Positions 1 through 53,716 of a DNA stretch of 53,716 nucleotides are shown piece by piece. Position 1 is the first letter of the stretch; each line of letters opens with the position of its first letter. The DNA is from an uncultured Verrucomicrobiota bacterium (GTDB lineage: Bacteria; Verrucomicrobiota; Verrucomicrobiia; Opitutales; Opitutaceae). The translations under genes were made by a program, and so were the position numbers. Location: positions 1 to 53,716 of the forward strand of contig CAJCBL010000209.1 in the NCBI GenBank assembly GCA_903960515.1. The letters are read 5' to 3'. The notes under the pieces are model-generated. The model was not told the DNA's origin and did not search any database. It was given only the letters and a program-made list of their open reading frames with translations.

Positions 1-1
1 G

Positions 2-844
2 GCCAGCATCCTCAACGTTGTCTCCGAAGCGTACCGGCTTTTCCGCAACACCCTGCGCTACCAGCTCTCCTGCCTCTACGACTTCGACCCCGCACTCGAC
101 TCCGTGCCGGTGGGCCAGCTCGACAACATCGACCGTTGGGCGCTGCACAAAACCGCCGAGCTGGTCGCCTCCACCACAGCAGCCTACGAGGCCTACGAGT
201 TCCACCGCGTCTACCAGCTGGTGAACCAGTTCTGCTCGGTCACCCTGTCGGCGACCTACCACGACATCATCAAGGACCGCATGTACACGCTGGCGCCCGC
301 CGCGCCGCTGCGCCGCAGCACCCAGACGGCGATCCACGCGGTGTTCGAGGCCCTCGCAAAGATCGCCGCCCCGCTGATGTCGTTCACAGCCGACGAGGCG
401 TGGTCGTACTCCGCGCACCGCACCGAATACGCCGACGACTCGATCCACCTCCAGAACTGGCCGCAGGTGCCGCCCTCCTGGCACGCCCCCGAACTCGCCG
501 CCGAGCTCGACAGGCTCATCGCCTTCCGTGCCCGCGTGAACGAGAAACTGGAGTCGCTGCGCCAATCCAAGGAGATCGGCAAGAGCCTCGATGCCGCCGT
601 GCAGCTCACCGGCGCCGCCGACGATCCGATCTTCTCCACCCTCAGCCGCCACCGCGACAGCCTCGCGGAGCTCTTCATCGTCTCGCACGTCGACCTCGTT
701 GTGGGCCACGGCGAAGTGTCGATCGTCGCCACCGTCGCCGGCGGCGAGCGCTGCCCGCGCTGCTGGCGCTGGGTACCCGCCCTTTCATCCACCCCCGACC
801 ACGGCGCCGCATGCCCCCGCTGCGCCGAGGCGATCACCCGTTAA
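2..844 (+). CDS. ileS: Isoleucyl-tRNA synthetase, C-terminal part (5' end outside window)
   Basis: This frame is open from the first bases of the window and runs 280 codons to TAA at 842-844. It is the anticodon-binding and C-terminal part of cytoplasmic isoleucyl-tRNA synthetase, which charges tRNA-Ile. The visible part begins with the family signature around ILNVVSEAYR..RNTLRYQL and YDFDP. It ends with a zinc finger of the bacterial IleRS type: CPRCWRW, then CPRC about 20 residues later, close to the stop. The catalytic HIGH and KMSKS motifs must lie upstream of the window, so this is an edge truncation and not a broken gene. The next gene starts 26 bp downstream on the same strand. Confidence 0.96.
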   Translation, partial: ASILNVVSEAYRLFRNTLRYQLSCLYDFDPALDSVPVGQLDNIDRWALHKTAELVASTTAAYEAYEFHRVYQLVNQFCSVTLSATYHDIIKDRMYTLAPAAPLRRSTQTAIHAVFEALAKIAAPLMSFTADEAWSYSAHRTEYADDSIHLQNWPQVPPSWHAPELAAELDRLIAFRARVNEKLESLRQSKEIGKSLDAAVQLTGAADDPIFSTLSRHRDSLAELFIVSHVDLVVGHGEVSIVATVAGGERCPRCWRWVPALSSTPDHGAACPRCAEAITR

Positions 845-870
845 TACGCCAACCCGCTGTCTCTCCGCGT

Positions 871-2487
871 ATGCCCTCCTCGCATAAGTCCAAGCCTGTC
901 CCGGGCCAGAAGCCCCTCGCCGCAAAGCCCGCCCAGGTCGCGCCTGTGAAGAAACCGGCTACGCAGGCCAAACCCGGGTCCCCGGCCAAGCCCGACGCTG
1001 CCAAGCCCGCTCCGGCGAAACCCGCACCTGCCAAGCCCGATCAAGCGAAGCACCACCAGCCAGCCAAAGCGCAAGGGCTCTCCAACAAGCCCGCCGCCAA
1101 GCCAGCCCCGGATAAGAAGTCTCCGGTCACGAAAGCGCCCGAGCCTGTCAAGCCGGCCGCCAAAGTCCCCGCCAAGCCCACGCAGGTGACCAAGCCTGAG
1201 CCGACCGGCAAGTCGGCTCCCTTCGCCAAGCCTGCTACGCAAGCCAAGCCCACGCCTGCCTCCAAGCCCTCGGTACAAACCAAAGCGGTTCCCTTCGCCA
1301 AGCCCGCATCGCAAACCAGGCCGACGCCCTTCGCCAAACCTGAGCCAATCGGCAAGTCGGTTCCCTTCGCCAAGCCTACGGCACAAGCCAAGCAGCCCCC
1401 CGCCGCCAAACCTGCTCCATTTGCCAAATCCGAGCCCGCCGCGAAGGCCGCTCCGGTGACCAAGACAGCCCCCGCAACCAAGCCTTCATCACAAGCCAGG
1501 CCGGTTCCCGTTGCAAAGTCAGTTCCCGCCGCCAAGCCGGCGGCGCCGGCAAAACCCGCGCAGTCACCCAAGCCCGTTCACACCGCCCCACCCTCGCCCG
1601 CCGCCAAGCCCGCGCCTGTCGCCAAGGCCTCGCTGGTGGCCGCAAAGCCGTCGCCCGCCACTCCCGCCGCTCCCGCCGCCAAGCCGGCATCCTCGCCAGC
1701 AGCCAAAGCGGCCTCGGCGATCGGTAAAGCCGCCGCCAAGGCCGATGCCCTGCGCGCTCGCATCCTCGAACGCCGTACGGCCAAGCCGATCGCCTTCACC
1801 CTCGACGAGGTCCGCGAGATCGCAAAGGTCAATCTCCCCCGCGCCGACGAGAAGAACGGACTGGCTGGCAACGGTGCGGCCGGCAAGGCCCGCACCCAAG
1901 CCGAGGAGATCGAGGCGAAGCTCAAGAAGGCCGCCCAACCCCACTTCGTGAAGGCCGCCAGCCTAGCCGATATCCTGGGATACAATCCCGCCAAACAGGC
2001 AGCCCCCACCGTGCTCTCCGATTCGGAGGTCGATCCGAAATTCCAGCGCTACTACAAGCTGCTCATCGACCTGCGCGAACACGTAGCCAGCGGGCTCGAC
2101 ACCCATACCGAGCAGACCCTCAAGCGCTCCTCCAAGGACGACTCAGGCGATCTCTCCGGCTACGGCCAGCACATGGCCGACGCCGGCACCGACACCTTCG
2201 ACCGCGACTTCGCCCTCAGCCTCGTATCCAACGAGCAGGAGGCCCTTGCCGAGGTCGAGGCCGCCATCCAGCGCATCAAGCTGGGCACCTACGGCGTCTG
2301 CGAACTCACAGGCAAGCCTATCAACAAGGACCGCCTGATGGCCGTGCCCTTCGCCCGTTTCTCCGTTGAAAGCCAGACCGAGGTCGAGCGCACCAAACGG
2401 CGCACCTCCTCCCGGGCCGGACTCTTTGGCGAGAGCGAAGACGGCGCCAAGATGGACGACGACGGCGGCGGCGGCGGGGACGATTGA
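871..2487 (+). CDS. DksA/TraR-family protein with a long Lys-Pro-Ala-rich N-terminus
   Basis: Encodes 538 residues from ATG 871. The frame stays open upstream inside ileS, but 871 is the first Met after the ileS stop. Roughly residues 7-290 are low complexity, built from AKP, PFAKP and PVAKP-like units: very basic and surely disordered. Residues about 290-420 are mixed charged, with a likely coiled coil. The C-terminus (about 440-510) matches DksA/TraR proteins: FDRDFALSLVSNEQEALAEV, then GTYGVCELTGKPINKDRL. Only one Cys of the usual four-Cys zinc finger is present (CELTG), so zinc binding is doubtful. DksA-type proteins bind RNA polymerase in the stringent response. A dksA-like gene next to lspA is also known from Chlamydia. 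The acidic Gly/Asp tail overlaps the lspA start. The family call is firm; the role of the basic region is unknown. Confidence 0.85.
   Translation: MPSSHKSKPVPGQKPLAAKPAQVAPVKKPATQAKPGSPAKPDAAKPAPAKPAPAKPDQAKHHQPAKAQGLSNKPAAKPAPDKKSPVTKAPEPVKPAAKVPAKPTQVTKPEPTGKSAPFAKPATQAKPTPASKPSVQTKAVPFAKPASQTRPTPFAKPEPIGKSVPFAKPTAQAKQPPAAKPAPFAKSEPAAKAAPVTKTAPATKPSSQARPVPVAKSVPAAKPAAPAKPAQSPKPVHTAPPSPAAKPAPVAKASLVAAKPSPATPAAPAAKPASSPAAKAASAIGKAAAKADALRARILERRTAKPIAFTLDEVREIAKVNLPRADEKNGLAGNGAAGKARTQAEEIEAKLKKAAQPHFVKAASLADILGYNPAKQAAPTVLSDSEVDPKFQRYYKLLIDLREHVASGLDTHTEQTLKRSSKDDSGDLSGYGQHMADAGTDTFDRDFALSLVSNEQEALAEVEAAIQRIKLGTYGVCELTGKPINKDRLMAVPFARFSVESQTEVERTKRRTSSRAGLFGESEDGAKMDDDGGGGGDD
890..1740 (+). 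repeat. Low-complexity AAGCC(C/N) repeat region coding for Lys-Pro-Ala units
   Basis: About 850 bp inside the dksA-like gene is a degenerate repeat of codons for Ala-Lys-Pro, with recurrent longer units such as CCCTTCGCCAAGCC (Pro-Phe-Ala-Lys-Pro) between about 1220 and 1440. The repeats keep several shadow frames open on both strands, including long Gly/Leu-rich frames on the minus strand that are not genes. The unit length is a multiple of three, so copy number can change without breaking the reading frame. Confidence 0.8.
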
Positions 2488-2996
2488 CCGCCGTGCTAGC
2501 CCGCCTCACCCGCTACCTCTGGCTGCTCGGCCTGGCCTTGGGCGTATTCGCCCTCGACCAGGTCACCAAGCTCTGGATCTCCGCTGCGTTGCCGTTCAAC
2601 ACCTACGGCGCCCCGGGGCACGTGGAGATCGTGCCCGGGTTCTTCAACCTGGTGCACGTGGGCAACACCGGCGCAGCCTGGAGCCTGCTCTCCGGCCGCA
2701 GCACGCTGCTGGCCGTGCTGGCGCTGGTCACTCTGGCCGCGATCTTCCTTTGCCGCCGCCATCTCGCGCTGGAGTTGCGCCCGGTGCAGATCTGCTTCGG
2801 GCTGCTCTGCGGCGGCATCGCCGGCAATCTGGTCGACCGGGTGGCCTACGGCCACGTTGTCGACTTCCTGGACTTCCATTTCGGCAGCTACATCTATCCC
2901 ACCTTCAACGTGGCCGACTCCGGCATCGTCTGCGGTGTGGCCCTGTACATCCTCTTCACTTTGCGCACCGCGCCCGAGAAGAAGAGCGAGCCCTAG
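2484..2996 (+). CDS. lspA: Signal peptidase II (prolipoprotein signal peptidase)
   Basis: An inner-membrane aspartyl protease that cleaves the signal peptide of lipoproteins after lipidation. The protein has up to 170 residues, normal for the family, with four hydrophobic segments. Family motifs are present: ALDQVTK near the N-terminus, NTGAAWSLL, GGIAGNLVDR and VVDFLDF, and FNVADSGI with the catalytic Asp. The start is either TTG 2484, which overlaps the TGA stop of the dksA-like gene (TTGA), or GTG 2493 three codons later; either way translation is probably coupled. Several likely lipoproteins in this window (starting at 18802, 44119 and 50707) would be its substrates. The gene faces hemD with a 58-bp gap in which I see no clear terminator. 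Confidence 0.95.
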   Translation: MTAVLARLTRYLWLLGLALGVFALDQVTKLWISAALPFNTYGAPGHVEIVPGFFNLVHVGNTGAAWSLLSGRSTLLAVLALVTLAAIFLCRRHLALELRPVQICFGLLCGGIAGNLVDRVAYGHVVDFLDFHFGSYIYPTFNVADSGIVCGVALYILFTLRTAPEKKSEP

Positions 2997-3054
2997 CCCC
3001 CCGTGGCTCGCGCCCCCTCCACCTTCCAGAGGCAAGAGAGGGCGAGCGCCTCGG

Positions 3055-3861
3055 CTAGCGCTGGAACTTCTTCACTACAGCGGCCACCAGCGCCTCGCTA
3101 GTCGCCGTACTGGCCTCGAAGTCCACCGGCACTCCCACCTTGCGCAACGCGTCGGAGGTCACCGGGCCCATGCTGCCTGTGAGGGGGCGCTTCGCTCCCG
3201 GGCGCAGCGCCAGGGTGGACGCCTGCTTGACGAAGGACTCCACGGCCGAGCCGCTGGCAAAAAGCACCGCATCCGCACCGTGTTGACGGAATTCAGCAGC
3301 GGCATCGGTGCCGCCCGCCTCAGCCTCCCCGGTGGCGTAGACCGGCAACTGGTCGACGATCGCCTGCCGGGCGAGCAGCCCCAGCATCACCACGTCGCGG
3401 TTACGATCGCCGGTGACAACCAGCATCTTCACATGCTCCACCGACTGGTAGTCGCACAGCGCGTTCACCAGCGCCTCGCCCACGTGCTCGGAGGGCATCA
3501 CGTCGACCTCCAGGTGCAGGGCAGCCAGCTCCTTGGCCGTTGCCGGGCCCACTGCGGCCAGCCGCGCGCCGCCGATGGCCCGGATATCGCGGAAGCGCCG
3601 GAAGAACTCGCCGAAAAAATGCCGCACGCCGTTGGCGCTGGTGAACACCAGCCACTCGTAGCTGGCGATGCCGCCAAACACCTCGTCGGCCGTCGTGGCA
3701 TCCACCTCCGAGACGATCTCAATCAAAGGAAGTTCGAGCACCGTGGCCCCCAGCGCAGCGAGTTGATCTCGCAGCTCGCCCGCCTGTTCGCGGGCCCGGG
3801 TAATGACAATGCGGCGCCCCGTCAACGGGAGGCCAGCGGAAGGTTTGGCGGATTCACTCAT
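3055..3861 (-). CDS. hemD: Uroporphyrinogen-III synthase
   Basis: Closes hydroxymethylbilane to uroporphyrinogen III in tetrapyrrole (haem/cobalamin) synthesis. It has 268 residues, the usual length. The N-terminal GRRIVITRAREQAGEL and ELPLIEI segments and the later LVFTSANGVRHFF and ADAVLFASGSAVESF segments fit the two-lobed HemD fold. HemD sequences diverge strongly, so the identification also leans on position: its ATG overlaps the hemC stop by 4 bp (ATGA at 3858-3861), the common hemCD arrangement. Cytoplasmic. Confidence 0.93.
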   Translation of the reverse strand: MSESAKPSAGLPLTGRRIVITRAREQAGELRDQLAALGATVLELPLIEIVSEVDATTADEVFGGIASYEWLVFTSANGVRHFFGEFFRRFRDIRAIGGARLAAVGPATAKELAALHLEVDVMPSEHVGEALVNALCDYQSVEHVKMLVVTGDRNRDVVMLGLLARQAIVDQLPVYATGEAEAGGTDAAAEFRQHGADAVLFASGSAVESFVKQASTLALRPGAKRPLTGSMGPVTSDALRKVGVPVDFEASTATSEALVAAVVKKFQR

Positions 3862-4709
3862 ACGAGCCCAAGCTCCTTGAGCACGCGGGCGGCGAAGTCA
3901 ACGGGCGCGCTTCCGTCATAGCCCCGGCACTGCAGGCCGCAACGCTCGTGGAAGAGCCTCACACTGCCGCCCGGCTCGGCATGCGCGGCAAACGCGATCT
4001 GGCAGCCCGCCCCGGTGAGCGACTGGAAGGCCCTCTCGATGCCCACGTCGCGCCGAGTGCGGGAGTCGAGCAGCGGGGCGAACCTTGCCTCGTCCTCGCG
4101 CCGGCATTGCACCGCCACCGCGCCCTGCCCCACCGCTGGCACCATCTCGTCGACCGTGAGCGGGCGAAACTCCACCCCGGGCCACTCGCGGATGCCCAGC
4201 CGCTTGAGCCCGGCCTGCGCCAGGATCGTCGCATCGGCATCGCCACGAGCGATCTTGCCCAGCCGGGTGTCCACGTTGCCGCGGATCTCGGTGAACCCGA
4301 GCCCGGGGAAGAGCCGGGAGATCTGTATCCGCCGCCTCGGGCTGCTCGTGGCCAGCGTCGCCGGAGTATGGACTCCTGTGCGCAGCACCAGCACATCCCG
4401 CGGATCCTCGCGCGGCAGATAGCCGGCAACCACCAGATCGGATTCCGCCACTTCGCCGGGCAGATCCTTGGTGCTGTGCATCGCCAGGGTGGCCTCGCCG
4501 CAGCGCAGCGCAGCCTCGATCTCGGCGGTGAACAGGCCCTTGCCCCCCTGCTTCTCCAAAGACCATTCCAGCTTGCGGTCGCCGGTGGTAACCACCTTGA
4601 GCAGTTCAAACTCCACGCCCGGCAACTGCGCGGCGAGATGGGCGATCACCAAGTGGGTTTGGGCAAGAGCGAGCGGGCTCTTGCGTGTGGCAATGCGAAG
4701 CGGAGGCAC
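3858..4709 (-). CDS. hemC: Hydroxymethylbilane synthase (porphobilinogen deaminase)
   Basis: Polymerises four porphobilinogens to hydroxymethylbilane. It has 283 residues. Motifs visible: RIATRKSPLALAQ at the N-terminus, KGLFTAEIEAALRCGE, AMHSTKDLP, TSSPRRRIQ, EIRGNVDTRLGK and VPAVGQGA. The dipyrromethane cofactor is attached at Cys in LTGAGCQIAFAAH. It forms a translationally coupled pair with hemD. The 147 bp upstream, before the sigma-54 regulator gene, shows no convincing promoter by eye. Confidence 0.96.
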   Translation of the reverse strand: MPPLRIATRKSPLALAQTHLVIAHLAAQLPGVEFELLKVVTTGDRKLEWSLEKQGGKGLFTAEIEAALRCGEATLAMHSTKDLPGEVAESDLVVAGYLPREDPRDVLVLRTGVHTPATLATSSPRRRIQISRLFPGLGFTEIRGNVDTRLGKIARGDADATILAQAGLKRLGIREWPGVEFRPLTVDEMVPAVGQGAVAVQCRREDEARFAPLLDSRTRRDVGIERAFQSLTGAGCQIAFAAHAEPGGSVRLFHERCGLQCRGYDGSAPVDFAARVLKELGLV

Positions 4710-4856
4710 GGGTGCGAATTTGTCCCGCTCCGCCGCCTTGGCGCGAGCAGGATTTCCGCAGCTCGTTCCATTTCGCCAGCGTTTGCAAAAGCTCGGGGAG
4801 GCACACCCGCCGCACTACTGCCCGCCGGCGCGCCTCACAACGGATCCAACCCGCCC

Positions 4857-6404
<1,548 letters not shown>

Positions 6405-6465
6405 CGGAATGGCGTGCGTTGACAACCGCGGCACTGCCGCGGCGGAATAGATTGTTTCCGGGCAA

Positions 6466-7566
6466 ATGAACCGCTGGTCAATCGCCTTGTTCCGCCTCTT
6501 TGGCATCCGACTCGAAGTGCACGCCACCTTCCTGCTGCTCTTGACCTTGGCCGGCTACGACGGCTGGCGGGCAGATGGCGCGGCCGGCGCAGCGTGGGAG
6601 GTGGTCTTTGTCGGGCTCATGTTTGGCTGCGTGGTGCTGCACGAACTGGGGCATGCTCTGGCCGCGCTCCGCTACGGCATCCGGGCCTCGCGTATCCTGT
6701 TATTGCCCATCGGAGGCATGGCGCAGTTCGACTCCCTGCCCCGCCAACCCGGCCGCGAACTGGTCATCGCCCTGGCCGGACCCGCAGTGAACTACCTGCT
6801 GATCGGCCTGATCGTGGCGGGCTTCGGTTGGCCCCCGGCGCTGGGCGATGTGGGCCTGCCCACCCGCATGGCCGAAATCCCCCACGCCCTTCTGCTGATC
6901 AATCTGATGATGGGCGTCTTCAATCTCCTGCCCGCCTTCCCGATGGACGGCGGTCGCGTGCTTCGAGCCCTGCTGGCCCTGCGCTTCGGCCACGCCCGAG
7001 CCACCCGCTGGGCCGCCCGCAGCGGCCAGGTGATCGCCTTGGTATGCGGCAGCGGAGCAATCTACGCGTCGGTCTTCCTCGGCTACAATCTCTGGATGGT
7101 CGCAGCGCTGTTCGCCTTCATCGGTTACGGCGCAGAGATGGAATACCGCCTCGTGCGCAACGAAAACTTCTATGCCGGGCTGGCTGTAGGCGATGTCACC
7201 CGAAGCGATTTCCTCGCCTTCCATCCCGATACTACTGTCGCCGCCGCACTGGAAGCGCTGCGCCGCACCGTGCCTCAGGACCTGCTACTGATTTCCTCCA
7301 ACGGTCCAGTGGGCATCGTAACGCGGGCGCGCATCGCCGCCGCGATTCGGGCCGGCTGCGAGCACGAGCCCCTCGCCCAGCACGCCACCCACGACTTCCT
7401 CGAACTGCAGGCGGAAGGGGCGCTGGGCACCGCCGCCCGCGATATCGTCCGCCGGAGCCAACAACTCTTCCCCGTGTATTCTTTCGGGCGGCTTATCGGA
7501 GTCTGCGATACACGCCACCTCGAAGAGAGCGTGCGCCTGCTGCGCCTGCGCCCACCCGGGCGCTGA
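6466..7566 (+). CDS. Site-2-type M50 zinc metalloprotease with CBS-like C-terminus
   Basis: A 366-residue inner-membrane protease. Zinc motif HELGH lies at residues 59-63 in a hydrophobic segment, and the second motif [12 protein letters not shown], carrying the third zinc ligand Asp, at about 150-161. There are about six membrane segments, then a soluble region (about 235-360) that resembles a pair of CBS domains ([37 protein letters not shown]). This is the SpoIVFB/Rv2625c-like M50B layout, in which CBS domains sense nucleotides. PDZ domains of the RseP type are absent. The substrate is unknown. Divergent from the sigma-54 regulator. Confidence 0.9.
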
Positions 7567-7590
7567 GCGGGGCTCCCCGAGAAACACAAA

Positions 7591-7618
7591 GCCGCCTCCG
7601 ATCAAAATCGGGGGCGGC
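7591..7618 (-). terminator. Hairpin terminator between convergent genes
   Basis: GCCGCCTCCGAT and ATCGGGGGCGGC form a 12-bp stem (one G-T pair) around the loop CAAA. On the minus strand the stem is followed by TTTGTGTTT, which suits termination of the Cys-rich gene. On the plus strand it could also end the protease transcript, though no T-run follows there. Confidence 0.7.
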
Positions 7619-7644
7619 CCAAAAGCGCACCGCTGGGCGGAGTG

Positions 7645-7959
7645 CTACTTTGTGGCGGGAGGATTGCACTTCTCGCAGGCCTTGCCGGCCTTGGCGGCCT
7701 CGGCGCAACAGGCCATCGCCGTATCGGATTTCTCGCCCACCTTCGGGCAAGCCTCCGTGTTCTTCGCGCACGAATTGGCGCAGCAGGGTTTCTCGCACCC
7801 CGCAGGACACCCCTCCTTGGGCTGCTCGCAGGCGACGGCGCAGGCCTTTTCGGCCTTGGGGCAAGAGTCCTTCTTCGCGCAGGAGCCGCACTCGGCGGAT
7901 ACAAGGCCGGCACAGGCGGCGAAGACACAGAGGGTGAGCAGAACACGGATGGATTTCAT
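7645..7959 (-). CDS. Small secreted cysteine-rich protein
   Basis: Encodes 104 residues from ATG 7959; the longer frame upstream reads through the tRNA and is not real. It has a clear Sec signal peptide: MKSIRVL, then a hydrophobic core, with likely cleavage after VSA before ECGSC. The mature part (about 82 residues) carries 15 cysteines, many in CxxC, CC and CxxxC spacings, plus many Lys, Ala, Glu and Pro. There is no CxxCH haem motif. It may bind metal or form a disulfide-rich structure in the periplasm or outside the cell; I do not recognise a named family. It has its own terminator at 7591-7618. Upstream, TTGACG and TACAAC on the minus strand look like promoter boxes but are only 14 bp apart, and GTTGTACAAC (8038-8047) is a perfect palindrome. 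Confidence 0.8.
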   Translation of the reverse strand: MKSIRVLLTLCVFAACAGLVSAECGSCAKKDSCPKAEKACAVACEQPKEGCPAGCEKPCCANSCAKNTEACPKVGEKSDTAMACCAEAAKAGKACEKCNPPATK

Positions 7960-8080
7960 GGGCGACGCACGGGGAGGTAACTGAAACTCCGGGCCGGGAC
8001 ACGTGGGTGTCACCGCCTGAACCCGGGGCGGGGGGAGGTTGTACAACCCGGCCCGGGCGTCAATTCGCCCTCCGATCCCC

Positions 8081-8112
8081 GAAAACAAAAACGGCATCCT
8101 TTCGGATGCCGT
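8081..8112 (-). terminator. Rho-independent terminator of the tRNA-Ala gene
   Basis: ACGGCATCC (8091-8099) pairs with GGATGCCGT (8104-8112) around a four-base loop. On the minus strand the stem is followed by TTTTTGTTTTC. It lies 9 bp after the encoded CCA end of the tRNA. Confidence 0.9.
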
Positions 8113-8121
8113 TTCGTAAAG

Positions 8122-8197
8122 TGGTGGAGCCGAGGGGTCTCGAACCCCTGACCTCCACAATGCCATTGTGGCGCTCTTCCAACTGAGCTACGACCCC
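8122..8197 (-). tRNA. tRNA-Ala (anticodon GGC)
   Basis: A 76-nt cloverleaf with encoded CCA. The acceptor stem pairs GGGGTCG with CGGCTCC and contains G3-U70, the main identity element for alanyl-tRNA synthetase. The D-arm has AGCTCAGTTGG. The anticodon arm is CCACA, loop ATGGCAT, TGTGG, giving anticodon GGC at loop positions 3-5. The T-arm has GGGGTTCGAGACCCC. An AT-rich stretch just upstream (8230-8265) is where a promoter would be expected. A strong terminator follows. Confidence 0.97.
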
Positions 8198-8485
8198 ACT
8201 TCGAACGAGAGGCCAGACAATCAAAAGCCGCCCACTGAAGGCAAGTAGTTTTTTCAAGAATTTTCCGGCCGGGCTTGGCGCTCCCCATTTCCACCCGAGT
8301 CTATTCATCTTCCCTCGGGTGCGCGCTGTCACGCGACCAATACAGCGGCAAACGCCACGGCCGGGCGCCCCCTTCTACGGAGCTTCTACCTAGGGCAACC
8401 CCGGGAGTGAGGGCCCTACCCTTCCCGGAAAACGCCGGTAAAGTCCTCAGGCTTCCGGCCGATCACTGGGTAGATCCCAAAAACT

Positions 8486-9163
8486 ATGAATACCCTTGTA
8501 CCCACGCGTTTGCGCCATCGGCTGGATGGCTTCACCCTGATCGAGATGATCGGCGTGCTGGCGATCATCGCCATCCTCGCGGTCATCGTCGTCCCGAAAG
8601 TCTTCTCCACCATCGCCGGTTCCCGAGTCACCAGCGCGGTGGCTTCGATCAACTCCATGCGTTCGGCTGTCGCCGAATTCAGCGGCCGCTACGGCACCAT
8701 GCCCCTCACCGGGGCCGACTCCCGTATCGACGACCTGCTCATCACCGCCGGCTTCCTTGAGAACCGCTTTCTGGTGAAGGTGGGCGCCCAACCCGGGGCG
8801 ACCATCGCCACCGGGGCCATCTGGGCGAACACCACCGGTACTTGGGCTATCACCACGGCGGGCGTCGCCCAGGGCGCCCAGTCGCGCATCATCTGCTCGA
8901 ACTCGGTAGCAACCCCTCCCTCCACCGTAGCCGGCTCCAATTTTCGCCTCAACGGCGTAGCCGATCTTCCGGCAGGCTCCCGAGTGGTCGCAGCCGTGTT
9001 GTACAATGTCACCGGGGCGGAGGCCCTCGACCTCAGCCTGCGCATCGACGGCGATGCGTTGTCGAATACCATCCCCACCACCGCCGACGACCGAGGCAAG
9101 GTCGTCTACGCCACCCCGGTCGCCGGGGTGACTACGGCCTACGTCTACCTCGCCCATCAATAA
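8486..9163 (+). CDS. Type IV pilin-like / pseudopilin protein 1
   Basis: Has 225 residues. The N-terminus is a short basic leader (MNTLVPTRLRHRLDG) followed by the class III signal FTLIEMIGVLAIIAILAVIV: prepilin peptidase would cut after the Gly, leaving N-methyl-Phe with Glu at +5. The hydrophobic helix is followed by a polar globular part rich in Thr, Ala and Ser without obvious Cys pairs. It is the first gene of the pilus/secretion operon. The next gene begins 68 bp downstream. It could be a major or minor pilin, or a type II pseudopilin; the sequence does not decide. Prepilin peptidase (PilD) is not in the window. Confidence 0.88.
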   Translation: MNTLVPTRLRHRLDGFTLIEMIGVLAIIAILAVIVVPKVFSTIAGSRVTSAVASINSMRSAVAEFSGRYGTMPLTGADSRIDDLLITAGFLENRFLVKVGAQPGATIATGAIWANTTGTWAITTAGVAQGAQSRIICSNSVATPPSTVAGSNFRLNGVADLPAGSRVVAAVLYNVTGAEALDLSLRIDGDALSNTIPTTADDRGKVVYATPVAGVTTAYVYLAHQ

Positions 9164-9231
9164 CAGGCGCCGCCCCGGCCGCTCGGTGCCGCCTCCCGCG
9201 GTGCCGGCGGCCAGGCAGCAATCACGCCGCC

Positions 9232-10908
9232 ATGGGCTTCTTCTCTCAAGGTCTCCCAACCAAGCGCCTCGGCGACCGCCTGCTCGATGCCGGGCTGATC
9301 ACAGCCAACCAGCTCGAACTGGCGCTGCGTGAACAGAAACGCACCGGCAAGCTCATAGGCACGGTGCTGCAGGATCTGGGCTTCGTCACCGGCCCGGCCC
9401 TGAGCGCCTTTCTCGCCAAGGACGCCCAGACTCCCACGGTCGACCTCGCCAAGATCGCCTTCGACCCGGAGGTGATCGGACTGGTCCCCTTCGCCTTCTG
9501 CAAGGAGGCAGGACTGATTCCCATCGCCCGTACCGACGATACCCTCACGCTGGTGATGGCCGACCCGTTCAACGTGGTGGCCATCGACCGCGTCGAGCAA
9601 CTCACCCACCTGCGCGTGGAGGTGCTCAACGCCCCTCTGCCAGACATCCTGGAGAAACTCTCCGCCGCCCACGACCGGGCGGGCTCGCTCGACCAGACCA
9701 TCGACGAGCTGATGGCCATCAACGTGCGCTCCAGCGGCGACGATTCCGCTGCGCCCATGGTGCGCGCGATCGACCAGCTCATCGGTGCGGCCGTGCGCAA
9801 AGCCGCCAGCGACATCCATCTCGAACCCGACGAGAAATCGCTGCGTATCCGCATGCGCAGCGACGGCGTGCTGCGCTCCTTCATGCTCGTGCCCAAGGAT
9901 CTCCAGGAACCTCTCACCGCTCGCATCAAAGTCCTGGCCAACCTCGACGTTTCCGAGACCCGCCTGCCCCAGGACGGGCGCTTCAGCCTCACCCTGGGCC
10001 GGCGCGAACTCAATCTGCGCGTCTCCTGCCTGCCCACCATCCATGGCGAGAGCATCGTGATGCGCATCCTCGACAGCGGCGCCCTGCTCATGGAGCTGCC
10101 CTCGCTGGGCATGCGCACCGAGGACGAGTCCCGCCTGGCCAAGGCCGTCACCCGCCCGCACGGCATCGTGCTGGTCACCGGCCCCACCGGTAGCGGAAAG
10201 ACGACCACGCTTTACACCGCCCTCAATGCGGTGAACCGGCACGAACGCGCCGTATTCACCCTCGAGGACCCCATCGAGTACCGCCTGCCCTACATTCGCC
10301 AGACTCCCATCAACGAGAAGATCGGCCTCACCTTCGGCGCCGGCCTGCGCACCCTGCTGCGCCAGGACCCCGACGTGCTTCTCGTAGGAGAAACTCGCGA
10401 CAAGGAGACCGCCCAGCTCATGGTGCGCGCCGCGCTCACCGGGCACTTGGTCTTCAGCTCGCTGCACACCAACGACTCCTTCGGTGCGATACCCCGCCTT
10501 ATCGACCTCGGGGTGGAGCCCTTTCTGCTGCCGGCCACCCTGCACATGATCGTCGCTCAGCGGCTGGTGCGTCGGCTCTGCGCGGTGTGCAAACAGCCCG
10601 TCGCCGACCCGGCCGCTCTGCTGCGCAGCTTCAGCCTCCCCGCCCCCACGGACAGCGACCCGACTTTGTGGAAGGCCTGCGGCTGCCCCGAGTGCCACAA
10701 CCAAGGATACCGCGGCCGCGTGGCTATCTTCGAGGTGCTCGAGATCGACGACCAGTACGTGCCGCTACTGCCCGAGGGCAACGGCGAGAAGCTCAAGGCC
10801 CTGGCCCGCGCCCGCGGCATGCCGATGCTTTTCGACGACGGCATCCGCCGCGCCTTCCGCGGCGACACCACCCTGGAGGAGGTCTACCGGGTGGCCTTCA
10901 ACACCTGA
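9232..10908 (+). CDS. GspE/PilB-type assembly ATPase with MshE-like N-domain
   Basis: A 558-residue cytoplasmic hexameric ATPase that powers pilin polymerisation or secretion. The N-terminus is an MshEN-type domain: RLGDRLLDAGLIT followed by NQLELALREQ fits the first c-di-GMP-binding motif of MshE, then the usual 5-residue spacer, then a second motif that starts LIG instead of RLG and so looks weakened. The ATPase domain has Walker A GPTGSGKTTT, Asp-box and Walker B around DPDVLLVGETRD (more often GEIRD), and His-box SSLHTND. The four-Cys zinc site is present (CAVC and CPEC). ATG 9232 is the first Met after the pilin gene and gives the normal domain start. The gene is 2 bp ahead of gspF. Confidence 0.95.
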   Translation: MGFFSQGLPTKRLGDRLLDAGLITANQLELALREQKRTGKLIGTVLQDLGFVTGPALSAFLAKDAQTPTVDLAKIAFDPEVIGLVPFAFCKEAGLIPIARTDDTLTLVMADPFNVVAIDRVEQLTHLRVEVLNAPLPDILEKLSAAHDRAGSLDQTIDELMAINVRSSGDDSAAPMVRAIDQLIGAAVRKAASDIHLEPDEKSLRIRMRSDGVLRSFMLVPKDLQEPLTARIKVLANLDVSETRLPQDGRFSLTLGRRELNLRVSCLPTIHGESIVMRILDSGALLMELPSLGMRTEDESRLAKAVTRPHGIVLVTGPTGSGKTTTLYTALNAVNRHERAVFTLEDPIEYRLPYIRQTPINEKIGLTFGAGLRTLLRQDPDVLLVGETRDKETAQLMVRAALTGHLVFSSLHTNDSFGAIPRLIDLGVEPFLLPATLHMIVAQRLVRRLCAVCKQPVADPAALLRSFSLPAPTDSDPTLWKACGCPECHNQGYRGRVAIFEVLEIDDQYVPLLPEGNGEKLKALARARGMPMLFDDGIRRAFRGDTTLEEVYRVAFNT

Positions 10909-10910
10909 CC

Positions 10911-12110
10911 ATGAGCGTGTACAGCTACCGCGCTTACGACTCCGCCGGGCGCCTCACCTCGGGCTCGCTTGAGGCCGACAGCCTCGCGACTCTGGAGCGC
11001 CGGCTGCGCGCCGCCGGAATCTGGATGCTGGAGGCCACGGAGGGCCGCCTGGAGCGGCGCGAGGAGGTGAGCCGCCTGCGCCTGGGGCGCGCCGATCTCA
11101 TCGGCATATTTGTGCAGCTCACGCTTCTGTTGCGCGCCGGCATCACCCTGCCCAACGCCCTGCAACGACTTTCCCAAGACAACGCGGGCACAAAGACCGG
11201 CACGGTCCTCGCCTCCCTGCTCGAACAGGTCTCCATCGGAGTGCCCCTGCACCGCGCCATGGGCGCCTACCCGCGGGTCTTCACCCCGGAAATCACCGCG
11301 GTGATCGAAGCCGGCGAGATCAGCGGCCAGTTGCCCGAGGTCTTCGCCAGCCTTCAGGCCTATTTCGAGTGGTGCGACCAGCTCGTGGCCGACGTGCGCC
11401 AGGCCCTGATGTATCCGGTGATTGTGCTGGTGGCGGCCTCCGGCCTGGTGCTCATGCTCTTCACCCTCGTGGTGCCGAAGTTTGTCTCCCTGCTTACCGA
11501 GCTTTCGCTGGAGGTGCCCCCGCTCACCCGGGTAGTGATGGCCATCAGCCAGGTGCTGGTGCACGGCTGGCCCGTGCTCTTGGGCGCGGCCGTCGCCGTA
11601 CCCTTCCTGATTCGCTACGCCCTGCGCAACCCGCAGGTGGCCACCTGGGTGGACCGCAAGAAGATGGACCTGCCTGTATTCGGCTCTCTGGTGTCGATGA
11701 TCGCCCTCTCCCGTTTCAGCCACAACCTGGCCCTGCTCTACCGCGCCGGCATACCGCTGCTGCGCGGCATCGAGATCTGCCAGCACCTGGTGGGCAACCG
11801 TGCGCTCGCCGCCGCCCTGGCCGACGCCCACCGCGGCGTACTCGAGGGCAAGCCGCTGAGCCGCTGCCTGGCCGCCCACGAGGTGTTTCCCCAGACCCTC
11901 GTAACCATGATCGCCACCGGCGAAACCTCGGGGACCCTCGACATCGCGCTGGAGGGCGTGGCCGACTACTACAACAAGATCATCCCGCGGCGCATCAAGG
12001 TGGTCTTCGCCATCTTCAACCCGGCGATGATGCTCTCGCTCATCGCCGTGGTGGGGTTGGTGGCCCTGGCCGTGATCCTGCCCATCCTCCAACTCTGGAA
12101 CGCCCGATGA
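10911..12110 (+). CDS. GspF/PilC-type inner-membrane platform protein
   Basis: A 399-residue polytopic inner-membrane protein on which the ATPase acts. The start MSVYSYRAYDSAGRLTSGSLEA is typical of the family. Two tandem T2SF domains are visible, each with a motif like LLRAGITLPNAL / LYRAGIPLLRGIE and ViEAGEISGQLPEV / IATGETSGTLDIAL. Three membrane segments (about 160-185, 210-235, 370-395). Its stop overlaps the next start by ATGA. Confidence 0.95.
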   Translation: MSVYSYRAYDSAGRLTSGSLEADSLATLERRLRAAGIWMLEATEGRLERREEVSRLRLGRADLIGIFVQLTLLLRAGITLPNALQRLSQDNAGTKTGTVLASLLEQVSIGVPLHRAMGAYPRVFTPEITAVIEAGEISGQLPEVFASLQAYFEWCDQLVADVRQALMYPVIVLVAASGLVLMLFTLVVPKFVSLLTELSLEVPPLTRVVMAISQVLVHGWPVLLGAAVAVPFLIRYALRNPQVATWVDRKKMDLPVFGSLVSMIALSRFSHNLALLYRAGIPLLRGIEICQHLVGNRALAAALADAHRGVLEGKPLSRCLAAHEVFPQTLVTMIATGETSGTLDIALEGVADYYNKIIPRRIKVVFAIFNPAMMLSLIAVVGLVALAVILPILQLWNAR

Positions 12111-12928
12111 AGCGCGCGTCACCACTTTCTTCCGCCGGCGCCTCCGCAGCCTTCACCCTCATCGAGATGATCGGCGTGCTGGCGATCATGGCGGTGCTTG
12201 CCAGCGTACTGGTGCCCAACGTACTGCGCTCCCTCGACCGCGCCGCCGTACGCGCCGAGGCCTCGACGCTCGACGCACTCGGCGAGCAGACAAAGCTGTA
12301 TCTGCGCGTCAACGGCACCGCGCCCACTGTGGCCAACTGGACCACCCAGATCGGCTCGTTTGCCGACATCGCCCCGGTCGACATCGCCACCAACAAGCGC
12401 GCGATGGCGCGTACCTACCTCCTGGAGCCATCGGTGGCCCCGACGCCGGCGCCTCGCGCGCTGATTCTCTCCTCCATGCGCGCCGGCCTCGCGCTGCCCA
12501 CCTCGGCGAACATCACCACCTCGGCGCAGTTCCAAAGCCTGTGGCAAACCGCCGATAATGCCCTGCCCTCCGCCGCCAGTTGGGCCGGATGGAGCACCTG
12601 GTCCGCTGTCGCCAACAGCGGCGAATATCTGCTCATCGAACGCGTAAACCTGCTGCCCATCTACAACTCGGACCTGCTCAGCGTCACCCTCACGCTCAAC
12701 AACCTCAGCGCCACCACGGCCAGCTACAACCTGGTGCTGCCCAGCGGCACCGTTCAGGGCTGGGTCAATGTCGCCGCTGGCGCCAACGTAGTGCTCGCCG
12801 GCCTGCTGCCCCGCACCCGCCTCAACCTCTACAGCGCAGCCTCCGCCGCCACCTTGAACTACACCTACGTTGTAGCTTCGTCCGGCCGCACCTTCGACTT
12901 CGTCGGCAACACCTGGACACCGCAATGA
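12107..12928 (+). CDS. Type IV pilin-like / pseudopilin protein 2
   Basis: Has 273 residues. The class III signal reads FTLIEMIGVLAIMAVLASVL after a 15-residue leader, but the residue before the cleavage site is Ala (SAA then FTLIE), whereas prepilin peptidase normally requires Gly. The rest is a Thr/Ala/Ser-rich globular part ending in FVGNTWTPQ. DNA coding the signal core is almost identical to that of pseudopilin 1. ATGA overlaps join it to gspF upstream and to the PilM/N-like gene downstream. Confidence 0.85.
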   Translation: MKRASPLSSAGASAAFTLIEMIGVLAIMAVLASVLVPNVLRSLDRAAVRAEASTLDALGEQTKLYLRVNGTAPTVANWTTQIGSFADIAPVDIATNKRAMARTYLLEPSVAPTPAPRALILSSMRAGLALPTSANITTSAQFQSLWQTADNALPSAASWAGWSTWSAVANSGEYLLIERVNLLPIYNSDLLSVTLTLNNLSATTASYNLVLPSGTVQGWVNVAAGANVVLAGLLPRTRLNLYSAASAATLNYTYVVASSGRTFDFVGNTWTPQ

Positions 12929-14469
12929 GCGCCCCCGGAAACTTTGTCCCGCCGGAGCCCGGCGGTTTCGTCCCTCCCGAGCCCGGCGGCTTTGTCCCGC
13001 CCGAACTCACTCCGGCCACCGCCGCCCCCGCTGCTCCGGCCTCGGCGGGAAGCCCCACCCGACGCAAGGTCTCCCGCAGCAACCACGACCAGTTGGGCAT
13101 CGTATGGGTGCGGGGCACCCTGCACATCGCTGTGATGCGCCAGCGCAAGACCCTGGGCCAGTGGAGCAGCCGGGAACCGGTGCGCAGCCTGGAGGAGTTC
13201 GCCGCGGCGCTGGACGTAGCGCTCACGGAACTCAAGTTCGAGGGCACCGATTCCTTTCTGGTCTTCGAGGGCGACACGTTCGTCCACCAGGCCGAGGCGG
13301 CGCCCTCGTTTTCCGCCGCTGCAACCAAGGCCTACCTGCAAAGCCGGGTGGACCGCTATGCCAAGGAGCACGGGCCCGTGCTCTGGGTGGCGCAGCCCAC
13401 GGTGGGACCCAAGGAGGAGCGGGGCTTCATCCTGCACCTCATGCCGCAGGCCTTCTACGGCCAGTTGCGCCGCATCTTCCTGCCGCGCCGTCTCGATCTC
13501 AACCGTATCCTGCCGATGGTGGTGCCGGTGCAGCGCGAGATGAACGGTTTCCCTATCTCCCGCGGCACTCCGGTGCTGGTGGCCGCCGAGCTCGCCGATG
13601 CCACCATCATCGTAGTGGCGCAGGCCGGCGGTGCGGTGCTCTTCACCCGCACCATCCTCGCCTCCCTCGAAGAAGCCCCCGTGCGGGTGGCCATCGAGCT
13701 CAACCGCTCACTGCTCTACGCCAAGCAGCAGTTCAACGTCCAGGTCGACCGCATCTGGCTGGCCACGCGCACCGGCCGCGCCAACGAGGAGGTCACGGCC
13801 AAATGCGGTGCTGGAAAGATGGTGATAGTGCTGCCCACCCGCCCCGACGAGTGGGTGCAGAGCGCGGCCCGAGTGGCGCGTACCCACCCGGTCAACCTCA
13901 TCGCAGAGCACATCCAGCGGAAACGCCGCGATCAGTTCATCCGCCTCGGACTCGCCGTCATCGGCTGGCTGGCCCTGGCAGCCTTGGCGGTGAACCTCAG
14001 GGAAGCCGACCAGCGCTGGCAGGAAGAACGCCAGGGGTTGGAGTCGTTGCAGGCCCGCGCCCCCGCCCTCGCCGAGGAGCGCGACCGTTTGGCGGCCCGC
14101 AACCGCTTGCTCCAAAGCGAACTTGCCCTGCAGGCCAGCCTGGGCGCAGAAGCGCTCCCCCCGGTCCCAGCCAAACTGCTCGCCCATCTGGCCTCGCTTC
14201 TGCCGGCCGACGCCCACCTCACCGAATTCTCCGTGAAGTGGAACCAGCCCGCTTCGTCGTGGACCTTCCAATGCGCGGGCCTCATCGCGGGCGACGAGGA
14301 GTCCGCCCACGAATCCATCAACTCCCTCCAGCGCCAACTGGCCAAGGGGCCGCTGCGCATCCGCTTCATCGAGACTCCTGGAGGCCAGGGCCGCGCCGCC
14401 ATGGGCGGCGGGGCTTCTTCCGGCATCCAGCAACGCTTCAGCCTGGAGGGCGCCCTGCTTGAAAACTAG
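12925..14469 (+). CDS. PilM/PilN-like (GspL-like) inner-membrane assembly protein
   Basis: Has 514 residues. The N-terminus carries three copies of an FVPPEPGG-type unit, then an Ala/Pro linker. Residues about 55-330 form a cytoplasmic part that probably corresponds to the actin-like PilM/GspL domain. A single membrane segment (about 335-355, LGLAVIGWLALAALAVNL) is followed by a coiled coil (EERQGLESLQARAPALAEERD) and a periplasmic domain like PilN. PilM and PilN are usually separate proteins; here they appear as one chain, as in GspL. The family call rests mainly on topology and gene order between a pseudopilin and PilO-, PilP- and secretin-like genes. Its last 11 bp overlap the next gene. 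Confidence 0.72.
   Translation: MSAPGNFVPPEPGGFVPPEPGGFVPPELTPATAAPAAPASAGSPTRRKVSRSNHDQLGIVWVRGTLHIAVMRQRKTLGQWSSREPVRSLEEFAAALDVALTELKFEGTDSFLVFEGDTFVHQAEAAPSFSAAATKAYLQSRVDRYAKEHGPVLWVAQPTVGPKEERGFILHLMPQAFYGQLRRIFLPRRLDLNRILPMVVPVQREMNGFPISRGTPVLVAAELADATIIVVAQAGGAVLFTRTILASLEEAPVRVAIELNRSLLYAKQQFNVQVDRIWLATRTGRANEEVTAKCGAGKMVIVLPTRPDEWVQSAARVARTHPVNLIAEHIQRKRRDQFIRLGLAVIGWLALAALAVNLREADQRWQEERQGLESLQARAPALAEERDRLAARNRLLQSELALQASLGAEALPPVPAKLLAHLASLLPADAHLTEFSVKWNQPASSWTFQCAGLIAGDEESAHESINSLQRQLAKGPLRIRFIETPGGQGRAAMGGGASSGIQQRFSLEGALLEN
12937..13011 (+). repeat. Three 24-bp repeats coding FVPPEPGG units
   Basis: Three head-to-tail 24-bp units at the 5' end of the PilM/N-like gene encode F-V-P-P-E-P-G-G twice and then a third copy that diverges after F-V-P-P-E. 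The units differ at wobble positions (for example TTTGTCCCG versus TTCGTCCCT). The extension is proline-rich and likely disordered. Confidence 0.8.
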
Positions 14470-15091
14470 GATCATCGCCGCCGCCCGCGCCGGCTGGACA
14501 TTCCTCACAGTGATCCCGGGCTGGCCCGATGCGGGCAAGTTCGGTCGCACCCTCTACGCACTGCCACTTGTGCTGCCTCTGCTGGGACTGCTTGTGCTGG
14601 CCGGATGGCTTCAGTTTGTGCGTGGACCACACATGCAGGCCGAGCGCCTCGCCCACCGGCCCGCCCTGATGCTGGAGGCCGAGATCGCCGCACTGCGTCT
14701 GGAATGTTCCGATGCACAGGCCGCCGATTCGGCCGCCGCCACCGCCCTCCTGGCGGGCGCCCTAATCCAGTCCCAAGCAGATTTCGACGCCCAACTGGAG
14801 GCTATCCGCGCAGCCGCCAGCACCGCCAGCTGGGTGGCCACCCTCCACGCCACCGACCTAGATAACGAAGCCCCGGGCGAGCCCGCCGCACTTCTCTACC
14901 GCAACGTGCGTGCGCGCCTGGTACCGGCGGCCACCAACCCCGCCCCCTTCGCCTCCCTGCTCGGCCTGCTCGACCAGTTGCCCCCCGCCGGCAAGAGCGC
15001 CGGCGTCACCCGCCTCACCGTACGCGCCGATGACCAGGCCCGCCTGAGCGCCGAATTCACGGTGCGCTACACGCTGCGACCAGCCCGATGA
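14459..15091 (+). CDS. PilO/GspM-like inner-membrane protein
   Basis: Has 210 residues with a TTG start that overlaps the upstream gene by 11 bp. It has a short cytoplasmic N-terminus, one membrane helix (about 35-52, LPLVLPLLGLLVLAGWL), then a periplasmic helical region and a C-terminal ferredoxin-like part (NVRARLVPAATNPAPFASLL). Topology and place in the operon match PilO/GspM, the partner of PilN/GspL in the inner-membrane alignment complex. Sequence similarity is weak by eye. Ends in an ATGA overlap with the next gene. Confidence 0.7.
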   Translation: MKTRIIAAARAGWTFLTVIPGWPDAGKFGRTLYALPLVLPLLGLLVLAGWLQFVRGPHMQAERLAHRPALMLEAEIAALRLECSDAQAADSAAATALLAGALIQSQADFDAQLEAIRAAASTASWVATLHATDLDNEAPGEPAALLYRNVRARLVPAATNPAPFASLLGLLDQLPPAGKSAGVTRLTVRADDQARLSAEFTVRYTLRPAR

Positions 15092-15657
15092 GAAAGCTCC
15101 TCAACAGCCCGTGGTTTGTCGCCGTGCTCGCTCTGGTCGCCCTCGTGGTGGTGGGGCAGGCGGTACTATTCGCACCCAAGGATGCGGTGCCTTCCGCGCC
15201 CGAGGCCGGCCCGCAGCCCGAGGCTCAGCGTCCTCCCGAGGCCGCCCCCTCCTCGCTCGAGGCCGCGCCGGCCCCCGCCGCGGAAGGTGCAGGGCACTCG
15301 CGCCTCTCCATGGCCCAGGCCCTCAAGGCGCTCTCGCACCCCGCCACCGTGCGCGATCCCTTCGCCCTGCCCGTGAAGCCCGAGGCGGCCGAGGGCAATC
15401 CACTGGGCGTTGCTGTCGTAGAAGTTGTCGACCGCCTACGCCTCTCCGCCACCTGGGTCCAGGGCCAGGCGGTCTTTCTTCTGCTCAACGGCCGCATCTG
15501 CCAGCCCGGCGATGAGATCGAGCGTTTCACGGTCGAAACAGCCGATGTAGACGGCGCTTGGATTCGCCACCACGGCGCCCGCTCTTTCCTGTCCGTAGGG
15601 CAGGAACTGGTCGTCAAAACCTCGGTACCGGCCCCCCCCTCTACACTTTCCAAATGA
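15088..15657 (+). CDS. PilP/GspC-like periplasmic connector
   Basis: Has 189 residues: an N-terminal membrane anchor (about 8-28), a Pro/Ala/Glu-rich linker (about 30-70), a motif ATVRDPFALP, and a small beta domain (GVAVVEVVDRLRLSATWVQG, LLNGRICQPGDEI) as in PilP/GspC homology regions, which join the inner-membrane platform to the secretin. It is coupled by ATGA overlaps on both sides, the downstream one with the secretin gene itself. Confidence 0.75.
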   Translation: MRKLLNSPWFVAVLALVALVVVGQAVLFAPKDAVPSAPEAGPQPEAQRPPEAAPSSLEAAPAPAAEGAGHSRLSMAQALKALSHPATVRDPFALPVKPEAAEGNPLGVAVVEVVDRLRLSATWVQGQAVFLLLNGRICQPGDEIERFTVETADVDGAWIRHHGARSFLSVGQELVVKTSVPAPPSTLSK

Positions 15658-17204
15658 ACTCTCGCATGCTCCTCCGCTTCCGAGCCCTTTTGCTTTTCGC
15701 CCCCATGCTGGCCCGCCTGCTCGCCGAGGATGCCCCAGCACCGCCCGCCGCCCCACCCGTCGAACCCGCCGTCGCACCCGCCGCCGTGCCCAGTGTGCCA
15801 GCCTCGGTGCCCTCGACCCTGTTCAGCTTCCGCGCCGATGCCGTACCCATCAAACAGGCACTCGCGCTCTTCGCCCGCGCCAACTCCCTCAACATCGTGC
15901 CCGACCTAGACGTAGAGGGCGATGTCACCGTCGAGTTCCGCAATCTCCCGCTGGATTTCGCCATGCAGGCCCTCCTCGACGCCAACGGCTACTACTTCGT
16001 GCAGGACGGCAGCTTGCTGCGAGTGCGCAACCGCGAGGCACGCCTCTTCCAGATCGACTACATCCACGCTACCCGCACAGGCCAAGGCTCCAACGCCGTA
16101 CAGATCAGCTCGGGCGGCGCCTCGGGAGGCGGCGCTGGGGGAGGCGGTGGAGGGACGGAAGGCTCGACGATGACCGTCACCAATTCCTCAACCAACAACT
16201 TCTGGGGCGATCTGGGCGAACAGCTCAAAACCCTGATCACCCCCGAGGGCTCGTTCACCGTAAACAGCCTCGCCGGCACCATCCTGGTGCGCGATCGCCA
16301 CCGCAACGTACAGACCATCGCCGACTACCTGGCCAATGTTACCCAGAGCATCGTGCGCCAGGTCGACCTTGAGGTCGAAATCTACGAGGTGTCCCTTAAC
16401 AATAGCTGCCAACTGGGCATCAACTGGCAGAAGGTATCCGAGAGCCTCGACACCACCTTCAACACCATCCCCGGGCAACTCACCCTCCCCGGCGCCGGCG
16501 GTCTGATCGTGCAAAACCCCGTTTTCGGCGGCTTGGCGCCGGCCCCCGGCATACGCGTCCAGTACCAACGCGGCAGCATCTCCGCCGTGCTCGACGCCCT
16601 CAAGCAGCAGGGCGATCTCACCATCGTCTCCAAACCCCGCTTGCGCACCCTCAACAACCAGCCCGCCGTCGTGCGCATTGGCCGGGATCTGCCGGTCTTC
16701 ACCAGCAAAACCACCCAGGGTTCGGGCGACAACGCCTTCGCCACCGTCGATGAAACGATCACCACTGTCACCGTCGGCACCGTCCTCTCCATCACGCCAC
16801 AGATCTCCGCCGACGGTCTCGTAACCCTCGACATCACCCCTGCGGTGAGCCGGCTGGTGACCACCGAGAAATCGGCCACCGGCAATACCAGCGCGCCCGT
16901 CATCGACATCCGCCAAGCCTCCTCGATCGTGCGGGTGCGCGACGGCGCCACGATCATCATGGGCGGCCTGGTACAGGACTCCTCCACCTCCACCCAGCGC
17001 AAGGTGCCCTTCCTCTCCGACATCCCCCTGCTGGGCAAGGCCTTCACCTCCAAGAGCAAGGTAGCCGACCGCACCGAACTCATCTTCTTCCTCACCCCAC
17101 GCATCATCAAGGACGCCGCCACCGAGGCCTCCGCCACGCATCCCCCGCCCCCGCCCGGTCCGCCCCAAACGCCCCACTCGCCCCAGCGCCCGCCGCCCCC
17201 ATGA
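15654..17204 (+). CDS. Secretin (GspD/PilQ/MshL family outer-membrane pore)
   Basis: Has 516 residues with an N-terminal signal peptide (MNSRMLLRFRALLLFAPMLARLLA). An Ala/Pro linker leads to an N-domain (FRADAVPIKQALALFARANSLN, as in secretin/TonB short N-terminal domains), a Gly/Ser-rich loop (about 160-182), a further N-domain, and the secretin C-domain: VEIYEVSLNNSCQLGINW, STVSKPRLRTLNNQPA-like region, VGTVLSITPQISADG, and the closing VPFLSDIPLLGKAF / ELIFFLTPRII. Forms the outer-membrane channel for the pilus or secreted substrate. The Pro-rich tail ends in an ATGA overlap with the GGDEF gene. No pilotin was identified, although lipoproteins lie nearby. Confidence 0.93.
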   Translation: MNSRMLLRFRALLLFAPMLARLLAEDAPAPPAAPPVEPAVAPAAVPSVPASVPSTLFSFRADAVPIKQALALFARANSLNIVPDLDVEGDVTVEFRNLPLDFAMQALLDANGYYFVQDGSLLRVRNREARLFQIDYIHATRTGQGSNAVQISSGGASGGGAGGGGGGTEGSTMTVTNSSTNNFWGDLGEQLKTLITPEGSFTVNSLAGTILVRDRHRNVQTIADYLANVTQSIVRQVDLEVEIYEVSLNNSCQLGINWQKVSESLDTTFNTIPGQLTLPGAGGLIVQNPVFGGLAPAPGIRVQYQRGSISAVLDALKQQGDLTIVSKPRLRTLNNQPAVVRIGRDLPVFTSKTTQGSGDNAFATVDETITTVTVGTVLSITPQISADGLVTLDITPAVSRLVTTEKSATGNTSAPVIDIRQASSIVRVRDGATIIMGGLVQDSSTSTQRKVPFLSDIPLLGKAFTSKSKVADRTELIFFLTPRIIKDAATEASATHPPPPPGPPQTPHSPQRPPPP

Positions 17205-18157
17205 GCATCCCTCCGGTCGGTTCAGGGGTCCACCTGGACATCAACATCCTGCTGGTCGAGGACGTGCCGATGATCGCCAAGATCGTCGAGCGCATGCTCA
17301 TGAACTCCAGCCACTGCACCTACCATTTCGAGTGGCGGGGCACCTTGGCCGATGCGCTGGATACCCTGCGTTCCCGTGATTTCGATACCATTCTGCTCGA
17401 CCTCAACCTCTCCGACAGCAGCGACCTGAGCACCCTCACCCGGGTGCTGGACACGGCCCGAGGCGTGCCCGTGGTGGTGCTCACCGCCACCGACGACGAC
17501 GAGATGGGCCTCAAGGCCGTGCAAGCCGGCGCGCAGGACTACCTGGTGAAGGGCCAGTGCACCGCCCCCGCGCTGGACCGCTCGATCGTCTACAGCATAG
17601 AGCGTCACCGCCTCCAACAAACGCTGCGCCAGCTCGCCGTGCTCGACGAACTCACCGGCCTCTACAACCGCCGCGGCTTCAACACCCTCAACCCCGACCT
17701 CCTGCACAAAGTCCACTCCGGCGGGGCCCAAGGCTACCTGGCCTGTTTCGACTTGGATCGCTTCAAGCAGATCAACGACACCCTAGGCCACGCCTGCGGC
17801 GACGCCGCCCTGGTCGAGTTTGCCACCCTCTTGCGCAGCGCCTTCCGCAAGGACGGCCTGTTCGCCCGGCTCGGCGGCGATGAATTTCTGGCGATGGGAA
17901 TCGAAGCCCATCCCGGCGCTGCCACCGAGGCGCTGGCCGCCCTCCAGCATATGCTCTCCGTGCGCAACGCCGCCGGCCTTTCCCCCTTCCGCCTCGAAGC
18001 CAGCGCCGGACTGTTGACCCTCGGCAGCGAGGAACGCCGCCCGCTCGAAGAGTTGCTCGCCGCCGCCGACACCGAACTCTACCGCAACAAGGAAGCCCGC
18101 CGCGCAACCCGCGCACTGGCCTCCCGCGATGAAACCTCCTCGAGGGCCTCTGCATGA
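17201..18157 (+). CDS. Response regulator with GGDEF diguanylate cyclase domain
   Basis: Has 318 residues. The receiver domain (about 8-125) has acidic residues in LLVEDVPM, phospho-acceptor Asp in TILLDLNLSD, Thr/Ala switch region VVVLTATDDDE and Lys in YLVKGQ. The GGDEF domain (about 145-310) has DELTGLYNRRGF, the metal/substrate motif CFDLDRFKQINDTLGH and an intact signature RLGGDEF, so it should make c-di-GMP from GTP when phosphorylated. No clear RxxD product-inhibition site lies at the expected distance before GGDEF. It overlaps the secretin gene and the HD-GYP gene (ATGA both), so it is made together with the pilus machine. Confidence 0.93.
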   Translation: MSIPPVGSGVHLDINILLVEDVPMIAKIVERMLMNSSHCTYHFEWRGTLADALDTLRSRDFDTILLDLNLSDSSDLSTLTRVLDTARGVPVVVLTATDDDEMGLKAVQAGAQDYLVKGQCTAPALDRSIVYSIERHRLQQTLRQLAVLDELTGLYNRRGFNTLNPDLLHKVHSGGAQGYLACFDLDRFKQINDTLGHACGDAALVEFATLLRSAFRKDGLFARLGGDEFLAMGIEAHPGAATEALAALQHMLSVRNAAGLSPFRLEASAGLLTLGSEERRPLEELLAAADTELYRNKEARRATRALASRDETSSRASA

Positions 18158-18735
18158 GCGCGCCGCCCTCGCAACCCTGGCAGGAAATCCTGCAACGCCT
18201 GCGGGCCACCTGCGAAGCCTTCGACCCCGAGCTGGCCGGCCACCAGGAGCGGGTGAGCATCGTGGCGGCATCCTTGGCCGGTCGCCTCGGCTTGCCCGCC
18301 GAACGAGTCGAGAGGATCCGCCTCGCCGCCGGCATCCACGACTTGGGCAAGATCGGGGTATCCCGCGGAGTGCTCCACCGCAACGGCCGGCTCAGCGACA
18401 AGGAACTGGCGCTCGTCCGTGCACATCCGGAGATCGGACACCGCCTGCTCGAGGGCAGCGAGTGGCCCGAGATCCGTTGCGCCGCCGATGTGGCGCTCTG
18501 TCACCACGAATGCTGGGACGGCAGCGGGTATCCGCGCGGGCTGCGAGGCAAGGAGATCTCGCTGGAAGCCCGGGTCACCGCCATCGCCGATGTGTTTGAT
18601 GCGATGCGCTCGCAGCGAGCCTACAAGGAAGCTTGGACCGACGAGAGGGTGATCACCGAGATGAAGCGGGAACGGGGGACCCATTTCGACCCCGATCTGT
18701 TCGACGTATGCTTCGCAGCCGTGATGGGCGGATAA
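18154..18735 (+). CDS. HD-GYP domain protein, likely c-di-GMP phosphodiesterase
   Basis: Has 193 residues, essentially one HD-GYP domain. Motifs: GHQERVS, the metal pair in AGIHDLGKIGV, AHPEIGHRLLEG, and the diagnostic HHECWDGSGYPRGLRG, then ARVTAIADVFDAMRSQRAYK. All family metal ligands appear present, so it should hydrolyse c-di-GMP. There is no sensor domain. Last gene of the operon that begins at 8486; the cyclase immediately upstream would make its substrate. Confidence 0.92.
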   Translation: MSAPPSQPWQEILQRLRATCEAFDPELAGHQERVSIVAASLAGRLGLPAERVERIRLAAGIHDLGKIGVSRGVLHRNGRLSDKELALVRAHPEIGHRLLEGSEWPEIRCAADVALCHHECWDGSGYPRGLRGKEISLEARVTAIADVFDAMRSQRAYKEAWTDERVITEMKRERGTHFDPDLFDVCFAAVMGG

Positions 18736-18801
18736 TTTCACGTTTCTCTCAAGAAGAGAAGGGCTGCATGAAGTCCCCTCGCTTACTGTAGTCAACGAAC
18801 G

Positions 18802-20049
18802 ATGCCAACGAGTCTCCGCCACCCAATCCCCACCGCGCTCCTCGCGCTTACCCTTGCCGCGGGTTGCCACCGCCAGCCGCCCGCCGAGCAGGCTGAGACC
18901 CTCGCATCCTCAATCACCGAGATCCGCGCTCACCTACCAGCCGACCCGACCGCCGAGCAAGCCCCCGGCCTTGAGAAGCCGGCCACCCGAGCCGAGAAGG
19001 CGTACGCGCGCCTCACAAAACTCCAGGAGACGAATCCGCAGAACCCCGCCATCGCCGCCACCCGGGCACAGATCGCGCCCGCCTACGCTGAGGTCCGCCG
19101 CATTCACCGCCTGGGGACCGAGCGCCACAAATTGGCGGACCTCATGGGCAGCCTGAAAGTCCGCGGCTACCGCGCCGGCCGCACCTTAGCCGTTCCCAAG
19201 CTCCTGTCCGTCCTCGCCGCCGGCGCCCGACAGGCCGCAGTCACCGAACTTGAGCATCTGCCCAAACTCGTGCGCGAGACCGCCGAGTTGGGCGCCGCTC
19301 TTGTTGGCCCCCCGGCCGCAACGGCAAACACCGCGCCCTCCAGCAGCAAGGTTGACTGGCTCGCCGTCGCCGCACGGCTCGATTCTTGGAACACAGCCGA
19401 GCCGGCCGATTTTCCGCTCGCCCTAGCCCTCGGATACACCGCCCTGGGCGAGACCGGATTCGCCTTGGTCGAACTAGACCGGGTCGATCCCTCCAGGCTC
19501 TCCGAACCGGAGCAAGCCGCACTGGTGCCGCTGGCCCGTGCGTTTGTATTCAGCCGTCTGGGGTTCACCGAACTCGCCGCTCACGAAGCCGCGCACATCT
19601 CGGGCGATGACGAAGCGGGCCGGCAGATGCTCGCTGCGGTCCATGCCGTACTCGCCTACAACTACGCCGCAGAAAAGGACTGGAAGCAGATGGACCGTGA
19701 GCTCGCGCAGGCTGTGCGCATCTGGCCCGACAACCCGCTGGTCGTCTTCCTTTCCGGAGAGCGCCTCCTCGCCGACGGTCGCAAAGAGCAGGCGCTGGAG
19801 ACGCTCGCCCGAGCCGCGGCCGGCAGCGAGGTGCAATGGCTCGCCCCCGCACTGGAAAAGCGAATTCGCGAGGTGCGCGACAGCGATGGTGAAGTCCCTC
19901 CGCTGCTCCTCGACAACGGATTCATTGTGAAGTGCGCCATGCACTCGATCATCATGCAGGCAAAGCAAACCGAGGCCGGCCGGAAGGTCTCCAACTTTCT
20001 CACCACCTCGCAACTGCTCCCCTCCGCGCTGGGAAACAGGAGCGAGTAG
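18802..20049 (+). CDS. Predicted lipoprotein with TPR-like helical repeats
   Basis: Has 415 residues from ATG 18802. The signal ends in a good lipobox, LTLAAGC, at about residues 16-22, so it should be lipidated. The rest is helical, rich in Ala, Leu and Glu, with repeated pairs of helices that look like tetratricopeptide-type units, especially about 200-345 (LGETGFALVELDRVDPSRLS, LGFTELAAHEAAHI, PDNPLVVFLSGERLLADGRK). The C-terminus has two hydrophobic patches with one Cys (NGFIVKCAMHSII). I do not recognise a named family. It starts 66 bp after the HD-GYP gene, so it may belong to the same transcript and could help the secretin, but this is only context. Confidence 0.78.
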   Translation: MPTSLRHPIPTALLALTLAAGCHRQPPAEQAETLASSITEIRAHLPADPTAEQAPGLEKPATRAEKAYARLTKLQETNPQNPAIAATRAQIAPAYAEVRRIHRLGTERHKLADLMGSLKVRGYRAGRTLAVPKLLSVLAAGARQAAVTELEHLPKLVRETAELGAALVGPPAATANTAPSSSKVDWLAVAARLDSWNTAEPADFPLALALGYTALGETGFALVELDRVDPSRLSEPEQAALVPLARAFVFSRLGFTELAAHEAAHISGDDEAGRQMLAAVHAVLAYNYAAEKDWKQMDRELAQAVRIWPDNPLVVFLSGERLLADGRKEQALETLARAAAGSEVQWLAPALEKRIREVRDSDGEVPPLLLDNGFIVKCAMHSIIMQAKQTEAGRKVSNFLTTSQLLPSALGNRSE

Positions 20050-20150
20050 TCCGGCGCATCCAAATACCCAACCCAGTCGCCCTCGACCGGTGCCTGCGGC
20101 TGTGGTCGTACCGAAAGACCACAGCCGTGCGGGCCTCCGTCCACAAGCGG

Positions 20151-20181
20151 CAACAAAAAGGCCGCGGTACTAGCCGCGGCC
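20151..20181 (-). terminator. Rho-independent terminator of the aspartate aminotransferase gene
   Basis: GGCCGCGG (20160-20167) and CCGCGGCC (20174-20181) form a perfect 8-bp stem around TACTAG. On the minus strand TTTTTGTTG follows. It lies 25 bp beyond the stop codon of the minus-strand gene. Confidence 0.88.
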
Positions 20182-20206
20182 CGAACTCATAAACTGGATG
20201 TCGGCG

Positions 20207-21400
20207 TCAGCCCTTGAGCGATGCGCAGAAGCGGGCCAGACGGTGCACTCCCTCCTCGATGATCTTGTCGCCGGTGGCGTAGCTCAGTCGCAGGCAATCG
20301 TCGGCTCCGAAGGCGCTGCCCGGCACCGCGGCAACCTTCTCCTGTTCGAGCAGCTTCGCGCAGAACTCCCCGGAGGGCAGGCCGAAGGAGGCGATGCGAG
20401 GGAAAAGGTAGAAGGCTCCCTGGGCCAAACCGCACTCCACCCCGGGGATCTTGTTGAGCTCTGAATGCAGGAAACGGCGACGGCGGTCGAAGGCCTCCAT
20501 CATCGGCTTGAGGGCGGCGGCGGCCTTGTCCTTCTCCTTGAGTGCCGCGAGCGCGCCATACTGGGCGAAGGTGGTGGCGTTGGACGATGTCTGGCTCTGA
20601 ATGTCGATTGCGGCCCGCGCAACGTCGGGAGGGGCGACCATGGTGCCCAAGCGCCAGCCGGTCATCGCATAGGTCTTGCTGAATCCGGATACGATGATCG
20701 TGGCCGCGGCGGCCTCGGGGGCCAAAGTCGCTGCGCAGAAATGTTTCACCCCGTCATAAGTGAGATGTTCATACATCTCGTCAGACATCAGGTAGAGTCC
20801 GTGCTTGAGCACGACGCCCACGAAGTCCTCCATCTCGGCCTTGGTGTAGACGGCGCCGGTGGGGTTGGAGGGGCTGTTGAGGATCACCAGCTTTGTGCGC
20901 GGGGTGATCGCGGCCTCAAGCTGGGCTGCGGTGAGCTTGAAGCTGTTCGCCGCAGTGGCGCTGACAATCACCGGGGTGGCCCCGGCAAGTTTCACCATCT
21001 CCGGATAGCTCACCCAATACGGAGCGGGTACGATGACCTCGTCACCCGGTCCCACCGTCGCCATGATAGCGAGGTAACAGGAGTACTTGCCACCGGGGCT
21101 CACGCAGGTCTGGGCGGGAGCGACCTTGAGTCCGTAGTCGTTGAGGTAGCGCTCGGCGATGGCGGAGCGAAGCTCGTCGATGCCGGCGGCGGGTGCGTAC
21201 TTGGTTTTCCCGGCGGCGAGGGCCTTGGCACAGGCCTCTTTGATAAAGTCGGGGGTGTCGAAGTCGGGCTCACCTGCGGCGAAACCGCAGACATCGATAC
21301 CGGCAGCTTTCATGGCCTTGGCCTTGGCATCGACGGCGAGCGTGGGCGACGGCGCGATGTTCTTGGCCCAAGGAGACAGGGAACGGCGATTTTGGGTCAT
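20207..21400 (-). CDS. Aspartate aminotransferase (class I PLP aminotransferase)
   Basis: Transfers the amino group between aspartate and 2-oxoglutarate; some members of this I-gamma subgroup also use prephenate. It has 397 residues. Motifs: [63 protein letters not shown], the PLP lysine in [15 protein letters not shown], and the C-terminal Arg region CLRLSYATG. Cytoplasmic. It is a single-gene unit with its own terminator downstream. The 188-bp gap upstream holds the terminator of the ribbon-helix-helix gene. Confidence 0.94.
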
Positions 21401-21513
21401 GTAGGTGCGGCAGGCTGGGCAGGCACCAAACCCGAGGCAAGCCCCACCGCACGCCGCAACGCAATTTCCACCACCCCCAATCCCGCCCGAACCTGTGCGC
21501 CGAAAATGGACGC

Positions 21514-21561
21514 AAAAAAACCCTCCTGCGGCCGCCGCTCATTGGGGCAGCTACAGGAGGG
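21514..21561 (-). terminator. Rho-independent terminator of the ribbon-helix-helix gene
   Basis: CCCTCCTG (21521-21528) pairs with CAGGAGGG (21554-21561), with further partial pairing inside. On the minus strand the stem is followed by seven T (21514-21520). It lies just beyond the minus-strand gene ending at 21589. Confidence 0.88.
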
Positions 21562-21588
21562 GTTGGGAAATAAACCCGTAGGGGTTGA

Positions 21589-21909
21589 TTACTTCTTCTT
21601 GGCGACCTTCTTGCCGGCCTTCACCGGGAGGGCGTCAAGGGCGGTGCGGAGCAACTCGCCAACGCTGACATCATGCTTCTTGGCGAGCTTCACGAGGCGC
21701 TGCTTGCTGTCGAGGCGGAGACGAACCGAGATCTGGCGGTGCGCCTTGACGGGGGCAACGTAGGTGGCGTAGTCGAACGTTTCGATCGCGTGGCGGATCA
21801 CTTCGCTGTTGGTGGCCATGCCGAGTTGGTCGCGGGCGGCATCAATCTTGGCGAGGAGTTCTTCCTTGAGGTCGAACGTGAGGGGTGAGCTTTCTTGTGC
21901 AGTGGCCAT
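21589..21909 (-). CDS. Tandem ribbon-helix-helix DNA-binding protein
   Basis: A small basic protein of 106 residues if ATG 21909 is used (a start at 21960 would add 17 low-complexity residues). Two copies of the ribbon-helix-helix pattern can be seen: LTFDLKEELLAKIDAARDQL with TNSEVIRHAIETF, and QISVRLRLDSKQRLVKLAKK with SVGELLRTALDAL. Such folds normally dimerise to bind DNA; here two in one chain could make an internal pseudo-dimer. The tail VKAGKKVAKKK is strongly basic, as in histone-like proteins. No toxin gene is adjacent, so a stand-alone regulator or nucleoid-associated role is more likely than an antitoxin. It has its own strong terminator and is divergent from the ABC ATPase gene. 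Confidence 0.8.
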   Translation of the reverse strand: MATAQESSPLTFDLKEELLAKIDAARDQLGMATNSEVIRHAIETFDYATYVAPVKAHRQISVRLRLDSKQRLVKLAKKHDVSVGELLRTALDALPVKAGKKVAKKK

Positions 21910-22098
21910 GGTGGTAGTTAACTGTTGGTGTGGTGTATTCGCAGTTGCGGTGGGAGACATAACTTTTTCAGAACGTATCCGAAAGCAACCAGTTTCTTCA
22001 CAAAGTTGCTACTGGAACCGTCGGCACTGCCTTTCTGGGGTTGACTACCCAGAGGGGCGGCTCGTCGATCTCGGCCGCGCCCCGAACGCACCACACCC

Positions 22099-23229
22099 AT
22101 GGCCAAGGTCGTTATCGAGAATCTCATCAAGGTCTACCCCGAGAAGGGCGGCTCCGGGGTGCGCGCCGTCAACAGCATCGATCTTACCATCGAGGACCGC
22201 GAGTTCATGGTGCTCGTGGGCCCCTCCGGTTGCGGCAAATCCACCACACTGCGCATGATCGCCGGACTGGAGGAGATCTCCGCCGGCACGATCCGCATCG
22301 ACGGGCGAGTGATCAACTCCGTGGCTCCGAAGGATCGCGACATCGCGATGGTGTTCCAGAACTACGCGCTCTATCCCCACATGAGCGTGCGCGACAACAT
22401 GGCCTTCGGCCTCAAGCTGCGCAAATTCCCCGCCGCCGAGATCGAGCAACGCGTGCACGATGCCGCCGTGCTGCTGGGCATCGAATCCCTGCTCGACCGC
22501 AAGCCCAAGGCCCTCTCCGGCGGCCAGCGCCAGCGCGTGGCCGTAGGCCGCGCGATCGTACGCAAGCCGAAGGTCTTCCTCTTCGACGAACCCCTATCCA
22601 ACCTCGACGCCAAGATGCGCGTCACCACCCGCACCGAGATCTCCAAACTCCACGCACGCCTGGGCGCCACGATGATCTATGTGACCCACGACCAGGTGGA
22701 GGCCATGACCATGGGCGATCGCATCTGCGTGATGAAGGACGGCGACATCATGCAGGTGGCCACCCCGCTAGAGATCTACCACCACCCGGCAAACCAGTTT
22801 GTAGCCGGTTTCATAGGTAGCCCGCCGATGAATTTCCTGCACGGCATCATCCAGTCGGCCGGCTCCCGCCTCGTCTTCGTGGAGAACAGTTCGGCCACCA
22901 GCCCGATGCACATCACGCTGGACGAGCGGCTATCCGCCCGGGGCGCCGGCCGCATCGGACAACCCATAGTACTGGGCATCCGCCCCGAGGATGTGCACGA
23001 CGCGCTCTCCGTGCCCAATCCCGCCCCCGGCACCACAGCCGAAGTCACCATCGAGGTCTCCGAGCCGATGGGAGCCGAGACGTATTTGTACCTCAATTCC
23101 GGAGCGCATGCCTTCGTGGCCCGGGTACGCGGCACCACCAGCTTCGACTCGTCCCAGCGTCTGAAAGTCGTCTTCCAAACCCAGAACGCCCACCTCTTCG
23201 ACCCGCAGACCCAGCGCACGCTCACTTGA
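22099..23229 (+). CDS. ugpC: Sugar ABC transporter ATP-binding protein (UgpC/MsmK/MalK type)
   Basis: Has 376 residues. The ABC domain has Walker [11 protein letters not shown]-loop [14 protein letters not shown], signature [10 protein letters not shown], Walker [15 protein letters not shown] and switch His in [10 protein letters not shown]. The C-terminal about 130 residues form the OB-like TOBE/MalK regulatory domain ([12 protein letters not shown]). This subfamily energises carbohydrate importers (glycerol-3-phosphate, maltose, multiple sugars) and one copy often serves several permeases. No permease or binding protein lies next to it, which suits a shared ATPase. Its 3' end overlaps the convergent HAD gene by 8 bp. 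Confidence 0.93.
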
Positions 23230-23884
23230 GCGTCGGCACGGCCGGCCCCAGCAGCTTGCGCAACCGGTCGTAGGCGGCCTCCGGGTTGGACGCCAACTGC
23301 GGCTCCAGCGCCAGCACCTGCGGGGACACCGCCCGCTCGTCATGGATAAGCAACGCCTGCGCCCCCGCGCCGGCCGCCCCGAGCACATCCACCTCGGCAT
23401 CGCCCACCATGAGCAGCGAGGAGGCAGGCAGGCCCATCGCATCAGCGAGTCGAAGCAGGCCGGCCGGGTCGGGCTTGTGGGACTCCAACGTGTCACCGAA
23501 AACACACTCCACGAAACACCGCCGCAAATCGTGCCGTTGCAGGATGATCGTGGCCGAGGCCCGGTCCCGCCCCGTCCACAACGCCACCGGAAAACCGCGC
23601 TCGCGCAGCTCGTCGAGCACCGCCACCGAACCGGGGAAAAGATCGACCTCGCCCCGATGCCGCTGCGCGTACTCGTAGAGGCGTCTCGAGGCCTCGGGCA
23701 CATGGTGCTCGCCGCCCAGGAGCGCGCACAGACAGCGCGCGGCCGGCCCAGCCACGCGCCGATAGATCTCCGCAGGCGAGGGAGGCACCATGAACGGCTC
23801 CAGCGCATACGCCACGGCGCGCACCACCAGCGGCATCGTGTCCACCAGTGTGCCGTCGAGATCAAATACGATTCCGCGCACCAC
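23222..23884 (-). CDS. HAD-superfamily phosphatase (phosphoglycolate phosphatase-like)
   Basis: Has 220 residues from GTG 23884 (or the next codon GTG 23881); longer versions of the frame would run inside the upstream LolA-like gene and lack family similarity. HAD motifs: [25 protein letters not shown] (TGR in place of the common TSK), III with Lys in [30 protein letters not shown]. The cap domain is helical (C1), as in Gph/PGMB-type enzymes. The substrate cannot be told from sequence. It lies 17 bp after the LolA-like gene and probably closes that operon. Confidence 0.88.
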
Positions 23885-23901
23885 CCTGCCCGCCCGGCGG
23901 C

Positions 23902-24768
23902 TCACTGGAACTCCTCGAATTTGAGCCCGGCCCCCAGCTCGGGCGTCACCGGCAGGTGCGCCGGCGCGAATACGATGGGAGGCAGTGCCAGGTTCAACGC
24001 AGCACCAGTGATGCGAAAGCGGGTCTTGTCCCGGGTGACCTCGTTGCGCAGGTCGATCGTGCGCACGATCCACTGGTCCTGGGTGCGCTTCAGATCGAGC
24101 ACGCTGATGGTCTTCACCGGCTGCCGGTCGGCCCCGAGCTCCTCGGCCTGCACCAGGGCGGAAAACTGGGTGTCGAGGTAGAACCGCACCCCGGTCAGCC
24201 CGGGGCGAGCGGCGGCGATGTCCGCTGGCGGATAGGCCAGGAACCGGTGCGCCGGCCGACCGCGCACGCTCACCACCCCCTCGAATACACAGTCGTCCCA
24301 GAAAACAAAGGGCATCTGCAGGTCGAAGGCGGTCAGCTCCGTGCCGGCCAGCGGCGCGAAAAGTTGCGCGGCGCCCACGCCTACCGCATCAGCGCCGTCC
24401 TGCGGCACCGTCCACACCGCCGAATGTGGGCCGTTTTGCACGAGCAGTCGCCGGGCGCCCGCCGTGCCCGGGGGGAACTCCACCAGCGAGATCGGCCCCT
24501 GCGCGTTGCGCGTACCATACAACCGGCCCGAGACCGAGCGCTCGTCGCCGCGGCGCGGCATCACACGCAACGTGAACTCCAGCGCGTAGTCGCCCGCCAG
24601 CCCGAGCTTGCGAAACTCGGCCAGCAGGCGTCGCCCCTCGACGGGGTCGGCGTTGCCGGTGAACGAGTATTGTGGCTCCGGACGCACCCGGCTCTGCGCC
24701 TGGGCCGTAAGGGCAAAGAAAAACGCGAGGCCGAGGACCGTGTACCGGCCTGCGCGCCTCGCGTTCAT
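23902..24768 (-). CDS. LolA-like outer-membrane lipoprotein sorting protein
   Basis: Has 288 residues from ATG 24768, with a signal peptide (NARRAGRYTVLGLAFFFALTAQA, cut before QSRV). The mature part is beta-rich and resembles the LolA/LolB-like half-barrel family, typically annotated as outer membrane lipoprotein-sorting protein: YALEFTLRVMPRRGDERSVS, FWDDCVFEGVVSVRGR, FYLDTQFSALVQAEEL. It probably carries lipoproteins or lipids across the periplasm. The secG gene lies 22 bp upstream and the HAD gene 17 bp downstream on the same strand. A start at 24789 is possible but would overlap the secG stop region without a better signal. Confidence 0.75.
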   Translation of the reverse strand: MNARRAGRYTVLGLAFFFALTAQAQSRVRPEPQYSFTGNADPVEGRRLLAEFRKLGLAGDYALEFTLRVMPRRGDERSVSGRLYGTRNAQGPISLVEFPPGTAGARRLLVQNGPHSAVWTVPQDGADAVGVGAAQLFAPLAGTELTAFDLQMPFVFWDDCVFEGVVSVRGRPAHRFLAYPPADIAAARPGLTGVRFYLDTQFSALVQAEELGADRQPVKTISVLDLKRTQDQWIVRTIDLRNEVTRDKTRFRITGAALNLALPPIVFAPAHLPVTPELGAGLKFEEFQ

Positions 24769-24790
24769 AAAAAACAAATTGACCACCAAA

Positions 24791-25141
24791 TCAGGGCTTG
24801 GCGGCAGGGGCCGGAACCGTCACCGGGGCGGCCTCAGGAGCGAGCGTGGCCGGAGCGGAAATCGTCGGCAAGCCCTCGACCACCTTGGACTTGTGCTTCA
24901 CCACGTAGATGTGCCCGAGGTAGGCGCCAAACGCGATGACGAAGAAGGCCACCGCTGCGTAGATCGTGGAGCGGGTGAGCACATTGCCCGTCTCGGAGCC
25001 GAAAGTAGCCTCGGCCATGCCCCCACCCATCGCCGTGCCCAGACCACCGTCGGAACGGGGCTTCTGTACAAGCACGACTAGCACGAGGAAGAGCGAGACG
25101 AGAACGAGCAGGAAAGTCAGGATGGCGAGGAGGAGACTCAT
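24791..25141 (-). CDS. secG: Preprotein translocase subunit SecG
   Basis: Has 116 residues with two membrane helices (about 3-25 and 57-78) separated by the conserved loop: VLVQKPRSDGGLGTAMGGG, then FGSETGNVLTRST. The C-terminus is a soluble Ala/Pro-rich tail, longer than in E. coli. SecG sits beside SecYE in the inner membrane and aids translocation. Part of the minus-strand run lysM-parB-secG-lolA-like-HAD. Confidence 0.94.
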   Translation of the reverse strand: MSLLLAILTFLLVLVSLFLVLVVLVQKPRSDGGLGTAMGGGMAEATFGSETGNVLTRSTIYAAVAFFVIAFGAYLGHIYVVKHKSKVVEGLPTISAPATLAPEAAPVTVPAPAAKP

Positions 25142-25200
25142 GGAAGGGGCCGAGGCAACCGCTCGCCTCGGCCTTTGTCAAGGCAGGTCCGGTAAGAGAA

Positions 25201-26184
25201 TCACACGTTCACTCCGAGCCGGTCGAGAATGCGCTGCAGGTCGGTGTTGCCCTGGTACTCAATGACGATCTTGCCCTTCTTGGCGGAGTGCTTGAGCGAA
25301 ACCCGGGCATTGAAGTGCGAGGTGAGCTTTTTCTCGATACTCGCCACGGCGCTGGTTTCCGCCGGGGGCACCGGCCGGCCCGCAGTTGCCGCCGAGGCGC
25401 TGGGCGAGGCCGCCGCTGCGCGCCGCCGCTGCACCAATTGTTCAAGCACACGCACGCTCAGCCCCTCTTCGATCACCCGGCGGGCGAGCAACTGGCGCTC
25501 GGCCGCGTTCTCCAACCCCAGCAGCACCTTCGCATGGCCCACGCTGAGCAGCCCCTTGGAGATGTAGCCCTGGATCTCGGCGTCGAGCTGAAGCAGTCGC
25601 AGCGCATTGGCCACCGAGGCTCGGGCCTTGCCCACCCGCTCTGCGGCCACTTCCTGAGTGAGATCGAAATCGCGGATGAGGCTGGCGTAGCCAAAAGCCT
25701 CCTCCATCGCGTTGAGGTTTTCGCGCTGCAGGTTCTCGATCAGCGCGATCGAGGCCGATGTGGCGTCGTTGGCGACGATCACCCGCGCCGGGATGGTCTT
25801 GATCTTGAGATGCTGGAAGGCCCTCCACCGGCGCTCGCCGGCGATGAGCTGGAACTTCTCCCCGACCTTGCGCACAACGATCGGCTGAAACAACCCCTCG
25901 GCTCGGATACTGGCGGCAAGTTCCGCCAGCGCCGTCGGCTCGATCGCCTTGCGCGGCTGGTGTGGATTGGGCTCGATGGAGGCAACGGCGATCTCCGCAT
26001 ATCCCTCGGGTTTGGGCAACGCGGCCGGGGCAAGCGGCGCCGCCGGGACCGCCGGAGTGCGCGCATCTGCAGCCGGTGCGCCCGCAGGGGCGACAGGTTC
26101 GGGTTTCCTGGCTGCGCCGGCGCCGGAGGCGATGAGGGCGCCGAGACCGCGCCCGAGGCGGGACTGGGACTTTGAGGTGGACAT
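25201..26184 (-). CDS. parB: Chromosome partitioning protein ParB
   Basis: Has 327 residues. The N-terminus RLGRGLGALIA is the ParA-contact motif typical of chromosomal ParB. After an Ala/Pro linker come the CTP-binding/clamp domain (IEPNPHQPRK, GLFQPIVVR, LIAGERRWRAF, IALIENLQRENLNAMEEA), the parS-binding helix-turn-helix (LTQEVAAERVGKARASVANALRLL) and a C-terminal dimer domain. It loads on parS and helps segregate origins. ParA is not in the window, although parAB usually sit together. It starts 7 bp after the LysM gene stop; the secG gene begins 59 bp downstream. No parS-like 16-bp palindrome was recognised by eye. Confidence 0.96.
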   Translation of the reverse strand: MSTSKSQSRLGRGLGALIASGAGAARKPEPVAPAGAPAADARTPAVPAAPLAPAALPKPEGYAEIAVASIEPNPHQPRKAIEPTALAELAASIRAEGLFQPIVVRKVGEKFQLIAGERRWRAFQHLKIKTIPARVIVANDATSASIALIENLQRENLNAMEEAFGYASLIRDFDLTQEVAAERVGKARASVANALRLLQLDAEIQGYISKGLLSVGHAKVLLGLENAAERQLLARRVIEEGLSVRVLEQLVQRRRAAAASPSASAATAGRPVPPAETSAVASIEKKLTSHFNARVSLKHSAKKGKIVIEYQGNTDLQRILDRLGVNV

Positions 26185-26191
26185 GTCAGTT

Positions 26192-26803
26192 TTAGGGCCG
26201 GACCTGGGGGGCCGGCATCAGCGGCCCGCTTGATCCGGGGATGAAAAGGCTCTGGCCGACAAAGAGCTTTGTGGGGTCGGCGATGCGATTGGCGTTCTGA
26301 ATGGTCTTCATGGGCACGCCATATTTCTTGGCGATGGTCGAGAGTGTCTCGCCCGTTTGCACGGTGTGAGTCACTCCCTCCTTGGGGAAATCGTCGTTGA
26401 ACTCGGTGCTGATCGCCGGCCTGGTGGCCTGGCCCTTCGCCACAGCGGCCACGGCGGCGTTGGTCTCCTTCGCGAGCTTGGCGATCTGCTGGGCCACGGT
26501 TTGAAGGATGTCGCGCTTCTGCTCAGCCAAGGCGGCGTCGGTGGTCTGCCGCAATTGGGCGAGGGCGTCGTTGAGCTGGGCCAGCGTGGCGTAGGCAGGT
26601 TTCCCCGACTCCGCTTGGATGGAGAGCGCGGCGCTCTCGCGCTGGACCTGCTCCAACGAAGCGCGCAACTCGGCCACCGTCTGCTGCAAGAGGCGCACAT
26701 CCTCACGCAGGTTGGCCAATTCGATCGCCCGCGGATCTACCCGCTCAGCGAACAGCGCGCTCGTCGCAAACAGTCCCAAAACAAAGGCAATCCCGAGTCT
26801 CAT
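26192..26803 (-). CDS. Secreted coiled-coil protein with LysM domain
   Basis: Has 203 residues from ATG 26803, with the signal peptide MRLGIAFVLGLFATSALFA, cut before ERVDP. A start at 26815 is equally possible. Residues about 25-125 form a coiled coil (LANLREDVRLLQQTVAELRA, LAQLNDALAQLRQ). A LysM domain follows at about 145-190: HTVQTGETLSTIAKKYGV, IQNANRIADPTKLFVGQSLFIP. LysM binds peptidoglycan glycan chains, so this is a periplasmic or outer-membrane wall-binding protein. Genetic coupling to parB (7 bp) is notable but its meaning is unknown. Confidence 0.9.
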   Translation of the reverse strand: MRLGIAFVLGLFATSALFAERVDPRAIELANLREDVRLLQQTVAELRASLEQVQRESAALSIQAESGKPAYATLAQLNDALAQLRQTTDAALAEQKRDILQTVAQQIAKLAKETNAAVAAVAKGQATRPAISTEFNDDFPKEGVTHTVQTGETLSTIAKKYGVPMKTIQNANRIADPTKLFVGQSLFIPGSSGPLMPAPQVRP

Positions 26804-26981
26804 TGGGTCGAGCATGCAAAACCGCCCGGGCAAAACAAGCGCGTTGGCAACACCCCGACGGTCCCGCGTGCAGCCACGCCCCAAAAACCCGGCCCGGCAC
26901 GGCGCTCAATCTGCGCCGGCATCCGATACCTCGCTACTCTCGGCAACCCGCTTGCCACGCTTTGCCGGGGCAGTACGCCCG

Positions 26982-27977
26982 CTAGCCCTTCCGCGGAAAC
27001 GGCTGGCTTGCCACCAGCGGCGGCATCGGCTGCGAGCCGAGCACGGTTGCCACAGGTACGGTGAAGCCTCGAAGAAACTCCGAGGCTGCCAGCATCCTTC
27101 CGCCCGGGCGCTGCAACTGTAGGAGCCGCAGCACGCCGTTGGCAGTGGCTACAGGCAACGCATCCTCCTCAGGTTCGAGCACTGTGCCGGGCTCCGCACA
27201 GGAGAGCCCCGCTCCCACCTCGGCCAGGCCAAGCTTCACCGGCGTGCCGGCGATATCGATCGTGCAGCCGGGCCAGGGCATGAGGGCGTTGATCCGGCGG
27301 GAGAGCTCAGCCGCCGGTCGGGAGAAATCGAGCACGCCATCGGTCTTCGCCAACCGCCGGCAATAGCTCACCTGCGCCTCGTCCTGCTCGGTCGAGGCGA
27401 GCGGGCCCTCGCACAGCGAGGCGAGGCAGCGAGCGGTCAGCGGTGCAGCGGCCCGGCCGAGCGCGGCCTCGATAGTGCCTGTGGTGTCGTGGGGGCCTAT
27501 GGCGATGCGCTCAACATCTACAACGGCACCGGCGTCGAGTTTGCGCACCACACGCATGAAGGAGATGCCCGTCTCCTCATCGCCGCTTGCGATGGCCACC
27601 GTGGCCGGCGAGGCGCCCCGGTATTTTGGCAGCAACGATGTGTGAAGGTTGAAGACGCCCAGCCGCGGCGTCGCCAGAAAATCCTCTTTGAGGATCTGCC
27701 CGTAGGCCATCACCAGCGCCACCTCGGTACCGAGCTCGCGCACACGCACCACATCGTCGGAGCCCAGTCGCTCCGGCTGGAACACAGGCAGTCCCCGCGC
27801 CAAGGCCCACTCTTTGATGGGGCCGGGCAGCAGCTTCTGGCCGCGCCCATGGGGCCGATCCGGCTGGGTGAAGACGGCGACGATCTCAACCAGCTTCCGC
27901 CCCTCTCCCATCAGAAAATCCAGCGTGGGCAGGGCGATCGGATCGGACCCGAGAAAGACGAGACGCAGAGGCGGCAT
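26982..27977 (-). CDS. fmt: Methionyl-tRNA formyltransferase
   Basis: Formylates initiator Met-tRNA using 10-formyl-tetrahydrofolate. It has 331 residues. N-terminal formyltransferase domain: LVFLGSDPIALPTLDFL, VAVFTQPDRPHGRG, and active-site residues in FNLHTSLLPKYRGASP (Asn and His) and RKLDAG (Asp). The C-terminal OB domain (about 205-310) includes SRRINALMPWPGC. The gene def, its frequent neighbour, is not seen. The 178-bp gap to the LysM gene downstream holds no clear terminator. Confidence 0.95.
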   Translation of the reverse strand: MPPLRLVFLGSDPIALPTLDFLMGEGRKLVEIVAVFTQPDRPHGRGQKLLPGPIKEWALARGLPVFQPERLGSDDVVRVRELGTEVALVMAYGQILKEDFLATPRLGVFNLHTSLLPKYRGASPATVAIASGDEETGISFMRVVRKLDAGAVVDVERIAIGPHDTTGTIEAALGRAAAPLTARCLASLCEGPLASTEQDEAQVSYCRRLAKTDGVLDFSRPAAELSRRINALMPWPGCTIDIAGTPVKLGLAEVGAGLSCAEPGTVLEPEEDALPVATANGVLRLLQLQRPGGRMLAASEFLRGFTVPVATVLGSQPMPPLVASQPFPRKG

Positions 27978-28220
27978 CGGCGCACTATTCGGCAGGCGCT
28001 CACTACCGGCGAGCGCTTTGTGCGGTCAGGTGCGGGAGTCCCGGCGCTACGCCCCCGTCCTCGCGGCTGGCCAGCCCATCCGAGGGAGCACCACTGAGCC
28101 GATACCCGACTAGAGCCCGGCCGGCTTTGAGCGCAGGCATTGCCGAGCCCCATGATGCGCCACTCCGGGTTTGCCTGCACCGCACGCGGCCGCACCATCC
28201 ACCTACCCCTTGCCTGCTCC

Positions 28221-29315
28221 ATGACCCGACTTTTTTCGCTCGCCGCCGCCCTGTGCCTCGCAGTCTGCACCGCCGCTGGGGCACCTACCGCCCCGATCGC
28301 CGTTGCGCCGACCCAGTCGATCCCCGCCGAGGATTCACGTTTCCGTTACGAAGGCCGCTTCGACCAAAGCCCCCCCTCCGCCCCGGCGATTATCTGGCAA
28401 GGCAGCAGGATCTTCATCGATTTCGATGGGCCGGTGCTCGCGCTGCGCTTCGAGTGGGTCGAGGGGCAAAACTTCTTCGACGCCACCGTCGACGACCTCT
28501 CTGCGGTTGTCGCTGTCACCAAGGCAGAGCATTCCCGCCTCGCGTTTCCACAGCCCCTGGGCCCCGGCCGCCACCGGCTCACCCTCTTCAAGCGCAGCGA
28601 AGCGGCCGCAGGCACCGCACGCTTCCGAGGCATCGACATCGCCCTCGGGTCCCACGCCTGGGCGCCCGCAGCGCCCAACTACAAGCTCAAGATCCAGTTC
28701 CTCGGCGCCTCGATCACCGCCGGGGCCTGTAGCGAGGATGCCGCCACCGACCAGTGGGTAGACCGCTCGACCCACAACAACGCCCGCAGCTTCGCCGCAT
28801 TCACTGCGGCCGCCTTCGACGCCGATTACCGCAACAACGCAGTGAGCGGGATGGGCATCGTATTCGGGTATATCGAACCTCACGCCAACCAGATCTGGGA
28901 CCGGGTCTACCCCGTGGCCACCTCTCCTCGCGCCGACCTAAGCGCGTGGACCCCCGACGTGATCTGCATGCACTTCGGCGAAAACGACGATTCGTTCACG
29001 ACCAAGAACGCCCTGCCCTTCCCCCCCGGGTTCGTGGAAAGCTACATCGCCTTGGTGAAAGCGGTCCGGGCCGCCCATCCCAAAGCCCAGATCGTGCTGC
29101 TGCGCGGAGGCATGTACGGCGGGGCCAACAGCGACGCATTTCGCGAAGCTTGGGGCACGGTCGTGAGGCGCCTCAAGGCAAGCGATCCCCTTGTCCACAG
29201 CTATGTTTTCCAGCACTGGTCCTCACACCATCCCCGGGTGGCGGATGCACGGGCGATGGCCGAGGAACTCACCGTCTGGCTCAAGAAACAGAAGTTCATG
29301 CAGGCCTACCGGTGA
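28221..29315 (+). CDS. Secreted SGNH/GDSL-type esterase (CE2-like)
   Basis: Has 364 residues from ATG 28221, where a good signal peptide begins (MTRLFSLAAALCLAVCTAAGA); an upstream in-frame ATG (28140) only adds a charged leader. A beta-rich N-terminal domain (about 40-145: IIWQGSRIFIDFDG, LALRFEWVEGQNFF) precedes an SGNH hydrolase domain: block I IQFLGASITAGACS (GAS in place of GDS), the Gly in block II, block III HFGENDDSF, and the C-terminal His in SSHHPRVADA. This jelly-roll plus SGNH layout is that of family CE2 acetyl-xylan/mannan esterases, which would suit a plant-polysaccharide degrader. The exact substrate is uncertain. Confidence 0.85.
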   Translation: MTRLFSLAAALCLAVCTAAGAPTAPIAVAPTQSIPAEDSRFRYEGRFDQSPPSAPAIIWQGSRIFIDFDGPVLALRFEWVEGQNFFDATVDDLSAVVAVTKAEHSRLAFPQPLGPGRHRLTLFKRSEAAAGTARFRGIDIALGSHAWAPAAPNYKLKIQFLGASITAGACSEDAATDQWVDRSTHNNARSFAAFTAAAFDADYRNNAVSGMGIVFGYIEPHANQIWDRVYPVATSPRADLSAWTPDVICMHFGENDDSFTTKNALPFPPGFVESYIALVKAVRAAHPKAQIVLLRGGMYGGANSDAFREAWGTVVRRLKASDPLVHSYVFQHWSSHHPRVADARAMAEELTVWLKKQKFMQAYR

Positions 29316-29371
29316 GCGGAGTCCGCTCGGTTGAGTGTCCAGATTCGTGCGACGAGCGCCTGGTCTCCGCG

Positions 29372-29570
29372 CACTCCGCACAATGCAGCGCGCTGCGTGC
29401 ACGCTGCCGTCCTCAGTCCGCATTCCGCACTCCCCAGGGCTCACTCCGCACTCCGCAATCCGCATTCCGCATTCCCCAGGGCTCACTCCGCACTCCGCAA
29501 TCCGCATTCCGCATTCCGCAATCTGCAGTCCCGCCCATTCCGCAATCGTCACTCCGCAATCCGCATTTCC
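29372..29570. repeat. Intergenic tract of degenerate CCGCAATCCGCATT-type repeats
   Basis: About 200 bp between the esterase gene and the SUI1 gene consists almost wholly of ACTCCGCA, AATCCGCA and ATTCCGCA words. Inside it is an exact tandem duplication of 42 bp (29432-29473 and 29474-29515), each copy starting CCCCAGGGC. The same words recur at 33.46, 44.85 and 52.3 kb. Open frames across it on both strands only reflect the repeat (for example repeated IAECG or RNPHSA peptides) and are not genes. Confidence 0.9.
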
Positions 29571-29571
29571 C

Positions 29572-29976
29572 TCAACCGCCGGCCATCACCGGCCGGAAGC
29601 CCGCCTCTTGGAGGATACCCGAGACCATCTCGCGGCGGTCTCCCTGGATCTCGATCTGGCCGTCCTTCACCGTGCCGCCGGCGCCACAGGCCTTCTGCAT
29701 GCGCTTGGCCAGGGCTTCCTTCTCCGGCAGGCCGATACCAACAAAACCGGAGACAGTCGTCACCGTCTTGCCGCCACGCCCGCCGGTCTCGCGGCGGATC
29801 TCCACGCGGCCGCGGTTCTTCTGGGGCGCCGCGACCCCAGCGCCCTTCGCCGGCGCCGGTGTGCAAGCGGCAGCGGGCGTATGCGAAGGCAGCCCTGCTG
29901 CGCTCAGGGCGCCGAAGGGATTCTGGCCCAGGGAGGAAGCGGAAACATCGGTGGCGATACGGGGCGATTTGCTCAT
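29572..29976 (-). CDS. SUI1/YciH-family translation factor
   Basis: Has 134 residues. The first about 55 are a variable Ala/Pro-rich lead. The C-terminal SUI1 fold has RVEIRRETGGRGGKTVTTVSGF, KRMQKACGAGGTVKDGQIEIQG and a final GFRPV. Bacterial YciH proteins are related to eIF1 and act on translation initiation. The stop codon lies at the edge of the repeat tract. It is divergent from sucA (258 bp between starts); that gap has no gene or clear terminator. Confidence 0.92.
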   Translation of the reverse strand: MSKSPRIATDVSASSLGQNPFGALSAAGLPSHTPAAACTPAPAKGAGVAAPQKNRGRVEIRRETGGRGGKTVTTVSGFVGIGLPEKEALAKRMQKACGAGGTVKDGQIEIQGDRREMVSGILQEAGFRPVMAGG

Positions 29977-30234
29977 GATAGGCAGCCCGCAAGATCATGA
30001 TCTCCCGCTTCCTGCCAACTCCAATGCAGCTATTAGCCCAACCCGGGACTGGGCATGGCTCCATGAGCGGGACTTCAAAACGCGGACACAGGGAGGTCCT
30101 CCGTTGAGAGGCGCGGCTGTTTCGAAGAGTGTCGCACTTCCATGCAACACCCGGCATCCAACGACCCGACCGCGCCCGCCAGCCTGGGCGCGGCCCACTG
30201 TCAGTCCTGAAGCTGCCGTTACCCGACCCGCACC

Positions 30235-32982
30235 ATGAGCACGCCCTTCGCCACCCCGTTCAACGCCGATCTGCTCGACGACTACTACCAGCGATGGCTC
30301 GCCAATCCAGCGGCGGTCGACGCCCAATGGCGCGGCTTCTTCGAGGGCTTTACTCTGGCCGCCAGCGGCAACACCGCAGAGCTCCTGCGCTCACCCGCCG
30401 ACGCCGCCACCGCCAAGGCCGAGAGGAAACAGGCCCGCGTCGACAGCCTGATTTTCCACTACCGCTCCATCGGCCATTTCCAGGCTCACCTCGACCCCCT
30501 CGGCCCGCCGCCCCGTCCGCACCCGCGTCTGGAGCTGGCCGAATACGGCCTCAACGATGAGGACCTCGAGGTACCCTTCAACGTTGGGCACTATCTGTCG
30601 GGAGGGACGATGCGCCTGCGCGACCTCATCGACAACCTTCACCGCACCTACTGCGGCCATATCGGAGTCGAGTACATCCATATCCAGGACACCGACGTGA
30701 GGCGCTGGCTGCAGTCGCGCATGGAACCGGTATTCAACCAGCCCACCGTCGACCGCGCACAGAAGCTGCGTATCCTGCGGCGCCTGCACAAGGCCGAGAC
30801 CTTCGAGCGTTTCCTCCACACCCGCTTCCTCGGCCAGAAGCGTTTCTCGCTGGAGGGTGCCGAAACATTGATCCCGCTGCTGGATACCCTTGTCGAGTTC
30901 TGCCCCGCTCTGGGCGTGAAGGAGATCATCCTGGGCATGGCCCATCGCGGCCGCCTCAACGTACTGGCCAGCGTTTTCCGCAAGAGCTACGAGTTCATGT
31001 TCGAGGAGTTCTCCGAGAACTACCTGCCCGACACCGTCGCGGGCGATGGCGACGTGAAATATCACCTCGGTTACGAGACCGAGGTGTCCACCACCGGTGG
31101 AGCCACCGTGGCGCTGCGCATGGCAGCGAACCCCTCGCACCTGGAGGCCGTCGACCCCATCGTCCAGGGCAAGGCCCGCGCCCGACAGCGAATCGTGGGC
31201 GACCCCCTGCGCAAGAAAGTGGTACCGCTGCTCATCCACGGCGACGCCGCCTTTGCCGGCCAGGGCATCGTGGCTGAGACGCTCAATTTCTCCCAACTTC
31301 CCGGTTACAGCACCGGTGGCACCGTTCACGTGGTGGTCAACAACCAGATCGGTTTCACCACCAACCCCACCGAGTCGCGCTCCAGCCGATACTGCACCGA
31401 CATCGCCAAGATGATCGAGGCGCCGATCTTCCACGTAAACGGCGACCACCCCGAGCATGTCTGCATGATCGCCGAGCTCGCACTGGAGTACCGCCAGCAG
31501 TTCGGGCGCGATGTGGTCATCGACATGTACTGCTACCGGCGGCAGGGGCACAACGAGGCCGACGAACCCGCCTTCACCCAGCCGGTGCTCTACCGCAAGA
31601 TCGCCGAGCACCCCGCGATATCCGAACTCTACAGCCGCGAGCTGGTCGCCGGAGGCACCATCGCCCAGCCGGAGGCCGACGCCCTGAAGAACGAATACCT
31701 CGCCGGCCTCGAGGAGGCCCTCGCCAAGGTCAAGAAGGCCGCCCAGGACAAGGCCGACACGAAGGCCAAGCTCGAAGGCTCCACCGGCCGCTACCAGCCG
31801 CCCTACTCCTTCGCCCCGGCGCCCACCGCGGTAGCCCGCGAGGAGCTCGCCAAAGCCGTGCGCGGCCTCACCACCCTGCCCGACACCTTCAAGCCCAACC
31901 CCAAAATCCGGAGACTCATCGAGACCCGAGCCAAGTCGCTCTCCGAAAACCACCCGATCGACTGGGCCTTCGGCGAGTCGCTGGCCTTCGCCACGCTCCT
32001 GCTCGAGCAGACACCGGTGCGCCTCTCCGGCCAGGACGTGGAGCGGGGCACCTTCAGCCAGCGCCACTGCGTGCTCAACGATGTGGAGACCAACGAAAAG
32101 TTCTCCCCGCTCAAGAACCTCGCCCCCACGCAGTCGCGCTTCTGCGTGTACAACTCCTCGCTCTCCGAAGCGGCCGTGCTCGGTTTCGACTACGGCTACT
32201 CTCTGGATTTCCCCTCGATGCTGTGCATCTGGGAGGCCCAGTTTGGCGACTTCGCCAACGGCGCCCAGAGCATCATCGACCAGTTCATCGCCTCAGCCGA
32301 ATCCAAATGGCAACGCCACAGCGGCATCGTCCTGCTGCTGCCCCACGGCTACGAGGGCCAGGGACCCGAGCACTCCTCGGCCCGGCTGGAGCGCTTCCTC
32401 CAGCTCTGCGCCGAGAACAACCTGCAGGTGTGCAACCTCACCACCCCGGCGCAGATCTTCCACGCCCTGCGCCGCCAGATGCGCCGCGACTTCAAGAAGC
32501 CGCTGGTGGTGATGTCGCCCAAGAGCCTGCTGCGCAACCCGGCCGCCGTATCCACCCTCGACGAGCTCGCCACCGGCCAATTCCAGGAGATCATCGACGA
32601 CCCGGCCGCCTCCCCCGAAGCGCTCGGGAAGGACGGGCGGGTGATCCTGTGCTCAGGCAAGGTCTACTACGACCTCGTAGACCAGCGCGAGAAGCGCAAG
32701 GCCAGCGGCACCGCCATCGTGCGCGTCGAGCAACTGTATCCGCTCCACGCCGAGCGCCTCGCGCAGCTTGCCGCCAAATACGCCAAGTCGCGCCTGGTCT
32801 GGTGCCAGGACGAGTCGCAGAACATGGGTGCCTGGTCGTTCATCGCCCCCCAGCTCGAAGCCCTCTTCGGCCGCAAGCCGCTCTACGCCGGACGCGACGC
32901 CTCCGCCAGCCCGGCTGTCGGCGCTTTGTCACTTCACAAGATTGAACAGGCCGCCCTTCTCCAGCAGGCTTTCACCCTCTAA
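30235..32982 (+). CDS. sucA: 2-oxoglutarate dehydrogenase E1 component
   Basis: The thiamine-diphosphate E1 of the 2-oxoglutarate dehydrogenase complex of the TCA cycle. It has 915 residues, full length. The N-terminal helix NADLLDDYYQRWLANPAAVDAQWRGFF is the E2-contact segment typical of SucA. Motifs: GMAHRGRLNVLASVF, HLGYETEV, NPSHLEAVDPIVQGKARARQ, HGDAAFAGQG, NNQIGFTT, CYRRQGHNEADEPAFTQP, and in the C-terminal half QRHCVLNDVE (usually SHRHAV), FDYGYSLDFP and LLPHGYEGQGPEHSSARLERFLQ. Followed by sucB after a repeat-filled gap. Confidence 0.97.
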   Translation: MSTPFATPFNADLLDDYYQRWLANPAAVDAQWRGFFEGFTLAASGNTAELLRSPADAATAKAERKQARVDSLIFHYRSIGHFQAHLDPLGPPPRPHPRLELAEYGLNDEDLEVPFNVGHYLSGGTMRLRDLIDNLHRTYCGHIGVEYIHIQDTDVRRWLQSRMEPVFNQPTVDRAQKLRILRRLHKAETFERFLHTRFLGQKRFSLEGAETLIPLLDTLVEFCPALGVKEIILGMAHRGRLNVLASVFRKSYEFMFEEFSENYLPDTVAGDGDVKYHLGYETEVSTTGGATVALRMAANPSHLEAVDPIVQGKARARQRIVGDPLRKKVVPLLIHGDAAFAGQGIVAETLNFSQLPGYSTGGTVHVVVNNQIGFTTNPTESRSSRYCTDIAKMIEAPIFHVNGDHPEHVCMIAELALEYRQQFGRDVVIDMYCYRRQGHNEADEPAFTQPVLYRKIAEHPAISELYSRELVAGGTIAQPEADALKNEYLAGLEEALAKVKKAAQDKADTKAKLEGSTGRYQPPYSFAPAPTAVAREELAKAVRGLTTLPDTFKPNPKIRRLIETRAKSLSENHPIDWAFGESLAFATLLLEQTPVRLSGQDVERGTFSQRHCVLNDVETNEKFSPLKNLAPTQSRFCVYNSSLSEAAVLGFDYGYSLDFPSMLCIWEAQFGDFANGAQSIIDQFIASAESKWQRHSGIVLLLPHGYEGQGPEHSSARLERFLQLCAENNLQVCNLTTPAQIFHALRRQMRRDFKKPLVVMSPKSLLRNPAAVSTLDELATGQFQEIIDDPAASPEALGKDGRVILCSGKVYYDLVDQREKRKASGTAIVRVEQLYPLHAERLAQLAAKYAKSRLVWCQDESQNMGAWSFIAPQLEALFGRKPLYAGRDASASPAVGALSLHKIEQAALLQQAFTL

Positions 32983-32985
32983 GCA

Positions 32986-33156
32986 TTTTCGATTTTGGAT
33001 TTTCGATTTGGGATTGCCGATTTTCGGTTTCCGCCCGCGCCACTCCACGAGCATAGCCAGCCACAACGCCCAATCATCCTGCGCCCTGCGCCCACCCTAG
33101 GTATCCGTATCCCTGCCGTCCTCATTTCCGCCTTCAGCCTTCCGCCTTCAGCCTTC
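32986..33156 (+). repeat. Repeat-derived spacer between sucA and sucB
   Basis: Right after the sucA stop comes a tract of TTTTCGATTTTGGATT-like words (32986-33030), very AT-rich for this genome. At the other end, immediately before the sucB start, 14-bp unit CCGCCTTCAGCCTT is repeated exactly twice (33128-33141, 33142-33155). The 17-mer TTCCGCCTTCAGCCTTC of this unit occurs again in inverted orientation inside sucB at 33610-33626, and a 12-bp part of it at 36301-36312. Confidence 0.85.
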
Positions 33157-33163
33157 CTTCTCT

Positions 33164-34444
33164 ATGCCTCTCCAAGTCAAAATCCCGCCCCTCGGTGAAT
33201 CGATCGTATCCGGCATTCTCGCGAAGTGGCATGTGCCCAACGGCGCCATCGTGAAGAAGGACCAGGTGCTCTTCGAACTGGAGACCGACAAAATCACCTC
33301 CGAAGGCACAGCCGAGATCGATGGCGTAATCACCCACGCAGTAGCCGAGGGCACCGAGGTGAAGATCGGTCAAGTGGTAGCCACCATCGAGGCCGCCGCC
33401 GCAACACCGCAAAGCGGAGACCGGAAACCGGAGAGCTCCGCCGCCGCCCAATCCGCAGTCAGCAATCCGCAATCCGCAATTCCCCCGTCGCCGGCGGTGC
33501 GCCGCCTCGCCGAGGAGACAAGAATCGATCCCTCCACCGTAGCCGGCAGCGGCAAGGCCGGTCGCGTAACCAAGGGCGACATGTTGGCGGCTGCCGAAGG
33601 CGGAATGCTGAAGGCTGAAGGCGGAAACCGGATATCAGAGACCACCAGCCCGGCGACGAGCGTAGCCGCCCCTGCGCTACCACCCGTCCCATCGGTCCTA
33701 TCCGTACCACCCGCCGGCTCGTCCGCCGCTCCGCAATCCACCGCTCCGCGGCAAACCCGCCGCAAGCTCACCCCGCTGCGCGCCAAGATCGCCGAGCGCC
33801 TCGTGCAGGCCAAGAACCAGACCGCCATGCTCACGACCTTCAACGAGGTCGATATGAGCGCCGTGCGCGACCTGCGCGCCCGTTACCAGGACGACTTCGT
33901 GAAACGCCACGGGGTGAAACTCGGCTTCATGTCGCTCTTCGTGAAGGCCGCAGTCCACGCCCTACGCGAGGTCCCCGCGGTCAACGCCAGCCTCGACGGC
34001 GACACCGTCGTGCAGAACAGCTTCTTCGACATCGGGGTGGCCGTCTCCACCGATCGAGGACTCATGGTGCCCGTCCTTCGCGATTGCGACACCCACAGCC
34101 CCGCCCAACTCGAGAAGGACATCGGCGCCTACGCAGTGAAGGCGCGCGACGGCAAGATCCAGCTCGATGACCTCACCGGCGGAGTATTCACCATCACCAA
34201 CGGCGGCACCTTCGGCTCTCTTCTCTCCACTCCCATCCTCAACCCGCCCCAATGCGGTATCCTGGGAATGCACGCCATCCAGGACCGTCCGGTGGCGCTC
34301 AACGGCCAGGTGGTGATCCGCCCCATGATGTACCTCGCGCTCAGCTACGACCACCGCCTCGTCGACGGCAAGGAAGCCGTGACCTTCCTGGTGAAGGTGA
34401 AACAGGCGATCGAGGACCCCGCCCGCCTGCTGCTGGGGGTGTAG
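33164..34444 (+). CDS. sucB: Dihydrolipoamide succinyltransferase (E2)
   Basis: The E2 core of the 2-oxoglutarate dehydrogenase complex. It has 426 residues. Lipoyl domain (1-75) with lipoyl Lys in [13 protein letters not shown]3/E1-binding domain (about 105-145): [33 protein letters not shown]. Catalytic domain (about 200-426): [64 protein letters not shown] with His and Asp. Both linkers (about 80-108 and 146-195) contain sequence derived from the intergenic repeats, read in frame, including [10 protein letters not shown] and MLKAEGG. The linkers remain flexible and Pro/Ala/Ser-rich, so the protein is probably functional. Confidence 0.96.
33404..33488 (+). repeat. Repeat-like insert in the first linker of sucB
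   Basis: The stretch contains GGAGACCGGAAACCGGAGA-type words followed by GCAATCCGCAATCCGCAATT, the latter matching the intergenic family at 29.4 and 52.3 kb. It lies exactly between the lipoyl and E3-binding domains and keeps the reading frame. Confidence 0.75.
33597..33640 (-). repeat. Repeat-like insert in the second linker of sucB
   Basis: GAAGGCTGAAGGCGGAA (33610-33626) is the exact reverse complement of the 17-mer TTCCGCCTTCAGCCTTC found twice just before the sucB start codon. It codes KAEGGN-like residues between the E3-binding and catalytic domains and is followed by an AAACCGGA word. Confidence 0.8.
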
Positions 34445-34456
34445 GCGGCGCGACCC

Positions 34457-34550
34457 AGTTGAAGAGTGAAGTTGAAGTTTACGGACGGGCATCGAGCACC
34501 TCCAGAACTTCCACTTCCTTCAACCTAAACTTCTCACTTCAACTTTCCCT
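34457..34550. repeat. Inverted pair of AACTTCA-type repeats between sucB and lpd
   Basis: The left arm (34457-34481) is built of GTTGAAG / AGTGAAG words. The right arm (34506-34550) has the complementary CTTCAAC / ACTTC words and ends 4 bp before the lpd start codon. The arms can pair imperfectly around a 24-base GC-rich middle. There is no T-run, so a normal terminator is unlikely. Confidence 0.75.
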
Positions 34551-34554
34551 TCCC

Positions 34555-36087
34555 ATGCCCTCCTTCGACGTCCTCATCATTGGCGGCGGTCCCGGCGGTT
34601 ACGTCTGCGCGTTCCGCGCTGCGCAACTCGGCCTGTCGGTCGCACTCGTCGACAAACGCCCGACTCTGGGCGGCACCTGCCTGAACGTAGGCTGCATCCC
34701 CAGCAAAGCGCTACTGCACGCCACCGAGCACTTCGCTTGGGCCAAGAACCATGCCGCCGAGAGCGGGATCCGGCTGGGCAGCGTGGATATCGACGTAGCC
34801 ACCCTGCTCAAAAAGAAGGATAGCGTCGTAGCCAAGCTCACCGGGGGCATCGCCCAGCTCGCCAAGGCGCGCAAGATCACCGTATTCACTGGTGCAGCCA
34901 GCTTCACTGGACCCAAGACGGTTCAGGTGACCGGGGCCTCATCGGACCGATCCACCGGCCCCGCCCCATCGGCCGGCCCCCCCCCCCAAAAAAACCCGCC
35001 CCCCTCACCCGCCCCGGATTCTGTTGAGCTCACGGCCGCCGCGATCGTCGTAGCCACCGGTTCCGCTCCCGTAGAGTTGCCCTTCCTCAAGTTTGACGGC
35101 CACTCGGTCGTCTCCTCCGACGACGCCATCTCCTTCGACTCCGTACCCAAGAAGTTGGTGGTGGTCGGAGGCGGCGCCATCGGCCTGGAGCTCGGCTCGG
35201 TCTGGGCCCGCCTGGGCAGCGACGTCACCGTAGTGGAGTTTCTCCCAAAAATCGTCGCCGCCTACGACGACGACATCGTGCGCAATTTCACCCGACTACT
35301 CCAAAAGCAGGGGCTCAAGATCGAGACCGGCGCCAAGGTCACCGGAGTACTGAAACCGGAAACGGGAGACAGGAACCCGGCGCTTGAGAAACCAGAAGGC
35401 CAATCCTCAATCCCCGCCCTGCAATCCGCAGTGCTCCTGGCCGAGCGCGACGGCAAGCCCCTCCAATTCCCGGCCGACAAGATCCTCGTCGCCGTAGGGC
35501 GCCGGCCATACACCGACGGGCTCAACCTCGCAGCCGCCGGTGTGGAACTCGACGACAAGCGGCGCATCAAGGTGGACACCCATCTGCGCACCACCGCCGC
35601 CGGCATCTGGGCCATCGGCGACGTAGTGGCCGGTCCGATGCTCGCTCACAAGGCCGAGGAGGACGGCGCGGCCGTAGCCGAGTGGATCGCCGGCAAGGCC
35701 GGCCACATCGACTGGGATATCGTGCCCGCCATCGTCTACACCGACCCGGAAGTGGCCGGCGTAGGCCTGGGCGAGGATTCCGCGAAGGCCAAGGGCATCG
35801 CGGTGAAGGTGGGCAAGTTCAACTTCGCCGCCAACGGCCGCGCTCTCGCCTCCGACGCCGCCGACGGCTTCGTGAAACTCATCGCCGACGCCAAGACCGA
35901 CCGCCTCCTCGGTGCCCAGATTCTGGGGCACGGTGCCGGCGAGCTCATCAGCGAAGTGGTCGCGCACATGAGCTACGGCGGCAGCGCCGAGGATCTCGCC
36001 CGCACCATCCACGCCCATCCCACGATGGGCGAGGCGGTGAAGGAAGCCGCCCTGGCCGTAAGCAAGAGCGCACTTCACGCACTCTAG
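34555..36087 (+). CDS. lpd: Dihydrolipoamide dehydrogenase (E3) with two linker inserts
   Basis: A flavoprotein that reoxidises lipoyl groups of the 2-oxoacid dehydrogenases. It has 510 residues, about 40 longer than usual. FAD motif VLIIGGGPGGYVCAF, redox-active disulfide GGTCLNVGCIPSKALLH, NAD motif VVVGGGAIGLELGSVWARLG, AVGRRPYTDGL, and the C-terminal catalytic His-Glu in HAHPTMGEAV. Two extra segments explain the length: about residues 125-157 (Ser/Pro-rich, with the C11A7 tract) and about 266-295 (after TGAKVTGVL), both at surface turns between beta strands. It starts 110 bp after sucB. One lpd here probably serves both the SucAB and the pyruvate dehydrogenase complexes. Confidence 0.95.
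   Translation: MPSFDVLIIGGGPGGYVCAFRAAQLGLSVALVDKRPTLGGTCLNVGCIPSKALLHATEHFAWAKNHAAESGIRLGSVDIDVATLLKKKDSVVAKLTGGIAQLAKARKITVFTGAASFTGPKTVQVTGASSDRSTGPAPSAGPPPQKNPPPSPAPDSVELTAAAIVVATGSAPVELPFLKFDGHSVVSSDDAISFDSVPKKLVVVGGGAIGLELGSVWARLGSDVTVVEFLPKIVAAYDDDIVRNFTRLLQKQGLKIETGAKVTGVLKPETGDRNPALEKPEGQSSIPALQSAVLLAERDGKPLQFPADKILVAVGRRPYTDGLNLAAAGVELDDKRRIKVDTHLRTTAAGIWAIGDVVAGPMLAHKAEEDGAAVAEWIAGKAGHIDWDIVPAIVYTDPEVAGVGLGEDSAKAKGIAVKVGKFNFAANGRALASDAADGFVKLIADAKTDRLLGAQILGHGAGELISEVVAHMSYGGSAEDLARTIHAHPTMGEAVKEAALAVSKSALHAL
34977..34994 (+). repeat. C11-A7 homopolymer tract inside lpd
   Basis: Eleven C followed by seven A within the first extra segment of lpd, read as Pro-Pro-Pro-Gln-Lys-Asn. 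Slippage by one base would truncate the protein before its NAD domain. Either a sequencing-prone or a mutation-prone site; the frame is intact as given. Confidence 0.9.
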
Positions 36088-36349
36088 GCCTCCTGCGGCC
36101 GGCCCGGGTCCTCATCGCCCTGGCCCTCGCACGAGCCCGAAATTGACCGCCGATTCATCACGATTCGCGGTCCCCAGTTTCATCAACCCGGCTTCTACGC
36201 CCTCCGAGTCTCCGCCGGCAAAGTCCGCCAGCCGCTTACTGAGAGCCCCCCTATTCGGGCCAAAAGAAAAGTCGGCACCGCTGGGAGCTTGGGCTAGGGA
36301 AAGGCTGAAGGCCTAGACAGCCCGATGGTATTTCCCCAAGCGGTACTAA

Positions 36350-37681
36350 TCAGATGAGGATGCCTGCGATGCAGGCGGAGAGATAGCAGGCGATGGTGCC
36401 GCCGATCATTGCCTTGAAACCAAGCTGGGCGAGGTTGAAGCGTTGCGTCGGGGCGAGCGCACCGATGCCTCCGATCTGGATACCGACCGAGACCAGATTG
36501 GCGAAGCCGCACATCGCATAGGTAAGGATGATCACAGTGCGGGGATCGGTGAGCGTGCCGGCGGCCTTGAGCGCGCCGAGTTGCTGGAATGAGATGAACT
36601 CGTTGAGCACAGTGCGTGTACCCAGCAGGGCGCCGGACTGAAGCAGGTAGCCGCTGTCGATGCCGAGCAGCCAGGCCACGGGCGCATAGACCACGCCGAA
36701 GATGAACTCCAGGGAGAAGGACTTGAATACTCCACCGGTCACGCCAGCGATCCAGTCGTTGAGCCCTGGGTAGGTGAATACTGTGGTGCCTCCAAGCGCG
36801 AGGATATGGGGCGAGCCAAACCAGCCTAGCAGGGCGTTGAACATCGCCACGAGGGCGGTGAACGCTATGAGCATCGCGCCAACGTTGGCCGCGAGCTTCA
36901 ACCCGTCGGTAGTGCCTACGCAGATCGCATCGATCAGGTTGCTGCCGATCTTCTCCTTCGCTACGGCGAGATCCGTGCTCACCTTTTCGGTCTGGGGCAA
37001 AAGCATCTTGGATATCATCAGGCCGGCGGGAGCGTTGATGACCGAGGCGGTGATGAGGTGCGTAGCGAAGAGCACCTGCTGCTGCGGATCGTCGCCGCCG
37101 AGGAACGCGATGTACGCGATCATCACCGCTCCGGCGATGGTGGCCATCCCGCCCACCATCACCGTAAGGATCTCCGAGCGGGTCATCGTCGGCAGGTACG
37201 GCTTGATCAGGAACGGGGCCTCGGTCTGGCCTAGAAAGATGTTGGCAGAGGCGCTGAGCGTCTCCGCACCGGACAGGCGAAGGGTCTTCGACATGACCCA
37301 AGCGGCGCCATAAACCACCTTCTGAAGGATGCCCAGGTAGTAGAGCATCGAGGAGAACGCCGAGAAGAAGATGATCGAAGGGAGAATCGTGATCGCAAAT
37401 ACAACGCCATGCCGGGACCTGTCGGCCAGGGAGCCGAAGAGCAGCCCTACCCCGGCGGCCGTGAAGCCGAGGAGATCCACAAACCGGTTGCCGACCCACT
37501 CGATCACCGTCCGCGCCGGGCCGAAGTGGAGCACCAGAGTGGCAAAGACAAACTGCAGGCCGATCGCCAAGCCAACGTTGCGCCAATTGATTGCGCGGCG
37601 GTTTTCGCTCAGCAGCCATGTGATCGCGATGAGTGCTGCGATGCCAAAAACTCCTCGAGCGACGTGAACCAAGGTTTCCAT
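36350..37681 (-). CDS. nupC: NupC-type concentrative nucleoside transporter
   Basis: An inner-membrane symporter that imports nucleosides with H+ or Na+. It has 443 residues from ATG 37681; the longer frame adds a non-hydrophobic leader. About ten hydrophobic segments. Family motifs: SMLYYLGILQKVV, ANIFLGQTEAPFLIKPYL, MVGGMATIAGAVMIAYIAFLG, ASVINAPAGLMISKML, LNDWIAGVTGGVFKSFSLEF-like region, LLGTRTVLNEFISF, YAMCGFANLVSVGIQIGGIGAL. It lies opposite in strand between lpd and pdhC, breaking up the oxoacid dehydrogenase genes. The gap to lpd (36088-36349) carries a short repeat copy (AAGGCTGAAGGC at 36301-36312) and nothing else that I can name. Confidence 0.94.
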   Translation of the reverse strand: METLVHVARGVFGIAALIAITWLLSENRRAINWRNVGLAIGLQFVFATLVLHFGPARTVIEWVGNRFVDLLGFTAAGVGLLFGSLADRSRHGVVFAITILPSIIFFSAFSSMLYYLGILQKVVYGAAWVMSKTLRLSGAETLSASANIFLGQTEAPFLIKPYLPTMTRSEILTVMVGGMATIAGAVMIAYIAFLGGDDPQQQVLFATHLITASVINAPAGLMISKMLLPQTEKVSTDLAVAKEKIGSNLIDAICVGTTDGLKLAANVGAMLIAFTALVAMFNALLGWFGSPHILALGGTTVFTYPGLNDWIAGVTGGVFKSFSLEFIFGVVYAPVAWLLGIDSGYLLQSGALLGTRTVLNEFISFQQLGALKAAGTLTDPRTVIILTYAMCGFANLVSVGIQIGGIGALAPTQRFNLAQLGFKAMIGGTIACYLSACIAGILI

Positions 37682-38157
37682 AGAGCAAATAGTTGGAGAA
37701 CGAAGGCGGAGGTTGTGCGGGGCCGGACCGACCGGGCGAGAACCAAGTACTGCCCCCACCTGTATTCCTGGGGCGGCGGGTTCGGCCCTTGCTCTGCCAA
37801 CCGTAGGACTCCCAAGACGGGCGGCCGCAACGTCTCCACTGGACTAGCACGCATCCCGGGCGCCTCCGCAACGAAACGCTCCGAGCGTCGGCTCCACCAA
37901 CTTCAAAAAGGGAAATGGTCACCGGTGCAGGCACACGAAAGGCCACTTGGCGGCGCTCCCAGCCGGCCGCTTCCCCGGCGATCCCGCAAGTTAAGCATGC
38001 CTACTGTGCAGAGCCCACCTCCACCGCCCTTCACATTTCTGCCTTCCGCCCTCAGCCTTCATCCTTCAGCTTTTCTCTCCCGGCCTTCCTCTTCTAGGCC
38101 CTCAGCACTCCGTTCCCGGCAATCAGCCCGCAGCATCCCGAACTACGTATTCCAAAC
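37682..38157. other. Intergenic region between divergent nupC and pdhC
   Basis: 476 bp without a convincing gene. The nupC-side 300 bp is ordinary GC-rich sequence and may hold the nupC promoter; no boxes stood out. The pdhC side from about 38028 to 38095 is pyrimidine-rich repeat of the CCTTCAGCC family, including TTCCGCCCTCAGCCTTC (one mismatch to the 17-mer before sucB). A further CACTCCG / GCAATCAG stretch at 38105-38125 looks like a decayed piece of the second family. Confidence 0.75.
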
Positions 38158-39501
38158 ATGGCCACTATCATCGACATGCCCAAACTGAGCGACACCATGA
38201 CGGTGGGCACGCTCGTCAAATGGCTGAAGAACGAAGGTGACCCGCTCACCAGCGGCATGATGATCGCCGAGATCGAAACCGACAAAGCCACGATGGAGCT
38301 TGAGTGCTTCGAGGGCGGCACCCTCCTCAAGCAGGTCGCGAAAATCGGCGACCAGATCGCCGTGGGGGCCCCGATCTGCGTGATCGGCAAACCCGGCGAA
38401 GATCTCTCGGGGATGACGCTCGGCGCCCCTGCCGCCGCGCCCAAGGCAGATGTGAAAACGCAGGTCGCAGAACCTCCCAAGCCCGCCGCCGCTCCTGCTC
38501 CGGCGTCCCCTCAGCCCGGGCCTGTCGTTCACACCTCCACGCCCTCCCACACCCCGGTCGCCGCCAGTATCGCGGACGGGCGCACAAAGGTATCCCCCCT
38601 CGCCCGCAAGGTCGCGGCCGAGAAGGGCGTGGACGTTTCCCGCCTGCAGGGTTCGGGCCCCGGCGGCCGTATCGTAAAGGCCGACATCCTCGCCGCCGCC
38701 GAAGGCAAGGGCAGCTTTGTGACCACCCCCGCTTCCCGCAGCCAGGGGGCTGCCGCCGCCGCTTCCGCTGCCCCGATCTCCGGTGCCGCTGTCTTCCGCG
38801 GGCCTGTGGCCGAGCAGAAGGACATCCCTCTCTCCAATATGCGCGCCACCATCGCGCGCCGTCTCCTGGAAGCCAAGACACTGATCCCCCATTTCTATCT
38901 CGAGATCGAGGTCGACGCCGCTCCGCTGCTCGCGCTCCGAGCCCAGGTGAACGGCGCACTCGAAGGGCGCAGCGTTAAGGTATCCGTCAACGACTTCATT
39001 CTGAAGGCCTGCGTCGAGGCCCTGCGCCGCGTGCCTGGAGTCAACTGCTCGTGGGAAGGCACCCTCATCCGCCAGCACGCCTCCGTGCACATGGCCTTCG
39101 CCGTAGCCATCGAGGACGGGCTGATCACCCCCGTCGTGCGCGACGCCCAGGACAAGTCCGTCTTCGAGATAGCCGCCGAGGCCAAGACGCTCGGTGCCCT
39201 CGCCAAGCAGAAGAAGCTCAAGCCCGACCAGTACACCGGGGGCACCTTCTGCGTGTCCAACCTCGGGATGCTCGGCGTCGACCGTTTCTCCGCGATCATC
39301 AACCCGCCCAACGCCGCCATCCTCGCGGTGGGCGCCACGGTCAAGAAGCCGGTCGTAGGTCCCGGCGACACCATCGTCGTGGGCCAGCGCATGTCGCTCA
39401 CGCTTTCCTGCGACCACCGCGTGGTCGACGGCGTGCTCGGCGCCCAATGGCTAGCCGCCTTGAAAGATCTCGTGGAGAAGCCCGCGCTACTGCTGCTCTA
39501 A
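38158..39501 (+). CDS. pdhC: Pyruvate dehydrogenase E2 (dihydrolipoamide acetyltransferase)
   Basis: Has 447 residues. Lipoyl domain (1-80): MPKLSDTMTVGTLVKWLKNEGD, lipoyl Lys in AEIETDKATMELE; this MPKLS/T start and ATME context are typical of pyruvate rather than 2-oxoglutarate E2. Ala/Pro linker. E1/E3-binding domain (about 140-180): KVSPLARKVAAEKGVDVSRL, GSGPGGRIVKADI. Catalytic domain (about 220-447): NMRATIARRLLEAKTLIPHFYL, NLGMLGVDRFSAIINPPNAAIL, LSCDHRVVDGVLGAQWL. The E1 genes (pdhA/pdhB) are not in the window. A REPIN-like element follows 12 bp after the stop. Confidence 0.93.
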   Translation: MATIIDMPKLSDTMTVGTLVKWLKNEGDPLTSGMMIAEIETDKATMELECFEGGTLLKQVAKIGDQIAVGAPICVIGKPGEDLSGMTLGAPAAAPKADVKTQVAEPPKPAAAPAPASPQPGPVVHTSTPSHTPVAASIADGRTKVSPLARKVAAEKGVDVSRLQGSGPGGRIVKADILAAAEGKGSFVTTPASRSQGAAAAASAAPISGAAVFRGPVAEQKDIPLSNMRATIARRLLEAKTLIPHFYLEIEVDAAPLLALRAQVNGALEGRSVKVSVNDFILKACVEALRRVPGVNCSWEGTLIRQHASVHMAFAVAIEDGLITPVVRDAQDKSVFEIAAEAKTLGALAKQKKLKPDQYTGGTFCVSNLGMLGVDRFSAIINPPNAAILAVGATVKKPVVGPGDTIVVGQRMSLTLSCDHRVVDGVLGAQWLAALKDLVEKPALLLL

Positions 39502-39513
39502 GGCGTAACCATT

Positions 39514-39567
39514 CGGGAGCGTGCTTGCACGCGATTGCTAGCGCAGATCGCGTTTGCACGCTCCTAC
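39514..39567. repeat. REPIN-like inverted pair of REP sequences
   Basis: GGGAGCGTGCTTGCACGCGAT (39515-39535) faces its inverted partner ATCGCGTTTGCACGCTCC (39547-39564) across an 11-bp spacer. Each half is itself a small hairpin (GCGTGC, TT, GCACGC and GCGT, TTGC, ACGC). This is the layout of REPINs, mobile non-autonomous elements spread by RAYT (TnpA-REP) transposases. The edge GTAGGAGCG (minus strand) resembles REP sequences of other bacteria. No RAYT gene is in the window. It lies between the convergent pdhC and lpxB genes and could also act as a transcript end. Confidence 0.82.
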
Positions 39568-39724
39568 GCAGAGCTCCGGAATTCGGGCGCTGTTCGAGCG
39601 CAAAGCGGTGCGATTGGATGCGCAGACTAGGGGGTGCCGGCCGGGGTGGCGCCACACCACTTCCGGTGGAAACAGCACGGCGCGCCTGTAACAGCCCAGT
39701 GGATTGCCACGGGCCTGCCACCGG

Positions 39725-40897
39725 TCACTCCCCTCCGAGATGCCCGGCCAGCCACTCGCCCACACTGCCGTGGGCGGGCTCGCTCAGCAGCGCGCGCAAC
39801 CGCTCCGCCTGCGCCTGAGTCACCGCGAGGCGCGACCCATCGCGCACCGAGGCATGCAACTGCGCCGCCAGCCGTGCCGGCGACGCCGCCTTCTGTATAT
39901 ACTCCGGATACATCGTCTCCCCGAGCAGCAGGTTGGCTATGCCCAAGTGCGCCACCTTCACCACAATGCGGCCGACGAAATACGTGAGCGGGTCCGTACG
40001 ATACACGATCGCCCCCGGGATCCCCGCCAACGCGCACTGCAGCGACATCGTGCCGCTCGAGGTCAACACCGCCGAAGCCCCCACCGGCTCGCCACCCGCC
40101 TCAAGCCGGCGCAGCTCCACCTCGCCCGGGGGCTGAGCGGCGCGCAGCGTATTCAGCATCTCGTCACCTGGATAGAGCACCACCGCGGTGCGGTTGCCCC
40201 GGTCGCTTCGATACCAGAGGAAAGCATCGAGCAGGGCCGGAAAGATGCGCGCCACCGCGCCCTTGCGACTGCCGGGCAGCAGCAGGATGGGCCCCTTCGG
40301 GTCGTAACGCACCGGCCGTACAGCCTGGGGCGCTACAAACGGGTGTCCCACAAACGTCACCGGCAGCCCGGTATCCTCGTAGCACTTCGCCTCGAAGGGG
40401 AAGATCGTCGCCAAGGCGTCGAGATGCTTGGCCATGGCGAAGCGCCGCCCCGCGCGCGACGCCCAGATCTGCGGGCTGATGAAGTACAGCGCCTTGGTCG
40501 GCCCGCCGGCCTTCGCAGTGAAACCGCGAGCAAACAGCGCTTTTGCGATACGCAGGTTCAGCCCGGAGGAATCGACAAAGCACACCGCCCGCGGCCGATG
40601 TTCTCCCACCCAGCGGACCACATCGCCGATCAGCCGCCGGTAGAAAGCTAGTTTGCGCACCACTGCGAAACCGATCGCCGAATTCGCCGTGAGATCGAGC
40701 AGCAGTTGCGCTCCGCTCGCCGCCAACGCCGGCCCGCCCAGAGCGCAAACCCGCACGCCCGCCTGCAGTACCAACAACTCCCCCACCGCCCGAGCCGCAT
40801 GCTGGTCACCTGAATGCTCGGCGGCGACGACAAGCAGGTCCACACCGCCGCTCTGCGGCGGGGGAAGGGAAAACGGGAGAGCCTTAACGTTTGTCAT
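39725..40897 (-). CDS. lpxB: Lipid-A-disaccharide synthase
   Basis: Joins UDP-2,3-diacylglucosamine and lipid X to the lipid A disaccharide at the inner membrane. It has 390 residues. GT-B-type motifs: VVAAEHSGDQHAA at the N-terminus (AGEASGD in E. coli), SGLNLRIAKAL, YFISPQIWASR, FPFEAKCYEDTGLPVTFVGHPF, LLLPGSRKGAVARIFP, TSSGTMSLQCALAGIP and the YRTDPLTYFVGR region. The start overlaps the radical SAM gene end by 14 bp, so the two are coupled. Shows that the organism makes lipid A. Confidence 0.94.
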   Translation of the reverse strand: MTNVKALPFSLPPPQSGGVDLLVVAAEHSGDQHAARAVGELLVLQAGVRVCALGGPALAASGAQLLLDLTANSAIGFAVVRKLAFYRRLIGDVVRWVGEHRPRAVCFVDSSGLNLRIAKALFARGFTAKAGGPTKALYFISPQIWASRAGRRFAMAKHLDALATIFPFEAKCYEDTGLPVTFVGHPFVAPQAVRPVRYDPKGPILLLPGSRKGAVARIFPALLDAFLWYRSDRGNRTAVVLYPGDEMLNTLRAAQPPGEVELRRLEAGGEPVGASAVLTSSGTMSLQCALAGIPGAIVYRTDPLTYFVGRIVVKVAHLGIANLLLGETMYPEYIQKAASPARLAAQLHASVRDGSRLAVTQAQAERLRALLSEPAHGSVGEWLAGHLGGE

Positions 40898-42050
40898 GTT
40901 CGATGATCACAGGGTGCCGATACTCCGGCAGCAGCGCCGCCGCTTCAACGCTGCAATCGGTCACCGGCCTGTCCCAGAACGGGCAGTTCACACAGAAACC
41001 GACCTTCTCCGGCGCGTCGCGGATCACTCGGCGAACGTCGGCAGCCTTCTTTCCCCGCCAAACCCGTTCGAACGTAGTTGCCCCCTCCACCCGCCCGAAC
41101 GGCAACTTGGCGTGGCAATCTTGATCACAGGAAACCACGGTGCCGTCCGCCAGCAGGGTCGGGAACCAGAAAGGCTGCTCGCAGACGAAATCGGAACGCC
41201 GAATGCGCTGGCCCTCGGCGTAGCTGTAGGCCCGGTAGTCGGCCTGATCGGGCACAAACTCACCGTGAACGGCATCTGTGTTTGCCCCGTCGACAATCGA
41301 GAGCGTGCGCAGGGTGAGAAACTCGAATCCATGGCGCGCAGCGAAGTCGCGCACCTGCGGCAGTTCATGCTGATTGTGCTTCATCACCATGAATCGCATA
41401 TGCAGCACCGGGTGCGACAGCCCTCGCGCGCGTTTCGCCGCCGCCAACCTGGCCACGCCGGCCAACGCCGGCGCCAGCTTCGCCCCCACACGGTAGAGCG
41501 AGTTGGTCTCGTCGGTAAGCCCGTCGAGTGCGACGATGAGATAGGTGGGTGGCGCGGCGAGAATCGCTTCGAGCACCCGGTCGTCGTCGAGTTGCTGGCC
41601 CGCAGTGGAGAGCAAAGTGGCGATCGGATAGCGCGAAAAGGCGCGCAGCACCTGCTCAAGTTGGGGATGCATCAGCGGCTCGCCCCACCCCCACAGCGAT
41701 GCAGTGAGCAGATGCGGACCGGCCTCCGCGAGGATGCGCTCCAGCAACTGTGCGTCCATCGACTGGGCACGGCGTGCCAGTGAGCGGTTGCCCGTCGGGC
41801 AGACCGGGCATCGAAGGCTGCAGTAGTTGGTCAGCTCAAACTGCATATGGATCGGCCAGCTCCATGGCCGCACCCGCCGGTGCAGGAGGTTCAGTCCCGA
41901 ACGCACCAAGCCCCACCGTTTAGCCCACGCCATGCCGCGGGCGCGAAAAGGCATGCGGTCATAGGAGAAATCGTAGCGGCCGCGAGCGAGCACATCCCAA
42001 AGCAATTTGGGTGAACGCATAATCGAGCGAATACGTTCATGTGTGCGCAT
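40884..42050 (-). CDS. Radical SAM/SPASM protein
   Basis: Has 388 residues. The 4Fe-4S/SAM motif CxxxCxxC is in TNYCSLRCPVCPTGN (about residues 77-84), then the GWGEPLMHPQLEQV strand-2 region. The C-terminal part has extra cysteines in a SPASM-like pattern: VSCDQDCHAKLPFGRV and VGFCVNCPFWDRPVTDC, which would hold a second iron-sulfur cluster. The substrate is unknown; similar enzymes modify peptides, sugars or lipids. Position between a Gfo/Idh oxidoreductase (38 bp) and lpxB (14-bp overlap) suggests an envelope or lipid A-linked job, but the sequence alone does not prove it. Confidence 0.9.
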   Translation of the reverse strand: MRTHERIRSIMRSPKLLWDVLARGRYDFSYDRMPFRARGMAWAKRWGLVRSGLNLLHRRVRPWSWPIHMQFELTNYCSLRCPVCPTGNRSLARRAQSMDAQLLERILAEAGPHLLTASLWGWGEPLMHPQLEQVLRAFSRYPIATLLSTAGQQLDDDRVLEAILAAPPTYLIVALDGLTDETNSLYRVGAKLAPALAGVARLAAAKRARGLSHPVLHMRFMVMKHNQHELPQVRDFAARHGFEFLTLRTLSIVDGANTDAVHGEFVPDQADYRAYSYAEGQRIRRSDFVCEQPFWFPTLLADGTVVSCDQDCHAKLPFGRVEGATTFERVWRGKKAADVRRVIRDAPEKVGFCVNCPFWDRPVTDCSVEAAALLPEYRHPVIIEHDKR

Positions 42051-42088
42051 GGTGGGGCGTCGACTGCGGGCGCTGAGGCGCGTTTCCC

Positions 42089-43084
42089 TCAGCGCTGCAC
42101 CACGCCGCGTATCTGCTCGGTGATGGCGATGGCCACCTCCAGTGCGGTCTTGCCCAGCGCCCCTCCCACCTTGGGCTGCTTGGCCTTGGTCACCGCATCC
42201 AGGAACGACGCCAACTCCAGCGCCAGCGGCTCGCCCTTCTCCAGCGGAATCTGCTCAAGCGGGATCGCCGCAAGATCGCCCGGCTTCACTGCGCCGGACA
42301 TGAGCTTGCCGGCGTAGGCCAGCATGCCCTCGCGGCGCACCAAGTGCCCGGTCTGGTTCATGAAATCCAGCGACAGGTATCCCGAAGGTTGGAACACGCG
42401 GATCTCGCGGTTCTTTTTGAGGCTCATGCGGCTCACGTTGAGATTGGCCACGCAGCCGTTCTCGAACTCGATGCGGGCGTTGGCGATGTCCTCGGTTTTC
42501 GAGAGCACGCTCATCCCCACGCTGTCGATGCGCCGGATTGGCGACTTCACCAGCGCCAGCACGATGCCGATGTCGTGGATCATCAGGTCGAGCACCACGC
42601 CCACCTCGGTGCCGCGCGGCTGGAACGGCGCCAGGCGCTCGGTGGTGATGTACTTGGCCTCACGCACCTCGTTCTCGAGGTAGCCCATCACCGGATTGAA
42701 ATGCTCGATATGCCCCACCTGCACCAGGCAGTTGTGGGCATGTGCCGCCTCGAGGATACGCTCGGCCTCCCCCAGGGTCACGCAGATCGGCTTCTCGATG
42801 AGCAGGTGGCAACCGGCCGCCAACAACGGCAGAGCCACCTCGCAATGCCGGTCGGTGGGCACCACCACGCTCACCACATCGCACTCGCGGCCGAGCTCCT
42901 CAATCGTGGAAAATCGGCGACACTGGTGGGTGCGGCACATCTCCTCGGCACGGGCGTCGTTCTGCTCAAAAATGCCGGCGAGCTCAGCGCCGGGCAGCGC
43001 CCGGTAGATACGGGCATGGTGTTGGCCCAGGTAGCCTACACCTGCCACGCCGCACTTGATGAGGGGAGACGATTCAACGGTCAT
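42089..43084 (-). CDS. Gfo/Idh/MocA-family oxidoreductase
   Basis: Has 331 residues. N-terminal Rossmann fold with CGVAGVGYLGQHHARIYRAL, then VVSVVVPTDRHCEVAL and EKPICVTLGEAERI (the catalytic-site EKP motif), NCLVQVGHIEHFNP, and a C-terminal alpha/beta domain with LDLMIHDIGIVLALV (conserved Asp-His pair). Uses NAD(P) on a sugar or sugar nucleotide. In Acidithiobacillus and Leptospira a related enzyme, GnnA, works with GnnB on UDP-GlcNAc for amide-linked lipid A and lies near lpx genes; its place two genes before lpxB makes a GnnA-like role possible. No GnnB-like aminotransferase is adjacent, so this stays a hypothesis. Confidence 0.9.
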   Translation of the reverse strand: MTVESSPLIKCGVAGVGYLGQHHARIYRALPGAELAGIFEQNDARAEEMCRTHQCRRFSTIEELGRECDVVSVVVPTDRHCEVALPLLAAGCHLLIEKPICVTLGEAERILEAAHAHNCLVQVGHIEHFNPVMGYLENEVREAKYITTERLAPFQPRGTEVGVVLDLMIHDIGIVLALVKSPIRRIDSVGMSVLSKTEDIANARIEFENGCVANLNVSRMSLKKNREIRVFQPSGYLSLDFMNQTGHLVRREGMLAYAGKLMSGAVKPGDLAAIPLEQIPLEKGEPLALELASFLDAVTKAKQPKVGGALGKTALEVAIAITEQIRGVVQR

Positions 43085-43212
43085 GCCCGGATCGCACGCG
43101 GTTCCCGCCGCTCTGGCAATGAGGGAAAACGCGGTGCTCGCACCGGGGCGGCCAGTCCTCCGTCCCCGTTGTTCGGCTTCGCAGTGGCTGAGCGCTCAGC
43201 GCGGCCCTTCAC

Positions 43213-43911
43213 TCACCGCCGCGTACCCGCCGGATCAGCAGCCTTGTCTCCAACAAACAACCGTCCCGCTGCCTGCCGCGCGCCGGCGTGGATCTTCACC
43301 GGCACCGTCTCCACTCGGAAACCCGCCTGCCCCAGCCGCTGCTGGAAAGCCCTGTCCTCGCCGGCCGACCACACCACCAACCGCCCGCCCGGCGCCAGTG
43401 CTGACGCCAACAACCGGAGTCCTCGCGCATCGTACATCCGGGCATTGCCCGCCTGCACCATCGCCGAAGGGCCGTTGTCGATATCGAGCAGGATTGCAGA
43501 GTAGCTGGCCGGCTGAGCGCGGCGCAGGATTTCAAAAACGTCGCCAACCCTCACCTCCACGCGTGGGTCGTCGAGACGCGCCCCGTTGAGCGCCGCCAAG
43601 TGTTCACGATTCCACGCGACGATGGCCGGCACCAACTCCGCCACCTCCACCGCCACCTCGGGGCCGGTGCGCTCCAGCACGCTGCGCAGGGTGAAACCCA
43701 GCCCAAGCCCGCCGATAAGCACCCGCGCCGGCCTGCCGGAGGCGAGTCGAGCCGTACCCACGTCTCCCAAGGTAAGCTCCGAGGCCGCCGCCTTGGAGTG
43801 CATCAGCTCCCGCCCGCCAAGCCGGATACAGAACGAGCCATCGTGCTCGTGCAGCGTGAGGCTGCCCCCGTCCGGAGTGCGCGCTTCAGCGAGGAGATGG
43901 TGCGGTTTCAT
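43213..43911 (-). CDS. Spermidine synthase-like SAM-binding protein
   Basis: Has 232 residues from ATG 43911; the upstream frame lacks similarity. The Rossmann methyltransferase-type core has RVLIGGLGLGFTLRSVLE, VAELVPAIVAWNREH, DPRVEVRVGDVFEIL, YSAILLDIDNGPSA and LAPGGRLVVWSAGED. The N-terminal beta part (GSFCIRLGGRELMHSKAAASELTLGDV) resembles the substrate-binding start of spermidine synthase-like proteins. Whether it moves aminopropyl or methyl groups cannot be decided. It lies 128 bp upstream of the Gfo/Idh gene on the same strand. Confidence 0.82.
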   Translation of the reverse strand: MKPHHLLAEARTPDGGSLTLHEHDGSFCIRLGGRELMHSKAAASELTLGDVGTARLASGRPARVLIGGLGLGFTLRSVLERTGPEVAVEVAELVPAIVAWNREHLAALNGARLDDPRVEVRVGDVFEILRRAQPASYSAILLDIDNGPSAMVQAGNARMYDARGLRLLASALAPGGRLVVWSAGEDRAFQQRLGQAGFRVETVPVKIHAGARQAAGRLFVGDKAADPAGTRR

Positions 43912-44118
43912 AGATAGGGCGGAGCATGCCGTTGCCTCAGCCCGTCCCTCAACCCCCGAGTGATGCCACTCCGGCCATCGGTATCGGGTGCGCGATCTCC
44001 CTCTGCCACGCAAGGGCCCGAAGCAAAGCACGCCGCACCTCCATGCCCGCGATTTGCCCGTCGCTGGCCGAGGCGTTCCGGGCTCGCCAAGACTAGAGCA
44101 TCCGGCCAGCAAACCCCG

Positions 44119-44760
44119 ATGAGGTTCCCGATGCTTCTGCTCTCCAGTCTCCTCGTCGCCGGTTGCACCCATCAACCGCCGCCGCCCCCCTCAGTCGGGA
44201 TTGCTAAGATTTCCGCAGCCACCCCTGTTCTGGTGCTCAAGCCCGCCGACCTGCGCTCAAGTGCACCGTCCTCAGCGAGCGTGCTCACGGTCGACAGTTG
44301 GCTAGACGAATACTTCAGCGCCTATCGCTCAATCGAGAAAGAGCTCCATCACGCGGCCCTTGCCGCCCACCCAGAATGGGCACCCCAGATCGAAGCAATG
44401 CGTCGAGTTTCTGTGGAGAACGAAAACGTGGCCCGCGCTGCATTCATCCACCTTCATCGCACCGGCACAGATGGGATATACTGGAGCGATGGTGAATGGA
44501 TTTGGGCCGTGTTGCCCTGCAACTGCGGAAAGATCCACAATATCGAGTCACCCGATTCTGAAGTGCGCGTTCAGCAACCCACCGCCGCTCACATCGCACT
44601 CGAACGAGTCTCCACCAAACAGTTTCGCGACGCATACAACCTCGCCGTCTCCCACACCCGACAATCGATAAAACCCGAATGGAAGACTCAGCTCGATCGA
44701 CTCAAACCCGGGTTCCTCCGCTTCATGCGAGAGCCGAATAGGAACGGCGCACACAACTGA
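44119..44760 (+). CDS. Small predicted lipoprotein
   Basis: Has 213 residues from ATG 44119, where a lipoprotein signal starts: MRFPMLLLSSLLVAGC with lipobox LVAGC. A Pro run (HQPPPPPSVG) follows, then a mostly helical domain with DEYFSAYRSIEKELHHAALA, a Trp-rich patch (GIYWSDGEWIWAVLPCNCGK) and two close cysteines (CNC). I do not recognise a family. The base composition is somewhat less GC-rich than its neighbours, which may mean recent gain. It stands alone, convergent with uvrA. Confidence 0.72.
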   Translation: MRFPMLLLSSLLVAGCTHQPPPPPSVGIAKISAATPVLVLKPADLRSSAPSSASVLTVDSWLDEYFSAYRSIEKELHHAALAAHPEWAPQIEAMRRVSVENENVARAAFIHLHRTGTDGIYWSDGEWIWAVLPCNCGKIHNIESPDSEVRVQQPTAAHIALERVSTKQFRDAYNLAVSHTRQSIKPEWKTQLDRLKPGFLRFMREPNRNGAHN

Positions 44761-44841
44761 GTCCCATCTTCACTGAGCTCTCGTTTCCAAATTGGCGGGA
44801 AATGGCGTCGATTTGCGGAGTCACCCATCAGCCACTCGCTC

Positions 44842-44873
44842 CACTCCGCAATCCGCGTTCCGCAACCCGCATT
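44842..44873. repeat. Copy of the CACTCCGCAATCCGC repeat at the 3' end of uvrA
   Basis: CACTCCGCAATCCGC (44842-44856) is identical to part of the repeat tract at 29.49 kb, followed by decayed words GTTCCGCAACCCGC. It ends directly at the uvrA stop codon (44874-44876). Confidence 0.85.
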
Positions 44874-47867
44874 TCAATCCGCCGCGTTCTGTCTCCACTT
44901 CGCCAGGGCCTGACCGGTGGCTGAGCGAGGCTCGCCAAGCAGACCGTCCCTCGGGCCGGCGTACACAATCTCGCCGCCGGCTCGGCCTCCGCCCGGACCG
45001 AGGTCGATCACCCAGTCGGCGAGGTTCATCACGTCCAGGTTGTGCTCGATCACGATGATCGTGTTGCCGGCGTCCCGCAGCTTGAAGAGCAGGTCCATCA
45101 AGCGCTGGATATCCAGCCAGTGGAGGCCCGTAGTGGGTTCATCGAGGATATAGAGCGAGCGGCCCTGCTGGCGCTTGCTCAGCTCCAGGGAGAGTTTCAG
45201 CCGCTGCGCCTCGCCGCCGGAGAGCGTTGTGGCCGACTGCCCGAGCCCGAGGTAGCCGAGCCCGACGGCGTCCATCGTGTCCAGTTTCTCCACCACGCGT
45301 GGGAAGTTGCGGAAGAGCTGGCGCGCCTCGCTCACCGTCATGGCGAGCACGTCGGCGATGGAGTGGCCGTGGAAACGCACCTCCAGTGTCTCGCGGTTGT
45401 AGCGCTGGCCGCGGCAGCTCGGGCACTCCGTGTAGGCGTCGGCCATGAACTGCATATCCAGGCGAATCTGACCGTCGCCCTGGCAGCGCTCGCAGCGGCC
45501 GCCTCGGGTGTTGAAGCTGAAACGACTGGCCTTGTACCCACGAACCTTGGCCAGCGGGCACTGGGCGAAGAGGTCGCGAAGCTGGTCGAAGAGTTTGGTG
45601 AACGTCGCGGGATTCGAGCGCGGACTGCGGCCGATCGGCTCCTGGTCCACCTGCACCGCCTTGTCGAAATGGTCGAAGCCCTCGATCGACTTGTGCTTGC
45701 CGGGGATGACCTTCGCTCCGTTGAGCCGGCGCGCGGCAGCGGCTGCGAGAATGTCGTTCACCAGAGTGCTCTTGCCCGAGCCGGAGACGCCGGTGACGCA
45801 GGTGAACACACCCACCGGAAACGCCGCGGTGACGTCGCGCAGGTTGTGCTGCCTCGCCCCGCGCACGGTGAGCCAGCGGTCGTCGGGCGCGAGGTCCTTG
45901 GCGTCCTTGAGCACTCCCAACTTGCGCGCGAGGAAGGGGCCGGTGTGCGATACCGACGCCGAGGCGCGCATACACTCGGCCGGCGTACCCTCAAACATGA
46001 GCCGCCCGCCCTCCGTGCCCGCTCCAGGCCCCAGCTCGATCAGCCAGTCGGCGCGCCGCATCGTATCCTCGTCGTGCTCGACCACGACCACCGTATTGCC
46101 GCGGTCGCGCAGCTCGATGAGCGACTGGAGCAGCCGCTCATTGTCCAGCGGATGCAGCCCCACGCTGGGCTCGTCGAGCACGTAGACGACTCCGGTCAGC
46201 CCCATGCCGAGTTGCGTCGCTAGTCGCACGCGCTGCGCCTCGCCGCCCGAGAGCGTGGAGTACTCGCGGTCGAGGGTGAGATAGCCGAGCCCGGTCTCAT
46301 GCAGAAAATGGAGACGATCGCGGATGCCCTCCACCACTTCGCCGTGAGGCGAATTCGGCTGCGTACCTTCGCCGTGGGGCGAACTCGGCTCCAGCACCTC
46401 GCCGTGAGGCGAACTCGGCTGCGCCACTTCGCCTTGGGGCGCACTCGTCCGCCCCACACCGCCGCGCGACGGGCTCGCCAGAGCGCTAGCGTCGCCAGTT
46501 CCCAGAGTCGCCACCACGGCGAGCGCCTGCTCTACATCTTGCGCGAGGAAGTCGGGCAACTTCATGCCGGCAACCACTACGGCGGCGCTGGCGGGATTGA
46601 GCCGTGCGCCGTGGCAGGTCGGGCAGTCGGCCGCGCTTTGGAAGGTGGCCAGGCGGGCGGCGAAGCCGTCGCTGCTGGTGGTGCGGCGCGCCTCGTCGAG
46701 CATCGCAAATATGCCAAGGAAGGGCGCGGCCTCGGCGGCTTTGCCCCGGCGCAGCCGGAAGGTGAAGAGCCGCTCGCCCGCTCCGCGCAGCAGCACCTGC
46801 CTGGTCTCGGCCGGGAGTTTTTTCCACGGCGTATCCGCATCAAAAGGCAATTGCTCGGCCAGCTGCTTGAGCAGCGCGTTGTTGCGGATGATCACGTTCC
46901 TGCCGCCGATGCGCAGCGGCTTGAGCGCACCCTCGCGTACCGATTTTTCGGGGTCAGCGACTACAAGTTCCTCGGCGAAACTCATCGCCCGGCCCAGCCC
47001 GCCGCAGGTTGGGCAAGCGCCCTCGCTGTGGTTGAAGGAGAAATGCCGAGGGGTGAGCTTCTCAAAGGTCGCCCCGCACACCTCGCAGGAAAGGCTCTGG
47101 CTAAGGGCGATCTCGCGCCAGGGCGCATCGGCCGAGGACTGAACGAGGGCGACCGCCCTCCCCTGCCCTTCGCGAAAGGCCAGCTCCAGCGAATCGGCCA
47201 GGCGGCTACGCTGCTCGGGGCCTACGACGATGCGGTCGACCACGATCTCCACGGTGCCCTCCTTCAGTCCGGCAGGCAGGAGGTTGCGTTCGTCGAGAGT
47301 GAGTATCTCGCCGGCGATACGCACCCGCTGGAACCCTCGCAGGCGCAGCCGCGGGAGTTCGTCGCGCAGCACCGCGGCCTTGGCGGTGATCACCGGGGCC
47401 AGAAGCATCGCGCGCTGGCCGGGGGCCTCGGTGAGGATTTTCTCCACACATTCGTCCAACGTGTGCTGGACCACGCGTCCGCCGTCGTGCGGGCACCTCT
47501 GCTCGCCGCGCAACGCCCAGAGCAGCCGCGCGTAGTCGGCGATCTCCGTAACCGTAGCGATGGTACTGCGGGGAGAACTGCCGCCGGTGCGCTGCTCGAT
47601 CGCCAGCACGGGCGAGAGGCCGTGGATGAAATCGACGTCCGGCCGCTTGAGCTGCTCAAGCAACTGGCGGGCGGCCGCCGAGAGGCTCTCCATGTACTTG
47701 CGATAGCCCTCCGCGTAGAGGGTGTCGAAGGCCAATGAGGACTTTCCGGAGCCGCTCACACCGGTGACGACCACCAGTTTCCCCTGCGGAATGCGCACCT
47801 CCAGGTTCTTGAGGTTGTGCTCGCGGGCGCCCTTGATGTGGATGAAATCGCCGAGGCCGGACGCCAT
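44874..47867 (-). CDS. uvrA: Excinuclease ABC subunit A with in-frame repeat insert
   Basis: The damage-recognition ATPase of nucleotide excision repair. It has 997 residues from ATG 47867 (the longer frame adds an unrelated leader), about 50 more than usual. Two ABC units: Walker [16 protein letters not shown] and [15 protein letters not shown]; signatures [16 protein letters not shown] and [16 protein letters not shown]. Zinc sites: CEVCGATF with CPTCGGLG, and CERCQGDG with [13 protein letters not shown]-binding insertion region intact. An extra segment at about residues 461-511, just before [20 protein letters not shown], consists of five 10-residue repeats around SPHGE. It sits at a linker ahead of the first signature motif and keeps the frame. 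Confidence 0.96.
46338..46487 (-). repeat. Five 30-bp palindrome-bearing repeats inside uvrA
   Basis: A strict 30-bp period: TTCGCCGTGAGGCGAA at 46338, TTCGCCGTGGGGCGAA at 46368, CTCGCCGTGAGGCGAA at 46398, TTCGCCTTGGGGCGCA at 46428 and a decayed copy at 46458. Each core is a 6-bp stem with a four-base loop. Read on the minus strand the units code 10-residue repeats with the core SPHGE. Confidence 0.92.
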
Positions 47868-48083
47868 GGCGCGAAACCATCGGGAAACCCGCCCCGGCGC
47901 AACGGTTGTTTGGGCCCGGGCGCCCAGGCCGGGCATCGCGAGCAGTGGCCTGCCCCTCTTGTTGGTGGTGACTCTTTGTATTCATGGTGAAGCCGGCCCC
48001 GCCTCTGCCAACGGCGAGACCCCGAACGATTCGAGACTCAATGACACTACTTCGCCACCCGCTCCAACAAAGGGATCGCAGCC

Positions 48084-48230
48084 TCACCGCCCGCCACCGA
48101 GCTCGGGCGGGGCGAGTGCCGAATCGAACACTCCCACGTCCCGAATCCCGCTCAGCCCACCAAACCCGCGCAGGAGCATCTCGTGCAGGGCGACCACCGT
48201 CTCACGCAATACCCAGACCCGTCTTTTCAT
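48084..48230 (-). pseudogene. Truncated Doc (death-on-curing) toxin gene
   Basis: A 48-codon frame from ATG 48230 to TGA 48084-48086, overlapping the antitoxin stop by ATGA. The product reads [18 protein letters not shown], then [20 protein letters not shown], which matches the N-terminus of Doc/Fic-type toxins (typically about 125 residues). It stops where the protein should continue into the catalytic HPFxDGNKR region. I find no such motif downstream in any minus frame before uvrA; DPFVGAGG just after the stop is at most a vague echo. Most likely a decayed toxin, with the antitoxin kept. Confidence 0.75.
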
Positions 48231-48454
48231 TTCGCGAGCTCGCCCAGTGCGTTCCGGTAATGACGGGGCAAACCCGCCGCGACCGCCATCTGCCGGGCGA
48301 ACTCCGCATTCCCCGCCGTCACGCGGTATCCGTCCGGTGCCTCGGAGAGGTAGAGCGCCTGGCCCTCTTCGACCTTGAGCATCGCGAGAGCCTCCTTGGG
48401 CAGTACGACGCCGAGGGAATTGCCGACCTTACGGACCTTGAGTTCGATGGGCAT
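48227..48454 (-). CDS. AbrB/MazE-type antitoxin (Doc-associated)
   Basis: Has 75 residues. The N-terminal swapped-hairpin DNA-binding domain of the AbrB/MazE/SpoVT family is clear: [38 protein letters not shown]. The C-terminal tail ([20 protein letters not shown]) would neutralise a toxin. Antitoxins of exactly this form often precede doc toxin genes, and here the start of such a toxin follows with an ATGA overlap. A perfect inverted repeat directly upstream suits autoregulation. Confidence 0.88.
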
Positions 48455-48481
48455 GCCGCCACGGCGGCCACGGGAGTTATA
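48455..48481 (-). promoter_or_regulatory. Putative antitoxin promoter and operator
   Basis: Immediately before the antitoxin start codon lies GCCGCCACGGCGGC (48455-48468), a perfect 6-bp inverted repeat. Just upstream on the minus strand is TGGTATAAC (ending at 48476), an extended -10-like box; no good -35 box is seen. The arrangement fits an autoregulated toxin-antitoxin promoter. Confidence 0.4.
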
Positions 48482-48631
48482 CCATCAAGCGGGGCCTCTG
48501 CCTCGTAGCGAAATTGCGGTGTCATCGAGCCCTCTGCATCAGCGCCGGCCCCCGGCTGCGAGGGGGGCTCGTTTCGCGCTCGGCCACAGCGGCGCGCAAG
48601 CACGGTTCGGTTACAAGTGAAATGTCCCCGC

Positions 48632-50707
48632 TCAGGCGGCGTCGCCCTCGTCGTCGGTGCCGCCGGTCTCCGCCGGCTTGCCTCCGGTGGAGGGTGCCGG
48701 TGCTTGCGGGGATATTTCGGCCGGTGCAATCACCGGCGCCGCCGGTGGCGCGCCGCCCGGGACTGCCCCCGGTGCCGGGACCACGACGGTCAACTGGGGC
48801 GGTAACGCTGGCGGCTGCAAACGCGAGAGATCGCGCCGGGCCAAGCCGAACTCGATAAATCCCACGATCCCCGACTGTACGCAGTTCTCGAGTTCGCGCT
48901 GGGCCGTCTCCTTGTCTCCAGCAGCCAACGCTGTCTGCCCGAGCGTGAAGTACGCCTCGCACTGCTGCTCGGTGGTGCGCATATCGAACGGATCACGCGC
49001 GGCTCGCAGCAGTTCCGCCCGGTCGATCTCCCCGGCGAGATGGCGCTGGATCGCCGCCGGCCACTCCGGCGACTTCATGCGGTTCTTCTGCAGCCAGGCG
49101 AGGTCGGGCACCCCTCGCCGCAGACCGGCCAGATAGCCGAAGATCACCTCGTATTCGAAATTCCCGGTGTCGGGGCGGGCGGCCCGGTGGAGCGCCTCAG
49201 CCTCGGCAAAGCGGCCCTCGCCAAACCGATGCACAGCGAGGGTCGAGCGCAGGTAGTCGGCCTGAGGCGCAAGCTTGCCCACCTCCTCAAAGGCCGCATC
49301 GGCATCGGCGGTGCGCCCCATCTTCGAAAGGATCACGGCCCGGTCGACCATCCACGGGCCGGCCTTGGGCTGGAGCGCCAGCGCCGCGTCGATATCCTCC
49401 AGCGCGGCGGCGAACCGCCCCACGTTGCTGCTGCCAAGGGCGCGGGCCCTCAGATGCTCGGCGCGCAGCGCGGTGTTGTCGCCAGCGGCGTTTATCCAGA
49501 GGGCCTCGCGGGCAAACTCCCGCACCGCATGCTCGGCCAGCAACGGATGTACTAGCGGATCCATGCCATCGAGCACCTCGGTGGGTTGCTCGGCTGGCCG
49601 GGTGAGCTGAAACCCCGGCATGCGGCCCTCCTGCAACCGGGCCAACACGCGCTCGGCCTCGGCAGCGGGCAGCAGCTGCGGCAGGCACTCGCGGATCAGC
49701 TCGTAATCGGAGGGTGCCATGAAACCGCGCTGGGCGGCCAACACGCGCCCGGCCACCAGCGCCATCTCGGGAAAGGCCAGTCGGCGGGCCTGCTGAGCGA
49801 ACTGCGCCACCTCGCGCTGCTCGACTGCTTTGTTCTCGTCGTTCAGCCGAGTCCACAGCCGCCCAAAATCCGCCGCCACCACCCTGTCCTCGGAATAGCG
49901 GGCCGCCGCCACCGGATTGAGCCGCCTCAGTTGTGCCAAATCTTTGGCGACACTGGAGCGCACCTCCGGCTTCAACGAAATTGGGGCATTGTCCTCGCTG
50001 GAAAGCGTTCCCGGCTTGAGCCCGGCGCGGCTCTGCAGCAGCGCCTCCCACGTGAGCCCGTCGCCCGGCCAGTCCACCATCGCCCGGGCCAGCCCGGCCT
50101 CCCGCAGGCGGCGGTTGTCGCCCCAGGATTTCTCCAACTCGCGCAACTCGTCGAGGCGGCGAAACACCGTCCAATGCGCCCGAGCCTGCTGGGTGAACCA
50201 GAACATGCGCTCCTGCACATTGAGGGGCAGGGCCTGCACCCCCAGGGTGAGCACCATCGAGGCGCGCAGCAGCTCGCCGGCCTCCATCAGCAGGCTGGCG
50301 TGCAGCATCAGCAGGCTGGAGTCACGAGGGTCGAACTCGAACCATGCATCCCAAAAATGGGAATTGTTGACGGTGAGCCGGTCGACCTCGGAGGGGCTCA
50401 GGCGCTCACGCCCCTCGCGCTTGAGCCGGGCGAGCGCCTCGGCCACGTCGCGCCGCAGGGCGGCCACACCCGGGCCCTGCTCGGCGGGCAGGTTCACATA
50501 CACTCCCAGGATATCCTCCACCTCGCGACGCCCCTCCGTGCGGGCGTTGATGAGCGAAGTGCGGAACTCATCCCCGACGGACTTGGCCAGCACCTTCGCT
50601 GGCGCCGCCGGCTTGGGCACCGGGGGCGTCACGCAACCAGTCGGGGCCGCAGCGGCCGCAACCAGGGCGATGAACAGGCGGCGAACTGCGGGGCTAGGGA
50701 GCTTCAT
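48632..50707 (-). CDS. Large TPR-containing predicted lipoprotein
   Basis: Has 691 residues. The N-terminus has a signal sequence ending in AAAAPTGC, a plausible lipobox (Cys about residue 25), followed by a Pro/Ala linker. The remainder is helical with tetratricopeptide-like pairs, clearest at about 425-520 (ALRAEHLRARALGSSNVGRF, ALEDIDAALALQPKAGPWM, SKMGRTADADAAFEEVGKLA) and near the end (EAYFTLGQTALAAGDKETAQ). The tail is Pro/Gly/Ala-rich. I do not recognise a named family. The start overlaps the upstream gene by 14 bp, so the two are coupled. Probably an envelope-anchored scaffold. Confidence 0.8.
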   Translation of the reverse strand: MKLPSPAVRRLFIALVAAAAAPTGCVTPPVPKPAAPAKVLAKSVGDEFRTSLINARTEGRREVEDILGVYVNLPAEQGPGVAALRRDVAEALARLKREGRERLSPSEVDRLTVNNSHFWDAWFEFDPRDSSLLMLHASLLMEAGELLRASMVLTLGVQALPLNVQERMFWFTQQARAHWTVFRRLDELRELEKSWGDNRRLREAGLARAMVDWPGDGLTWEALLQSRAGLKPGTLSSEDNAPISLKPEVRSSVAKDLAQLRRLNPVAAARYSEDRVVAADFGRLWTRLNDENKAVEQREVAQFAQQARRLAFPEMALVAGRVLAAQRGFMAPSDYELIRECLPQLLPAAEAERVLARLQEGRMPGFQLTRPAEQPTEVLDGMDPLVHPLLAEHAVREFAREALWINAAGDNTALRAEHLRARALGSSNVGRFAAALEDIDAALALQPKAGPWMVDRAVILSKMGRTADADAAFEEVGKLAPQADYLRSTLAVHRFGEGRFAEAEALHRAARPDTGNFEYEVIFGYLAGLRRGVPDLAWLQKNRMKSPEWPAAIQRHLAGEIDRAELLRAARDPFDMRTTEQQCEAYFTLGQTALAAGDKETAQRELENCVQSGIVGFIEFGLARRDLSRLQPPALPPQLTVVVPAPGAVPGGAPPAAPVIAPAEISPQAPAPSTGGKPAETGGTDDEGDAA

Positions 50708-52280
50708 GTCGAGGAGCGTTTACGGCCGGAGCGCGCGCCACCACCCGGCAGGGCAGCAGCGCAGCGTCCTGCATGCCGTGGATGATCTTCTTGTCGGGCG
50801 GGCAGAAGGTGGCGAGCGCCCCGCCCAGGCGGGTGCGCCCACCGACGACAAAGAAATACGGACACAGCCTCAGCCGCCCCTCGCGCGAATGCGCTTGTCC
50901 ATGGGCGTCGTAGAGGGGGTGGCTCTCGCGGCGCGGCTTGCGGTAGCGCTGGAGCAAATGCAGGTGGTTAACGCCCAGCGACAGCGCCGAGTCCACCGCC
51001 TGCTGCCACTCCTCGCGCGAGCAATCGCTGCCCAGGGTTACGCTGCGTGCGCCCCAGGCCGTCTCGTGGTAGCCGGAGATCTTGATGATGAGGTCGCGCT
51101 CCTTCTGGGACGCCCCCGAAAGCTGTCGCCAATCGGCAATCGCACGCCCGCCCACCAGGGGCGCATCGAGCACGGCGCCGGGCGGCAGCGGCGCCGGGTC
51201 CATCGCCCAGGATTCGGGGATGAGGTGGCGCAGGATGCGCACGGCCGAGCGCGAGAGATTCTCCTCCCAGTAGTCGCGCAACAGGTGGTGGTGGAACAGC
51301 GCCAGAGCCAGCTTCTCCTCCTGGAAAGGCCGTAGTGGCGGAGCAATGGCCACTTCGCCGTTGGCCCAGGCCTCAAGCAGATGCGTGTTGCAGGCTACAT
51401 TGGGCAGATCGAACAGCTCGAAGAAACGGTAGACGACGTCGATCTTCTCGGGGGTGCCGTCCGAATCGAAGAATACGGCTCCCCCCAGGGGGAAAACCTT
51501 CTCGGGGCGCAGGCAATACACGCGCCGCCCCTGCTGCTGAAGCTGCGCGGCCAGCCACTCCATCTCGGGCCGGTAGGTGGCGGCCTCCTCGCTCACCACA
51601 ATGGCGATGGTGGGGCGCTCCTTGCCCGCGGCCAGCCCCGCCAGCGCGGCATAGAAACCCTCGATCATCGCATCTCCGGACCCAAGGATCTCCCCGGCGG
51701 CGGGGTGAACAGAAGCCTGAGGTTGAAGGCTGGAATTTGAAGACGAAGCGTCGGGGGCGGCGGCGGAGGCCGAGGAAGATTGGGAGGTTGAAGCTCCAGC
51801 ACCAGAGAGACTCGCTTCTGCCGGGACCGGCACTTGGTGCTTGGTATTTGGTGCACCCTGCGCGTAGAGCCGATTGAGGAAGGCGGTGAGCCCGATGCCG
51901 CCGGGCACCGAGTCGAGCTCGGTCAAGGCCCAGCCGGTATCGGTGAGCAGCAGGTCGGGGCGCAGCACCACCGGCAGGGCGCCGCGCTGGCGGCCGTCGC
52001 GGGCGTGGGCGAGCAGGCCCACGGGTTTGCCGCGGTCGAGGTATTCGGCCACCCAGGGCGCGAGGAGCGGCTTGTTACGCAGGAGGTTCTTCCCCGCATG
52101 GGAGCGCAGGTATAGATTCTCCAACGCCTGATGGAATTCCAAGCACGCCTGCCCGATGTGCTCGAGCTCCACGGCCTGCTCCGGGGTGAGCGGCCAGGCC
52201 GAGGGCGAGAGCTGCCAGCTCTTCGCCTCAAAGAGCGGCTGGGCCTCGAAGGCAGCGCGGAGTGTGGCGTAGGCGAGCAT
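50694..52280 (-). CDS. Uncharacterised protein, possibly ATP-grasp-like
   Basis: Has 528 residues. Segments such as LRPDLLLTDTGWALTELDSVPGG, PTIAIVVSEEAATYRPEMEWLA, KVFPLGGAVFFDSDG, DLIIKISGYHETAWGARSV and a late basic region recall ATP-grasp ligases of the circularly permuted or glutathionylspermidine-synthase-like groups, but I cannot place it in a named family. Between about residues 139 and 197 is a low-complexity Ser/Ala/Pro insert (GAPNTKHQVPVPAEASLS, then a Ser/Ala run), whose DNA contains the direct words TTGGTGCTTGGTATTTGGTG. Cytoplasmic: no signal or membrane segment. It lies 126 bp after prfB and overlaps the TPR lipoprotein gene. Confidence 0.65.
   Translation of the reverse strand: MLAYATLRAAFEAQPLFEAKSWQLSPSAWPLTPEQAVELEHIGQACLEFHQALENLYLRSHAGKNLLRNKPLLAPWVAEYLDRGKPVGLLAHARDGRQRGALPVVLRPDLLLTDTGWALTELDSVPGGIGLTAFLNRLYAQGAPNTKHQVPVPAEASLSGAGASTSQSSSASAAAPDASSSNSSLQPQASVHPAAGEILGSGDAMIEGFYAALAGLAAGKERPTIAIVVSEEAATYRPEMEWLAAQLQQQGRRVYCLRPEKVFPLGGAVFFDSDGTPEKIDVVYRFFELFDLPNVACNTHLLEAWANGEVAIAPPLRPFQEEKLALALFHHHLLRDYWEENLSRSAVRILRHLIPESWAMDPAPLPPGAVLDAPLVGGRAIADWRQLSGASQKERDLIIKISGYHETAWGARSVTLGSDCSREEWQQAVDSALSLGVNHLHLLQRYRKPRRESHPLYDAHGQAHSREGRLRLCPYFFVVGGRTRLGGALATFCPPDKKIIHGMQDAALLPCRVVARAPAVNAPRHEAP
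51700..51862. repeat. Repeat-like low-complexity insert in the 528-residue protein gene
   Basis: Simple-sequence-like DNA inside the gene: TTGGTGCTTGGTATTTGGTG (about 51836-51855) and GGTTGAAGGCTGGAATTTGA (about 51720-51739), the second sharing GTTGAAG and AAGGCTG words with intergenic repeats at 34.46 and 33.61 kb. The reading frame is kept and codes a Ser/Ala-rich loop. Confidence 0.65.
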
Positions 52281-52284
52281 GGTG

Positions 52285-52405
52285 GAATTGCGGATTTCGG
52301 AATGCAGATTGCGGATTTCGGATTCCGGAATGTGGAGGGCGACGTATTCCGCCTGGGCTTTCCGGTTGCTTCACTCCGCAGTCCGAATTCCGCACTCCGC
52401 AATCG
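52285..52405. repeat. Inverted pair of ATTGCGGATTTCGGA-type repeats downstream of prfB
   Basis: The left arm (52285-52331) is made of ATTGCGGATTTCGGA words; the right arm (52371-52405) has the opposite orientation (ACTCCGCA, AATTCCGCACTCCGCAATC). CCGCACTCCGCAATC (52390-52404) is identical to 29446-29460. The arms can fold back on each other around about 40 bp. The tract fills the whole gap between prfB and the next gene. Confidence 0.85.
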
Positions 52406-52406
52406 G

Positions 52407-53550
52407 TCAGTCCTCCATCTTGATATCCTTGTTTCGGTGGCGGGGACTGCCGGCGCGCAGCCAGCCGTTGATGAAGCGGTCTAGGTCGCCGTCGAGCACG
52501 GCGTCTACATTGCTGGTCTCCACCCCGGTGCGCAGATCCTTGACCATCTGATACGGCTGAAGGACGTAGCTGCGGATCTGGCTGCCCCAGCCTATCTCGC
52601 CCTTCTCTCCGTAGAAGCGCTCCATCTCGCTGCGCTGCTCGTCAAGCCGCTTCTCATACAAGCGGGCCTTGAGCACATTCATGGCGCTGGCGCGGTTCTT
52701 GATCTGCGAACGCTCGTTTTGGCAGACCACCACGATGCCGGAGGGCACGTGGGTGAGGCGCACCGCAGAGTCGGTGGTATTGACGCCCTGGCCACCTTTG
52801 CCGGAGGAGCGGTAAACATCCACGCGGATCTCGCTCTCGGGAATGTCGATGGCGATGTCCTCGTTGATCTCGGCCACCACGTCGACGGCGCAAAACGAGG
52901 TGTGGCGGCGCTTGTTGGAGTCGAACGGGCTGATGCGCACCAGACGGTGGACACCGCGCTCGGCCTTCACGTAGCCGTAGGCGTTCTCGCCCTTGATGAG
53001 CATCGTGGCCTTGGTGATACCGGCCTGGTCGCCGGCCTGCACGTCCTGCAGTTCCACGGTGAACCCGCGGCGCTCGGCCCAGCGGTTGTACATGCGGAAC
53101 ATCATGTCGGCCCAGTCGTTGGACTCGGTGCCGCCGGCGCCGGACTGGATAGAGAAGATGGCGTTGTTCTTGTCGAACTGGCCGCTGAGGAAGGAGGCGA
53201 TCTCGAGCTCGTCGAGCTCGGCTATCAGCGCAGTCACAGTGGCGTCGAGCTCGCGGGCGTAGGCGTCCTGCTCGTCCTCGGTGGCGGCCTCGACCAGCTC
53301 CACCATCACGGCGGCGTCGTCGATCTTCTTCTGGAAGGCGATCACCGGCAGGATGGCGCGCTTGATGGTGTTGAGCTTGGCAATATGCGCCTGAGCCCGT
53401 TCCTGGTTGTCCCAGAAACCCGGAGCGCCCATCTGGCCCTCGAAGGCCTCTATCTCACGCTGTTTTTGTTCGCCGTTAAAGAAACCTCCACAGATGCCCG
53501 GCGCGCTTGGTGATGTTTTCGAGGTGGGAGAAGGTTTCGGGAGCGATCAT
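52407..53550 (-). CDS. prfB: Peptide chain release factor 2 (expressed by programmed +1 frameshift)
   Basis: Ends translation at UGA and UAA. A short zero frame runs from ATG 53550 ([20 protein letters not shown], then WRFL) to TAA at 53476-53478. The rest is read in the +1 frame ([20 protein letters not shown], then FWDNQERAQ), giving about 380 residues in all. Motifs: codon-recognition SPF in [15 protein letters not shown] and the catalytic GGQ in [20 protein letters not shown]. The alignment of both pieces with known RF2 is continuous across the shift. The frameshift site is described separately. Confidence 0.95.
53475..53490 (-). promoter_or_regulatory. Programmed +1 frameshift site of prfB, UAA variant
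   Basis: On the minus strand: TGGAGG, TTT, CTT, TAA, C. The Shine-Dalgarno-like GGAGG lies 3 bases before the CTT slip codon, the same spacing as in the known RF2 site (AGGGGG, TAT, CTT, TGA, C). The stop in the zero frame is UAA rather than UGA. After slipping, the next codon is AAC (Asn) rather than GAC (Asp). Confidence 0.93.
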
Positions 53551-53716
53551 GGTAAAGGCCAAAGGACAAGCGCCCGACTCGGGTTGCGCAACCGCGAAGT
53601 GCGCGAGCGGCAGTCATCGAATTGGCGATGCCTTGCCCCCCCCGTTCCCACGGGCCCACCGGCCCGCCAAAAGCCCGAGCCGCACCGGCCGGATGCTATC
53701 GTTCGCGGCCGCGAAC

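Follow-up and report, generated by a model that had tools for sequence, protein, structure and literature searches.

The prfB gene in the window, i.e., the whole 53,716-nucleotide stretch of DNA analysed here, very probably carries the standard autoregulatory +1 frameshift of release factor 2 (RF2) genes, with the in-frame stop codon changed from UGA to UAA. Textbooks present frameshifting in the RF2 gene as a model of autoregulation. The UAA variant as such is already in print, the window being a further instance. What may be added to existing knowledge, beyond the known variant, is a trace in a related genome (G002) where the frameshift has been lost.

Architecture of the frameshift site

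The gene lies on the minus strand, where a zero frame and a body in the +1 frame can be read from the sequence with one stop codon between them:

53479..53550, minus strand: prfB zero frame (leader), 24 codons from the ATG at 53550, ending ...LWRFL; also compared with relatives
53485..53489, minus strand: internal Shine-Dalgarno-like GGAGG, 3 nt before CTT; identical in relatives
53478..53481, minus strand: slippery CTT-T in the sequence, where tRNA-Leu would move from CUU to UUU, the mechanism being that given in the accessible parts of PMC12421855 and PMC5009743
53476..53478, minus strand: in-frame stop UAA in the sequence; most motif-bearing relatives have UGA there
53475, minus strand: C after the stop (weak-termination context); after the shift it completes the Asn codon AAC as third base
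52407..53477, minus strand: prfB +1 frame, RF2 body, 356 codons from AAC (53477-53475) to TGA at 52409-52407

The minus strand from 53490 to 53475 thus reads TGG AGG TTT CTT TAA C. An earlier note on this DNA had described a 24-codon zero frame and a +1 frame joined by GGAGG-TTT-CTT-TAA-C, and both frames are confirmed. So is the RF2 identity of the product, which matches the peptide chain release factor 2 model of NCBIfam (TIGR00020) at 491 bits (cutoff 370), as well as solved RF2 chains. The body contains what we take to be the SPF and GGQ motifs. The claim of the same note that UAA replaces UGA at the +1 programmed frameshift stands, with TAA read at 53478-53476, and so does the replacement of Asp by Asn at the join, where AAC opens the +1 frame.

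The window site combines an RF2 gene, a zero frame followed by a +1 body, and a Shine-Dalgarno-like element spaced 3 nt from CTT-T, and these are features expected of a +1 programmed frameshift. The stop is one that RF2 can read (UGA or UAA) and is followed by C, as TAA-C. The RF2-specific stop that characterizes the majority UGA subtype is absent, and the site belongs to the TAA form of the prfB frameshift, outside the UGA subtype. A search of positions 52300-53716 of the window against Rfam gave no match.

The consensus is given as YTT_TRA_C in the available part of PMC3711429. As far as the accessible text of PMC12421855 goes, 98.6% of 8,164 motif-bearing genomes have TGA and 1.4% have TAA, the latter in multiple phyla, with no TAG, which bears out the earlier statement that nearly all bacteria with this control use UGA. 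The same text gives a figure of over 99% TGA in its discussion, and mentions TGA in all but one sequence of earlier surveys; TAA sites are held there to be still sensitive to RF2, and TAA to be poorly tolerated. In the accessible portion of the mechanism review PMC5009743, slip-codon tests made with UAG agree with those made with UGA.

Distribution among relatives

Among the named relatives that were found by way of the protein are Opitutus, Didemnitutus, Lacunisphaera, and Cephaloticoccus, from which we place the window in the Opitutaceae. Of 80 named loci, TGA accompanies the slip site in 59 and CTTTAA occurs in none, while 20 are without the motif and one stops short of the site; a chance TTTTAA string lacking CTTT occurs near the place of the site in two of the 20 motif-less loci. 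The UAA form was encountered instead in the family genomes, where GGNGGTWTCTTTAAC matched 10 of 252 Opitutaceae genomes. Six of these matches are in prfB, the window's own included, and the other four lie outside prfB and were left uncounted as chance. The six UAA genes represent four genera, namely G000 and G001 (genus g1), G007 and G139 (g6), G156 (g60), and G197 (g4). G001 belongs to the genus of the window and has 87% protein identity, and G007 is a two-contig genome; both have TAA. A congener of G197 in g4, G005 (L016), carries TGA instead. In a sample of the phylum, GGNGGTWTCTTTAAC was found in 12 of 387 genomes, and in prfB only in the window's own; the remaining 11 matches lie outside prfB and were not counted, being regarded as chance.

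The genome of the window is a draft in 379 contigs, and an error of sequencing or assembly could in principle mimic the observed site, as could a broken prfB. The earlier note had considered the case in which all relatives have the UGA form and the window is in error, but inspection of related prfB genes shows TAA in six of the 252 family genomes, among them a congener and the two-contig genome, and the +1 frame is open over 356 codons in all six. Assembly error as the source of the UAA variant is ruled out by this recurrence in prfB of relatives, and the probability left to an error or a broken gene in general is negligible. GGAGG, the TTT spacer, CTT-T, and the C are intact in all six UAA genes, although the search pattern itself fixed most of these bases, the C included. 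Relatives have the site at the corresponding position of their prfB genes, with GGAGG, the 3-nt spacer, CTT-T, and C, so that by sequence comparison it is not a product of chance.

The less restrictive pattern TGGNGGTWTCTTTRR, which allows TGA, TAA, TAG, or TGG, matches 223 of the 252 family genomes, chance matches included. Among the matches listed there is a single one with TAG, in G120, which also carries the usual TGA site. The 29 genomes without a match comprise one in which the shift is lost (G002), 13 of genus g59 in which it is also lost, three with UGA in a variant site (G058, G064, and G159), and 12 in which the site could not be read, some of these genomes being incomplete. Of the chance-looking matches that were rechecked, G084 and G095 have UGA, G148 has lost the shift, and G164 gave no prfB match. 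Because the search pattern demands most bases of the site, genes with another spacer, Shine-Dalgarno element, or base after the stop escape the UAA count. In the phylum sample, 18 of the 387 genomes matched a UGA pattern that begins with C (CGGAGG...), but this pattern excludes the TGG codon of the family and offers no fair denominator.

Some minor observations were made in the same searches. G084 (L154) has TTT-TTT-TGA-C as its slip site, an instance of the UUU-U variant of the RF2 frameshift, which is rare. G235 has a possible N-terminal piece (C41). In G065, TGGTGGTTTCTTTGG occurs nine times, on contigs 39, 58, 80, 81, 97, 116, and 119, and for six of the nine copies the start of a contig is 42-59 bases away, a pattern resembling that of a mobile repeat at which the assembly breaks.

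Proposed mechanism and release factors

After the 24 leader codons, the ribosome would have tRNA-Leu on CUU and UAA(C) in the A site, while the 16S anti-Shine-Dalgarno sequence would pair with GGAGG. If release is slow, the tRNA would slip to UUU with AAC (Asn) as the next codon, and a 380-residue RF2 would be made; if release is fast, the product would be a 24-residue peptide. UAA is read by RF1 as well as by RF2, and because of this the switch should sense both release factors, and would probably work with less frameshifting, while RF2 continues to contribute. The expectation in the earlier note that the UAA form would give weaker or different feedback is plausible. The architecture and the recurrence of the site are direct observations; slipping in the organism of the window and the altered feedback are inferred.

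Besides prfB, the genome of the window has two genes with an RF-1 domain, the prfA-like (RF1) C289 and the short C298, which we take for ArfB-like judging by its size. All six UAA genomes, as well as G002, contain a prfA-like (RF1) match. UGA is still used as a stop codon, because the prfB gene of the window itself ends in TGA. The RF2 of the window has a Ser four residues before GGQ (RSSGKGGQ), presumably at the position corresponding to 246 in E. coli. According to the accessible part of PMC5373646, Ala or Ser is canonical at position 246 of RF2, and in the Ala246 form of E. coli RF2, decoding of UAA is shared with RF1.

An internal start codon could give an RF2 of 341 residues with no need of a frameshift. 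The ATG at 53432-53430 opens a 341-codon ORF and is preceded by GAGGGCCAG, and there is no clear Shine-Dalgarno element just upstream of the leader ATG, so that RF2 could arise mainly by internal initiation, with the frameshift as a relic. A Met is found at the same place also in the UGA relatives that were compared. Against this proposal, the leader varies less than the remainder of the gene: G000 and G001 differ at 4 of 24 leader codons and 109 of 341 others, and G007 and G139 at 4 of 24 and 113 of 341, with 4 and 2 differences, respectively, in the 15 codons between the join and the internal ATG. As an argument this is nevertheless weak, since two of the four changes in the former pair and three of four in the latter are non-synonymous and the other-frame control is not clearly worse. 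Across four pairs, between 2 and 7 of the 24 leader codons differ, and few changes in the leader do not by themselves prove that the zero frame is read.

A second argument against internal initiation is the retention of minority codons at the frameshift site. In the two UAA genomes sampled (G000 and G007), AGG accounts for 4.3 and 5.8% of the codons for Arg; the corresponding figures are 12.1 and 14.2% for CTT among Leu codons, and 20 and 35% for TTT among Phe codons. That AGG, TTT, and CTT stand together at the site, being minority codons, suggests that selection for the shift continues in the UAA genomes. We regard internal initiation as the main source of RF2 as very improbable.

The choice of stop codon at the site could also reflect demand, with UAA favoured by a high or low usage of UGA in the genome. 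In support of this, the available text of PMC12421855 associates loss of the frameshift with UGA usage; in that of PMC13245932, however, UGA usage gave P = 0.0576 after phylogenetic correction. In six genomes, two of each kind, stop usage does not separate UAA, UGA, and lost: the TGA share of stops is 0.59 (G000) and 0.63 (G007) for UAA, 0.52 (G005) and 0.62 (G021) for UGA, and 0.52 (G141) and 0.70 (G002) for genomes that have lost the shift, where the values come from samples of 260-400 kb with 113-193 genes each, where ORFs were called crudely with a minimum of 200 codons and a GC3 filter. These shares do not indicate that UGA usage drives the UAA form, and we consider stop-codon demand an unlikely cause.

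Origins of UAA and loss of the frameshift

A gene tree of prfB was built from the DNA downstream of the site, with 87 rows (58 UGA, 6 UAA, and 23 without the frameshift; 84 different). The rows are a selection: the truncated L126 and L148, which is the same gene as L116, were dropped, and named loci beyond L059 were left out except L062, L065, and L067. With the lost rows set aside, four changes between UGA and UAA are counted, and with UAA as label against all other rows there are five, four of which are forced by starred branches. Judged from this tree, whose bootstrap is not fully settled, UGA and UAA have been exchanged at least four times.

In G002, the third genome in the genus of the window, prfB (L124 121-260) reads ATG...TGG CGG TTT CTC AAT TGC GAA in a single frame. 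There is neither a stop nor a slip site, GGAGG is broken to GGCGG, and Asn (AAT) is kept at the join. Within the UAA clade, G002 pairs with G001 (100/88), and the clade of the three genomes has 100/100. It is a single draft genome, with a 10-N gap further down its prfB. The shortest history on the tree would have UAA replace UGA in the common ancestor of the genus, with G002 losing the shift afterwards.

In genus g59, the shift is gone in every genome with a readable site, 14 out of 15, and Asp (GAT) is found at the join; the single-frame loci L147, L149-L152, L155-L161, L166, and L167 have TTT CTC GAT or close variants. On the tree, g59 and the g6 UAA pair are sister clades, with support (93/84) that falls short of the starred level. 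Neither G002 nor g59 has kept CTT as the Leu codon: G002 and 11 g59 rows have CTC, three g59 rows have CTG or TTG, and the codon that follows ends in T (AAT in G002, GAT in g59).

These losses have a bearing on whether the UAA form is a drifting intermediate, i.e., a degraded sensor in a lineage on its way to loss, a reading that adds to the frameshift mechanism. The nesting of the in-frame G002 site (TGG CGG TTT CTC AAT) with G001 in the UAA clade and the position of the g59 loss clade next to the g6 UAA pair agree with this, as do the one-base deletions in prfB that compensate for lowered shifting in the accessible part of PMC13245932. There is, on the other hand, only one clear case, and g59 has Asp and so gives no sign of a UAA ancestor. 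All six UAA sites are intact, although the search pattern would miss decayed elements. UAA branches represent 2.6-5.6% of the frameshift-bearing branch length by parsimony, and the probability that at least one of five counted losses falls on them is 0.12-0.25, which is not significant; the five losses are really four, because a two-row outgroup loss is doubled by the rooting. By this test, the fall of a loss within the UAA clade is suggestive only. We hold a drifting intermediate to be possible, with somewhat less than even weight.

From the one case in G002, the sequences suggest that RF2 autoregulation can be lost by way of UAA. A tentative formulation, which we would not put above a reasonable guess, is that the change from UGA to UAA acts as a natural stepping stone, where termination by RF1 would lower shifting, and a later loss of one base would restore RF2 output and leave Asn as a dateable trace. 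The available text of PMC13245932 describes single-base deletions in prfB that compensate for lowered frameshifting in the laboratory, and proposes the same route for nature; the trace in G002 fits this impaired-then-lost route. We found no earlier report of a natural example like G002 in searches of an open-access library, and if the stepping-stone reading is true, G002 would be the first, as far as these searches show.

Comparison with known systems

As for the E. coli-type RF2 frameshift, the window site has a Shine-Dalgarno-like element, a 3-nt spacer, CTT-T, a stop, and C, preceded by a short leader and followed by RF2 in the +1 frame, but it differs in UAA for UGA, GGAGG for GGGGG, and Asn for Asp at the join. 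From the TAA form described in the accessible part of PMC12421855, where CTTTAA stands in a motif that is standard in other respects and the occurrences are scattered and seldom fixed, it differs in nothing essential; what the Opitutaceae add is a tree with four or more changes, and a sister species without the shift. Loss of the frameshift by deletion, as in the portion of PMC13245932 available, has its counterpart in G002, where a net loss of one base puts prfB in one frame. Unlike the losses in that study, which began from a changed slip codon, the one in G002 is natural, and the Asn that is kept may be a trace of a UAA ancestor. Why the RF2 frameshift is repeatedly lost is discussed in two recent papers, and the Opitutaceae provide a small natural series of UGA, UAA, and lost sites on which this question could be tested.

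Downstream of prfB, in the gap to the next gene (52281-52406 in the window), imperfect repeats of a TTGCGGATTTCGGA-like unit can be seen by eye. The gap 3' of prfB in G002 (L124 1226-1328) resembles that of the window, with AATC-rich repeats, also judged by eye.
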